Positions 1-44,738 of a stretch of 44,738 bases of DNA are shown here, in pieces. The position numbers were made by a program, and so were the translations under genes. The stretch's first letter is position 1. Each line of letters starts with the position of its first letter. Source of the stretch: a virus. The notes beneath the pieces are model-generated. The model was given only the letters and a program-made list of their open reading frames with translations, ran no database searches and was not told the DNA's origin. Location of the stretch: the IMG/VR virus record IMGVR_UViG_3300046721_000128, positions 1 through 44,738 of that record. One strand, written 5' to 3'.

Positions 1-165
1 CCGAAAATTTGATCAAGGTACCTAATTGAACCTCGTCCGGGGTGATCTGGACTATTGGAAGACTATGCATAGATGGCGCGACGATCGCATGTCGGTCATT
101 GTTAGTTATGCTAACGATATTGGGGGTGTGTACCATTTTCGCTGATCTTCCAGTACTCTCCGAGG
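1..165. other. Left genome end, gene-free
   Basis: This is the non-coding lead-in to the small terminase. It contains a perfect 10-bp palindrome CTATGCATAG at 63-72 and an inverted repeat GTTAG-5 nt-CTAAC at 101-115. It is more AT-rich than the genes. Because small terminase follows and an HNH gene closes the other end, the region plausibly carries the cos or terminase recognition site. That role is inferred; no overhang can be read from the sequence. Confidence 0.4.
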
Positions 166-678
166 ATGCCAAGGAAGAAAGCGCCAGGCACGGCGGCTGA
201 TTATCGCAACGGCGAGAAGTTTGCACTCGTACCGGCAAATGGTGAGCCACGTTGCGACTTTCCGGCTGCTATCGAAGAGAATGCCCACCCTGCCGTTGTT
301 AGGGCCTTCGATCGCTATTGGACCGACCCTGTTGCCGCAATCCTTCAGGAATCAGATCTCACGCTCGTAGAACGCTACTTTGCGTGCCTCAATCGATTCT
401 TCACGCTCTCCGAGGAAGCGGACCACGAACCGGTGGTTCCTAACTCGACTGGCACGATGTCCATCAACCCGAAGTACAGTGCGGCCAACATGGCGCTTCA
501 AGCGGCCGAACGTGTGGAAAAGCAACTCGGCATCGGGCCGGCGAACCGTGCGAGGCTCGGCATAGACCTGGTCGCGTATGGAGAGGCGACTCAGCGAGGT
601 TTCGAGCGCGGCGAGTCGTCGCAGTCGGGTGCGCTTAGGCTGCGTCCACGTAGTGACCCACGAGACGAAGATGAGTAA
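166..678 (+). CDS. Terminase small subunit (putative)
   Basis: A 170-residue protein directly upstream of and overlapping the large terminase, the usual place for the small subunit that recognises the packaging site and loads the large subunit. The MPRKKAPG start is typical of actinophage and P27-like small terminases. The centre is helical and the tail is charged (SDPRDEDE). The GAGG just before the ATG is too close to be a good Shine-Dalgarno, but no other in-frame start upstream is convincing. The call rests mainly on position and length. Confidence 0.75.
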   Translation: MPRKKAPGTAADYRNGEKFALVPANGEPRCDFPAAIEENAHPAVVRAFDRYWTDPVAAILQESDLTLVERYFACLNRFFTLSEEADHEPVVPNSTGTMSINPKYSAANMALQAAERVEKQLGIGPANRARLGIDLVAYGEATQRGFERGESSQSGALRLRPRSDPRDEDE

Positions 679-2324
679 TGGCTATCCTGGGTGTCGAATG
701 GGACGAGATTCCGTGCGAGAACTGCGATTGGAAGCCTGAACTCAACCCTAAGACGGGTCGTCGCAAGCTTTGGCCATCTGAGGGCGGCATCGCCTGCGAC
801 TGGATAGAGAAGCGCATCGTCTGCGGTGAAGGCGATTGGTACGGCATGCCATTCGAACTCCGCAAAGATCAACAGGAGTTTGTGTACGAGTGGTATTCGT
901 ACTGCGGCAACTGTGGTTGGTGGCGTTTTTCGGGTGCGATCCGCGGCGAAGGTCGTGGTGGCGGCAAGACGCAGTTCGCGGCAGCCTTGGCAGCTCTCGA
1001 CCTGGCCGGCCCCGAAGAGGTGTCACCGACGTCGCCCAACGTGTGTGTTGCGGCCGGCAGCTTCGAGCAAGCGGACATCTGTTTCAGCCAGTTGGGCTTG
1101 GCCTTCGGGGGCGCCGACGGGCAGATGAAGGCGGCCCCGCTCAACGGCGTCTGCAACGTCACCGCGAAGGTCATCAGCTTTCGGAATGGCGACCCTGGCA
1201 AGGCGTTCCGCGTTGCGGCGAAGGCCGGCACGAACGAGGGCGGCAATCCGTCGCTCATGCTGGCCGATGAGACGCATGAGTGGGGCGCCGATGGGGACAA
1301 CAAGGCTCGCCTGTTCACGGTCCTCTCTCTTGGGGCGACGAAGCGCAGTCTGAAGTGCCGGAAGGGTGGCCAGGTCGTGAACCGCGGCCCCGGTCGATGG
1401 ATCATGATCAGCACGGCGGGTTTCGACGTCGACAACAACATGTTGGGCACGTGGTACAAGCGCTGCAAGGAAGCACAGAAGGACCCGACGATCGATTCGC
1501 GGACCTTGTTCGACTGGCGCGAGGCGGAAGACGGGCTCGATTACAAGAATCCAGAAGACAGGGCTAAGGCGTGCCGTCAGGCGTCGGGTGCGGCCGATGT
1601 CATCTGGTCAGTGAAGCAACGCGTAGCCCAGTGGGGAAAGGTGCCAAGTCATGAGTGGATTCGCTACTTCGCGAATCGATGGGTCGAGGTGTCCGAAGAT
1701 TCTTGGCTTGTCGACTACCCGTCCGCTTGGAATGACTGTAGTGACCCTGAACTGGTAGCCAAAGCGGAAGCCGGGGACTTCGAGATGGGAGTCGTTGGCG
1801 TCGACATGGCGCTACGCCAAGACTCAGTCGGAGTATGCACTCTGCGGTGGGTGGAAACGCCATCTGGAACTAGAATTGCAGTCACGTCTAAACGGTTCAT
1901 GAGCGACCAGCTCGGAAGGATCGACCACGTCAATGTCTGGAACTACATCAAGGGCCAAGCGTCGATACTTGGGACGAAATTCCGGGGCGTGGTCTATGAC
2001 CCTAGGTTCTTTGAGCTTCCAGCTAGGCTACTGGAAGACGAAGGGGTCGAGGTCATTCAGTTTGACCAGAACGTTGCGAGGATGGCGCCTGCTTGTGGCG
2101 ATGCCTTTGCCAGGATCAAGGCTTCTGGTTTCGCGCATTCTGATGACTATCCGCTGAATAGTGCGGTACTCACCGCGGCGAAGCGTGAACAGGAGAACGG
2201 TACGTTCACATTGTCCAAGGGGCGCAGTAAGAACAAGATTGACCTGTGTATCGCAATGGTGATGGGTTCATGGGTGCTCGCCGAGGTCATGGCGGAACCT
2301 GATGGTGGTTTCAATATCTGGTGA
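678..2324 (+). CDS. Terminase large subunit
   Basis: A 548-residue DNA-packaging motor ATPase and nuclease. The Walker A loop is GEGRGGGKT (about residues 90-98) and Walker B with catalytic Glu is LMLADE (193-198). The C-terminal half has an RNase H-like nuclease signature beginning GVDMALRQDS (Asp376) with later conserved Asp positions. Length is normal for phage TerL. The ATG overlaps the stop of the small subunit (TAATG), so the two are translationally coupled. It translocates DNA into proheads and cuts the concatemer. Confidence 0.95.
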   Translation: MAILGVEWDEIPCENCDWKPELNPKTGRRKLWPSEGGIACDWIEKRIVCGEGDWYGMPFELRKDQQEFVYEWYSYCGNCGWWRFSGAIRGEGRGGGKTQFAAALAALDLAGPEEVSPTSPNVCVAAGSFEQADICFSQLGLAFGGADGQMKAAPLNGVCNVTAKVISFRNGDPGKAFRVAAKAGTNEGGNPSLMLADETHEWGADGDNKARLFTVLSLGATKRSLKCRKGGQVVNRGPGRWIMISTAGFDVDNNMLGTWYKRCKEAQKDPTIDSRTLFDWREAEDGLDYKNPEDRAKACRQASGAADVIWSVKQRVAQWGKVPSHEWIRYFANRWVEVSEDSWLVDYPSAWNDCSDPELVAKAEAGDFEMGVVGVDMALRQDSVGVCTLRWVETPSGTRIAVTSKRFMSDQLGRIDHVNVWNYIKGQASILGTKFRGVVYDPRFFELPARLLEDEGVEVIQFDQNVARMAPACGDAFARIKASGFAHSDDYPLNSAVLTAAKREQENGTFTLSKGRSKNKIDLCIAMVMGSWVLAEVMAEPDGGFNIW

Positions 2325-2335
2325 CTGGAGTTCCA

Positions 2336-2536
2336 ATGGGCCGTGACAAGATGACAGAGTTCATCGTCGTCAGACTCGGTGCAGTCATGAATGTCGACTG
2401 CAAGGATTCGCCCGGTAAGCCGACGCTCTATGGTTACAACGACGCGTGTCGTCGGATGCTCTCGCTCAAGGGTGAGTTCCCGCATTCAGCATGGGCCGTG
2501 CTTCCCGTGGCCAACTGGCTCGATCCTGATGCGTGA
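2336..2536 (+). CDS. Small hypothetical protein after terminase
   Basis: A 66-residue protein starting MGRDKMTEFIVVRLG. The ATG at 2336 is preferred because CTGGAG lies five bases before it; a GTG at 2321, overlapping the TerL stop, would add five residues. No motif is recognised. The N-terminal part alternates like a beta strand. Its stop overlaps the start of the next gene. Confidence 0.6.
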   Translation: MGRDKMTEFIVVRLGAVMNVDCKDSPGKPTLYGYNDACRRMLSLKGEFPHSAWAVLPVANWLDPDA

Positions 2537-2915
2537 GCACAGGGCGGGGATGCCTCGCTGGCAGGTCCGTGCAGCCTGGTCGACCCTGGGGCTTGCCTGC
2601 TGCGCGCTGAGCGCCACGATCGCCGCTCAGGGGCACGGCGACGGCATTCCCGAGCCGTCGCCGACGGTCACTAGCACGTCCACGACGTTCGATGTGGGCC
2701 CTACGACTACGGCGACGACTCAGACGACGTTCACAGTCAGATCGACTACAACTGCCTACGGTCCGACGTTCACGGCGACGGAATCCGTTCCGGGGCCGAC
2801 GACCGTAAAGCCCGGTCCGACTGCGACGGTTACGGCCACAGTCACGAAGCCGGGGCCGACGGTCACTGCTACGCGCACAGTCACTGCATCTCCGAGAGAA
2901 TCGACAACGCCATGA
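2529..2915 (+). CDS. Secreted or anchored Thr/Pro-rich (mucin-like) protein
   Basis: A 128-residue protein (ATG 2529; alternative ATG 2550 just after GGGCGGGG). It has a basic start, a hydrophobic stretch (LGLACCALSATIAA) that reads as a signal peptide or membrane anchor, then about 85 residues of Thr, Pro, Val and Ala with repeated PGPT(V/A)TAT units. Such a stalk is expected to be extended and surface exposed, and could be glycosylated by an actinobacterial host. It lies between terminase and a papain-like peptidase, a position usually empty in HK97-type head modules. Function is unknown. Confidence 0.65.
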   Translation: MREHRAGMPRWQVRAAWSTLGLACCALSATIAAQGHGDGIPEPSPTVTSTSTTFDVGPTTTATTQTTFTVRSTTTAYGPTFTATESVPGPTTVKPGPTATVTATVTKPGPTVTATRTVTASPRESTTP

Positions 2916-3661
2916 CTAAGTACACGCCGAAGATTCGCCGCGTCGCACCGAAGGCGGCCAACTGGGTTCGCCGCTCTCCGATCCTCGATCAGAAGAACGT
3001 GGGAAGCTGCACGGCGAACGCGGAGACTGGCCTACTCGGCACCGACAGTCTCGGTCGTACCGGCTTGATGCGGGTGACTCTCAAGGCTGACAAGCGGAGC
3101 ATCTTCAAGGCGGGCACGTACACGCTCGACGAGTCGTTCGCGGTGAAGTTGTATCAGGTCATCACTCGCGACGACGATATCTCGGGCGCATATCCGCAAC
3201 AGGACACGGGGTCCGACGACAAGGGGATCGAGGGGGCCGCCGCGGAGTTGGGCCTGTGGTCCGGTCAGACGACCGGTAACACGGTCTCTGCGTTGAACAC
3301 CGCGTTGCAGCTCGGGGCCGTCGGTATGGGTTCCAACTTCTACTACTCGATGGAGACTCCCGACACGAGTGGCAACGTCACGCTGGACAAGTCGTCGGGT
3401 CTCGCTGGTGAGCACGAGTACGTCATCTCTGCATGGGATGGTGATCGCCGCTACCGCATGGACAATTCGTGGAACACGTCTTGGGGCATCTACGGCTCTG
3501 CCTACCTGGACGTCACCGTGCTGGAAGACTTGTTCGACGAGGGCGCCGGCTTCATGCTCCCCGCGTGGGCCGCGGTCCCGACCCCTGCGCCGGTCGTCGA
3601 CGCCGACGTGCTCGCCGCGTACGGGTCGCTCACCGTGTGGGCCAAGCGTAACGGCGCGTGA
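2912..3661 (+). CDS. Papain-like (C1-type) cysteine peptidase
   Basis: A 249-residue protein with the papain-fold signature: LDQKNVGSCTANA supplies the oxyanion Gln27 and nucleophile Cys33, GEHEYVISAW supplies His168, and MDNSWNTSWG supplies Asn185 followed by the usual Trp. The family hydrolyses peptide bonds; the substrate here is unknown. There is no signal peptide, so it acts in the cytoplasm or is packaged. It overlaps the Thr/Pro-rich gene by four bases and precedes the portal genes. A canonical HK97-type prohead protease is also encoded at 5164, so capsid maturation alone does not explain it. The C-terminal 40 residues look like a linker plus a short tail. Confidence 0.75.
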   Translation: MTKYTPKIRRVAPKAANWVRRSPILDQKNVGSCTANAETGLLGTDSLGRTGLMRVTLKADKRSIFKAGTYTLDESFAVKLYQVITRDDDISGAYPQQDTGSDDKGIEGAAAELGLWSGQTTGNTVSALNTALQLGAVGMGSNFYYSMETPDTSGNVTLDKSSGLAGEHEYVISAWDGDRRYRMDNSWNTSWGIYGSAYLDVTVLEDLFDEGAGFMLPAWAAVPTPAPVVDADVLAAYGSLTVWAKRNGA

Positions 3662-3690
3662 ACTCAAGTTAAGACGAGTGGAGAGCAGTA

Positions 3691-3876
3691 ATGGGATCGT
3701 TTCTTGAGTTCGTGGGCGTCGCGCTAGTCATCGCCTTTGTGTGGGTCGTTTGTGGTATGTGGTGGGGTATTCTCGCGTTGGCTGTAGTCCTTATCATTGT
3801 GGGCAATGCCATTGACCGAGAGGCCACCCATGACGATCCTGCGCAGGCTGGCAAGCGGCCTGGCGACGGAGCATAG
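3691..3876 (+). CDS. Small membrane protein
   Basis: A 61-residue protein with two closely spaced hydrophobic segments (about residues 5-22 and 24-43) rich in Trp and Val, then a charged tail (DREATHDDPAQAGKR). GGAGAG at 3679-3684 is a good ribosome binding site. Its 3' end overlaps the portal start by 47 bases. The role is unknown; it could be a membrane-active accessory peptide of the head module. Confidence 0.65.
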   Translation: MGSFLEFVGVALVIAFVWVVCGMWWGILALAVVLIIVGNAIDREATHDDPAQAGKRPGDGA

Positions 3877-5164
3877 GGCGAACGTCGAAAACCCTGCGGT
3901 TCCGCTCAACAGCGCTGCTCTCTTCTCTGTGTTCGGCGGGGACAACTCGCAAAGCGACTCCGGAGTGAGGGTCACCGAGAACAATGCCTACCACAATTCT
4001 GCGGTATGGCGTGCGGTGACCCTCGTTTCTGGTATCTGCGGCTACCTTCCCATTGGCGCATTCAAGGCCGACACTTTTACCAAGGTTCAGAACAACCTGA
4101 TCGCCAATCCACACCCCGAGATGACTGCGCCTGAGTTCTGGCGCCTTACTGGAACGCATCGCGCACTGTGGGGTAACCACTATTCGCAGAAGATGTTCAA
4201 CGGCGCGGGTGCCGTGCAGTGGCTCAACCCCTTGAACCCTGCCGACGTGTCGGTCACCGTGATTAAGACCGGTGATTATGCGGGGCACAAGCTGTTTGCG
4301 GTCAAGCAGGCCGACGGTTCGCAGGAACCGTACACGTCGCGCGAAATCTTCCACGTTCCGCATTGGATGACGGATGGCGTAGTCGGCATCTCTCCGATTC
4401 ACGCTATGCGCAATGCCGTAGGTCTGGCGATGGCCGCTGAGCAGTATGGCGGTAAGTTGTTCGCCGGCGGCAATCTTGCGACTGGCATCTTGCAGACCGA
4501 ACAGCGACTCGACGAGAAGAGCGCCGAACGTCTTAAGGGCAAGTGGGAAGAGAAGATGGCGGGGCTTTCTAACTCGCACTCGACCGTCGTTCTCGATAGT
4601 GGCGCAACGTTCCAGCAGCTCAGCATGCCGAACTCCGACTCGCAGTTCTTGCAGTCGCGACAGTTTCAGGTGCTAGAGATCGGACGATTCTTCGGCGTGC
4701 CGCCATTCCTCTTGATGGAGACCGAGCGTTCCACCTCGTGGGGTACCGGCCTTGAGCAGCAGGCGTTGGGCTGGCTCACGTTCGACATGGGTCCTCAGTG
4801 GCTAAATCCCCTCGAAGCTCGACTGACGCGCGAACTCACAGGCTCCGGCATTGAGGCTCGCTACGACATGAACAAGCTTCTACGCGGCGACTCTGCGGCT
4901 ATGGGTGCGTGGTTCCGCATCATGCGCGAGCTTGGCGTGTTCAATGCCGACGAGATCCGAGCCGAGATCGGCCGTGACCCGCTGCCTGATGGTCAGGGCA
5001 AGATCTACCTCATGCCTGCGAACATGCAGTCGCTCAACGGTGGCGATGCCAAGATTTCGCCGGATTCGGGCGGCGACGCGAACAAGGATGGTGTGCCCGA
5101 TCCTGCGGCTACGCCTCCCGCTGCAACAAAGGCTCCCGCTTCGGCGAACAATGGAGGCAAATAA
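3830..5164 (+). CDS. Portal protein, HK97 family
   Basis: A 444-residue portal that forms the dodecameric DNA gate at the capsid vertex. The core is typical, with VTENNAYHNSAVWRAVTLVSG near the N-terminus and the conserved RQFQVLEIGRFFGVPPFLL stretch near residue 280. The C-terminal 60 residues are Ala/Pro/Asp-rich and likely disordered. ATG 3830 is chosen over the longer in-frame start at 3797 because GAGAGG precedes it at 3818-3823 and homologous portals start close to this point. The next gene starts at its stop codon. Confidence 0.93.
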   Translation: MTILRRLASGLATEHRANVENPAVPLNSAALFSVFGGDNSQSDSGVRVTENNAYHNSAVWRAVTLVSGICGYLPIGAFKADTFTKVQNNLIANPHPEMTAPEFWRLTGTHRALWGNHYSQKMFNGAGAVQWLNPLNPADVSVTVIKTGDYAGHKLFAVKQADGSQEPYTSREIFHVPHWMTDGVVGISPIHAMRNAVGLAMAAEQYGGKLFAGGNLATGILQTEQRLDEKSAERLKGKWEEKMAGLSNSHSTVVLDSGATFQQLSMPNSDSQFLQSRQFQVLEIGRFFGVPPFLLMETERSTSWGTGLEQQALGWLTFDMGPQWLNPLEARLTRELTGSGIEARYDMNKLLRGDSAAMGAWFRIMRELGVFNADEIRAEIGRDPLPDGQGKIYLMPANMQSLNGGDAKISPDSGGDANKDGVPDPAATPPAATKAPASANNGGK

Positions 5165-5823
5165 TGGAACGTCGGTACGCCGAACTCCGATACGACGCAG
5201 GTACCGATTCGACGGCCCCTCGTTTCTACGGAACGGCCATCAAGTACAACGTGCGCACCGCCATCGGAAATCCTAAGACCTGGGGGTTCTTCGAGGAGAT
5301 TGCGCCCGGTGCCGTCGACATGTCGCGCAACGACATTGCGATGCTCGTCAGTCACGACATGGACCGCGTCGTCAGTCGTCAGTCCGCAGGGACGCTCACC
5401 CTGGCCGATAGCACGGGCGGACTCGACGTCGAATCGACCCTTGACGACGATCTGTCGTATGTCCGCGATCTCAAGGCGAATCTCGCCAACAAGAACGTCA
5501 CGGGCATGTCGTTCGGCTTTCGCGTAAAGAAGGGTGGCGCCGACGTCACGGAACTGGACGACGGTTCCATGCTTCGCCGCGTCACGGCCCTCGAATTGTT
5601 CGAGGTTTCGACGACCCCTTTCCCTGCGTATACTTCTACCGACGCCACCATGCGCGACGTTCCGCTACTCGCTGAGCGCCGATCGGCATGGGAGACGAAG
5701 CAGGCCTCTGTGAACAGTCAGCCGGAGGCGGCAATCCAGACAGAATTCCGTAGGCGCGAACGTCACCTGCGTTATCTGGCCAGCCGCTACGGCATGGCTT
5801 TCGAGAGGGGCACCAATGCCTGA
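5164..5823 (+). CDS. Prohead maturation protease, HK97 type
   Basis: A 219-residue serine protease of the HK97 gp4/U35 family, which removes the scaffold (delta) domain from the capsid protein. Visible signatures are FYGTAIKYN near the N-terminus, His64 in LVSHDMDRV, Ser116 in VTGMSFGFRV, and a Glu pair in TALELFEVST. A clear TGGAGG precedes the ATG, which overlaps the portal stop (TAATG). The C-terminal 55 residues are charged and helical. Position between portal and capsid is canonical. Confidence 0.93.
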   Translation: MERRYAELRYDAGTDSTAPRFYGTAIKYNVRTAIGNPKTWGFFEEIAPGAVDMSRNDIAMLVSHDMDRVVSRQSAGTLTLADSTGGLDVESTLDDDLSYVRDLKANLANKNVTGMSFGFRVKKGGADVTELDDGSMLRRVTALELFEVSTTPFPAYTSTDATMRDVPLLAERRSAWETKQASVNSQPEAAIQTEFRRRERHLRYLASRYGMAFERGTNA

Positions 5824-7066
5824 GAGCATCAAGCGGTACATCGACCGGCGCGCTTCCAACTGGGAGGGCATGAAGGTTCTTCTCGACGCTCAGTCGACTC
5901 GTGACCTGACTGCGGAGGAAGAGGCTGAGTGGGACCGCCGCGAAGCCGAGATCGACGCTGACGGTAAGAGCATCGAGCGCATCGAGCGCGCCATGAAGCT
6001 CGAAGGCGTTGCGACGAGGCCGATCGGCGACATCGCTGGCGTCGATGTGACGACTCGCGAGGCTGACGAACTGCGCCAGTACGAAGAGGCGTTCATGGAC
6101 TACGCGCGCCGCGGCGAGCGCTGCTCTCCGGCGACGCGTGCGCTTCTGGAGTCGCGCTCTACGAATGGTCAGTCTGCGGGCGTCAACTCTGAGGGTGGCT
6201 ACACCGTTCCTCCGGGGTTCCTAGTCCGCATGACGGAGACGCTGAAGTCGTTCGGTGGGCTTATCAATCTCGCTGAGGTCATTCCGACTTCGTCCGGCAA
6301 CCCGCTTCAGTTCCCGACGCACAACGGGACGACTGAGGTTGGCGCCATCATCGGCGAAGCCGTTCAGGACACCGCGGTTGCGACCGCGTTCGGAACCAAG
6401 ACCCTGTCTGCGTTCACTTACACCTCGAACATCCTTCTGGCGTCGGTCGAGATCCTTCAGGACACCGCCTTCCCGCTCGACTCTTGGCTGCCGGCGCGTC
6501 TCGGTCAGCGCATCGGCCGCGCGCTCGCTGCGCACTTCGCCACGGGTGTCGGTACGACTCAGCCTGAGGGCCTGGCGACCAACGTGACGACTGGTGTCAC
6601 TGCCGCGTCGACGACCGCGTTCACGTACACCGAGCTGATCGACCTGATTCACTCGGTCGACCCCGCCTACCGCGGCTACGCCGGCGCCGGTCCGGACGCT
6701 CAGTCCGCGGCCAACCCGACGGGCTTCCTCGGCAACGACGCAATCTTCAAGTTCGCGCGCAAGCTGGTCGACTCGACCGGCCGGCCGCTGTGGGAGCCGT
6801 CTCTTCAGGCCGGTCGCCCGTCGCAGTTGCTCAACTACCCGGTCTACGTCGACCAGGGCTTCGCGTCGGCCATGACCACCGGCCAGAAGGTGCTGTTCTT
6901 CGGGAACTACAACCTGGGCTACATGGTTCGCCAGGTGCAGGGTGCCCAGCTCATGACGCTGCGCGAGCGTTACGCGGACTTCCGCCAGGTCGGCTACATG
7001 GCGTTCTCTCGCTGGGATGCCAAGCCCAACGACACCGCCGCTGTCCGCGTCCTCAAGCTGGCCTGA
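5816..7066 (+). CDS. Major capsid protein, HK97 fold
   Basis: A 416-residue capsid protein. Residues 1-110 are charged and helical (RRASNWEGMKVLLDAQ, TAEEEAEWDRREAEID), matching a delta scaffold domain. The HK97-fold body begins near NSEGGYTVPPGF and includes EVIPTSSGNPLQFPTHNG and a long C-terminal domain. The family is cleaved by the prohead protease just upstream; the cut is probably around residues 110-125 (inference). GAGAGGGG lies five bases before the ATG. Confidence 0.95.
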   Translation: MPESIKRYIDRRASNWEGMKVLLDAQSTRDLTAEEEAEWDRREAEIDADGKSIERIERAMKLEGVATRPIGDIAGVDVTTREADELRQYEEAFMDYARRGERCSPATRALLESRSTNGQSAGVNSEGGYTVPPGFLVRMTETLKSFGGLINLAEVIPTSSGNPLQFPTHNGTTEVGAIIGEAVQDTAVATAFGTKTLSAFTYTSNILLASVEILQDTAFPLDSWLPARLGQRIGRALAAHFATGVGTTQPEGLATNVTTGVTAASTTAFTYTELIDLIHSVDPAYRGYAGAGPDAQSAANPTGFLGNDAIFKFARKLVDSTGRPLWEPSLQAGRPSQLLNYPVYVDQGFASAMTTGQKVLFFGNYNLGYMVRQVQGAQLMTLRERYADFRQVGYMAFSRWDAKPNDTAAVRVLKLA

Positions 7067-7103
7067 TCTCCCAACTAGGGAAGAACTAGAAGGGAGTTAG
7101 GAA

Positions 7104-7484
7104 ATGGCAGCTGGAAACAGCACGCTCGCCAGGAACGGCACTTCGTACACGTGCTCTGACGGTATGTCGGTTGTAGCGGATGCGCTCAGCCACGTGTCGA
7201 CTGCTCTTGGCGCAGGCGCCGGTAACGAGACCGGCTCTGTCGACCAGGGCAAGTCTGAGTCGGGCCGATTCAAGGTGACCGCGGCCAACGTCACCGGTTC
7301 GGTTGTGGTGACTATTCAGACGTCCCCCGACAACTCGACCTGGGTCACGGTCGGTTCGGCGACCGCCGGTCTGACGTCTGGCCAGTCGGCTTTCGTCTTC
7401 GGTGTTATCAGTCGGTACGTTCGTGTGTCGTGGAACGTCACGACCGGACCTGCTGACGTCACTGTCACCGCGGACCTGATCTGA
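7104..7484 (+). CDS. Putative head accessory or decoration protein
   Basis: A 126-residue beta-rich protein dominated by Thr, Ser, Val and Gly, with an Ig or discoidin-like pattern (GSVVVTIQTSPDNSTWVTVG, then RYVRVSWNVTT). It follows the capsid gene at a short distance with GGGAG before the ATG, the common position for decoration proteins that stabilise the shell. Strong expression and surface location are inferred. No catalytic residues are apparent. Confidence 0.65.
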   Translation: MAAGNSTLARNGTSYTCSDGMSVVADALSHVSTALGAGAGNETGSVDQGKSESGRFKVTAANVTGSVVVTIQTSPDNSTWVTVGSATAGLTSGQSAFVFGVISRYVRVSWNVTTGPADVTVTADLI

Positions 7485-7495
7485 GGGGTAAGTCA

Positions 7496-7693
7496 ATGGC
7501 TGTATGGGCAAAGGTTGTTGGACCTCTCGCCGGACGTGAAGTCGGTGACGTCGAACGATTCGGAGACCATGAGGCCGAACTGTGGTTGGAGTTGGGGGTA
7601 ATCGTCGAATGCGACGACCCCTCGGCTCCGGTCAAGGTTGCGCCTCCGGTCGCAAAGAAGGTTGCTGCGCCGGTCAAGAGGGCCGCGAAGTGA
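7496..7693 (+). CDS. Small hypothetical protein of the head module
   Basis: A 65-residue protein: an N-terminal globular part (AVWAKVVGPLAGREVGDVER) and a Pro/Ala/Lys-rich basic tail (VAPPVAKKVAAPVKRAAK). It resembles short proteins with basic tails found between capsid and connector genes in other actinophages. Its stop overlaps the GTG start of the next gene. Function is unknown. Confidence 0.6.
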   Translation: MAVWAKVVGPLAGREVGDVERFGDHEAELWLELGVIVECDDPSAPVKVAPPVAKKVAAPVKRAAK

Positions 7694-7971
7694 CCAATGA
7701 ACCGTACGCAGTGCACGCGGAAGCGGTCGACGGGCGCGCGGAGATCACTGACCTGTCGAACGTCGACGAGACTCCTGACTTCAGTCAGGCGCACAATTCG
7801 CAGGTCTACGCCACTATCATTCGCGCCGACGGTTCGACGGAAGACGTCGGCCTCATTGGTGCTTCGTACACGGGTCGTTGGCAGACGCTCAAGTGGAAGC
7901 TTTTCGGCAAACGCGCGGCCGATCGCAGGATTCGCCGCATCAATCGGCGTCACGCCGAAAAGGAGCAGTGA
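7690..7971 (+). CDS. Hypothetical head-module protein with basic C-terminus
   Basis: A 93-residue protein starting at GTG 7690, which overlaps the previous stop (GTGA). The first half is acidic (EITDLSNVDETPDFSQ). The second half ends in a strongly basic helix (FGKRAADRRIRRINRRHAEKEQ) that could contact nucleic acid or acidic partners. Longer in-frame starts run into the previous gene and are unlikely. No family is recognised. Confidence 0.6.
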   Translation: MTNEPYAVHAEAVDGRAEITDLSNVDETPDFSQAHNSQVYATIIRADGSTEDVGLIGASYTGRWQTLKWKLFGKRAADRRIRRINRRHAEKEQ

Positions 7972-7974
7972 GAT

Positions 7975-8640
7975 ATGCCTGCGAACGTAGTCACGGCCAA
8001 GGGTCGTGAAATCATCGGTTTCCGCATGAAGGGAACCCCGTCGGCGGCCACTGAGCCGCTGAATGTGGGCTGGGGCAAGGGCGGTGTCGCCGGCGGTCCG
8101 TTCGTCGCCGCAGTGACCGACGTGGCCCCGTTTCAGGAGTCGACGGAGTCGCGCGTCGCGGGTACGTCGTCCGCGGTGACGACGGGAACGTTCGTCGACA
8201 CGTATCAGGTCGTCGGAACTATTACGTCGGCTGGCTCGCAGACGATCGCGGAAGTGCTGCTCTCCGATTCGACTACGAAGCCGTTCTCGACGACTGTCGC
8301 CTCCGGCACGGTCATCGGCTCGAACTCCGCTACCGGTATGACGGTCGCAGCTTCGTACACTCCGGCGAACAACACCTACATCCAGGTGCGGACCGAGGTC
8401 ATGCAGGTGACCGCCGGTTCTGGCTCGACGACCCTTACGGTTGCGCGCGGCGTGAATGGCTCGGCTGCCATCTCTACGGTGGCCGCGTCGGACGTCGTGA
8501 CGACGGGCAACCCGCCGACCGGTACGGGCACGTCGGCTCAGCAGGCTACGTCGAACATGTTCTTCCATTCCGACTTCACTGGTCTGGCGCTCTCGACTGG
8601 CGACTCGATTCAGTTCACGTTGCAGGTTCAGTTCGTCTGA
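7975..8640 (+). CDS. Beta-rich structural protein
   Basis: A 221-residue protein with almost only Ala, Gly, Ser, Thr and Val strands (TIAEVLLSDSTTKPFSTTVAS, then GSGSTTLTVARGVNGSAA). The stretch EVMQVTAGSGSTTLTVARG resembles motifs in phage fibre and decoration proteins. GGAGCAG precedes the ATG. Probably a virion component on the capsid or neck. A 12-bp inverted repeat follows the stop. Confidence 0.65.
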   Translation: MPANVVTAKGREIIGFRMKGTPSAATEPLNVGWGKGGVAGGPFVAAVTDVAPFQESTESRVAGTSSAVTTGTFVDTYQVVGTITSAGSQTIAEVLLSDSTTKPFSTTVASGTVIGSNSATGMTVAASYTPANNTYIQVRTEVMQVTAGSGSTTLTVARGVNGSAAISTVAASDVVTTGNPPTGTGTSAQQATSNMFFHSDFTGLALSTGDSIQFTLQVQFV

Positions 8641-8649
8641 TATCGCCAT

Positions 8650-8692
8650 CGAACGGCGGACGCTGCCCAACAGGGTTCGTGTCCGCCGTTCG
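8650..8692 (+). terminator. Perfect 12-bp hairpin inside the structural operon
   Basis: CGAACGGCGGAC at 8650-8661 pairs perfectly with GTCCGCCGTTCG at 8681-8692 across a 19-nt loop. There is no T-run after it, so it may be a leaky terminator, an RNA-stability element or a processing site that lowers expression of the accessory structural genes downstream. The arms carry the same CGTTCG hexamer that is iterated near 43.5 kb, which may be coincidence. Confidence 0.5.
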
Positions 8693-8711
8693 CTCTGAGG
8701 GGAGAAAGTTC

Positions 8712-8972
8712 GTGGCTCTGGTATCGCTGGTAACGAATGTGTGGGGCTATGGGCAGGCGGAACGTACTGTCGTGTACGCCCTTCGGAATGTGACTACAGG
8801 TGACACTGTCGACGTTTCGAGCGACTTCAGTGCCGTCAAGTTCGCCGTGTGGATTTGCGCTACGAATCCCAAAAAGGACGTGCTTACGGCGACGGGTAAT
8901 GTCGTTACCGTGGCTACCGCGGCGATAGTCAATGACTCTGGATACCTCATGGTGTACGGGAGTGCGAGCTAA
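8712..8972 (+). CDS. Small structural or hypothetical protein
   Basis: An 86-residue protein starting at GTG 8712, chosen because GAGGGGAGAAAG lies just upstream; an earlier in-frame ATG at 8679 sits inside the hairpin arm. It is beta-rich (ERTVVYALRNVTTGDTVDV, then NVVTVATAAIVNDSGYLMV), like a small Ig-type domain. It is linked to the next gene by a 3-base gap. Role unknown, probably virion-associated. Confidence 0.6.
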   Translation: MALVSLVTNVWGYGQAERTVVYALRNVTTGDTVDVSSDFSAVKFAVWICATNPKKDVLTATGNVVTVATAAIVNDSGYLMVYGSAS

Positions 8973-8975
8973 GTC

Positions 8976-9548
8976 ATGGCGCTGAGGCCGGGAAATCTGT
9001 TCACAGAGAATCAGGCATCGGTAGAAACGACTATCGATGATTGGGCTAGCTTCCTGGTGTCGTCGTCGTCGACTGTGCAGTCAACTACTCAGGCCTTGAG
9101 CGGTACTCATTCGATTAGGGCCACGTACAACGGCACGGCCAGTGACGTGATGGCGTCCATAACGACAACGGCATCGGTCCCTCAGGTTGCTGCCGCGATT
9201 CGCTACGATTACTGGTTTTGGGTATTCAGTCCACGCGCGGTGAGCTACGGGACGGTTGTCGACTGGTATCGAGCGTCCAACGTGACGTTTATTAGCACGA
9301 CTACGGGGACACTTACCAGTGTTCCGGCCAATGTGTGGACGCGTGTTGGATATCAGGATTACGCGCTTGGCACTCATACGTCGCCCGCGTTGGCGACGCA
9401 GGCGCGGACCTATATCAAGTGTTCGACGGGCCTTACGACAAGTGACCTGGTGTATTTCGATGACGCGTTTCTGGGTCAGAGATTGTTCACTGACCCCGTG
9501 ATGGCGCCTAGGTCTATGGCAACAATGATGCGCGCGCACAATTGGTAG
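8976..9548 (+). CDS. Jelly-roll or carbohydrate-binding-like structural protein
   Basis: A 190-residue protein whose pattern fits a galactose-binding or CBM-type jelly roll: GTHSIRATYNG, a central YDYWFWVFSP strand, VWTRVGYQDYAL and a final LVYFDDAFLGQR strand. Such modules in phages decorate capsids or fibres and may bind glycans; that role is inferred. It ends with a short tail (MATMMRAHNW). It belongs to a run of beta-sandwich genes between capsid and connector. Confidence 0.6.
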   Translation: MALRPGNLFTENQASVETTIDDWASFLVSSSSTVQSTTQALSGTHSIRATYNGTASDVMASITTTASVPQVAAAIRYDYWFWVFSPRAVSYGTVVDWYRASNVTFISTTTGTLTSVPANVWTRVGYQDYALGTHTSPALATQARTYIKCSTGLTTSDLVYFDDAFLGQRLFTDPVMAPRSMATMMRAHNW

Positions 9549-9557
9549 GGAGAGGCA

Positions 9558-10061
9558 ATGACGCTCTATATCGCTCACAATACGGCGCTTGACGCTACGA
9601 CCGCGTTCACGGGTGGCCAGTCGTATGCGACGGGCGCCAAGACTGCACTTCAGTTGCAGCTTCCGAGTAGTCAGGTCATCCGCATTGCTGAGATCGGCTG
9701 GTCTCAGGATGTGGCTACGGCTACGAGTACGCTGCTAGCGCTTCAGACGTCGAATACGGGAACCACTGACACAACGGCGCTCAGTACGACTCTCGTGAAG
9801 CCTCTCATCGACAACGATGCGCGCGGCTCTTCCTTGACGATGGCCACAACAGGTTCTTCGTACGGTATTGTCGCGGTCGGTACACGTACTGTCCTCCGCA
9901 ATCTTGAACAGCTTTACGTGCCGCAGGTCTACGTGAAGCAATGGCCTCTCGGTCAGTGGCCGATCGTCGGCAATGCTGCCGCTGAGACGTTCGTGTGCCT
10001 CAATGTCAATACGACTGCGACTGTGAACGCTATTTGCTGGATCGTGTGGGACGAAGCGTAA
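9558..10061 (+). CDS. Beta-rich structural protein
   Basis: A 167-residue protein with a good GGGAGAGG ribosome binding site. It is Thr/Ala-rich (ATATSTLLALQTSNTGTTDT) with strands such as VIRIAEIGWSQDV and a C-terminal NAICWIVWDEA strand. The layout is similar to small phage head-fibre or decoration proteins. No family is recognised with confidence. Confidence 0.6.
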   Translation: MTLYIAHNTALDATTAFTGGQSYATGAKTALQLQLPSSQVIRIAEIGWSQDVATATSTLLALQTSNTGTTDTTALSTTLVKPLIDNDARGSSLTMATTGSSYGIVAVGTRTVLRNLEQLYVPQVYVKQWPLGQWPIVGNAAAETFVCLNVNTTATVNAICWIVWDEA

Positions 10062-10073
10062 GCAGGTGAAGTA

Positions 10074-12056
10074 ATGGCACGTCTAGGCCGCGGACATCCG
10101 GCAAAGGCCTACGTGTTCATATCCCCTCAGAAGTCGGGGCCACTGAACGCGACGATGACGCTTTCTGTCGCCGTAAACGCGACTGAGGCGATGGTGAGGG
10201 GTATCAGTAGGCATCTGCCCTTGGCGAGTGTGTCGACGACTCGTTTCGACGTCCGGCAGGTGCGTCCGACGAAAAAGGCCACCGTCAGCGTCAGTCGGGC
10301 GATGATTCGCCGCGTCGGCAAGGTGCTGCTCAAGGTCATGACCCTGGTCGTCTTCATGGCCAAGATCAAGGCGCGGTTCGTCACGTTCACTGCGACAGTC
10401 ACGCTCGCCAGAGCCAGCGTCCGCCGTATTGGTCTCACGAGGGCCGACACGGTCTCTCTGGTGCGGTTCCGCGCACTTCGTGCCCAGCTCCTTAGGGCCC
10501 GCGCGGTGAGCCTCGTAGGTGCCCGTCAGCGCGCGCTCGCGATCCGTCGGCTTGACGTGATGACCGTCGGTCGCGCCATGGTCCGCCGGATCGCGGCGAC
10601 GAAGCTCGATACGGTCACCCTCAATGGCGCCTCGGTGCGCGCCAGGGTTCGGCTGATGACGCTCGCCGCGGTGGTCGCGCTCACCAGGTTCTCGACTCGC
10701 GCATCGACTCGCGTGCGCGTGTTCGTGGCGACCGTCACGCTCGCCGGCGCCAAGGTCCGGCAGGTCGGCCTGAGGCGCCTCGGCCAGGTGCTGACGACGC
10801 CGACCGTGATTCGCCGAACTGGCAAGCTGCGTACGGTAGTTGTGACTGCGACGGAGTTCCGCAGGAACGCCGCGGCGAAGGCCCTTCGAGTGCCGGTCGT
10901 GCTCAATGCGGCAAGTTCGCTGATCAAGCTCAAGAGGTTGACGCTCGCCGCGGTCGTCGTGCTGAATGCCCGCACGGCGAAGCGGATCTCGCATGCGGCG
11001 CGAGGTGTCTCTACCCTGGTCGCCCGTACGGTTCGGCAGCCGGCGCTGACCCGACGCGCGACGGTCGCTGTGGCGCGATTCAGGTCGCTGCGCACGGGCG
11101 TGGTCCGTCTCGCCGTGTCGACGACCGCGGTCGCGCGGCTTCGAGCTCTGGCGCCGGTCGGCAAGGTCGCTCAGGTCCACTTCGCCGGCGCGCACCGCGT
11201 GTTCCTCGGCGTCCGGCGCGCCGCGGTGGTCACGACTGCGCGCACCATGACGCGCGCCCTGGCTCGTACGCGCCTCGCGCAGGTGTCGACGGTCCGCGGC
11301 CTGCGCCGCGCGCTGGCCCGTACGACGCACGCCACCGCCGGCCTGACGGCTCGTACCGTCACGGCGACCGCCTACCACCAGGCATACCGTGCTGTCCTCT
11401 CTATAGGGCGCACAATGCGCCGCGGTCTGGGGGTCCGGCGAGCTGGCCAGGTGCTGACGTCGCCGATCATGGTTCGCAGTGTTCTGCGCCGACGCGCGGC
11501 GACGGTCGCGACGCTCGGGACGCGGTCGGTGAAGCGCGGCTACGCCTTGGCGAGGCTGGCTCTCGTCACGACGGTCGGTGCGCGCATCGCTCACCGGACG
11601 GTCGTCAAGGCCGCACTGGCCTCAATCGCCTTGACCGCGAAGCGAGTTCGCCGCATCTCGCGCACAACTCTCCGCGTCGTTGCGGTAGTTGGCGGCAAGC
11701 GGGTCGCGATCCGGTTGACGAACGCCACGCGCACGGCGACAAGCGTGATCTTGCGTGGCATGGATCGAGTGCTGCGTTTGCTGGCTCCGGGGCATTCGTC
11801 GCCGGGGACGTTGACGGGCCGAAAGGCGGATGCGTCCGCGGCGACGGGGCGCGCGTCAATGGGTGGAATGGTCGGCGGCAATGCGTCCCATGGTGCGGCT
11901 ATGATCGGCCGCAGTACGACGGGCGGTATCGCTGGAAATAGGGGCCTTGGTTCTGGCATGACCGGAGTGACTAACGTCGTGAACGGAGCGGTATCGATGT
12001 ACCGAGTAGTCAAGACGGCTCGTGTCAGTCCGAAGGGAAAGGTGACCCATGTATGA
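10074..12056 (+). CDS. Arg-rich protein of about 28 tandem 18-residue repeats
   Basis: A 660-residue protein unlike its neighbours. From about residue 25 to 575 it is a chain of degenerate units of roughly 18-20 residues, for example TVTLARASVRRIGLTRAD, with pattern basic-x-x-(A/T)-x-V-x-(L/T)-x-x-A-x-(V/M)-R-(R/Q)-(I/V). Fewer than about ten Asp/Glu occur against well over a hundred Arg/Lys, so the protein is extremely basic. The last 80 residues are a Gly/Ala/Ser-rich segment and a short basic end. The regular beta/basic alternation suggests a solenoid or fibre with one charged face. It sits between head accessory genes and the connector. Binding to packaged DNA, RNA or anionic wall polymers is inference. 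Confidence 0.8.
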   Translation: MARLGRGHPAKAYVFISPQKSGPLNATMTLSVAVNATEAMVRGISRHLPLASVSTTRFDVRQVRPTKKATVSVSRAMIRRVGKVLLKVMTLVVFMAKIKARFVTFTATVTLARASVRRIGLTRADTVSLVRFRALRAQLLRARAVSLVGARQRALAIRRLDVMTVGRAMVRRIAATKLDTVTLNGASVRARVRLMTLAAVVALTRFSTRASTRVRVFVATVTLAGAKVRQVGLRRLGQVLTTPTVIRRTGKLRTVVVTATEFRRNAAAKALRVPVVLNAASSLIKLKRLTLAAVVVLNARTAKRISHAARGVSTLVARTVRQPALTRRATVAVARFRSLRTGVVRLAVSTTAVARLRALAPVGKVAQVHFAGAHRVFLGVRRAAVVTTARTMTRALARTRLAQVSTVRGLRRALARTTHATAGLTARTVTATAYHQAYRAVLSIGRTMRRGLGVRRAGQVLTSPIMVRSVLRRRAATVATLGTRSVKRGYALARLALVTTVGARIAHRTVVKAALASIALTAKRVRRISRTTLRVVAVVGGKRVAIRLTNATRTATSVILRGMDRVLRLLAPGHSSPGTLTGRKADASAATGRASMGGMVGGNASHGAAMIGRSTTGGIAGNRGLGSGMTGVTNVVNGAVSMYRVVKTARVSPKGKVTHV

Positions 12057-12921
12057 CATCGGCGATGTAGTTCCGCTCAGTATCAACATTACTGACCCGA
12101 CCGGTGTTGCAGCCAATGCAGGTTCTGTGACTGTCACGATTACGATGCCGGACAACTCGGCACTGACGTCACCTCCTATCAGTCCCACGATCGTCGGGCA
12201 GTACGACTACGCCTATACCGCCGTGCAGGCTGGTCGACATGATGTGCGGTGGGTTGCGACTGGCGCCAACGCGGGTGCCTATCAAGATGTGTTCGAGGTC
12301 CGTGCTACCGACTCCTTTATCTCTTTGACGGAGATGAAAGATTACCTGAACATCCCCCTCGATAAGACGACGTGGGATGGCGAACTGCGCGACGCTTCCT
12401 CGGCCGCGTGCGGGATCATCGAGTTCCTCGTCGGTCCGGTGCTTCGTCGCCAGATCATCGAGTACTACGACGGGGGCGACGGTTACACGTGGAAGATCAT
12501 GCTTCAGCGAGTGCCGATCATCTCGATTGACGAAATAGTCGAGACATGGGGCACGGGCATCTCGAACACGCTCGTTAATGTCGCCATGCCGGACACTACC
12601 GGTTCGACGATCGGCTACACCTACGATGCGATCACGGGCCAGGTAGTGCGTCGCTCTCTTGGCTGGCCGTACCCGTTTCCGTTTGGCATCAAGAACGTGA
12701 AGTTCACGTACACGGTTGGTCGCACGTCGACCCCGGGGAACATCAACACGGGCGCTAAGGAACTCATCGGGCATATTTGGCGCCAGTCGCAGTTGAACTC
12801 TGAGGGGCGCCGGCCGCGGGTCGCCAGGCCTGAGCCGGTCACCGTGATTCTTGGGTACGCGATCCCGAACCGCGTGCTGGAAATGCTTCAGGCCACGCCG
12901 CGCACTCCGACCGTAGGATGA
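12049..12921 (+). CDS. Head-tail connector (gp6-like) with N-terminal Ig-like domain
   Basis: A 290-residue protein. Residues 1-90 form an Ig-like beta sandwich (GDVVPLSINITDPTG to AGRHDVRWVATGANAG). From about residue 92 it follows the gp6-like connector family: FISLTEMKDYLNIPLDKTTW, then helices and LLRRQ-type segments. The connector ring completes the portal after packaging. It overlaps the repeat gene by eight bases, and GAAGGGAAAGGTG precedes the ATG. The Ig fusion is unusual and may expose a binding surface at the neck. Confidence 0.75.
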   Translation: MYDIGDVVPLSINITDPTGVAANAGSVTVTITMPDNSALTSPPISPTIVGQYDYAYTAVQAGRHDVRWVATGANAGAYQDVFEVRATDSFISLTEMKDYLNIPLDKTTWDGELRDASSAACGIIEFLVGPVLRRQIIEYYDGGDGYTWKIMLQRVPIISIDEIVETWGTGISNTLVNVAMPDTTGSTIGYTYDAITGQVVRRSLGWPYPFPFGIKNVKFTYTVGRTSTPGNINTGAKELIGHIWRQSQLNSEGRRPRVARPEPVTVILGYAIPNRVLEMLQATPRTPTVG

Positions 12922-12925
12922 CGCC

Positions 12926-13384
12926 ATGACCACCACGAATGTGCCTCAGGCGATAGATGGACTGTTGGCCTGCTTTCGGGGGTATGCTGGGCTCGCCGGA
13001 GTGGAAGTTCATGATGGCGAGTTCACCGGTTCTTATCTGCCGGAGGAACTGATATCCGTATGCTTCGATGACGAGAATCCACCTGTACAAGGGGCACAAT
13101 CGCCATCGGAGTTGGGGGCCCTGCGCCGCCAAGAGTCGTTTTCGATCAGGAACATTGTCTCCGTCGCTCGTGGTGACGACGACATTTCCTCTGCCCGTGC
13201 GCGCGTCTTCTCTCTCTTCGCTCAGATTGAGGGGGCACTACGTGCTAACCCTCAGTTCGCGGGGGCAGATACATACGGCGATATTCGCGGGTATTCGTAC
13301 AGTCAGGACCAGACCGACCAGGGCGCAGTAGCTACCGTGATATTTGAGGTAGCCATGCAGCCGTTTCGTCGCTTTGCGCCTTGA
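12926..13384 (+). CDS. Tail terminator or tail completion protein
   Basis: A 152-residue protein in the usual tail-terminator slot between connector and tail tube. It has an N-terminal helix (QAIDGLLACFRGYAGLAG), a strand ELISVCFDD, SIRNIVSVARGDDDISSARAR and a final strand pair (AVATVIFEVAMQPFRRF), as in gpU/gp17-like proteins that cap the tail tube and dock it to the head. Confidence 0.7.
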   Translation: MTTTNVPQAIDGLLACFRGYAGLAGVEVHDGEFTGSYLPEELISVCFDDENPPVQGAQSPSELGALRRQESFSIRNIVSVARGDDDISSARARVFSLFAQIEGALRANPQFAGADTYGDIRGYSYSQDQTDQGAVATVIFEVAMQPFRRFAP

Positions 13385-13407
13385 TGCCTGAGAAAGAGAG
13401 AGAGCAC

Positions 13408-13581
13408 ATGGCCAAGTTCCGCAGTCCCTATTCAGAGTCGGTCCACGTCCCGTGGCTCGGCTCTTCGAAGATCGTGCAGCCGGGGGAGGTTGTCACGGTC
13501 CCTGCGAACATGGACGACAACTTCCGCGAAGCCGGGTGGACTGAAGTGAAGCCGCTCGGCAAGAAGGAAGGTAGCGTCTAA
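13408..13581 (+). CDS. Small hypothetical tail-module protein
   Basis: A 57-residue protein starting MAKFRSPYSESVHVPWLG. ATG 13408 is preferred because GAGAGAGAG lies just before it; in-frame starts at 13381 and 13384 overlap the previous stop. The sequence (VQPGEVVTVPANMDDNFREAGWTEV) matches a class of short proteins found before tail tube genes in actinophages. Its stop overlaps the tail tube ATG. Function is unknown. Confidence 0.65.
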   Translation: MAKFRSPYSESVHVPWLGSSKIVQPGEVVTVPANMDDNFREAGWTEVKPLGKKEGSV

Positions 13582-14654
13582 TGGCTATTGGCTCTGGACT
13601 CGGCGGTTCTCTCGGCGTAAAGGTCGAGGGCACCTACGGCACGTACGTCGCCCCGACGTCGTGGACCGAATTCACGAAGGAATCTCTCAACCGCAATCAG
13701 AAGAGCGCGGTTGCGTCCGGCCTTGCGGCTGGCCGACTCGTCGACTTCGGATCTCGCCGCTACATCACGACGGAATCCGGCAACGGCTCCATCGACACGC
13801 CGTTCTGGGATAGGGGCACTGCTGCCGCGGCTGGCGGTATGGGCAAGCTGCTTGGCGCCATCTTCGGTGGCTCTGTGGTGCCCGTCATCAACGGCGCGAC
13901 GACCGCGTTTACGCAGACGTACGACATCGCCGACACGTTCGGCAAGTCGCTGACGCTTCAGGCCGGCATCCCGGATACGACGGGCACTGTCCGCCCGTAC
14001 ACGTTCCTCGGCGCCAAGAACACCGGCATGACGCTCGAATGTGGCGTCGACACCGCGGTTACCATGTCGACCGACTGGGACATCCGCCAGGTAGTCGAGA
14101 CGCAGACGCTCGCCGCTCCGTCCTATGCCGCCGCGGCTCAGCCGTTCCACTTCGGCATGGCGACCATCGGCCTGTCGACGGCCGGCACCTACGTTCCTTT
14201 TACGGCTACGGGTGGTGTCACGGCGAACAACATCGCGGGCGTCCGCAAGGTGTCCATCAAGATGGATCGCAAGATCTCCGATGACCGCTTCTACATGGGC
14301 AACACGGTCGCCGCCACCTCGAACGCGATCCTGAAGTCTGAGCCGATCACGAATGACGTCGTTGCCGTGTCCGGCACGATCGACTTCGATTACGTCGACA
14401 AGACGATTTTCTCGGATCGCTTTCTGTCGAACACGCCGTTCGCGCTGACGATCGCCTTCACGTCGACCCAGCTCGCCGGCACCGCGTTCCCGTTCCAGCT
14501 CGTTCTCCAGATGAGCCAGTGCTACGTGGACGGTGAGACTCCTCAGCTCGACGGGCCTGGCGTCGTCGCTCCGTCGATCCCGTTTGTTGCCCTGGCCGAC
14601 GGCACGAACTCCGCTCTTCGTCTCGTCTACACCTCGACCGATTCGGCGGTGTGA
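13581..14654 (+). CDS. Major tail (tube) protein
   Basis: A 357-residue protein with the N-terminus typical of long-tailed actinophage tube subunits (GSGLGGSLGVKVEGTYGTYV, then PTSWTEFTKESLN). It is beta-rich, with alternating strands and a central domain around KVSIKMDRKISDDRFYMG. Hexamers of such subunits stack into the tail tube. Position before the chaperones and tape measure agrees. Confidence 0.88.
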   Translation: MAIGSGLGGSLGVKVEGTYGTYVAPTSWTEFTKESLNRNQKSAVASGLAAGRLVDFGSRRYITTESGNGSIDTPFWDRGTAAAAGGMGKLLGAIFGGSVVPVINGATTAFTQTYDIADTFGKSLTLQAGIPDTTGTVRPYTFLGAKNTGMTLECGVDTAVTMSTDWDIRQVVETQTLAAPSYAAAAQPFHFGMATIGLSTAGTYVPFTATGGVTANNIAGVRKVSIKMDRKISDDRFYMGNTVAATSNAILKSEPITNDVVAVSGTIDFDYVDKTIFSDRFLSNTPFALTIAFTSTQLAGTAFPFQLVLQMSQCYVDGETPQLDGPGVVAPSIPFVALADGTNSALRLVYTSTDSAV

Positions 14655-14657
14655 TCG

Positions 14658-15254
14658 ATGGCCGTTTTGATTATCGAAGGAGCGGCTGGCCTCATGAAGG
14701 TTGCCGCTCACATGACTGAGGCCAGCAAGGGTCTCAAAAAGGAAGTGCGCTTCGCTCTGCGCGAGGCATGCAAGCCGGTCGTGTCCGATATCAAAGCGGC
14801 CATGATGGCAGAACAGCTTCCGGCGAAATGGACCTCCGGAGGCGGGGGCCACGCCGCGGGCGGTGGCAGCGGGCAGCGTCTTCAGGCGTCGCTCGGAAGA
14901 CGTAAGAGGCCGGTCTCGGAAAAGTCCATGAGGCGCATGGCCGCAAGTTCCGGTCTGCGCGAGACGATCGCCGCGAGTGTCGGCATCAACGTGGGCCTGA
15001 ATCCGAAGGCTCCGTACGTCAAGATCAGGGTGAACACGGGTCGACTCCCCGAGAATCAGCGGGGGTTGCCCAAGGCGATTGAGAAGCGCTTCTGGCGTCA
15101 CCCTGTCTATGGCAACAAAAACGCGTGGGTGCAGCAGAGCGGACAGCCGTTCTTCTATAGCAACATCCAGAAGCGCGTGCCGGAGATCGAAGCGAAGGTT
15201 GCCGCAGTGGCAACCAAGTTCATTCTGGAGACGGCCGGTCGCCCGGTCGTTTAA
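14658..15254 (+). CDS. HK97 gp10-like neck or minor tail protein
   Basis: A 198-residue protein. It starts with an amphipathic helix (LMKVAAHMTEASKGLKKEVRFALREA), has a Gly/His-rich insertion (SGGGGHAAGGGSGQ), and ends with a motif common in gp10-like proteins of actinophages: FWRHPVYGNKNAWVQQSGQPFF followed by a long helix. These proteins act at the head-tail joint. Here the gene comes after the tube gene rather than before it, a local order difference. Confidence 0.72.
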   Translation: MAVLIIEGAAGLMKVAAHMTEASKGLKKEVRFALREACKPVVSDIKAAMMAEQLPAKWTSGGGGHAAGGGSGQRLQASLGRRKRPVSEKSMRRMAASSGLRETIAASVGINVGLNPKAPYVKIRVNTGRLPENQRGLPKAIEKRFWRHPVYGNKNAWVQQSGQPFFYSNIQKRVPEIEAKVAAVATKFILETAGRPVV

Positions 15255-15275
15255 CCATCCTAAGGAAAACAAACC

Positions 15276-15632
15276 ATGCTCAAAGTCACTATCGATGGCG
15301 AAGAGTACGAGTACAACCAAACGAAGCTGATGGCTTCGGAAGCGTCGATGATTCAGCGCTACGCCGGTCGCACCGTGAAGGAGTGGGGCGCCGGTATCGA
15401 GGCGGGGGATATCGACTGCATTATCCCGCTGGTGTGGCTCATCAAAAAGCGGCAAGGCCATACCGCGTCGTTCGAGTCGTTCGGCTTGGAAGAGGGCGGT
15501 TGGGACTTCGACTTGGGAGGCTTCAAGATCGAAGATCCCGAGCAAGAGGCCAAGGCGAAGGAAGCGGCGGAGGACGAAGCGTCGCCGGACCCTATCTCGC
15601 CCGAATCAGACGAAGTGCAGTCCGCGCCGTAG
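15276..15632 (+). CDS. Tail assembly chaperone G
   Basis: A 118-residue protein just before the tape measure. The start is typical (LKVTIDGEEYEYNQTKLMASEASMIQRYAGRTVKEWGAG) and the C-terminus is acidic and probably unstructured (EDPEQEAKAKEAAEDEASPDP). Such chaperones coat the tape measure during tail assembly. TAAGGA is nine bases upstream. A second product in the -1 frame is described separately. Confidence 0.85.
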   Translation: MLKVTIDGEEYEYNQTKLMASEASMIQRYAGRTVKEWGAGIEAGDIDCIIPLVWLIKKRQGHTASFESFGLEEGGWDFDLGGFKIEDPEQEAKAKEAAEDEASPDPISPESDEVQSAP

Positions 15633-15784
15633 GTAGGAAGCTTGACGAGGAGATGGGGGAATACGTGCCTGTGTTCCTCCATCTTTTTGGATTGCGACCC
15701 GACGCTTTGACCTATGACGACTGGCTTGGGTGTAAGAGCTTTGCGGATGAGTGGATCAAGGCACAAAGGGAGGGTGGTGTCTGA
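15276..15784 (+). CDS. Tail assembly chaperone GT, -1 frameshift product (predicted)
   Basis: The -1 frame is open through the end of G to a TGA at 15782-15784. Its last part encodes a globular sequence (GRKLDEEMGEYVPVFLHLFG, then LRPDALTYDDWLG) typical of the T domain. This part has no well-placed start: the ATG at 15653 abuts GAGGAG with no spacer. A -1 slip near the end of G would yield a GT fusion, as in lambda-like tails. No canonical XXXYYYZ heptamer is obvious in the last 100 bases; candidates are the CCC runs near 15590 and 15600. The exact slip point is unknown. Confidence 0.65.
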
Positions 15785-18700
15785 TGGCGGTAACGGATCT
15801 CGCATTCAAGCTCTTCGCCATTGACGAAGCGTCGCCGGTATTCGATCGCGTGGCCGTGAAGGCGGAAGAGGCTGGGGCCGCGGCGGAGACTGCCGGTAAG
15901 AAGCACATGGGTGCCGCTGCGGCTATCGGCAAGTTCGCGAGTGTGGGTAGTGCCGCGGCAATCCTGGTCGGCGGTGCTTCGCTGAAGATGGCTGCGGAGT
16001 TCCAGGAAGGGTTGACGACCCTCGTCACGGGCGCCGGCGAGTCTGAGAAGAATCTCAAGATGGTCGGCGACGGTATTAAGAAGCTGAGCGCCTCGACGGG
16101 CAACTCGACTAAAGAGTTGACCGACGGTATGTACATGATTGAGTCGGCGGGCTATCACGGCAAGGCCGGCTTGGACGTACTTGCGAAGGCCGCTCAGGGT
16201 GCGAAGGTCGGTAATGCGCAGCTCGGGGACGTCGCCAACGGTGTGACGACCCTGATGACCGACTACAAGGAAGCGAACATCAACGCGACGCAGGCCACGA
16301 ACGGCCTGGTGTCCGCGGTGTCGCAGGGCAAGACGCACATGCAGGATCTCGCGGTGTCTCTCGCCGCGGTGGCGCCGATCGCGTCCACGGTCCATGTGAG
16401 TATGTCGGAGATGCTGGGCGCCATGGCGGAGCTGACGTCTCGCGGCGTACCTGCGGCGCAGGCGTCGACCATGCTCAAGCAGACGCTCATCAACTTGAAG
16501 TCGCCCTCGAAGATCGCCGTAACGACGCTTCACGATTTGGGGCTCAAGGGTACTCAGGTCTCGAATATGCTCGGTAAGAAGGGGCTTGCGGCCACCTTCA
16601 CATTTCTCAATGGCGTCTTCAAAAAGAACCACGTCAGCTCCGCTGATGCAGTCACCGACCTGAAGAACATGGTCGGCGGATCTAAGAACCTCGCGGGCGC
16701 AATGATCCTGTCTGGCAAGGGTCTTGAGGGTTTCCAAGAGAAGACGAAAAAGATTACCGAAGCTACCGACAAGAGTAAGAAGGGTATCGAGGGCTGGGCT
16801 GAAGTACAAAAGGACTTCAACTTCAAGCTTGACCACTTCAAGGCGTCGGTCCAGGTTGCCGCCATCAGCCTCGGTCAACAGCTACTGCCCATCTTCACGA
16901 AGCTTACCGATAAGATATCCCCGTTCTTGCCGCTCATCATCAAGGTTGTTGCCGCACTGCTCGCCATGGCGGTAGTTGCGAAGATAGTCATCATGGTGGC
17001 TAAGTTCGTTGATATAATGATCCTCTTCGGCAAGGCTCTCCGCTTCGCCGCTATCGGCATGGGGATTCTCGACGGAGAGATGGCGTTGAACCCGTTCGTG
17101 GCCATCGCCATTGCGGTCATCGCCCTTGGTACGGCTATCTATTTCGTCGCCACTAAGACGCAGTTCTTCCAGACCATTTGGCACGCCGTGTGGGGCGCCG
17201 TATCGACTGCGGGTAAGGCGGTATGGTCCGCCATCAAGGTGGGCCTTAACGGGATCAATATCGCGCTCAGGGCCGTTGGTTCTTGGGCTACTTGGCTATG
17301 GGTCCACGGTATTAAGCCGGTGTTCGACGCCATAGCGATAGGCGCAAAGATCTTTGCTGGTGTCATCGGCGCTGTCCTAGTTGTGCCAATCTACCTACTC
17401 ATCAAGTATGTTCTTGCGCCAGTGTTCACGTGGCTATGGAACAGCGTCATCAAGCCGACGTTCAATGGTATAGCGACTATAGCCAAGTGGCTCTACGCTA
17501 ACGTCGTCAAGCCGACTGTGGCTTTGATAGTCACTAGTGTCAGGGCCTTCGGAACGGCGGCAACGTGGCTGTACAACAACGCGATCTCTCCGGCGTTCCA
17601 CGGCATAGCGACCGTGGCCAAGTGGCTCTACGCCAACGTCATCAAGCCGCAACTCTCGGCGATCGTGACGACTATCAAGGATCTGGGCAAGTGGGGGACG
17701 TGGCTGTATAACAACGCGATATCGCCCGCGTTCCGTGGCATTGCGACCGTGGCTAAGTGGCTGTACAACAACGGCATCAAGCCCGTGTTCGCGCAGATGG
17801 TCAACGAAGTAAAGACGGTCGGCAAGTGGGGGCAATGGCTATGGACGAACGCCTTGTCGCCCGCATTCAAGCTGATCTCTAGAGGCGCATCCGCGCTCAA
17901 GGATGCGTTCATTGGCGCCTTCAAGCAGATGGAAAAGGGGATCGAGGTACCTGTCTCGTTCACCATCAACACGGTGCTTGGCGGCATGGCCAGAACCTGG
18001 AACTCCATCATCTCGAAGGTGGGGCTGAAGTCGCTGAGCCTGCCTGTGCCGCACGTAGGGTTCGCGACCGGCGGCTACGTGCAAGGTGCGGGCGGTCCGA
18101 CTGACGACAAGATTCCGGCGATGCTCTCGCATGGCGAGTACGTCATCCCCGCGCACGTCGTCAAGGGCAACGTAGGGTTCTTCGACTCCCTCGTCGGCAA
18201 GGGGCAGCGCATGGGCGCCTCCGCTCCGTTCAACGGTGGTGGCGCGAACGGCATCCCTGGATTCTCCGGTCTGCCCAACCCGATCAAGGCGGTTGTGGGG
18301 GCTGCCAAGTCGGTCGGGGGTGCCATCGCGAGTGCTGGCAAGTGGGTGCTCGGCACGCTGACGCGGGACGTCGTCGGCAAGGTTCTAGAGGGGCCGATCA
18401 AGGCGCTCATCAGCCACATTCCTGGTGGCGGGGTCGTCGGCGACTTCCTCAAGGCGATGGTTCCGAAGGCGCTGTCCGGCCTGATGGATCTGTTCATGAA
18501 AAAGAACGATGCCGCGGTGTCGTCGTTCGGCGGAGGCGCCGGCGGACGCATTCCGTCGGGGCAGCACAAGGCGGTCATCATGGCGGCCCTGGCAGCGGCT
18601 CACGTGCCCCCTCCTGGGTCGCTGGCGAACTGGCTCACCGGAATGAATACGCTTATCACGCGCGAGTCAGGCTGGAACGCCGGCGCCATCAATCGCACCG

Positions 18701-19164
18701 ACTCCAACGCGAAGGCGGGCCATCCGTCACAGGGGCTCGCGCAGACGATCCCCGGCACCTTCAACGCCTACGTGCCTGCGTCGCTGCGGCACCTTGGCAT
18801 CCTGAATCCGGTCGCCAACGTGGCCGCGGCCATTCGGTACATCGTCAGCCGGTACGGCAACATCACCAATGTGCAGCAGGCCTTCGGGAAGACGCCCAAG
18901 GGCTATTGGGCCGGCGGTCTCACGGCGCCTGGGTGGTCGATGTTCGGCGAGAACGGTCCCGAGCTGGGCTACACGTCCGGCGGTACGCGCATCCTGAGCG
19001 CTCAGCGTACGAGCAAGATGCTCGCGGGCGTTGGTGCCGGCGCCGGCGGTCATCACGGAACGGTGGAACTGATCGTCAAGAACGAGAGCGGCAAGGAGAT
19101 CGAGCGCAAGCTTGTCACTCTGAAGTCCAAGCGCGGCGGTCGCAAGTTCGATTGGGAGCGCTGA
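15784..19164 (+). CDS. Tape measure protein with lytic transglycosylase domain
   Basis: A 1126-residue protein that sets tail length. The N-terminal third is coiled and Ala/Lys/Thr-rich (TP901-type). Hydrophobic segments occur near residues 365-420, 437-456 and 527-548. Residues about 500-690 hold tandem Trp repeats of the type WLYNNAISPAF and KWLYANVIKP in units of about 45 residues. Near 930-1045 is a lysozyme-fold transglycosylase: ITRESGWNAGAIN with catalytic Glu961 and SQGLAQTIPGTFNAY. That domain would cut peptidoglycan during DNA entry. ATG 15784 overlaps the chaperone stop, with AGGGAGGG upstream. The earlier in-frame ATG at 15751 is rejected. Confidence 0.92.
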   Translation: MAVTDLAFKLFAIDEASPVFDRVAVKAEEAGAAAETAGKKHMGAAAAIGKFASVGSAAAILVGGASLKMAAEFQEGLTTLVTGAGESEKNLKMVGDGIKKLSASTGNSTKELTDGMYMIESAGYHGKAGLDVLAKAAQGAKVGNAQLGDVANGVTTLMTDYKEANINATQATNGLVSAVSQGKTHMQDLAVSLAAVAPIASTVHVSMSEMLGAMAELTSRGVPAAQASTMLKQTLINLKSPSKIAVTTLHDLGLKGTQVSNMLGKKGLAATFTFLNGVFKKNHVSSADAVTDLKNMVGGSKNLAGAMILSGKGLEGFQEKTKKITEATDKSKKGIEGWAEVQKDFNFKLDHFKASVQVAAISLGQQLLPIFTKLTDKISPFLPLIIKVVAALLAMAVVAKIVIMVAKFVDIMILFGKALRFAAIGMGILDGEMALNPFVAIAIAVIALGTAIYFVATKTQFFQTIWHAVWGAVSTAGKAVWSAIKVGLNGINIALRAVGSWATWLWVHGIKPVFDAIAIGAKIFAGVIGAVLVVPIYLLIKYVLAPVFTWLWNSVIKPTFNGIATIAKWLYANVVKPTVALIVTSVRAFGTAATWLYNNAISPAFHGIATVAKWLYANVIKPQLSAIVTTIKDLGKWGTWLYNNAISPAFRGIATVAKWLYNNGIKPVFAQMVNEVKTVGKWGQWLWTNALSPAFKLISRGASALKDAFIGAFKQMEKGIEVPVSFTINTVLGGMARTWNSIISKVGLKSLSLPVPHVGFATGGYVQGAGGPTDDKIPAMLSHGEYVIPAHVVKGNVGFFDSLVGKGQRMGASAPFNGGGANGIPGFSGLPNPIKAVVGAAKSVGGAIASAGKWVLGTLTRDVVGKVLEGPIKALISHIPGGGVVGDFLKAMVPKALSGLMDLFMKKNDAAVSSFGGGAGGRIPSGQHKAVIMAALAAAHVPPPGSLANWLTGMNTLITRESGWNAGAINRTDSNAKAGHPSQGLAQTIPGTFNAYVPASLRHLGILNPVANVAAAIRYIVSRYGNITNVQQAFGKTPKGYWAGGLTAPGWSMFGENGPELGYTSGGTRILSAQRTSKMLAGVGAGAGGHHGTVELIVKNESGKEIERKLVTLKSKRGGRKFDWER

Positions 19165-19165
19165 T

Positions 19166-21217
19166 ATGGGAATCCCTACGGTTCTGGCGAAGGTCGAGCT
19201 GAGTACGAACACTCCGTTCGCTACGCCGACCTGGCAGGACATTTCTGCCTACGTTCCGAGTGTCACGTTCGCGCGCGGACGGTCCGACGTCTTCTCTCGG
19301 GTGACTGCGGCTGACTGTACGTTCACGGTGACTAACCTGGACGGACGCTTCACGTCGACCAACGCTTCTGGCGCGTACTATCCGAACCTGCGCAAGAACA
19401 ACCGCATTCGCATCACGCTGCAATACAGCTCGAACAACTCGACCGTGACGACGTCCTCGGTGCGTTTCATCGGCTTCGTCAACGAATGGCCCAACAAGTT
19501 CGAGGGCAAGGATGCCAAGGCTGAAGTCACATGCTCCGACCTGTTCAAGATCCTAGAGCGCTTCGGTAATTCGCGAGGCAATTACCTCGAAGAGGCGCTC
19601 GGGGACAAGCCGGTATGCCTGTACCCGCTGGACGAGGGCGACCCGACGCGCACGTTCAATTGTGTTCAGCAGACGTCAACGCCCGTGAGTTCGCCCTTGA
19701 CCATCGTCCGTATGGCCGGCCGCGGCAAGGGTGGCACGACCGACACGGTGAGCCTCAGCCTGCAAGACAGTAACGGCGCCCCCGATTCGGCGGGCGGCGT
19801 TCGCTTCAATCCGTGGGGCGGTTCGCTACACGCCGGCTCGATCATGTTGCAAGGCACCTTGCCTTCCGCGTTGCCGACGGACTGGGTCGTCGAGTTTTGG
19901 ATGTACGCGGAGACCATGTGGTTCGATCCTGAGAATGCGACACAGGATTTCGAGGCCATGCTGACGTTCAACGCGAACCCGCGGCTGACGTCTCAGCTCA
20001 TCATCGGCGTCGACGCGACCACGAACCTGGGCAACTTGATCATCGCTCAGGACAAGGGGTCGACGGGCGCCTTCACGAATATTCGGGTGCCGATCGGCGG
20101 CAACAAGGCGCACATCCTCGACTCGAAGCTGCACATGATCACCCTTGAGTACACGTCGGCTACGCATTCGCTGACTGCGTACGTCGATGGGGTGAGCGTG
20201 CTGACGACAACCAGCTTCACGTTCCCCACCGGCATGCAGTTCATGACCGTGGGCGGCACTGACGATCGCAGCATCTATACGGGGACGAACTTCACGAACG
20301 TCAATGCGATCCGCGTGTTCGACGGGACGCTGTCCAACATCGCCATTTTCAATCGGCTCGGGGGCAGCTACGGCACTCCCGCGTCGCGCTACCTGGCCGG
20401 CCAGGGGTGGAAGGGCGAAAACGTTCAGGCCCGTATACAGCGCCTACTTGGACTGTGCGGCCTGACGTCGTCGCAATACAACATCGCTAGCGGCACGTCG
20501 ATGGTCGGTCCGCAGTTCACGAAGGACAAGTCGCTGCTTGACTGCGCTCTCGATGCTGCCGCGGTCGAGGATATGCCGCTGTGGGTCGACCAGACGGGCG
20601 TGGTCAAGTTCGAGTCGCGGGCCAACCGCAATCCCTTCGTGTCAGCTATGTCGATTTCGGCAGTCGAGTTCGAGGACGTCAGCTTTGCCGACGACGATAA
20701 GTTCATTGTCAACTCGGTCGAGATAGCTGGAACTAACATCGGCAAGATGACGCTTGAGAACTTCGATGGCGGCACGTCGATCACGAACTATGGCAAGTAT
20801 ACGAAGACGTTCAACGACCTCCCGTTCTTCTCGGATTCACAGCAGCTGAACATGGCGCGCCGGTATCTGACGAGATATTCGGACCCGAAGCCACGCGTCA
20901 ATGCTCTGGTGCTAGAGAATGCGTCGGTGCTCGGTTCGACGCTCTATAACCAGTTGCTGGCGCTCGAACCGAACGACGGAGTGACCGTCACCGCTCTTGA
21001 TACGACGTATCCGAACAACCACTTCCCGTCCTCGTATCAGGTCTATATCGAAGGCGTGGAAGAGGAGATCGGAATCAACTATCACAAGATGACGTTCAAC
21101 TGCACGGGTACTACCGCCTTCGATGCGAACGACAGTAACAGCGGCGACATGAACGTCTGGCAGCTCGGTGTCAGTGGGCATAATGCTCTGGGCACTCAGA
21201 CCATCACCGACTTCTAG
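19166..21217 (+). CDS. Minor tail protein with LamG-like domain
   Basis: A 683-residue protein after the tape measure, where distal tail and baseplate proteins lie. The first 140 residues fit a Dit-like or gp27-like tail component (WQDISAYVPSVTFARGRSD). From about 149 to 413 there is a concanavalin/LamG-type module (VCLYPLDEGDPTRTF to LSNIAIFNRLGG) that probably binds surface glycans. The C-terminal part returns to a tail fold (PKPRVNALVLENA). It likely forms part of the adsorption tip. Confidence 0.8.
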   Translation: MGIPTVLAKVELSTNTPFATPTWQDISAYVPSVTFARGRSDVFSRVTAADCTFTVTNLDGRFTSTNASGAYYPNLRKNNRIRITLQYSSNNSTVTTSSVRFIGFVNEWPNKFEGKDAKAEVTCSDLFKILERFGNSRGNYLEEALGDKPVCLYPLDEGDPTRTFNCVQQTSTPVSSPLTIVRMAGRGKGGTTDTVSLSLQDSNGAPDSAGGVRFNPWGGSLHAGSIMLQGTLPSALPTDWVVEFWMYAETMWFDPENATQDFEAMLTFNANPRLTSQLIIGVDATTNLGNLIIAQDKGSTGAFTNIRVPIGGNKAHILDSKLHMITLEYTSATHSLTAYVDGVSVLTTTSFTFPTGMQFMTVGGTDDRSIYTGTNFTNVNAIRVFDGTLSNIAIFNRLGGSYGTPASRYLAGQGWKGENVQARIQRLLGLCGLTSSQYNIASGTSMVGPQFTKDKSLLDCALDAAAVEDMPLWVDQTGVVKFESRANRNPFVSAMSISAVEFEDVSFADDDKFIVNSVEIAGTNIGKMTLENFDGGTSITNYGKYTKTFNDLPFFSDSQQLNMARRYLTRYSDPKPRVNALVLENASVLGSTLYNQLLALEPNDGVTVTALDTTYPNNHFPSSYQVYIEGVEEEIGINYHKMTFNCTGTTAFDANDSNSGDMNVWQLGVSGHNALGTQTITDF

Positions 21218-21224
21218 GGGAATC

Positions 21225-21827
21225 ATGGCGACGATCCCGACCGAGCGCACGTGGACAACGGCGGAAGCCACCGACCAGACGATGATGAATAATCTGTCGC
21301 TGTGCCAGGACTTCCTGTTCCAACGGCCGAGCGCGCACGTGTATACGCAGAACGGCCTGTGGATAACGCAGAACGCGACGACGCTCATCAACTGGGACGT
21401 CTCGTATTTCCAGAACGACAACAACTGGACTGTGGCCAATCCGTCGCGCTTGATCTGCAATACGACGGGCTACTACAACGTAACTGCGGGCGCCGTGTGG
21501 GGGTCGGGCACGTCGCAGACGCTCGGGTCGGTCTCGCGCATAATGATCGCCAAGAACAGCGCCGGCACGTGGCCAGGCATCAGTAACGACAACGCATGCT
21601 TGACCGACTGCCACGTAGCGCCCGGTGGTGGCTACATCGGCGGCTCGACGGGCATCACCATTCAGGGCGCGGGCATGGCGAACCACGTAGACGGGCCGTA
21701 CCTCTTGAGTTCTGGCGACTACATCGAGATGTGGATTCAGTACTATCGCAACTCGGGCACGGTGCAGCGTTACGTGCGCCCTGGCGCGTTCCGTACGTTC
21801 TTGGCTATCGGATGGCAGGAAGCGTAA
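21225..21827 (+). CDS. C1q/TNF-like tail protein, copy 1
   Basis: A 200-residue protein starting at ATG 21225 after AGGGGAATC; the in-frame ATG at 21168 lies within the previous gene. It starts MATIPTERTWTTAEATDQTMM, followed by a C1q-like jelly roll: a WDVSYFQNDNNW strand, YYNVTAGAVWG, RIMIAKNSAGTW, the signature SSGDYIEMWIQYY, and the closing FLAIGWQ strand. C1q-like trimers in phages act as receptor-binding tips. It is the first of three tandem related genes. Confidence 0.72.
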   Translation: MATIPTERTWTTAEATDQTMMNNLSLCQDFLFQRPSAHVYTQNGLWITQNATTLINWDVSYFQNDNNWTVANPSRLICNTTGYYNVTAGAVWGSGTSQTLGSVSRIMIAKNSAGTWPGISNDNACLTDCHVAPGGGYIGGSTGITIQGAGMANHVDGPYLLSSGDYIEMWIQYYRNSGTVQRYVRPGAFRTFLAIGWQEA

Positions 21828-22451
21828 ATGGCAACGATCCCTACGTCTCACTACTTCACGCCGACCGAGACGGTTACCGCGGCGACAATGAACGCCGGAC
21901 CGCGCGATCACTTCACGTGGGCGAAGGCGATGCCGACGTGCCGTCTCGGATTGTCGTCCACGTCGGTATCGGTGCCGCACAATACCTGGACGCTGATGGA
22001 TCTCGACTGGCAAGAGCTGGACGACACCGACGGCATGCACAACACGGGCTCCAACGTGTACGCCATTACGTTCAACACTCCGGGCGTCTATGAAATCTCG
22101 GTCAACGCCGTGTGGCAACCGCTCTTCAACACCTACTCGGCGTCATCGTCCAACTGTCAGTGGTCCACGCTGATAGCGAAGAACAATGCCGGATCATCTG
22201 TGAACCTCGGTACGAATTCGTGGACGCAGGACACGCGCATCATGTCGAACGTCAGCTTCGGCGGTGACACCCTCGACACCATGTCACTGGGATTCACTGA
22301 CTACTTCGTGACCAACGGCGGTGACACGTTGGAGATGTGGGTTCGCCAGTTCACGACCGGCGGCACAATCAACATCGAAGGCAACGGCGCTACGGGCCGT
22401 GCGCACGGGAGTGCGACGACCTTCGCGGCGAAGATGGTGAGCACACTGTGA
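21828..22451 (+). CDS. C1q/TNF-like tail protein, copy 2
   Basis: A 207-residue protein beginning immediately after copy 1. It shares the MATIPT start and a TVTAATMNA segment, then PGVYEISVNAVWQPLF, TLIAKNNAGSSV, the GGDTLEMWVRQFTTGG signature and a closing AAKMVSTL strand. The order of motifs matches copy 1, so the genes are duplicated paralogues with divergent surfaces. Likely a receptor-binding or baseplate component. Confidence 0.72.
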   Translation: MATIPTSHYFTPTETVTAATMNAGPRDHFTWAKAMPTCRLGLSSTSVSVPHNTWTLMDLDWQELDDTDGMHNTGSNVYAITFNTPGVYEISVNAVWQPLFNTYSASSSNCQWSTLIAKNNAGSSVNLGTNSWTQDTRIMSNVSFGGDTLDTMSLGFTDYFVTNGGDTLEMWVRQFTTGGTINIEGNGATGRAHGSATTFAAKMVSTL

Positions 22452-23086
22452 AGATTTGGCCGTCGCGCAACTGGACTGACAAAGACACGGTCGAGTTCTG
22501 GCAACTCAACGAAGTCTCGTACAACTGCGACGCCCTCAAGCGTCCTCCCATGGCCCACTGTGTCGCCTCCAACGCAACGGGCGTCGAAAGCGAAGCGGGC
22601 TGGGTCCCGGTCACCTGGGATGTGCCGCTCATCGATACCGACGAAATGTCGGACGGGGGCACGAAGCTCGTTATCAACACGCCGGGCATGTACATCGTCC
22701 GCGCCCGCTTCTTTTGGCTACCGGCCTACACTGGCGCCGCGTGGGGATGGCCTGCGAACGGCACGGCGAACGCGTCCGACATTTACAAAGCGAACTTCAT
22801 GGGTGCTATAGGCAGGAACTGCGACGGCCAGTTTCAGGCATCGGCCTCAACTGGCATGCTGGCCACGAACATTCAAGGCGTGACGGGCGGCAACCCGATC
22901 ACCGCACCGCCGTTGCAGTCGGACCCTCTGTACAACACGATGGCCGCTCGTGTGCGTCTGGACGAGGGCGACCACCTAGAGGCGTTCGCGGCGCTCTCCA
23001 TAACCAAGACGACGGCATCGTTCGCGGTGGCAGGCAATTCGGACACTCGCTACGGGACGTTCAGTGCCCGTTTCTTGCATCTCTAG
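22448..23086 (+). CDS. C1q/TNF-like tail protein, copy 3
   Basis: A 212-residue protein starting at GTG 22448, overlapping the copy 2 stop (GTGA). It keeps the C1q-like core (PGMYIVRARFFWLP, DEGDHLEAFAALSITKTT, TFSARFLHL) but has a different N-terminus (KIWPSRNWTDKDTVEFWQLN) without the MATIPT leader. The insert between strands is longer and Trp-rich. It is the third paralogue in the tail-tip cluster. Confidence 0.68.
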   Translation: MKIWPSRNWTDKDTVEFWQLNEVSYNCDALKRPPMAHCVASNATGVESEAGWVPVTWDVPLIDTDEMSDGGTKLVINTPGMYIVRARFFWLPAYTGAAWGWPANGTANASDIYKANFMGAIGRNCDGQFQASASTGMLATNIQGVTGGNPITAPPLQSDPLYNTMAARVRLDEGDHLEAFAALSITKTTASFAVAGNSDTRYGTFSARFLHL

Positions 23087-23097
23087 GAGGTAGTCCC

Positions 23098-23286
23098 ATG
23101 GCGCTCGACCCTACGCAGGTACAGGGCATGGCCGACCTGTCTGACCTGTTTCGCACGCGTGCCAGCATCGACGATCAGATAGCCGATTTGAAGGCTCGCC
23201 GGCAGGAGGTCAACCGCGTCATCCGTCAGTCGACGACCCTGATGCGGACGGTCGCCGACGCCATCGACGCGGACCCCAACGCGTAG
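23098..23286 (+). CDS. Small coiled-coil protein
   Basis: A 62-residue protein with a perfect AGGAGGT ribosome binding site and ATG at 23098. It is a single predicted helical hairpin (DLSDLFRTRASIDDQIADLKARRQEVNRVIRQ) with many charges and no membrane segment. It is located between tail-tip and lysis genes; role unknown. Confidence 0.65.
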   Translation: MALDPTQVQGMADLSDLFRTRASIDDQIADLKARRQEVNRVIRQSTTLMRTVADAIDADPNA

Positions 23287-23319
23287 ACTCCGTGTACAGA
23301 ACAACGGGAGGGGTGCTAG

Positions 23320-23550
23320 GTGGTGGACGACAGTGACGCGAACATATGGGCAGAGCTTCGGGGGCAGCGCGACATCCTGGTCGAGCTGCGCACGCTGATG
23401 AGCGGCCAGGTCGAATTCAGGTCGGAGACCAAGGCGCGTCTTGATCGCCTAGAGGAGCGGCGCTTTCCGTGGCCGGTAATGAGCGGTATAGTCGCGCTGA
23501 TCTCTCTGGTGATTGCGGCAATCGCCGCATTGCCTCTACTGGGGAAGTAG
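23320..23550 (+). CDS. XhlA-like holin or lysis-associated membrane protein
   Basis: A 76-residue protein (tandem GTG codons at 23320 and 23323; the first is used here). An N-terminal amphipathic coil (ANIWAELRGQRDILVELRTLM) is followed by a single C-terminal membrane segment (SGIVALISLVIAAIAALPLL). This matches the XhlA/haemolysin layout, which helps lysis in Bacillus and other phages. GGGAGGGG lies upstream and the endolysin gene follows after four bases. Confidence 0.65.
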   Translation: MVDDSDANIWAELRGQRDILVELRTLMSGQVEFRSETKARLDRLEERRFPWPVMSGIVALISLVIAAIAALPLLGK

Positions 23551-23554
23551 TCCT

Positions 23555-24373
23555 ATGACGGATCTTTGGATGCCCGGCGCTGCTAAGCATTCCGTCGGAA
23601 ACACTGGCGTAATGTCCGGCGGTCCTTCGCGCGCTGTATGGCACACCACCTCGAACACGAACGACCACACGTTCGCCAACGAACTCGGATGGTTCACGGG
23701 CGGTGGCGCGGGTGTAGCGCCGCATCTTCTGTGGGACCCGTTCACCGGTCAGATAGCGCAGATGTTCCCGGCGAATTCACGCTCGCTGTCTCTCCAGAAC
23801 GACGGCTCCGTAAAGACGAACCGTACCGGCGAGTACTGTATTCAGATCGAGACCGTGTTCACGGAGAACGAAACGGTCGGTGGTAAGAAGTACGCTTCGG
23901 TCCGCAGTACGCCGTGCAAGGGTTGGCCCAGCATTGTGGCGTGGCTCAACAGTCTCGGTATCCCGAACGTCTGGCCTGGCGGTGCCCCAACCGGGTGGAC
24001 CCGCGACACTGTGTCGCTCGACATGTGGCTGACGAAGCCCGGCAACTACGGGCACAATCAGATCCCCGGCAACTCGCACGTCGACCCGGGCCCGATGCCC
24101 GACTTCCCGGCGAAGCCGGCGCCGCAGTACGTGAAGTTCCCGGGGGCCGCGTTCTTCAAGGCCGCCCCGAATTCGCCGGTCGTCACCGCCATGGGCAAGC
24201 GCCTTGTGGCCGTCGGCTGCGGCGCGCACTACACGAGCGGGCCCGGTCCGCAGTGGACCGAGAGCGACCGTCTCAACTACCAACTGTGGCAGCGCAAGTG
24301 CGGCATGACCGGCGCTGACGCGGACGGCTGGCCAGGACAAACGTCCTGGGACCTGTTGCACGTTCCTAAGTAG
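23555..24373 (+). CDS. Endolysin: N-acetylmuramoyl-L-alanine amidase with PG-binding domain
   Basis: A 272-residue lytic enzyme. The N-terminal domain is of the PGRP/amidase-2 type: RAVWHTTSNTNDHT carries a zinc-ligand His, and VAPHLLWDPFTGQIAQMF and QIPGNSHVDPG (second His region) follow in order. The C-terminal 90 residues (FPGAAFFKAAPNSPVVTAMG to ADADGWPGQTSWDLL) match a cell-wall-binding module common in Streptomyces and its phages. There is no signal peptide, so release needs a holin. ATG 23555 is preferred over an in-frame upstream start. Confidence 0.88.
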   Translation: MTDLWMPGAAKHSVGNTGVMSGGPSRAVWHTTSNTNDHTFANELGWFTGGGAGVAPHLLWDPFTGQIAQMFPANSRSLSLQNDGSVKTNRTGEYCIQIETVFTENETVGGKKYASVRSTPCKGWPSIVAWLNSLGIPNVWPGGAPTGWTRDTVSLDMWLTKPGNYGHNQIPGNSHVDPGPMPDFPAKPAPQYVKFPGAAFFKAAPNSPVVTAMGKRLVAVGCGAHYTSGPGPQWTESDRLNYQLWQRKCGMTGADADGWPGQTSWDLLHVPK

Positions 24374-24388
24374 AGGGAAGTGAATCGC

Positions 24389-24583
24389 ATGACGTCTTCG
24401 TTCATGGTGAAGCTGGCCGAACGTATGGCCGTCGCCGCGCTCATCGGCTTCGGGTCCGTGGCCACCGCGGGCAGCGGCTCGCTCAAGTCCGACGTGATCG
24501 GTGCGGCGATCGGCGCCGCGGCTCGCGCCGTGTACGCGGTCCTCGTCGCCGCGGTCGGCCCGTCCGGTCCCGACGCCACCTGA
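24389..24583 (+). CDS. Holin candidate
   Basis: A 64-residue membrane protein directly after the endolysin. It has two hydrophobic stretches (AVAALIGFGSVATAG and VIGAAIGAAARAVYAVLVAAV) joined by a short polar turn, like r1t-type holins with AERA-like starts (here KLAERMAV). AGAGGGA is ten bases before ATG 24389; a GTG at 24380 is too close to it. With the XhlA-like protein it may form a two-component lysis trigger. Confidence 0.6.
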   Translation: MTSSFMVKLAERMAVAALIGFGSVATAGSGSLKSDVIGAAIGAAARAVYAVLVAAVGPSGPDAT

Positions 24584-24617
24584 CCCACGCCTGAGTTTCC
24601 TTAGGATGGGAAACGCG

Positions 24618-24651
24618 AAACCCCCGACCGTTGGACGATGGTCGGGGGTTT
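24618..24651. terminator. Bidirectional intrinsic terminator
   Basis: AAACCCCCGACC (24618-24629) and GGTCGGGGGTTT (24640-24651) form a perfect 12-bp stem with a 10-nt loop. The stem has A on the left and T on the right, so it can end transcription from both directions. It lies between the lysis operon and the convergent reverse-strand Rpf gene. Confidence 0.85.
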
Positions 24652-24700
24652 CTGCGCTGCTCATAGCTCGAAGTCTCTTCGAGCGGGCTTTGCGGCCACT

Positions 24701-25855
<1,155 letters not shown>

Positions 25856-25948
25856 TCACCTAACCCAAATCGCTTGGCGTCCACCATGGCACAGATGTCT
25901 CGGGATCGTAACGACGATCTTCAAATCTACGCTCTCAATTCCGACTCG

Positions 25949-25976
25949 GGTAACTCGCGTGCAAATGTGGTAACTC
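25949..25976 (+). repeat. Paired direct repeat GGTAACTC, 20-bp spacing
   Basis: Two identical 8-mers lie two helical turns apart, immediately upstream of a TTGACT hexamer. The spacing fits a dimeric or cooperatively bound regulator on one face of DNA. Function is inferred. Confidence 0.5.
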
Positions 25977-26080
25977 TTGTTGACTGCTTGCTACCTGGGA
26001 AAACATGTGCCATGGTTGCGACCGGAACGAGGTCGACGATCCCGGTACCCCGACTATCGGTCGATCTCCTTCGTTCCTCG

Positions 26081-26114
26081 CCCGGTCATCAGGTCGTGGG
26101 CCCTGGTGACCGGG
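26081..26114. promoter_or_regulatory. 13-bp inverted repeat before early operon
   Basis: CCCGGTCATCAGG (26081-26093) pairs with CCTGGTGACCGGG (26102-26114) with one G-T wobble and an 8-nt loop. It is not followed by a T-run and lies 25 bases before the GTG of the first early gene, inside the likely leader. It could be an operator palindrome or an mRNA 5' stabiliser. Confidence 0.55.
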
Positions 26115-26138
26115 CACTGACTTCAAGGAAGGGGAATC

Positions 26139-26468
26139 GTGAAACTCGAACGAACCGCGTACGTACTCGTCGTCGTCGGCACAGGCTTCGCCATCAGTAG
26201 CGCCTTCGGGTCGCCGCCGTTAAACAGGATCCAAGCCCTGGTCGCCGCAGTGATGGTGTTCACGGCCATCGCCATCGACCTGTGGACTATCAAGCACCGG
26301 CCACAACCGTCGGGGAAGCCGACGTTCGAGGATGGCGCTCAGGCGTTCTTCACGAACGCCGCTGACCCCGACTACGTCATCAGAGCCGATAGGAAGTTGA
26401 CCGAGGACGAAATGCAGGCCTACCGCGACCGATGGGACGCAGTGCACGGGAAGGGCGAAGGCGAATGA
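26139..26468 (+). CDS. Two-segment membrane protein
   Basis: A 109-residue protein (GTG start, AAGGAAGGGG upstream). Two membrane segments lie at about residues 7-24 and 31-47, followed by a polar cytoplasmic tail (KPTFEDGAQAFFTNAADPDY, then LTEDEMQAYRDRWDAV). It is the first gene of the rightward early block, overlapping the next by four bases (ATGA). Role unknown; early membrane proteins of phages sometimes act in superinfection exclusion. Confidence 0.65.
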   Translation: MKLERTAYVLVVVGTGFAISSAFGSPPLNRIQALVAAVMVFTAIAIDLWTIKHRPQPSGKPTFEDGAQAFFTNAADPDYVIRADRKLTEDEMQAYRDRWDAVHGKGEGE

Positions 26469-26761
26469 AGAAAGTCGACGCGGCGATAGAGCAGAAGATC
26501 AAAGACTACGTCTTCGCCCGCGACGCTGAGCGCAAGTGGAAGGGCGTCAAGGACGGCATCCGCGACGAGATCACTGAGGCGCTGGGCACTGTCGAGGATG
26601 GCGACCTGGTCACCGACGCCGACGAAGCGAATGTGCTTCTGACGATCAAGGTGATTACGTCGTACCGGCTCAATCAGAAGTTGCTGAGGGCGCAGCATCC
26701 CGACGCCTACGCCAAGTGCCAAGAGATGGTCACTCAAACTCGACTGGAGACACCGAAGTGA
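26465..26761 (+). CDS. Hypothetical early protein
   Basis: A 98-residue, highly charged helical protein (VDAAIEQKIKDYVFARDAERKW). The second half (ANVLLTIKVITSYRLNQKLLRAQHP) resembles a domain seen near Cas4-like nuclease genes in actinophages, in some cases called exonuclease-associated. ATG 26465 is coupled to the previous stop. Confidence 0.65.
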   Translation: MKKVDAAIEQKIKDYVFARDAERKWKGVKDGIRDEITEALGTVEDGDLVTDADEANVLLTIKVITSYRLNQKLLRAQHPDAYAKCQEMVTQTRLETPK

Positions 26762-26955
26762 GGCACGAGCCGAGCGACGATGAAGAGGGCATGCTCACGG
26801 TCGGCCAGGTGGCCATTCGACTCAGCATGGTGCCGATGACCGTGTACCGGCTCATCCATGCTGGCAAGCTCAAGGCGGTGCAGGTCAACCGCAACTACCG
26901 CATCTCGGAAGTCGCCCTGGCTTCGTTCATGCTGGAGCGTGAGACGCGTGGATAG
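26758..26955 (+). CDS. Excisionase/MerR-type helix-turn-helix protein
   Basis: A 65-residue DNA-binding protein with a winged-helix HTH_17 pattern: MLTVGQVAIRLSMVPMTVYR, LIHAGKLKAVQVNRNYRIS, then EVALASFML. GTG 26758 overlaps the previous stop; an internal ATG at 26791, with GAAGAGGG before it, would start right at the HTH. Such proteins act as excisionases or small transcription factors. No integrase is encoded, so a regulator role is more likely. Confidence 0.75.
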   Translation: MRHEPSDDEEGMLTVGQVAIRLSMVPMTVYRLIHAGKLKAVQVNRNYRISEVALASFMLERETRG

Positions 26956-27067
26956 CTTCGAGTGCTGCCAGTGGGGCGACTTCGAAATCAGGACCGAAGA
27001 TGGCGAACTGATATTCCCGCAACTCTGCGACTGCGACTGTCACTTGGCAGAGGGCTGTGATGACTGA
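26948..27067 (+). CDS. Small Cys-rich protein
   Basis: A 39-residue protein (GTG 26948, overlapping the previous stop). Cys pairs in FECCQW and LCDCDCHLAEGC could bind zinc. Overlaps on both sides support translation. Function unknown. Confidence 0.5.
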   Translation: MDSFECCQWGDFEIRTEDGELIFPQLCDCDCHLAEGCDD

Positions 27068-27200
27068 GCCTATCGATCCTGGAATCTCGGAAGGCGCCAA
27101 TCAAGTGCGCCAGTTCTTCATTGCTCTTCAGATCGAAGGCTTCACCGAAGAGCAAGCGCTGAGGATGGCCATCGCTCTTCTGACGAAGAGGGCAGAGTGA
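27060..27200 (+). CDS. Small helical protein
   Basis: A 46-residue protein, MTEPIDPGISEGANQVRQFF then IALQIEGFTEEQALRMAIAL. ATG 27060 overlaps the previous stop region and its TGA (27198-27200) overlaps the next ATG. The C-terminal half reads like a UBA-type helix bundle. Role unknown. Confidence 0.6.
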   Translation: MTEPIDPGISEGANQVRQFFIALQIEGFTEEQALRMAIALLTKRAE

Positions 27201-27709
27201 TGGCCGACAAACTCTGCAAGGACTGCGTCGTCGAATTCAGTGAGGCCGACAAGGTCCCGATGCGCCCCGCCCCGTATCCCGGTCCGCGGTGTGCGACTCA
27301 TCATCGCGAGGCAAGGAAGGGCCGAAAGGAGATGAACCATGCCGCGTACGTTGCGCGTACGTACAGCATCACCGCTGAACGTTATGCGGAACTCTACGAA
27401 GCGCAGGGCGGCACGTGCGCCATCTGCCAGCGGGCTACGGGAGCAAGTCGAAAGCTTTCTGTTGACCACGATCACAAGTGCTGCAACGGCTCGACTTCTT
27501 GCGGTGAGTGCGTACGTGGACTCCTGTGTCGACCCTGTAACGATCTCTTGGGACATGGTCGAGATGATATCCAATTCTTCGGTCGGGCTATCGCGTATCT
27601 CGCCGATCCTCCCGCGAAGCGGGTGAAGTTCGAATGCTGCAACGCGCCAAACCTGTGTGGCGGCCCTCACGAGGAGTGTTACCGACAGAAGGAGGCGTTC
27701 AGTGACTGA
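27200..27709 (+). CDS. Endonuclease VII family HNH nuclease
   Basis: A 169-residue nuclease of the T4 endonuclease VII type, which resolves branched DNA and Holliday junctions before packaging. The zinc-binding core is visible: GGTCAICQRATG, the catalytic SVDHDHKC, and CVRGLLCRPCNDLLGHGRDD. An extra Cys-rich N-terminus (KLCKDCVVEF, PRCATHH) and C-terminal Cys (FECCNAPNLCGG) flank it. ATG 27200 overlaps the previous stop. Confidence 0.88.
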   Translation: MADKLCKDCVVEFSEADKVPMRPAPYPGPRCATHHREARKGRKEMNHAAYVARTYSITAERYAELYEAQGGTCAICQRATGASRKLSVDHDHKCCNGSTSCGECVRGLLCRPCNDLLGHGRDDIQFFGRAIAYLADPPAKRVKFECCNAPNLCGGPHEECYRQKEAFSD

Positions 27710-27884
27710 TCTCCCCCCGATGCCCGACGGCATTTATACGACGGGCGTCTTCGAAGAGCCAGGCCCAGTGCCGCCGCTGCGATTGGTGACGAATTACCGA
27801 CTTGGCTGCGAAGACGACGACGGACGCCCCGTGCATCCGGACTGCGTCAGCGAAACCGAGAACTGCGGATGTGGTGCACCGTGA
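27702..27884 (+). CDS. Small protein sharing an N-terminal motif with the next gene
   Basis: A 60-residue protein (GTG 27702). It begins TDLPPMPDGIYTTG and the next gene begins TLPPMPDGMTPH, so the leader is duplicated. The C-terminus is Cys-rich (RLGCEDDDGRPVHPDC, then ENCGCG) and may bind metal. It is coupled by overlaps on both sides. Function unknown. Confidence 0.55.
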   Translation: MTDLPPMPDGIYTTGVFEEPGPVPPLRLVTNYRLGCEDDDGRPVHPDCVSETENCGCGAP

Positions 27885-28720
27885 CGCTTCCGCCGATGCC
27901 CGACGGGATGACCCCGCACGTAGGGCGACCGCTCAAGGCCACGCCGACGGCCGGCGGGGTACGCGCGCCGATCGCCACGTCGACCGACACCTACGATCCG
28001 GTACGGCCGCAGACGCCCGAAGAACTAGCCGAGGAAGGCTGGGTAAAGGAGCAGGTATGGGCGTACGAGAATCGTCCGAGGGGTCGGAGCGCGCAGGCGT
28101 CCCTAGGGCCGTCGGAATTCGGTGCCGCCTGCGACCGGAAGCTTGTGTACAAGCTGGCGGGACAAACGCCGTTTGCCCATGGCTCAGGCGCGAACTGGCC
28201 AGCGATCGTTGGTACGGGTGTCCATTCATGGTTCGCCGACATGATGACTCACGCGAACCATGACCGCGGAAGGTATCTGATCGAACATGGCGTCACTATC
28301 GTTGAGGGTGAAGTCACTGGGACGCTTGACCTTTACGACCGGGTGCAGCGTCGTGTACGAGACTGGAAGTTTCCGAGTCTCCGTGCAGTTCATAAGTATC
28401 GACGTGAAGGGGTTGGAACTCAGTATCGCACTCAGGGGCAGCTGTACGGTATGGGACTGGCCATGGCCGGCGAGACTCCAAAGGATATTGCCGTAGTCAT
28501 GATTGCCCGCGACGCCGCATCGATCGACCAGGGCATCTACGTCGAGATCTTCCCGTATCAGCCGGAAGTGGCGAACGAGGCCATTGCCCGGTATCAACGG
28601 CTCAAGGAAACGGCCAACTCGGGGATCAATCCCCTTGACGTCGCGCCGACAACCGGACCGTTGTGCAATTACTGCCCGTTCATGGCTCCGGGGGTTCCTG
28701 GTGCATGTCCTGGCCAATGA
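27881..28720 (+). CDS. Cas4/RecB-like PD-(D/E)XK exonuclease
   Basis: A 279-residue nuclease. It has an early Cys in FGAACDRKLVYKLAG, a core GEVTGTLDLYDRVQRRVRDW containing the D..(D)xK-type metal site, a QLYGMGLAMAG helix and a terminal cluster LCNYCPFMAPGVPGAC. Together these fit the Fe-S-cluster Cas4/AddB-like family used in phage recombination. Start GTG 27881 overlaps the previous stop; ATG 27869 is an alternative. The leader TLPPMPDGMTPHVGR is probably disordered. Confidence 0.78.
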   Translation: MTLPPMPDGMTPHVGRPLKATPTAGGVRAPIATSTDTYDPVRPQTPEELAEEGWVKEQVWAYENRPRGRSAQASLGPSEFGAACDRKLVYKLAGQTPFAHGSGANWPAIVGTGVHSWFADMMTHANHDRGRYLIEHGVTIVEGEVTGTLDLYDRVQRRVRDWKFPSLRAVHKYRREGVGTQYRTQGQLYGMGLAMAGETPKDIAVVMIARDAASIDQGIYVEIFPYQPEVANEAIARYQRLKETANSGINPLDVAPTTGPLCNYCPFMAPGVPGACPGQ

Positions 28721-28723
28721 CTT

Positions 28724-28774
28724 CAACGATTTGCGCATCAAGCAATCGTTGAGTAGGGTTCCACCACAAGGAAC
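28724..28774 (+). promoter_or_regulatory. Two small hairpins in the leader of the next gene
   Basis: CAACGATT (28724-28731) pairs with AATCGTTG (28744-28751), and GTTCC (28758-28762) pairs with GGAAC (28770-28774). They fill the only gap in this part of the operon and could act as a weak attenuator or a processing site. Evidence is structural only. Confidence 0.35.
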
Positions 28775-28787
28775 AAGGGAAGCGGAA

Positions 28788-29123
28788 ATGCCACGACTCA
28801 ATGGCAAGTTCGTCAGCAAGGCAGTATTCGAGGCCGCAATGGCCGAACAGGAAGAGTCCACCATGTCTGAGTTCGAGAACGACGTAGACGTTGCCGCCGA
28901 CGAGGTTTCCGCCGCTGACAAGCGCAAGGGCCAGCGTCCGGGGACCGCGCTGAAGCGGGCGCGCATCGCCCTCGTCAAGGCTCAGTCCAAGGCCGACGAC
29001 GCGCAGCGCAAGCTGAACGCCTTCGATCACGGTCGCGACGAGCTTCAGGCCGCGGTCGACGCTGCGCAGGTTCTCGTCAATGAGGCCGCCGAGAACGTCG
29101 ACGCCGAGGCTGCCGCACTGTGA
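28788..29123 (+). CDS. Ala/Lys-rich coiled-coil protein
   Basis: A 111-residue protein; ATG 28788 follows AAGGGAAGCGG. An N-terminal segment (PRLNGKFVSKAVFEAAMAEQ) is followed by an acidic patch and a long basic then acidic coil (KRARIALVKAQSKADDAQRK to ENVDAEAAAL). It lies between Cas4-like and SSB-like genes, so a DNA-recombination role is possible (inference). An alternative start is ATG 28864. Confidence 0.65.
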   Translation: MPRLNGKFVSKAVFEAAMAEQEESTMSEFENDVDVAADEVSAADKRKGQRPGTALKRARIALVKAQSKADDAQRKLNAFDHGRDELQAAVDAAQVLVNEAAENVDAEAAAL

Positions 29124-29833
29124 GCGGAGTTCGCGCGCCGCTCGAAGGCGGAGGCTTCATCAAGGCCAAGGATCATCTCGGTCACCTGGTGTTCTTCACC
29201 GAGGTGCACGGCGTCGAACGGCGCTACGACACGAAGCGCAAGGCGGAGGGCGACGTCCTCACTCTCGACTGGACATGCTTCATGTGCCACGGCGGCCCGA
29301 ACGCGGAGCTGCAAGAGCGAGCGATGATCTCCGCGCCGTACATCGTGAACAAGATTCACCGCGACAATCCGAGTCTCACGCTCGGCTACATCGTGCAGTT
29401 GGACCCGAAGCCGGGGTTCGAGGATGGCGCCATTGTCCTCAACGCGCCGAACGACGTCGACGTGCAGCGCGCCGAGCAGTGGTGGGCGTCGCACAAGCCG
29501 TCCAACGTGCAGGGGCCGGCGGGAAACGGTCAGGCCCCGTCACAGGCGGACGCGTGGGGTACGGCGCCTGCGTCTGCGGCACCTGCACCGGCGCAATCGC
29601 CTGGTGCAGGGTGGGGCAACCTTCCCCCGCAGCAACCCGCGGCACCCCAGCCTGGTGCATGGGGCCAGCAGAATGCGACGGCTGCCCCTCCTGCGCAGAG
29701 CCCGCCTATCGGCCAGCCGACGGGCCTTGACGCTGCGACGTTGCAGGCGATGCCGGTTCAGGCCGTGCAAGCCCTGGTCGCTCAGGGGCTGGTGACGCGG
29801 GAACAGGCCGCCGCGGCAGGTCATCAGGTCTAG
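29120..29833 (+). CDS. SSB-like DNA-binding protein (putative)
   Basis: A 237-residue protein (GTG 29120, overlapping the previous stop). Residues 1-130 look like a compact beta domain (GGGFIKAKDHLGHLVFFTEV to PSLTLGYIVQLDPKPG). Residues 135-195 are a Pro/Gln/Gly-rich linker with repeated (A/G)WG motifs. The last 35 residues form a UBA-like helical end (LDAATLQAMPVQAVQALVAQ). Domain plus disordered tail is the layout of phage single-strand-binding proteins, and the recombination neighbours agree. The family cannot be proven here. Confidence 0.55.
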   Translation: MSGVRAPLEGGGFIKAKDHLGHLVFFTEVHGVERRYDTKRKAEGDVLTLDWTCFMCHGGPNAELQERAMISAPYIVNKIHRDNPSLTLGYIVQLDPKPGFEDGAIVLNAPNDVDVQRAEQWWASHKPSNVQGPAGNGQAPSQADAWGTAPASAAPAPAQSPGAGWGNLPPQQPAAPQPGAWGQQNATAAPPAQSPPIGQPTGLDAATLQAMPVQAVQALVAQGLVTREQAAAAGHQV

Positions 29834-29893
29834 GAACGTCCCCGCTGACGGGAGTCAATACGACGAGTCGGCGTGATCCGGCAGTCAGCAACT

Positions 29894-29928
29894 AGGGCCC
29901 GTGTACTGCGAGTTGGTGCACGGGCCCT
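29894..29928. terminator. 13-bp hairpin between early sub-operons
   Basis: AGGGCCCGTGTAC (29894-29906) pairs with GTGCACGGGCCCT (29916-29928) with one wobble and a 9-nt loop. Pyrimidine-rich AGCCCTCTATCT follows. Likely a terminator after the SSB-like gene, located 20 bases before the next start; read-through would be needed for the following genes unless a promoter is present. Confidence 0.65.
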
Positions 29929-29948
29929 AGCCCTCTATCTGGAGAGCA

Positions 29949-30209
29949 ATGGAGATCCTGAAGATCTACACGACGGAAGGCTACCGGCTCGAAGTGCCGT
30001 GCGAGTTCGACGAATGCCACTGGGTCGGCCAGCTCGACGCACAGCAACCGATATGGGCTGCGTTCGTCGAACTCGAAGGCCACATCACGATGAAGCACCG
30101 CGTCGACGCGACCTCGATCCAAGTCGTCAACCGCAAGCAACGCCGCATCGAGAACGTCGAACTGCCCCTAGACCTAGGGAACTTGGAGCTTCCCCATGAT
30201 GGAGATTGA
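29949..30209 (+). CDS. Hypothetical early protein
   Basis: An 86-residue protein with GGAGAG before the ATG. It is beta-rich at the start (EILKIYTTEGYRLEVPCEF) with one Cys/His cluster (PCEFDECHWVG). The C-terminus is polar (VNRKQRRIENVELPLDLG). It overlaps the next gene. No family is recognised. Confidence 0.6.
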   Translation: MEILKIYTTEGYRLEVPCEFDECHWVGQLDAQQPIWAAFVELEGHITMKHRVDATSIQVVNRKQRRIENVELPLDLGNLELPHDGD

Positions 30210-30489
30210 AGCCAGTAAGCAGGTGCAGCACGTCGACTTCGTCATGAGCGGATGGCAGGAACTCGACGGGAGCACCTTCGATAATCAGAAGTTCGACAAG
30301 ATCACGTTCCGGGGCGCCCTCGAATACCGGCCTGAGGACGTCGTCACCGAGGAGGGCGTCACTGCCTACGCGGTCGACATGGTCCGCCGCTACCGCAACG
30401 ACCTGCCGGCCGACTTTTGGGATCAGCCGTTGCAGTTCACGTGGAACGTCAGCATGGAAACGCGAGGCAAGTATGAAGGCACGCCCTAG
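30196..30489 (+). CDS. Hypothetical early protein
   Basis: A 97-residue acidic protein (MMEIEASKQVQHVDFVMSGW). There are two tandem ATG codons (30196, 30199). The segment FRGALEYRPEDVVTEEGV and the ending FTWNVSMETRGKYEGTP are without known motifs. It overlaps both neighbours, which supports translation. Confidence 0.6.
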   Translation: MMEIEASKQVQHVDFVMSGWQELDGSTFDNQKFDKITFRGALEYRPEDVVTEEGVTAYAVDMVRRYRNDLPADFWDQPLQFTWNVSMETRGKYEGTP

Positions 30490-31156
30490 GCTCTTGGACC
30501 TGTTCTCGGGGGCGGGGGGCGCCGGTCGAGGATACGCGGACGCCGGCTTCGAGGTCGACGGCTGCGACAAGGAACCCCAACCCAACTACCCGTACCGCTA
30601 CTACCAGGGCGATGCTCTCGCCTACCTCGCAGGCCTGATCGACACAGGCGAGATCCGGCGGTACGTGGCCGTCCACTCGTCGCCTCCGTGCCAGGACAAG
30701 TGCGCGTTGACCGTCGGCACGAACGCCTCGCAGGGCTGGGGATTCATCCACGAGGATCTGGTCGCTCCGACGCGCGACCTACTCGAACTCGCCGGCCTGC
30801 CGTACGTCATCGAGCAGCCCAACGGCAAGGCTGAGATCCGCAAAGACCTTTCGCTGTGCGGGGAGATGTTCGGTCTCGGCGTACTGCGGCATCGCAACTT
30901 CGAGATGGGAGGTTGGATGGTCGAGCGACGCCCGCATGTCGAGCACCGCGGTCGCGTACGTGGGTGGCGGCACGGGGAGTATTTCGACGGCCCGTACGTC
31001 GCCGCCTACGGCAACGGAGGCGGCAAGGCGACCGTCGCCGAAATGCAGGAAGCCATGGGCATCCCATGGACCGACGTCCGCGAGGAGCTGACGGAGGCCA
31101 TCCCGCCGGCCTACGCCGAGTACATCGGGCGGCAACTGATGGGCGTGATCCGATGA
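30473..31156 (+). CDS. DNA cytosine-5 methyltransferase-like protein
   Basis: A 227-residue protein with the m5C methylase order of motifs: I (LLDLFSGAGGAGRGYADAG), IV (VHSSPPCQ, nucleophile Cys73), a VI-like IEQPNGK in place of ENV, and a motif X-like end (PPAYAEYIGRQLM). It is short for a full methylase, leaving a small target-recognition region. It probably methylates phage DNA against host restriction, or modifies a base precursor. It overlaps both neighbouring genes. Confidence 0.82.
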   Translation: MKARPRLLDLFSGAGGAGRGYADAGFEVDGCDKEPQPNYPYRYYQGDALAYLAGLIDTGEIRRYVAVHSSPPCQDKCALTVGTNASQGWGFIHEDLVAPTRDLLELAGLPYVIEQPNGKAEIRKDLSLCGEMFGLGVLRHRNFEMGGWMVERRPHVEHRGRVRGWRHGEYFDGPYVAAYGNGGGKATVAEMQEAMGIPWTDVREELTEAIPPAYAEYIGRQLMGVIR

Positions 31157-31383
31157 AGGCGAGGACTAAGTGGGGGATCGTATGGACCGGTTGGATCGCA
31201 TACTTCGGGGCTGCGGAATGGATCGCGGTGCGATCATCAGAGCCCTGCGCACCGTTCACGACGCACTTGCGCTTCGTGCTCGGGGCATCGAGCCATCCGA
31301 TACATCGCTTCAGTGGTCAACTGACCTTGGCCGCTGGGTCGTTGTGGCTAGCGGATCACCTCTACCGGAGGACGAAGCCGTGA
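31153..31383 (+). CDS. Small membrane protein
   Basis: A 76-residue protein; ATG 31153 overlaps the methylase stop (ATGA) and its TGA overlaps the next GTG. Hydrophobic stretches KWGIVWTGWIAYFGAAEW and FSGQLTLAAGSLWLADHLY suggest two membrane helices. This frame is preferred to the competing longer frame from 31170 because of the overlaps at both ends. Role unknown. Confidence 0.55.
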   Translation: MKARTKWGIVWTGWIAYFGAAEWIAVRSSEPCAPFTTHLRFVLGASSHPIHRFSGQLTLAAGSLWLADHLYRRTKP

Positions 31384-31694
31384 ACGAAGTCCACGTCGGC
31401 AAACGCGTGTACTCGGTCGGCGGGGCGGTCGCGCACCGACTGTCCGGCTACGGCAGCCCGGAGTATACGAGCGCGGTGGCGTTGTGTGGCGTGTCCACGT
31501 ACCCGTTCCTGTGGCGCGGCACAAGCAACGACGAAGAGCGCAAGACAGTCGCACAGCTACCCTTGTGCGGCAACTGCGCTCGGGTTATCGCGGCCGAAGA
31601 GCGCCGCATCGCCGCGGCGAAGGCGGAGCGAACGAAGGTGCTGTACGAAGCGTTCGGCCTCAATCAAGAGTCACAGACAAGGGGTACAGCGTGA
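31380..31694 (+). CDS. Hypothetical protein with Cys pairs
   Basis: A 104-residue protein from GTG 31380. Beta-rich start (NEVHVGKRVYSVGGAVAHRL), a possible zinc site formed by ALCGVS and LPLCGNCARV, and a basic C-terminal helix (AAEERRIAAAKAERTKVLYE). This layout is common in small actinophage proteins of unknown role. The next gene overlaps by GTGA. Confidence 0.62.
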   Translation: MNEVHVGKRVYSVGGAVAHRLSGYGSPEYTSAVALCGVSTYPFLWRGTSNDEERKTVAQLPLCGNCARVIAAEERRIAAAKAERTKVLYEAFGLNQESQTRGTA

Positions 31695-31873
31695 ACGAAT
31701 TCGAAACAGGCGACCGCGTTCGGGTCGACGGCCTACGCAAAGACGTCCTCGGGACCGTCGTCACGTACACCCCCGCGCAAGGCAAGCATCACGCGGTCTG
31801 CGTCGTCGACTGGGACGACTCGGACCGCGCCCGCACCGTATGGGCATCGGACCTAGTGAAGGTGAACTCATGA
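31691..31873 (+). CDS. Small SH3/KOW-like protein
   Basis: A 60-residue protein from GTG 31691. GDRVRVDGLRKDVLGTVVTY and KHHAVCVVDWDD read as a small SH3-like barrel, followed by TVWASDLVKV. Such domains occur in phage proteins that bind nucleic acid or protein partners. Role unknown. Confidence 0.6.
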   Translation: MNEFETGDRVRVDGLRKDVLGTVVTYTPAQGKHHAVCVVDWDDSDRARTVWASDLVKVNS

Positions 31874-32082
31874 GAACAGCCGGAGACTACGCACTCATGC
31901 ACGCGAACGGCATGAAGTGGGCCGACGTCGTAGCCGAGATCCGGCGAGAAGCGACAGAGCCTATCGGCATCATCACGAAGGTACTCACGAAGGAGACCCG
32001 CAATGAAGCTCAAGGTGCTAGCAACATTCGGCGTTGCTGCAATGATCAGCCTTGCATGGGGCACGACCTCACGAGCGGCTGA
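31870..32082 (+). CDS. Small helical protein (tentative)
   Basis: A 70-residue reading frame (ATG 31870 overlapping the previous stop). The first 48 residues (RTAGDYALMHANGMKWADVV, then AEIRREA) look protein-like. The last 22 residues overlap the start of the next gene by 80 bases and look like out-of-frame sequence. It may be real but with a long overlap. Confidence 0.4.
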   Translation: MRTAGDYALMHANGMKWADVVAEIRREATEPIGIITKVLTKETRNEAQGASNIRRCCNDQPCMGHDLTSG

Positions 32083-32887
32083 CACGTTCCCGTCGCAGGA
32101 CGCGTGCCACGTCACCAACAACGCGTCGCCCGCCGGGAATTGCGGCTCGTTCACGCTGCTCGACCGCGAGACGTTCAACGCGGTGCAGGTACCGGTGGGC
32201 GGGTTCTCGAACTGCGCCGGCGACGGCAACTTCAAGTGCGCCGGCCTCAAGACGAAGTACCCGTCGTACTACAACACGCTAGGCGCCTACCCCGACGGCT
32301 GGCCCGACACCGCCGGCTCTGGCGCCGACGGCAACTCAGGTCCCGTGCCTGGCACATACCAGCCCTCGAAGGCCGCATCGGTCATCCTGGTCGGCACCGA
32401 CGGACAGATGCGCGTCCACATGTCGTACGCGTCGGGCCACAACTCGGTCGCCGCGATGGTGCCACTCCCCTGCATGAACCTGCGGTACGGCAAGTTCACG
32501 GAACGCGTCAAGATCTCCAACACGTCGGACCGCTTCAAGATGGCGCACCTGCGCTACTCGCCCAACGAAGTCGACTACCCGGAGGCCGGCTCCAACTTCG
32601 CGTCGGACCCGGTATCCGAGTTCACGCACGGCTTCAAAGAGTCAGGCGCGGACGTCGGCCCGAACGCCGACTGGACTTCGTGGCACACGTACTCGACGGA
32701 GATCGTCCCGAATCAGATCAGGTTCTACCTCGACGGCAAGTTGGTGTCGACGGTCAACGCCGACTTCCCTGACTCGACCGACTGGATACTCCAGAATGAG
32801 TCGGCACTCGGCATCAGCTCAGTGTCCGGGGCGACGTCGGTGAACGTCGACACGTCGTGGCTGACCTGCTACAAGTACAGCGGCTGA
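32003..32887 (+). CDS. Secreted glycoside hydrolase family 16-like enzyme
   Basis: A 294-residue protein with a signal peptide (1-25, ending TSRAA). A concanavalin-type beta sandwich follows. The GH16 catalytic pattern ExDxxE is present as NEVDYPEAG (Glu189, Asp191, Glu194), and downstream WHTYSTEIVPNQIRFYLDGK is the strand usual in this family. GH16 enzymes cut beta-glucans, galactans or related extracellular polysaccharides; the substrate is unknown. It lies in the early region, not the tail cluster, so it is probably secreted by the infected cell. Confidence 0.8.
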   Translation: MKLKVLATFGVAAMISLAWGTTSRAADTFPSQDACHVTNNASPAGNCGSFTLLDRETFNAVQVPVGGFSNCAGDGNFKCAGLKTKYPSYYNTLGAYPDGWPDTAGSGADGNSGPVPGTYQPSKAASVILVGTDGQMRVHMSYASGHNSVAAMVPLPCMNLRYGKFTERVKISNTSDRFKMAHLRYSPNEVDYPEAGSNFASDPVSEFTHGFKESGADVGPNADWTSWHTYSTEIVPNQIRFYLDGKLVSTVNADFPDSTDWILQNESALGISSVSGATSVNVDTSWLTCYKYSG

Positions 32888-33150
32888 TGACGACGTGCAA
32901 GCTGGCGTGCTGCGCGCTGTCCGACGAAACGGTCGCCGCAATTCGGGCGTCGGTTGAGGCCGGCCGCGGCAAGTCCATGTTCGACACCGACGATTCGACG
33001 CACATGGACCGCTTCCACCGGTCGCAATGCCGATGCGGCATCGCCCGCCGACACGTCAGTCAAGGCCTCTCGAAGCACGGCGTTGACGACGGAGTGTGCC
33101 CCGTGCATCCTGGTCGGCCCATGCCCTACGTAGAAGGAGTCAAGGAATGA
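32887..33150 (+). CDS. Cys/His-rich protein
   Basis: An 87-residue protein (ATG overlapping the GH16 stop, TGATG). Cys residues in TTCKLACCAL, QCRCGIARRH and GVCPVHPGRP suggest a zinc-binding fold. Such proteins recur in actinophage early regions. It overlaps the next gene. Confidence 0.6.
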   Translation: MTTCKLACCALSDETVAAIRASVEAGRGKSMFDTDDSTHMDRFHRSQCRCGIARRHVSQGLSKHGVDDGVCPVHPGRPMPYVEGVKE

Positions 33151-33365
33151 ACCCAAGCGTTGGTCGAATCGTCCACTATGTCAGCTACGGAACGCCGGGT
33201 GGTGAATACGTATCGCAGTGTCGAGCGGCCATCGTGACCGATATCGTCTCTGACGACGTCGTTGGCCTGGCAGTTCTCAATCCGACTGGAATGTTCTTCA
33301 ACCGATCCACGTACGACGAGAGCGGAACTGTCGGCGGCTCTTGGCACTGGCCTGAGCGCGTCTAA
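33147..33365 (+). CDS. Small conserved phage protein
   Basis: A 72-residue protein, NPSVGRIVHYVSYGTPGGEY then GSWHWPERV. This pattern is familiar from many Streptomyces and other actinophage genomes, but the function is unknown. It is the last gene before a strong terminator. Confidence 0.7.
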   Translation: MNPSVGRIVHYVSYGTPGGEYVSQCRAAIVTDIVSDDVVGLAVLNPTGMFFNRSTYDESGTVGGSWHWPERV

Positions 33366-33378
33366 CTGACCGCAGCAC

Positions 33379-33415
33379 AAAGGGCGTTGGTCGTAGCAGG
33401 TGGCCAACGCCCTTT
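33379..33415. terminator. Bidirectional intrinsic terminator
   Basis: AAAGGGCGTTGG (33379-33390) pairs perfectly with CCAACGCCCTTT (33404-33415), with a 13-nt loop. The A and T ends allow function in both directions. It separates the rightward early operon from the convergent reverse-strand repressor operon. Confidence 0.85.
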
Positions 33416-33424
33416 ACTTGTGCC

Positions 33425-33697
33425 CTACTTGTCGCGCTTGACGCTCTCCATGCCTACCTTGAAGGCGTGGACGATCGTCTCCGAGAGGCGCATGCGAGAG
33501 CGGACCGTAGTACCGGCGACCGCGACACCGACGAGGATGATGACGACCAGGACAGTCAACAACTTGACGCGAGGCGCCGTGCCTGGATCGATGGTCAGCG
33601 TCGCCCACGCGAAGACACCGAAAGAGCCGAGCCAGCCTCCCCATTGCGCTACGGACGCAAGGATGCGCCGCGTTCCTTCGGGAATGTAATCCTTCAC
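33425..33697 (-). CDS. Membrane protein co-transcribed with the repressor
   Basis: A 90-residue protein with two hydrophobic segments (GGWLGSFGVFAWATLTI and LLTVLVVIILVGVAVAGTTV) and a basic C-terminus. GTG 33697 overlaps the repressor stop (GTGA), so the two form an operon. Small membrane proteins next to repressors often block superinfection; that role is inferred here. Confidence 0.65.
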   Translation of the reverse strand: MKDYIPEGTRRILASVAQWGGWLGSFGVFAWATLTIDPGTAPRVKLLTVLVVIILVGVAVAGTTVRSRMRLSETIVHAFKVGMESVKRDK

Positions 33698-34089
33698 GCC
33701 AGTAGATCCTTTTCCTCTGCTATGTACTGATCGAACGCTTTGATCAGAGCTTTTCGCGTGCCCTCCGTGATACCGCGGATGGCGGAGATTTCTTCGATCA
33801 CCCTTCTACGTAGAGCCGTCGGCTCTGGCATCTCGTACGGCGGCACCCCTGCCATCTCTTCAGTGACCAAGCCGGCGGTCACAGCTAGGCGCAGGGGCTG
33901 GACGTCTAGTGTGTCGGCGAGCCGCGCAAGGTTCGCCATCGTAGGGATTGCCGTCCCGTTTCGCCAACGCGATACAACCGAGTCATTGACGTCGACCCGT
34001 TGCGCGATCCATCGACCCGACAATCCCTTGTTCGCCATCGTCGTATCGAGCCACTGCCCAAAGATCTTGGCGTGCTCCGTTCGCTTCAT
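33694..34089 (-). CDS. XRE/Cro-CI type repressor
   Basis: A 131-residue DNA-binding protein. The HTH is GLSGRWIAQRVDVNDSVVSR and then WRNGTAIPTMANLARLADTL (about residues 20-60). The C-terminal part (RRRVIEEISAIRGITEGTRK) is helical, probably for dimerisation, and lacks a LexA-type protease signature. ATG 34089 is preferred over a TTG at 34146. It would silence the rightward early genes from an operator near 34.47 kb (inference). No integrase is present in the window. Confidence 0.82.
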   Translation of the reverse strand: MKRTEHAKIFGQWLDTTMANKGLSGRWIAQRVDVNDSVVSRWRNGTAIPTMANLARLADTLDVQPLRLAVTAGLVTEEMAGVPPYEMPEPTALRRRVIEEISAIRGITEGTRKALIKAFDQYIAEEKDLLA

Positions 34090-34224
34090 GCTCTTGCCTG
34101 CGTCTCTCCTATGGGGGGGGCGCTTCGGTGTTCGTTGCTTCGTCAATCGTGCCTTAGGGTTGCCTGTCTATGAACCTGTAGTTCCAGTTGATACGCGTAG
34201 CAGACGACCCGACGTCTACGCACA

Positions 34225-34425
34225 CTAGTCCAGAGTCGACGCAACTTGCTTGTTACTGGTGAGTAAGAGATCCAAAGCTCTGTGCGGTCGCCTAGCGAGA
34301 TCGATTGACCGAAGGTATGCCGCCGTATCGGGTAGTCGCTGAAACTCGCGCACACGGAAGACGCCCTGGTCAGAGAGTCGATCGATGATCTGTACATCTA
34401 CCAACAAGTAACATCGTCGCTGCAT
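34225..34425 (-). CDS. Small reverse-strand protein (tentative)
   Basis: A 66-residue frame, MQRRCYLLVDVQIIDRLSDQ to TSNKQVASTLD, with reasonable residue balance. A TTG at 34434 is an alternative start. It lies just downstream of the palindrome at 34465 in the repressor direction. It could be a repressor leader gene or chance; the ribosome binding site is weak (TTGAGAT). Confidence 0.4.
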   Translation of the reverse strand: MQRRCYLLVDVQIIDRLSDQGVFRVREFQRLPDTAAYLRSIDLARRPHRALDLLLTSNKQVASTLD

Positions 34426-34641
34426 AGATCTCAACGTCCCTGGTCACGGTTGTATCACAGGCAAAAATCTTCGAAGATTTCCGATTCGGGTACTTGACGG
34501 GAGATTGGACTAGGAGGAGATTCGTCATCACAAGGAAGCAGCAAGGAAAACGAGAGCGGCCAACGTCCTTACTCGACAAGGTCGCAGCGGTCTACCCGTG
34601 GACGACCCGCTCTCGAAGCCCACACAGTCAGGGGGAGTTCA
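34426..34641. promoter_or_regulatory. Divergent early control region
   Basis: A region between the reverse-strand repressor block and the second rightward early block. It holds a perfect 16-bp palindrome AAATCTTCGAAGATTT at 34465-34480, a possible rightward promoter TTGACG (34494-34499), 17 bases, GAGATT (34517-34522), and an orphan AGGAGGAG (34512-34519) without a standard start codon nearby. The first rightward gene starts at 34642, so a leader of about 110 bases is expected. Confidence 0.6.
34465..34480. promoter_or_regulatory. 16-bp perfect palindrome, candidate repressor operator
   Basis: AAATCTTCGAAGATTT reads the same on both strands. It lies 13 bases before the TTGACG -35 candidate and between divergent transcription units, the expected place for the XRE dimer to bind. 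AT-rich ends with a TCGA centre suit an HTH dimer. Binding is inferred. Confidence 0.6.
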
Positions 34642-34836
34642 ATGGCGAACACCGACATTCGAGACTGCTCGATCAGCAACCCGAGTCCCGCCCACTACAT
34701 CCTGAGCATTCAGAACTTCGGTTGCGACGGCTACGACGTCGTTGGCGACTACGACACTCGCGGCGAAGCGCAGCAGATCTACAACGACCGGTACGCCGAC
34801 ATGGCCATCCCGTACGAGATCGCCCGCCTGCCGTGA
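34642..34836 (+). CDS. Small hypothetical early protein
   Basis: A 64-residue protein with a strong GGGGGAG ribosome binding site. ANTDIRDCSISNPSPAHYIL then SIQNFGCDGYDVVGDYDTRG, a compact alpha/beta pattern; QQIYNDRYADM continues as a helix. First gene of the second rightward block. Function unknown. Confidence 0.68.
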   Translation: MANTDIRDCSISNPSPAHYILSIQNFGCDGYDVVGDYDTRGEAQQIYNDRYADMAIPYEIARLP

Positions 34837-34997
34837 CGCTTGACGAGGCCATGGCCCCGGACCGCCTCCGGGGCCTGCGCACCACCACTCAGGCCGACGT
34901 CGACCGCGCCGCGGCACTGCACGACGTCGACGACCTAAGGCCCTGCGAGCGCGCCGCGTTCGAGTCGCAAGCTACGCCAATCGTAGTAATCTCCTGA
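34833..34997 (+). CDS. Small acidic helical protein
   Basis: A 54-residue protein from GTG 34833 overlapping the previous stop (GTGA): TLDEAMAPDRLRGLRTTTQA then DVDRAAALHDVDDLRPCERA. No family is recognised. Confidence 0.5.
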   Translation: MTLDEAMAPDRLRGLRTTTQADVDRAAALHDVDDLRPCERAAFESQATPIVVIS

Positions 34998-35021
34998 ATC
35001 TACGTTTCGAAGGGCCTCGAC

Positions 35022-35120
35022 GTGGCGAAACTAGTCCGTGTACAGCGTTCGACCAGGAAGCCCACGAAACCGCAGGAACCAGACCTCCGCACCCCAAGCG
35101 GCAAGCAACTCCCGTACTAG
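35022..35120 (+). CDS. Tiny basic peptide (tentative)
   Basis: A 32-residue frame (GTG 35022, GAAGGG upstream): AKLVRVQRSTRKPTKPQEPD then LRTPSGKQLPY. Highly basic and Pro-rich. Coding is plausible because the stretch would otherwise be empty, but proof is lacking. Confidence 0.4.
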   Translation: MAKLVRVQRSTRKPTKPQEPDLRTPSGKQLPY

Positions 35121-35147
35121 GACACCGAGTCGAAAGGGCGAGTTGGC

Positions 35148-35336
35148 ATGGCGACCGAAGAGAAGCTCATCGAACCGGGCCTACTGACGCAGCCGACGCG
35201 CGAAGAGTACGACGAAGCCATGTACCGCATGCACGCCGCGGCTGGCGGTCAAGGCATCCGCGACATACACACCGCGTTCTGGTACGGCTGGAACCTGGGT
35301 GTAGCCGATGGCGAGAGGCGTCGCCCCACCCCATAG
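35148..35336 (+). CDS. Small hypothetical protein
   Basis: A 62-residue protein with GAAAGGGCGAG before the ATG. EEKLIEPGLLTQPTREEYDE then AMYRMHAAAGGQGIRDIHTA, a helical pattern with a Trp-rich end (FWYGWNLGVADGERR). Similar short proteins occur in actinophages. Role unknown. It is followed by the hairpin array. Confidence 0.62.
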   Translation: MATEEKLIEPGLLTQPTREEYDEAMYRMHAAAGGQGIRDIHTAFWYGWNLGVADGERRRPTP

Positions 35337-35339
35337 ACC

Positions 35340-35640
35340 GGTGCTCGCGCTCTCCTTCCCCCAGAATCCCCCGGCGCGAGCACCTCTTAACCCCCGGTCG
35401 ACGTGACGCGTCATCCGTCGCCGGGGCCGTAGCCCCTAGGTCGTTGTCCCCCCGGCGACCTAGGGGCACCCAAAGACCGGCGCCCCCTGTTCCCCCAGTC
35501 CGGTTGCGGGGGGCGCCACCTCAAAACGCTTCCGCAGTGCATGGGGCAGCGAGGGTCCGAACCCCTCGGAAGCACTAGCCGGCCCGCCTTACGGGGAGAG
35601 CTGGACAAACCCAACCGGGGTGCAATTCGCGAAGGTTGGG
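35340..35640 (+). ncRNA. Array of six successive GC-rich hairpins (candidate structured RNA)
   Basis: A gene-free stretch of about 350 bases that folds as a row of stems: H1 GGTGCTCGCGC/GCGCGAGCACC (35340-35384), H2 CCCCGG/CCGGGG with an inner TGACGCGTCA palindrome (35392-35426), H3 GCCCCTAGGTCG/CGACCTAGGGGC (35432-35467), H4 GGCGCCCCC/GGGGGCGCC (35479-35517), H5 GCTTCCG/CGGAAGC with a nested T-arm-like loop (35528-35573), and H6 CCCAACC/GGTTGGG (35610-35640). The loops of H1 and H4 both contain TTCCCCCAG. No reading frame spans it convincingly. It could be a non-coding RNA, a multi-step terminator or a protein-binding array. Confidence 0.55.
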
Positions 35641-35684
35641 CCGGTTTTCACAGTCCACAACCGCCATACAGGGGAGCAACGCTC

Positions 35685-35888
35685 ATGGCGCACAACTTCT
35701 TCGCCGACACGAAAACTGACGTAGCGCACCTTCCGATCGCGAGGCGCGAGGCCTGGCACCGCGAAGCGTGGCTCGAAGAGCAGCGCGAACTGTCGGCCCT
35801 CGTCGGTGTCCGGCAGTTCACGTCGGAGTCCCTCTATCCGGAAGTGTTCGAGGCCATCTACGACACCCCCGCACTCTGGTCGAACTGA
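35685..35888 (+). CDS. Small hypothetical protein
   Basis: A 67-residue protein from ATG 35685, with CAGGGGAG before it; the longer in-frame start at 35541 would translate through the hairpin array. AHNFFADTKTDVAHLPIARR then EAWHREAWLEEQRELSALVG. No family is recognised. Confidence 0.62.
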   Translation: MAHNFFADTKTDVAHLPIARREAWHREAWLEEQRELSALVGVRQFTSESLYPEVFEAIYDTPALWSN

Positions 35889-35928
35889 CGACCAACTATC
35901 AGCCCACACTTCGAAGGGAACGAGAACA

Positions 35929-36375
35929 ATGCGTAAGACCAGCAAGGTAGCGCTCGCGTCGGTAGTCGGCTTGGCTGGCGTGTTCGCGGTCATCGGGATC
36001 ACCGCCAACGGGGGGGCGCCCGCGTCCGACGCGCCGGCGTCCGTGGCAACGCAGGTCGTGAAGCCCAGTCACAAGCCGACAGCAGTCAGCGAGCGCATCG
36101 ACCTGAAGTCGTTCACGATCGACGACCGGTCGATCCCCGGCATGGCTGACGTGTGGGTGAAGTACTCGATCACCAACAACAGCTCGAAGAAGTCGGACTA
36201 CGCCTTCGACTGGCAGGCCGTGAACGCGGACGGAATCCGTGTCGAGTCGGGCACCGAATACGTGACCGACGTACTGCCGCACCAGACCGTCAAAGGCAGC
36301 GACGTCACCACGCTGAACAGCGTCCACGTCAAGCTCAGTGTCACGTCCTTCGACCGCACACCCTCGTTCTCGTGA
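35929..36375 (+). CDS. Secreted or membrane-anchored Ig-like protein
   Basis: A 148-residue protein. An N-terminal signal or anchor (KVALASVVGLAGVFAVIGIT) is followed by a short Ala/Pro/Lys linker and a beta domain of FxLYD/DUF4352-like type (DVWVKYSITNNSSKKSDYAF to VHVKLSVTSFDRT). Such proteins are exported to the cell surface. Early position suggests modification of the host surface, perhaps superinfection exclusion; this is inferred. GAAGGGAACGAG precedes the ATG. Confidence 0.68.
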   Translation: MRKTSKVALASVVGLAGVFAVIGITANGGAPASDAPASVATQVVKPSHKPTAVSERIDLKSFTIDDRSIPGMADVWVKYSITNNSSKKSDYAFDWQAVNADGIRVESGTEYVTDVLPHQTVKGSDVTTLNSVHVKLSVTSFDRTPSFS

Positions 36376-36578
36376 GCAGCGTCCGCGTGGCGGTCATCGC
36401 CGAACTCGAAGGCAGGGCCGCCGCGTTGACGCTTCGAGCCGCGAACCTGGAAGCCACGGGCTACCCGATGGAAGGTCACAGTTCGCAGGCCCGACGCAAC
36501 CGGCTCAAGTCCCACCTGATGGACATGGCCAGCATGTACCGCTCACTGGTCACCGAACTGGAAGTCGAGGCGCTCTGA
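36372..36578 (+). CDS. Small helical protein
   Basis: A 68-residue protein from GTG 36372 (overlapping the previous stop). Two helices: AVIAELEGRAAALTLRAANL and RNRLKSHLMDMASMYRSLVT. Probably a helical hairpin. Its TGA overlaps the next ATG. Function unknown. Confidence 0.58.
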   Translation: MSSVRVAVIAELEGRAAALTLRAANLEATGYPMEGHSSQARRNRLKSHLMDMASMYRSLVTELEVEAL

Positions 36579-36793
36579 TGGAGGCGCGCAAGCCGCGGCG
36601 CACCGACGAGGACGAACCGTTGGCCGCCGACGTCGCACGGATGATCGACAACGACTCCGAGTGCAGCCGATGCATGTCGAACCAACAGGAGTCGGAGGCA
36701 GCACACAAGCGCCTCGCCCACGACATCATCGTCGTCGTGCGGGAACGCGTCCTCCGGGAAATCGAAACGTACGCAAGGGAGAACGTCCGATGA
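36578..36793 (+). CDS. Small protein with CxxC motif
   Basis: A 71-residue protein: basic start, acidic centre, a SECSRCMSNQQ motif and a C-terminal helix (DIIVVVRERVLREIETYARE). Overlapping neighbours on both sides support translation. Role unknown. Confidence 0.58.
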   Translation: MEARKPRRTDEDEPLAADVARMIDNDSECSRCMSNQQESEAAHKRLAHDIIVVVRERVLREIETYARENVR

Positions 36794-37176
36794 GCCAGCC
36801 AACGGGCGATGAGCCGATCAAGCCCGGCGAAGAGATCTTCATGACGTCGGTCAACCTGGACGACATGATCTCGCGGACTGCGGACTTCCTTCACGGGCAC
36901 GGGCCGTTCACGAACCAGGACCCTGAGACGCTGCCCGCGGAAGTCACGAACAGCATCCTGCACCTGGCAGAGCACTTCCTGAGGTACATCGGCGTCACGC
37001 CGGGCACCGCCCCGTTCTACACGCCGCACCTCGAATGGTGTGACGACGACTACTACGCCTTCATGGACCTGCGAGCCGAAATGAAGGAACTAGGCGTTCC
37101 CGACGGGCTGACGGTCGAGGAACAGGTTCGCTACATGCAAGGCGTCGTAAAGGACATGAAATGGGACGACGAATGA
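36790..37176 (+). CDS. Hypothetical early protein
   Basis: A 128-residue acidic protein. Helices around NLDDMISRTADFLHG and NSILHLAEHFLRYIG, a Trp/Tyr-rich segment (PHLEWCDDDYYAFMDL) and the end VRYMQGVVKDMKW. No family is recognised. Overlaps both neighbours by four bases. Confidence 0.62.
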   Translation: MSQPTGDEPIKPGEEIFMTSVNLDDMISRTADFLHGHGPFTNQDPETLPAEVTNSILHLAEHFLRYIGVTPGTAPFYTPHLEWCDDDYYAFMDLRAEMKELGVPDGLTVEEQVRYMQGVVKDMKWDDE

Positions 37177-37274
37177 GGTTCTTGCGGCACGTCGTTTCGT
37201 ACTGCAATCACATGTGGGTCGAGCGCTCAGGCGGTGGCTGGATATGCCAGAACTGTTCCGCCACCGTCGGGTAA
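37173..37274 (+). CDS. Mini zinc-ribbon peptide
   Basis: A 33-residue peptide: RFLRHVVSYCNHMWVERSGG then GWICQNCSATVG. C-x-x-H plus C-x-x-C gives a complete zinc-ribbon ligand set in a very short chain. ATG 37173 overlaps the previous stop. Similar mini zinc fingers occur in other phages. Confidence 0.55.
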   Translation: MRFLRHVVSYCNHMWVERSGGGWICQNCSATVG

Positions 37275-37304
37275 CTATTGTTCGCCAAGCGAAGGAACAG
37301 TGAC

Positions 37305-37511
37305 ATGTCTGATCTCATGACTCCGACGGACGTCGCCAAGTATTTCGGTGTCCACCCCAAGACTGTGACCAAGTGGGCCGACCTTGGGTTCTTGAAGTGC
37401 CGTCGGACCATGGGCGGGCACCGCAGGTTTCTGCGCGAAGAGGTGGAGAACTTCACCTATAGCCCCGAGTCGATGGCCGTCCGCATGGCGGCACTGCGGC
37501 AGGCGAAGTAA
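37305..37511 (+). CDS. BldC-like MerR-type DNA-binding protein
   Basis: A 68-residue winged-HTH protein: MTPTDVAKYFGVHPKTVTKW, ADLGFLKCRRTMGGHRRFLR, then EEVENF. This is close in pattern to Streptomyces BldC (LTPAEVA..., PKTVTRWAKAGKL, RTLGGHRRY), a regulator that binds head-to-tail repeats and delays development. A phage version may reset host development or control phage promoters. GAAGGAACAG lies before the ATG. A small gap precedes it, so it may have its own promoter. Confidence 0.8.
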   Translation: MSDLMTPTDVAKYFGVHPKTVTKWADLGFLKCRRTMGGHRRFLREEVENFTYSPESMAVRMAALRQAK

Positions 37512-37642
37512 TGACGTGCCCCAGGTGTCAAGGCTGCGGCCAGGTAGTCGAGGTGGCCGTTCACCGTGATGGCAACGGAAACGAATGGGTCGAACATCGC
37601 GCACTGCCGTGCGGTCCGTGCGGTGGTAGCGGAGAGGTGTAA
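37511..37642 (+). CDS. DnaJ-type zinc-finger peptide
   Basis: A 43-residue peptide with paired CxxCxGxG-like motifs: TCPRCQGCGQV and LPCGPCGGSGEV, the zinc-binding fold of DnaJ central domains. The ATG overlaps the stop of the BldC-like gene. Stand-alone DnaJ-like fingers are common in actinophages; their role is unclear. Confidence 0.68.
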   Translation: MTCPRCQGCGQVVEVAVHRDGNGNEWVEHRALPCGPCGGSGEV

Positions 37643-37645
37643 GCG

Positions 37646-38551
37646 ATGCGGAAGCCGGGGATGACGCGCGAACAGCGCAATGCGCGCAACAAGTATCTGA
37701 CCATCGTCAACGAACGCGGCATCTATATGTGGCGCGACCCCGCGCCGTTCCGCGAGCGCCTGACGCAGCTCCATAAGTGCATGTTCTTCACTCAGATCTC
37801 GGCCCTGACCGGCATCGCAGAATCGACGCTCAAGGATCACTTCTACAACGAACGATCCACGGTCCACGTCGATACGGTCAAAAAGCTGTTCGCCATTCCG
37901 CTACCGTCGGGCGACATTCCGTCGAACGAGGATCGCAAGCGCGGCGCGGTGCGCATCGTCCACGGCCTACTGGCCCGCGGCTTCTCGCTCGTGGTGATGA
38001 CGGAGTTCCTGCCGACCACCTATGCGTCACTGTCGAACCTGTCATCGGAAAACTCGGCCGGCTGGCACGGCATGTCGCCTGAGATGTACGCCCATTTCGT
38101 CACGATGGCGACGAAGCTCGAAAAAGCTCAGCCGGCGGACTTCGGTATTGCCAACGTGACGCAGAACATGAACAAGTCGCGGGCCAGGAACAACCAGTGG
38201 GCGCCCATCGGATGCTGGGATCTCGACACCGTTCACCGCGCCGACGTCTTCCCCGAGTGGACGGGCGCATGTGGGACGATCGAGGGTTACCGACTGCACC
38301 TGGCCTACGACATTCTCGTCAAGCGCATCAAACGGTCCCAGCACAGCGACCGACGTTCCGTGCTCTGCGAACCGTGTCTCGATGCCAAAAAGGAATACAC
38401 GAGCAAGCGGCCGTCGGACGTCAACCGCGCAGCTATGTTCCTGGCCTTCGAGAAAGGAGAGTCGATCCGCGACGTTGCGGCCGACTTCCACTGTTCGACC
38501 AGGACTGTGCAGCGATTCCGCGCCGAATGGAAGGAGGCCTGCGATGGCTGA
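37646..38551 (+). CDS. Helix-turn-helix DNA-binding protein
   Basis: A 301-residue protein. A WRDPAPFRERLTQLHKCMFF segment and an ISALTGIAESTLKDHFYNER helix pair near the N-terminus give a first HTH; KGESIRDVAADFHCSTRTVQRF gives a second at the C-terminus. The middle holds a Cys/Trp-rich domain (PIGCWDLDTVHR, VLCEPCLDAKKE). This two-HTH layout occurs in large actinophage regulators of unknown target. Located before the primase; a replication or late-switch regulator role is possible. Confidence 0.65.
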   Translation: MRKPGMTREQRNARNKYLTIVNERGIYMWRDPAPFRERLTQLHKCMFFTQISALTGIAESTLKDHFYNERSTVHVDTVKKLFAIPLPSGDIPSNEDRKRGAVRIVHGLLARGFSLVVMTEFLPTTYASLSNLSSENSAGWHGMSPEMYAHFVTMATKLEKAQPADFGIANVTQNMNKSRARNNQWAPIGCWDLDTVHRADVFPEWTGACGTIEGYRLHLAYDILVKRIKRSQHSDRRSVLCEPCLDAKKEYTSKRPSDVNRAAMFLAFEKGESIRDVAADFHCSTRTVQRFRAEWKEACDG

Positions 38552-39359
38552 GATGCTGTTCGCGGCGTTGAACTACGCCTACCAGGGGTTCGAAGTCTTC
38601 CGACTGGTCGAGGGCGGCAAGCAGCCGCTGCCCGGTAGTGACGGCTTCCTGTCTGCTACGTCGTCCGGCGATCGAATCGTCAACTGGTGGATGGGCACCA
38701 ACTCCACCTGCAACGTCGGCATTGCCACTGGCTCACGGTCCGGCATTTGGGTGCTGGACGTCGACACGAAGGACGGCCATGACGGATTCGGATCCTTGTC
38801 AGAGATGTGCAATCGCTACGGCGATGACGTCTGTGAAACGCGCACAGTTGAAACATGGTCCGGGGGCCTGCACTTCTACTTTCGCTACCCAGAACAGCGT
38901 GTCATCGGTCGTCGTATCTCGGCATTCAAGCGGATCGGGCTACCGCATATCGACGTCTGCGGCGATAACGGTTACGTCGTCGGCCCACCTTCGGTGGTTG
39001 ACGGACGGAGCTATCGACTGCTTGACGATCGCCCCATAGCGCCGACGCCCGTCGGGCTGCTCGCCGCGCTTGAAGCGGCGGAATCCGTGCAGCAGCCGCG
39101 GTACGAGCGGACCTCGACCGGCGCCGTACGGCCGGTGCGGGAGACGTCGACCGAGGGCATGCTGCTGTGGCTCGCCGGCCGGCTGCCGGGCACCCAAGAC
39201 GACGCCCTGAGCTGGGTTGTACGGGCACTCAGGGACGAGGGCATGAGCCGCGAGGCAGCAGAGGGCGCGGTCACCCCGATCGTGCTTCAGTGGCCCGTCA
39301 GCGGCCGTCCGTGGACCGTAAATGATGTTGAACGACACCTGAGGAGTGCGTACCGATGA
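38544..39359 (+). CDS. Bifunctional primase-polymerase (AEP superfamily)
   Basis: A 271-residue protein with the prim-pol catalytic set: DxD in VLDVDTKDGHDG (Asp72, Asp74), the sxH-type GGLHFYFRY (His110), and a third Asp in PHIDVCGDNGYVVGPPS (Asp137). The last 80 residues are a PriCT-like helical domain (LLWLAGRLPGTQDDALSW). It makes primers, and perhaps short DNA, for phage replication. The N-terminus is YAYQGFEVFRLVEGGKQPLP. AAGGAGG precedes ATG 38544. Confidence 0.88.
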   Translation: MAEMLFAALNYAYQGFEVFRLVEGGKQPLPGSDGFLSATSSGDRIVNWWMGTNSTCNVGIATGSRSGIWVLDVDTKDGHDGFGSLSEMCNRYGDDVCETRTVETWSGGLHFYFRYPEQRVIGRRISAFKRIGLPHIDVCGDNGYVVGPPSVVDGRSYRLLDDRPIAPTPVGLLAALEAAESVQQPRYERTSTGAVRPVRETSTEGMLLWLAGRLPGTQDDALSWVVRALRDEGMSREAAEGAVTPIVLQWPVSGRPWTVNDVERHLRSAYR

Positions 39360-39430
39360 TCCACTGGTATTGGCTGATCACAGCCTTCGTGTGCGGTTCT
39401 TGGGTCGGCGCTTGGCTGGTGCGCCGATGA
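39356..39430 (+). CDS. Tiny membrane peptide
   Basis: A 24-residue peptide, MIHWYWLITAFVCGSWVGAW LVRR, which is a single membrane helix with a basic end. ATG 39356 overlaps the primase stop and its TGA overlaps the next ATG (ATGA at both ends). This suggests it is translated. Role unknown. Confidence 0.5.
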   Translation: MIHWYWLITAFVCGSWVGAWLVRR

Positions 39431-39609
39431 CCTGCGCAGCGAAGCGCGAGACATTCATGCGTCGCGGACTCAAGTACAAGGTCAAGCAGCGCATGCGCGG
39501 GACGTGGACCGTGCTCGACGTCAACAACTTCCCGTGCGCTGTCCGCGCTTCGTGGCGCGACGCCTACAACACCGCCTACGCCCGTGCCTACGAAAGGGAT
39601 GCCCGATGA
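39427..39609 (+). CDS. Small basic protein
   Basis: A 60-residue basic protein: TCAAKRETFMRRGLKYKVKQ, RMRGTWTVLDVNNFPC, then a Tyr-rich helix (DAYNTAYARAYERDAR). It resembles a small nucleic-acid-binding fold. Overlaps both neighbours. Confidence 0.58.
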   Translation: MTCAAKRETFMRRGLKYKVKQRMRGTWTVLDVNNFPCAVRASWRDAYNTAYARAYERDAR

Positions 39610-39893
39610 GTGACGCATTCGATATGCCGAAACCGCCGACGTCGCACATGAAACGCAATCTCGACAACGACTTTGTTGTCATCTGGTCGACGGACGGCAC
39701 GGTGACCAATGCCGAGGTGCTGTTGCGCCAAGTGGTCGGCGACCCCGTTTCCATTGGCTGGGGGCAAGCCCGTCGACATAAGGGCGACGTCCGCAACGGC
39801 GAACTAGGCGCAGCGCTGGCCCTGTCCCGCGCACTACGCATGGCAGGCGACAACTACGAGGCCAAGGCGAAGGAGTTGTTGGGCGATGGCTAA
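39606..39893 (+). CDS. Hypothetical early protein
   Basis: A 95-residue protein: MKRNLDNDFVVIWSTDGTVT, VGDPVSIGWGQARRHKGDVR, and a C-terminal helix ALALSRALRMAGDNYEAKAK. A compact alpha/beta fold is likely; the family is not recognised. Coupled to both neighbours. Confidence 0.6.
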   Translation: MSDAFDMPKPPTSHMKRNLDNDFVVIWSTDGTVTNAEVLLRQVVGDPVSIGWGQARRHKGDVRNGELGAALALSRALRMAGDNYEAKAKELLGDG

Positions 39894-40107
39894 GCGACAG
39901 CCTTCGCGCGTGAGCGGTCCGCGTGTCGGTCCGGTGCTCGTCGTCGAAAAGCCGACGCGGCGGACGAAGCAACTGCGCACCTACCTCGAAGCCATTCGCG
40001 AAGGCCGGTTCACCGACGAAGAGTGGGCCCGCCTGTGGGACCGCATCGAGGACTACCGCGCCGAGGCCTACCAACACGGCTTCACCGAAGGATCGAAGAT
40101 CTACTGA
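39886..40107 (+). CDS. Small basic hypothetical protein
   Basis: A 73-residue protein with a basic start (AKRQPSRVSGPRVGPVLVVE) and a helical end (RLWDRIEDYRAEAYQHGFTE). The start overlaps the previous gene by eight bases. Function unknown. Confidence 0.58.
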   Translation: MAKRQPSRVSGPRVGPVLVVEKPTRRTKQLRTYLEAIREGRFTDEEWARLWDRIEDYRAEAYQHGFTEGSKIY

Positions 40108-40226
40108 TGACGTGGCTACTGTCGACGGGCCCCGTCACCACAGTCAACACCCCGGGCGCCGGCATGGGCTTCGTCCTTCTCGTCGTACTACTCGTCGTTC
40201 TCGGATCAGGAGGAAAAGGAAAATGA
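40107..40226 (+). CDS. Tiny membrane protein
   Basis: A 39-residue protein with one membrane segment (GFVLLVVLLVVLGSGG) after a short Thr/Pro-rich exposed part. ATG overlaps the previous stop (TGATG). Role unknown. Confidence 0.5.
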   Translation: MTWLLSTGPVTTVNTPGAGMGFVLLVVLLVVLGSGGKGK

Positions 40227-40627
40227 ACTGTCCAAACTGCGGAGCGTCCACGTCGCAGGCGCCCAACGGGTCGTGGTATTGCTCCAACTGCGGTTGGTCG
40301 TCGGGCTTCGCACCCGCATCCACGGTCATGAGCGCATGCCCTAGCTGTGGCGGGCCTGCGCAGCCGTCGGGCCGCGGCTACCTCTGCCCGCGATGCGGCT
40401 ACCAGAGCGGAGTATCGCCCGCCGTGCAGTGGCTCGAAGCGCGGCCGATCAACGCGTACAACGCGAGTGAGTTCGGCCCGACACTGCGTCACGACCTGTT
40501 CGACGAGGACTGCGACTATCGCGGCGGCTCGATTCGCGGACTAGCGCAGATCAAAGAGGACCATCGACTCTCGTGTATCGCGTGCGAAACCGCGAATCGA
40601 CGCGGCGAACTGGTGGTCGTCGGATGA
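40223..40627 (+). CDS. Double zinc-ribbon protein
   Basis: A 134-residue protein. Two zinc ribbons lie in tandem: NCPNCGASTSQ/WYCSNCGW and SACPSCGGPAQ/YLCPRCGYQ. A third Cys pair, LSCIACETANRRG, follows. Such ribbons bind nucleic acid or protein partners. GGAGGAAAAGGAAA is upstream. Confidence 0.68.
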   Translation: MNCPNCGASTSQAPNGSWYCSNCGWSSGFAPASTVMSACPSCGGPAQPSGRGYLCPRCGYQSGVSPAVQWLEARPINAYNASEFGPTLRHDLFDEDCDYRGGSIRGLAQIKEDHRLSCIACETANRRGELVVVG

Positions 40628-40764
40628 AAAAGGGCTCGTTCGGCTGGATCGTCATCGCCGTAGCGGCGGTACTCCTCGTCGGCGGACACCACGGAGGATC
40701 GTCAGGCACGAAGCCGACGCACGGTTCAACGGTCTGCACGAAGTACTTCAAGGGCGGCTGCTAG
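40624..40764 (+). CDS. Small secreted or anchored peptide
   Basis: A 46-residue peptide: signal or anchor (KKGSFGWIVIAVAAVLLVGG), a His/Gly/Ser/Thr linker and a C-terminal pair TVCTKYFKGGC that may form a disulfide. Overlaps the previous stop. Role unknown. Confidence 0.52.
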   Translation: MKKGSFGWIVIAVAAVLLVGGHHGGSSGTKPTHGSTVCTKYFKGGC

Positions 40765-40767
40765 CCG

Positions 40768-40953
40768 ATGGACGCAACGCCGTTCGAGGACGTGTGGCAC
40801 CTGATCTCGATCGAGACCCGCATCGACGGCTTCGCGGTCGTATGCATTCCTCACGGCGCCATCGGTAACCACGCAACGTGGTTCGGCGCGGTCATCGGCC
40901 ACTACACCCACGATCACGAATACATGGGCGCCATGTCCATGTGGGAGGCGTAA
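40768..40953 (+). CDS. Small hypothetical protein
   Basis: A 61-residue protein (DATPFEDVWHLISIETRIDG, then HYTHDHEYMGAMSMW) rich in His and aromatic residues. Ribosome binding site is poor, but its TAA overlaps the next ATG. Function unknown. Confidence 0.52.
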   Translation: MDATPFEDVWHLISIETRIDGFAVVCIPHGAIGNHATWFGAVIGHYTHDHEYMGAMSMWEA

Positions 40954-41267
40954 TGAACGAAAACATGACCGAGATCTACGACGCCATTCATACGTCGCAA
41001 CTCCGCCTAGGTGTCCGCGAAGCAATCGCTGTACGACTCCTCAAGCTGACGGAGGAAGTCGGCGAAGTCGCTGAGGCGTACATCGGCTACACAGGCGCCA
41101 ACGCGCGCAAGGGCTTCACCCACGAATCGAAGGACGTTGCGGCCGAACTATGCGACGTCATAGTGACCGCGTTCGTCGCACTGCACGACTGGTCGACGGA
41201 CCCCGCATCGACGCTCGACGGCCACACGACGAAGCTACTCGCCAGGATCGAGGCGGAAGGATCGTAA
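40953..41267 (+). CDS. MazG-like nucleotide pyrophosphohydrolase
   Basis: A 104-residue protein with the MazG metal-binding pattern: LLKLTEEVGEVAEAYIGYTG (ExxE) and SKDVAAELCDVIVTAFVAL (ExxD). The family hydrolyses NTPs or (p)ppGpp-type alarmones, and phage versions may adjust the nucleotide pool or relieve starvation signals. A short helical C-terminus follows. Confidence 0.82.
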   Translation: MNENMTEIYDAIHTSQLRLGVREAIAVRLLKLTEEVGEVAEAYIGYTGANARKGFTHESKDVAAELCDVIVTAFVALHDWSTDPASTLDGHTTKLLARIEAEGS

Positions 41268-41476
41268 TGGAGATCGACCCGAAGGACTTCAGCACCGATC
41301 GCTTCGTACCGCTGAGCGCGAAAATCGACGAACTACAGCGCCGCGTACGGGAGTTGGAAGAGTGGGCGACGCACGTGACGCTACTGATGAACGCGCCGGG
41401 GCTACCTGAGCCTGCGCCCGACGTCACGGACTACACCTGCACCGACGCCAACTGCCGCTGCACGCCTGACCGTTGA
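41267..41476 (+). CDS. Small coiled-coil and Cys-tail protein
   Basis: A 69-residue protein: coiled region KIDELQRRVRELEEWATHVT and a C-terminal YTCTDANCRCTPDR with three Cys, possibly metal binding. The start overlaps the MazG stop. Last gene before a terminator-like hairpin. Confidence 0.55.
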   Translation: MEIDPKDFSTDRFVPLSAKIDELQRRVRELEEWATHVTLLMNAPGLPEPAPDVTDYTCTDANCRCTPDR

Positions 41477-41495
41477 GGCACTGACCTACGACCCA

Positions 41496-41518
41496 GCCCC
41501 TGGCCTACTGCCGGGGGC
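41496..41518 (+). terminator. Terminator-like hairpin
   Basis: GCCCCTGG (41496-41503) pairs with CCGGGGGC (41511-41518) through a 7-nt loop with one wobble. CTTCGTCG follows without a T-run. It sits in the 93-base gap after a run of overlapping genes, so weak termination or processing is likely. Confidence 0.5.
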
Positions 41519-41575
41519 CTTCGTCGCGGACGTACGCTTGCGTCCCTCGCACACCTGGAACGGAGTTCCTTGATC

Positions 41576-42109
41576 ATGAAATGGGTGCCCTCAGAGCCCG
41601 TCGGCTGGCTCGAAGCCGACTACGACGACCTCGTATGGGACTACGTCCACGACGACGAAATCGCCGACGGCGAGACAGGCTTGACGGTCACGCACACCGT
41701 GCATCGCGTCCCGCCCGAAAGCGAGCCACACATCGTCAGCCGGTCGTACAGTCAGCCGCTGTTCTGGTTCAAAGACGCGTCGGAAGCCGGCCCGGCAGTC
41801 GAAGTCGGCGCGCACACGAACCTGTGGTGCAACGACTGCGCCGACGGCCTCCACCACCGCTGCGGGCGATGCATGACGGTCATCACCTGCATGGAAGGCA
41901 CCCTGTGCGCTGCCTGTTGGTCGAGGCCCCGCGAAGGCGACGAGAGCGGTCTACCTGCGGTCGCCCTGCCTGAACTTACGAGCGAAGAACTTGCGCGCTA
42001 CGCAAACCTGCCTGGCGTGCGGGCGTTGGTCGACGCACTGATGCGCGATGCCACCCTCAGTCCCGACGAGACAGTACGACGCGTTGGCGAACTTCCCTTG
42101 TTCGAATAG
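41576..42109 (+). CDS. Zinc-binding hypothetical protein
   Basis: A 177-residue protein; ATG 41576 follows CGGAG at ten bases (an in-frame TTG lies at 41570). Beta-rich N-terminus (TGLTVTHTVHRVPPESEP), then a treble-clef-like cluster LWCNDCADGLHHRCGRCMTV, ITCMEGTLCAACWSRP, and a helical C-terminus. It may be a regulator or a partner of the replication ATPase downstream; function unknown. Confidence 0.62.
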   Translation: MKWVPSEPVGWLEADYDDLVWDYVHDDEIADGETGLTVTHTVHRVPPESEPHIVSRSYSQPLFWFKDASEAGPAVEVGAHTNLWCNDCADGLHHRCGRCMTVITCMEGTLCAACWSRPREGDESGLPAVALPELTSEELARYANLPGVRALVDALMRDATLSPDETVRRVGELPLFE

Positions 42110-42118
42110 AGGCACGAA

Positions 42119-43408
42119 GTGATCGATCCGTGGGCCGAAAGATTTGAGATCGACCGGAGAGCGTTGGAGGCAGCGCCTGTGCCCACGAACGACGGGTGGC
42201 CATACAAGGGGCCCACGCACATGTCGTCAGACGATGGCACACCCGTTGCACCGACCAGGGAAGAGATAGAGGCGGTGTCCTCGGCTTCCCTGGTCGACTT
42301 CGAGTACCGGCAACTCAAGCGCCGGCGCGATGCTGCGGATCGCCTGCGACGTGAGCAGTTGGAGTTGGAGTTCAGCGGGACACTGACGCCGGCGCAGGAG
42401 GTGAAGGAGTCACGCACTCGGTCGAGCATCATGAAGCGCGACGAGTTGCGCAACCTTCCAAAACCGAAGCCACTCATCGAAGGGATGCTCTATCTTGACT
42501 CCATTTCGTGGATCGCTGGCGAAAGTGGTTCGTACAAGTCGTTCGTCGCTCTTGATCTCGCTGCCCATTATTCGTCTTCCCGAGATATGTATCACGGTCT
42601 ACACGTTGCCCAAGGGAAGTCGCTCATCGTTGTCGGCGAAGGCAATAGCGCATACGCGGCACGTGTCGAAGCATGGGAACAGTACAACCGCGAAGATTGG
42701 CCCGATGACTGCGACTTTCACAACGGTGCGATCCAACTCGGGGACCGTGACTCGGTTGCTGCACTTCACAACATCATCCGGGAAGACGGTTACAGTCTCG
42801 TCATCTTCGATACCCAAGCCATGATGACCGTTGGGCTCAGCGAGAACGACTCGCAGGACATGGGCATCTTCGTGAGTTCACTCCACGCCATGCGGCAGGC
42901 GACCGGGGGATGCATGCTCGTCGTTCACCACTTCGGGAAGTCGTCAGCAGACATGCGCGGCTCAGGGGCGATGTACGCCGCTGCAACGACCGTCGTCACG
43001 ACCAAGCGCCGCGGGCAGCAAGTGACGATGTCGACCAGGCACGGAGACAACGGCAAGCAGAAGGATGGCGTGGAGACCGAATACCCGCCGTTCGTCATGC
43101 AGGAGATCGCTACGTCCCTCGTCGTCACTGCGCCCATACCGCTCACGGGCGAGCGGCCTGAGGCTGAGAAGCCGAACATCGACCTGAGGCAGTACACGCG
43201 GTCGATCCTCACCGTGCTGAGGGACAAGGAACTGTGGGGCGGTACGCAGGCCGAGATCCGGTCGTGGCTCGAAGAGATCAACATCAACCCGGCACGTTCG
43301 ACGCTGTCCACGGAGCTACAGAAGATGATCAACGAAGGCTTGCTCGCCGGCCCCAAGACGAAGGTCATGGCGACCGATCTAGGGCGCGAAGCGATCGAAG
43401 GATCATGA
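42119..43408 (+). CDS. RepA-like replicative ATPase/helicase (AAA_25)
   Basis: A 429-residue protein (GTG start after GAGG). N-terminal 110 residues are charged and helical. The RecA-type ATPase core has Walker A WIAGESGSYKS (134-141), Walker B YSLVIFDTQAMM (Asp230), and a MLVVHHFGKSSADMRGSGAM segment typical of hexameric RepA helicases of plasmids such as RSF1010. A winged-helix end follows (LWGGTQAEIRSWLEEININP). It adjoins the iterated-repeat region and shares the genome with a prim-pol, as expected for a replication module. Confidence 0.85.
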   Translation: MIDPWAERFEIDRRALEAAPVPTNDGWPYKGPTHMSSDDGTPVAPTREEIEAVSSASLVDFEYRQLKRRRDAADRLRREQLELEFSGTLTPAQEVKESRTRSSIMKRDELRNLPKPKPLIEGMLYLDSISWIAGESGSYKSFVALDLAAHYSSSRDMYHGLHVAQGKSLIVVGEGNSAYAARVEAWEQYNREDWPDDCDFHNGAIQLGDRDSVAALHNIIREDGYSLVIFDTQAMMTVGLSENDSQDMGIFVSSLHAMRQATGGCMLVVHHFGKSSADMRGSGAMYAAATTVVTTKRRGQQVTMSTRHGDNGKQKDGVETEYPPFVMQEIATSLVVTAPIPLTGERPEAEKPNIDLRQYTRSILTVLRDKELWGGTQAEIRSWLEEININPARSTLSTELQKMINEGLLAGPKTKVMATDLGREAIEGS

Positions 43409-43422
43409 GTCGACGGGCGGGC

Positions 43423-43605
43423 CGTTCGTGCCGTTCGGGCCTGTGGATCAAGCCGAACGGAAGGGGGTAGCGTTCGCCTCTCCGTTCGGCTGGTACGTTC
43501 GCCCCGTTCGGCAGGCGTTCGGCGAACGTTCGCCTCTTGACCTGCGCGTTCGTCTACCGTTCGGCATGGTACAAAAAATTCCCTACTTGCCGTTCGGGTC
43601 GTTCG
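43423..43605. repeat. Iterated CGTTCG motif (12 direct, 2 inverted)
   Basis: CGTTCG begins at 43423, 43432, 43471, 43483, 43496, 43505, 43516, 43527, 43547, 43558, 43591 and 43600; CGAACG begins at 43454 and 43523. Many spacings are 9-13 bases, with runs of 11 (43505, 43516, 43527; 43547, 43558) and one of 33, so copies recur on about the same helical face. A perfect 14-bp palindrome GGCGAACGTTCGCC lies at 43521-43534. Most copies are embedded in CCGTTCGGC or CGTTCGCC. Confidence 0.75.
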
Positions 43606-43662
43606 CCCCCACTACGTAGTAGGGGGGCCCGAACAGAGGGCGCCGTACAGAACAGAAGAACA

Positions 43663-43713
43663 AAGATCAAAGACTAAGAACGAAGAACCAAGATCAACGT
43701 CAAGATCAAAGAC
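43663..43713 (+). repeat. AAGATCAA repeats in a T-poor stretch
   Basis: AAGATCAAAGAC occurs at 43663-43674 and again at 43702-43713, with a related AAGATCAACG at 43690-43699. The surrounding 70 bases have almost no T on the given strand and are rich in A, unlike the genome. It could be a melting region, a primase landing strip or an unstructured leader for the next gene. Confidence 0.55.
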
Positions 43714-43752
43714 AACAGAGCTGTTCCCTGGTCGAAGAAAGGACCTAGGCCA

Positions 43753-44253
43753 ATGAGCGACCAGTCAAGGGCACAGGGCGGAAGCTGCCCGCGCTGCGGC
43801 AAGGCGGTGCTCTACGCGCGGATCGTCGGACTGCTCACGGTCGTCGAGGCGATCCCCTGCGCGGCCGAGCACGAGTGGTGGTACGTGAGCCAAGGCGTCG
43901 AGACCTACTCGGTCGTTGCTGGGGCCCTGAAGCTCCGTACGGCGGCCTACAGGGCTCACGCGCCCTCGGCGACCGCTCACCCCCTTCATACGGGCTGCGG
44001 GGCCGCTGTGCCCCGTCCAGCGGTCGTGCCGGCGCCTCCGGTCGCGGAGGTGAGCGACGAACCCCCTTTTGAGCCTGAGCGGTGCAGCGAATGCCGCATC
44101 GCGTTCGAGGTCGACGAGTCGTACGTCGGGTACTACTACTCGGCATCGCAGTGGTGGTACGCGCACCTTGAATGCAGTCTCACGACGCGAGAGAAGGTGA
44201 CATATGCCGAACGCGAGTCCAAAGTTCCGCGTAGAAAAGCTCGGTCCGCGTAG
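43753..44253 (+). CDS. Cys-rich zinc-binding protein
   Basis: A 166-residue protein beside the candidate origin. An N-terminal ribbon (GSCPRCGKAVLYARIVGL, then a beta segment AEHEWWYVSQG), a Pro/Ala-rich linker and a second ribbon (PERCSECRIAFEVDESYVGY with a later HLECS). Position next to the iterons raises the possibility of an origin-binding role, but the sequence does not prove it. It overlaps the next gene by 50 bases. Confidence 0.6.
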   Translation: MSDQSRAQGGSCPRCGKAVLYARIVGLLTVVEAIPCAAEHEWWYVSQGVETYSVVAGALKLRTAAYRAHAPSATAHPLHTGCGAAVPRPAVVPAPPVAEVSDEPPFEPERCSECRIAFEVDESYVGYYYSASQWWYAHLECSLTTREKVTYAERESKVPRRKARSA

Positions 44254-44392
44254 ATGGCACGTAACTACGCCTACCGGGCGCACTGCCTACGTATGCAGTA
44301 CATGGGTCATGGCGTGGGGCGCTGCATACGGTAGGACGTACGGGCGTATGGCCACAGGGGCGCCTATGCAGAAGGGCGTGTTCCATGCCTAG
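44204..44392 (+). CDS. Small hypothetical protein
   Basis: A 62-residue protein with GAGAAGGTGA before the ATG: PKFRVEKLGPRRWHVTTPTG then RTAYVCSTWVMAWGAAYGRT. The basic, aromatic pattern suggests a small beta sheet plus helix. It overlaps the HNH gene by eight bases. Function unknown. Base use begins to shift towards lower GC here. Confidence 0.58.
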   Translation: MPNASPKFRVEKLGPRRWHVTTPTGRTAYVCSTWVMAWGAAYGRTYGRMATGAPMQKGVFHA

Positions 44393-44696
44393 CTACATCT
44401 GCAACTACTGTCGGCATATATCGCCTACCAAGGTATGTGGCGCATGTACTGACCGAGTACCTACCACTAAGTCCAAGGGTCTAAGCAGTAGTGAGTACAC
44501 TGCCAATCGTAGGCAATGCATCACTGATACTCCATACTGCGTACTGTGTGGGCATGTAGGTAGCAGTAGTAATCCACTGACAGCAGGGCATGTGATACCT
44601 AGGGTACGTGGTGGCACACATGCACTGAGCAACCTACAGACTGAGTGTCGTAGATGTAATAGCAGTAAGGGTACTAAGCCACCCACCATTGCATAG
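44385..44696 (+). CDS. HNH endonuclease (terminase-associated)
   Basis: A 103-residue nuclease of the HNH/His-Me type: zinc Cys pairs in YICNYCRHISP and YCVLCGHVGSS, the core AGHVIPRVRGGTHALSNLQT and ECRRCNSSKG. In cos phages such as HK97 an HNH protein next to terminase is needed for DNA cleavage and packaging. Here it closes the genome while TerS opens it. Codons (AGT, ACT, CTA, GTA) and low CpG differ clearly from the other genes, suggesting recent acquisition. GAAGGG lies eight bases upstream. Confidence 0.88.
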   Translation: MPSYICNYCRHISPTKVCGACTDRVPTTKSKGLSSSEYTANRRQCITDTPYCVLCGHVGSSSNPLTAGHVIPRVRGGTHALSNLQTECRRCNSSKGTKPPTIA

Positions 44697-44738
44697 TACT
44701 TAGCACATGCACACTGATGGCACACTACATGTTGATGT
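44697..44738. other. Right genome end, gene-free
   Basis: The last 42 bases follow the HNH stop. They are AT-richer and contain repeated CACA/TGCACA-like triplets but no clear structure. The physical genome end, and perhaps one half of cos, should be here or in the first bases of the window. Confidence 0.4.

Follow-up and report, generated by a model that had tools for sequence, protein, structure and literature searches.

An arginine-rich protein of degenerate 18-residue repeats as a probable divergent member of a phage accessory-fibre cassette family and a candidate surface rod

The closest known counterparts of the protein studied here are phage proteins that, like it, carry basic 18-residue arrays or similar predicted solenoids, namely proteins of uncultured Caudovirales phages (BFVD A0A516M8C1, A0A6J7VQK1 and A0A6J7X0B7) and UOF82047.1 (MW202796.1), none of which has an assigned function. 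UOF82047.1 lies in the same cassette as the present 660-residue protein, with the gene order 'tail collar fiber protein', repeat protein, small gene, 'tail fiber', and the 'tail collar fiber protein' is homologous (E 1.5e-9) to the product of the companion gene at 7975 in the present genome. UOF82047.1 is, however, Lys/Thr/Ser-rich and more regular, whereas the 660-residue protein is rich in Arg and its repeats are far more degenerate. The cultured Rhizobium phage RHph_TM16 encodes a modular protein with basic 18-residue arrays (QIG66716.1; L372:9188-14173), which, like our protein, has a basic array, here C-terminal, with a K/R peak at 18.55 aa and 20-residue units, and whose gene is directly downstream of a member of the 7975 family. 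It differs in its length (1661 aa), its further β-rich domains and its Thr/Val/Lys-rich array; the DUF4082 in this entry is the depositor's label, with no confirmation from Pfam. GP4 fibre I gp80 (PF23140, PDB 8jou) represents the family to which companion gene 7975 connects via a relative at locus L290, and is thus the counterpart of the neighbouring gene and not of the repeat protein. Curli CsgA, LpxD/GlmU, tapirin, ice-binding proteins and phi29 gp12 weakly resemble the predicted models in fold, with no significant match and no sequence relation, and the 6-residue period is absent here. Modular surface proteins of phages that bear a repeat stalk are a known kind, to which this protein would belong; no description of the repeat family was found in open-access papers, and the family, its spacing grammar and its cassette appear to be undescribed.

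The window, the whole stretch of DNA analysed, is an entire virus record (IMGVR_UViG_3300046721_000128, 44,738 bases) and belongs to a tailed phage; among its genes are those for the terminase, portal, protease, capsid, tail tube, tape measure and endolysin. The repeat gene is found between the capsid and tail-tube genes, a position that would fit the virion-protein role proposed in the sequence-only reading of this DNA. The features that matter here are the following.

5816..7066, + strand: major capsid protein (phrog_10, E 1e-65)
7104..7484, + strand: probable capsid cement protein, Bbp16-like (PDB 3j4u, BPP-1 cementing protein, E 0.002; PF21190, E 6e-4)
7975..8640, + strand: companion gene 1, fibre-like, GP4 fibre I / tail collar fibre family, 221 aa (homologues beside repeat genes; relative at L290)
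8976..9548, + strand: 190-aa protein, carbohydrate-binding-like (phrog_24476, phosphodiesterase, E 8.7e-12)
9558..10061, + strand: companion gene 2, 167 aa, directly upstream of the repeat gene (homologue near the L217 repeat gene)
10074..12056, + strand: basic 18-residue-repeat protein, 660 aa, pI 12 (open reading frame, composition, period, codon usage)
10074..10205, + strand: N-terminal basic lead-in, residues 1-44, MARLGRGHP..., resembling MARFGRAFP of L217 (sequence comparison)
10206..11798, + strand: repeat array, residues ~45-575 (18-residue units plus 20-residue units)
11799..12053, + strand: Gly/Ala/Ser-rich C-terminal tail, residues 576-660 (low AlphaFold2 confidence)
10083..11594, - strand: antisense open frame of 503 aa, a composition shadow rather than a gene
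12049..12921, + strand: downstream gene, probable neck protein, its start overlapping the repeat gene by 8 bases

The reading frame at 10074-12056 runs on the + strand from an ATG, preceded by an AGGTGA-like ribosome site, to a stop codon at 12054-12056. Its GC3 is 0.79 and its synonymous codon score is 0.267 (0.241 for the tape measure gene, 0.378 for the capsid gene); codon usage is phage-like, and the frame is a genuine gene. The antisense frame was rejected as a gene, being a shadow of the composition of the repeat gene. The encoded protein (70.2 kDa, computed pI 12.0) is dominated by Ala (16.1%), Arg (15.3%), Val (14.2%), Thr (11.7%) and Leu (9.7%), and its 125 Lys and Arg residues against only 8 Asp and Glu give a net charge of +117. 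Identity as a tape measure protein was rejected because a separate tape measure gene is present at 15751-19164, and the weak tape-measure PHROG matches of relatives were dismissed as compositional.

Fourier analysis of the protein gave a single dominant peak at 18.55-18.6 aa (power 18.2 for K/R and 11.9 for hydropathy), and self-trained repeat segmentation scored 338, compared with at most 297 in 20 composition-preserving shuffles. Some 26-30 units lie between residues ~45 and 575, leaving the C-terminal ~85 residues outside the repeats. Unit length is not uniform: most units have 18 residues and some have 20 (beginning, for example, at residues 85, 177, 197 and 271), and the autocorrelation peaks at 18, 20, 38, 56, 74, 92 and 112 are sums of these two lengths (z of 6.2 at lag 18, 5.5 at 74, 5.4 at 92, 4.0 at 56 and 3.4 at 38). 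A 6-residue period was not found, as autocorrelation at lag 6 is negative and identity is at baseline, and a left-handed β-helix of hexapeptide type was rejected on this ground. Within the unit, K/R occupy position 13 (0.73 of units) and position 17 (0.42 of units), with a further K/R column at position 1, and are missing from positions 4, 6, 7 and 8. Hydrophobic residues mark columns 5, 7 and 15, and small residues mark columns 3, 6, 8 and 16. These fixed columns, together with a rule of two-residue indels, argue for an ordered repeat independently of structure prediction.

At the DNA level the repeats are worn. Tandem Repeats Finder detected no array in the gene, only one 34-bp stretch with a score of 38; unit pairs share on average 21% of amino acids and 37% of nucleotides, and identical residues in different units use the same codon 41% of the time (expected, 36%). 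Two claims of the sequence-only reading are confirmed: an Arg-rich, almost acid-free protein of about 28 degenerate 18-residue repeats, and repeats that are regular in protein but worn in DNA, in keeping with an old divergence. Its alternation of Arg with small hydrophobic residues held in part: the K/R columns fall at positions 13, 17 and 1 and form no simple alternation.

The repeat has no model in Pfam, PHROGs or NCBIfam, as the absence of a recognised family in the earlier reading had suggested. A PDB sequence match, 9e5c, was rejected as an acidic low-complexity repeat. Whole-protein tblastn gave no matches, to which low-complexity masking probably contributed; neither the repeat protein nor the capsid protein nor the 12049 gene led to related loci when used as a query, and a scan with a strict Arg-type repeat pattern gave 0 matches. 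Relatives were obtained from IMG/VR with a coding pattern for a tandem 18-residue unit containing A-T-hydrophobic-T and with a second, Lys-containing version, a lead that came from similar phage repeats and was then confirmed by the scan itself. Scoring of open reading frames after these scans left about a dozen independent arrays, of the ATVTTTATIVKSVGKAL type (L005, L014, L020, L029, L046, L059, L195, L261 and L284), the ATLSFTGALxKR type (L205, L217 and L219) and the ATLTTAGALTKQTARAL type (L053), and an Arg-rich array, 742 aa in full, at L041. The relatives carry a net charge of +18 to +67, with far more K/R than D/E in their arrays. Arrays across the family have 8 units at the shortest and 28 or more at the longest, and the units mostly run 18-18-20 or 18-18-18-20 residues (a super-period of 56 or 74 residues).

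The 660-residue protein shares with this family the 18-residue units with periodic 20-residue units, seen in its autocorrelation, and the K/R at positions 13 and 17 with few acids, while the K/R column at position 1 is its own. The L041 profile scored 59.3 on it (z 19.9), a score reached by 0 of 1000 shuffles and 0 of 2000 column permutations, and the best z on 140 composition-matched reading frames was 7.3; L041 itself is joined to the canonical family with a z of 27. Unit profiles built independently from the protein and from the family align at one register (column-permutation p 7.5e-4), and their common K/R columns correlate at 0.53-0.68. Canonical profiles built without L041 barely detect the protein (z 2-4), which makes it a distant member whose inclusion rests on L041, the spacing grammar and the cassette. 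These sequence comparisons show it as a divergent Arg-rich member of a virus-encoded basic repeat family, with L041 as the nearest relative. A GTDB scan returned no family member among the matches listed, only simple low-complexity genes, and the family is apparently, if provisionally, restricted to viruses. A subset of relatives have conserved C-terminal ends, VKFRTLFIDKDLNI; a C-terminal R[VI]xKT motif shared by the 660-residue protein, L217 and L205 was absent from 29 other members.

The cassette provides evidence that is independent of any repeat search. Homologues of gene 7975-8640, which is 1.4 kb upstream of the repeat gene, adjoin most repeat genes, the best of them (49% identity, E 4e-58) beside the L041 array. 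An IMG/VR scan with this family alone gave 307 relatives, from which 80 loci were kept, several of them near-identical and the set thus partly non-independent. A basic open reading frame with a K/R period of 18.0-19.2 within 4.5 kb downstream of the 7975 homologue was present in 45 of the 80 loci, and in 39 of the 57 with more than 2.5 kb of downstream flank, compared with 4 of 669 other reading frames, all four on the minus strand. The L290 relative of 7975 matches PF23140 (GP4 fibre I) at E 2.6e-5, just below the curated cut-off, and PDB 8jou at E 0.0016. Companion gene 2 aligns over its full length with a homologue near the L217 array (BLASTP, 33%, E 3e-15). Downstream, the 12049 gene has the layout of the Ig-like BppU_N/adaptor genes that lie 3' of relatives, with a MAFFT identity of 23% and a non-significant hhalign result; the downstream genes of L029, L046 and L195 align mutually, and those of L029 and L046 have BppU_N-like plus head-tail adaptor domains. 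The L041 array and a small Ig-like gene are closely followed, in L288 (5611-7359, minus strand), by a gene for a GDSL-like esterase that has a fibre-like N-terminus fused to it.

Several relatives carry further domains. The L205 array includes a Laminin_G_3 domain (E 6e-17), which is complete, lectin-like and located inside the array rather than at its end (L205:5409-7775). The N-terminal domain of the L298 protein matches phrog_2106, a minor tail protein (E 4e-9), and in the RHph_TM16 protein the N-terminal domain matches proteins annotated as minor tail, while a different part resembles a tail fibre. A different repeat, PTPAxVTVTGGxPxV, occurs in the minor tail protein gp102 of Mycobacterium prophage prophiGD102-1 (L377:2880-4100), attached to the same β domain as in the RHph_TM16 protein.

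AlphaFold2 run on L059 with 12 relatives predicted two strands per 18-residue unit in a 6-2-6-4 pattern, with a pLDDT of 70-83 over most of the repeats, and the two-residue insertions of the 20-residue units map to the predicted 4-residue loop. The model of the 660-residue protein is mostly β, with confidence near 80 only at residues 110-180 and a pTM of 0.40. Foldseek gave no significant match in the PDB for either protein (best E 0.27 for L059 and 1.8 for the 660-residue protein); the weak matches were mainly β-solenoids for L059 and mixed for the 660-residue protein, and the best viral structure matches were uncharacterised phage proteins. AlphaFold2 is known to give confident but unrealistic β-solenoids for repeats, stacked like charges being a warning sign (PMC11795689), and because of this documented over-prediction the β-solenoid is treated here as a prediction only. 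The solenoid with a positive face suggested by the earlier reading may still be called the best prediction, set against a poor model of the 660-residue protein itself and the lack of a significant structural match.

Taken together, the results favour, at a probability of roughly 55%, a divergent Arg-rich member of the accessory-fibre cassette family that forms a surface β-solenoid rod whose Lys/Arg stripes hold a polyanion. The protein would be a structural component outside the head or neck, in which one unit is predicted to make one coil of two short strands with turns of 2 and of 4 residues (the latter 6 residues in the 20-residue units), so that 28 coils at ~4.8 Å would build a rod of ~13 nm. 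Stacking would align the Lys and Arg into one or two stripes of positive charge with no acids to balance them, and these would keep the rod bound to a polyanion. An unpaired Lys/Arg stripe on each coil would need an anionic partner, which suits lipopolysaccharide, teichoic or capsular polymers, and a host envelope polymer of this sort is the most likely candidate. Since the family occurs in quite different phages, one with a Gram-negative (Rhizobium) host, a general polyanion is a better guess than teichoic acid. The rod may give a loose first attachment, with specificity supplied by neighbouring lectin-like proteins. A broader version, in which virus-specific solenoid rods with unbalanced Lys/Arg ladders are general electrostatic adhesins for receptor-independent first contact, and the 660-residue protein is an extreme Arg form with an extra charge column, is put forward only tentatively.

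The main rival is a surface glue or stalk, whose positive stripes attach to the acidic capsid or neck of the phage itself and anchor neighbouring fibres instead of contacting the host. The cement- and fibre-like neighbours and the anchor-like appearance of the conserved C-terminal ends in some relatives speak for it, but the variable array length and the large lectin-like inserts better suit an exposed stalk, and we regard it as rather unlikely. Arrays that are intrinsically disordered, flexible Ala/Thr/Arg linkers, their solenoid an AlphaFold2 artefact, would be consistent with the documented bias of the program (PMC11795689) and with the low confidence for the 660-residue protein. Strict 18/20 spacing that persists at ~20% identity, the hydrophobic and small-residue columns, and indels of exactly two residues confined to one loop are difficult to reconcile with a linker, which leaves this explanation doubtful. 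Less likely again is an internal, protamine-like polycation packaged with the genome that neutralizes or condenses DNA or is ejected with it. The charge of +117, the pI of 12, the near absence of acids and a gene in the head-neck region are all as expected of such a protein, yet its charge is confined to preferred columns rather than spread evenly, and the relatives are much less charged, follow a fibre-family gene and carry lectin-like, minor-tail and fibre-like domains. The earlier suggestion that the protein neutralizes packaged DNA or coats RNA is disfavoured by these same fusions and by the fibre-I, collar-fibre and cement-like genes beside the arrays. The idea that the repeat is due to chance or is an artefact of composition in a GC-rich gene, to which the low-complexity composition and the open 503-residue antisense frame might point, is refuted by the shuffle, column-permutation, composition-matched and gene-neighbour controls and has a negligible probability.

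If the repeat proteins are charged surface rods, as in the favoured reading, they are candidates for the reversible step with which adsorption begins and which is little understood. The fibre-family gene of the cassette is carried by hundreds of metagenomic phages, and where the flank is long enough, most loci have a basic repeat gene after it. The cultured phage RHph_TM16 offers a workable model in which the surface-rod reading is directly testable, and the family supplies natural and divergent cases against which the disputed reality of predicted β-solenoids can be tested.

Among four close pairs of repeat genes, dN/dS was 0.28 (purifying) in one, and three had too few changes for the ratio to be informative. 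In the pairs L316/L317 and L324/L325, 11 of 13 and 18 of 24 substitutions, small counts, change the amino acid, and these genes possibly encode fast-evolving surface proteins. Elsewhere in the window, seven matches to ACNNTNAC (Thr-x-Thr coding) occur within ~220 bases at 2660-2890, in the reading frame 2391-2915 beside the terminase gene, and a glycosyl hydrolase family 16 match (E 7e-5) is located at 32003-32887, an unusual place for it in the non-structural right arm.
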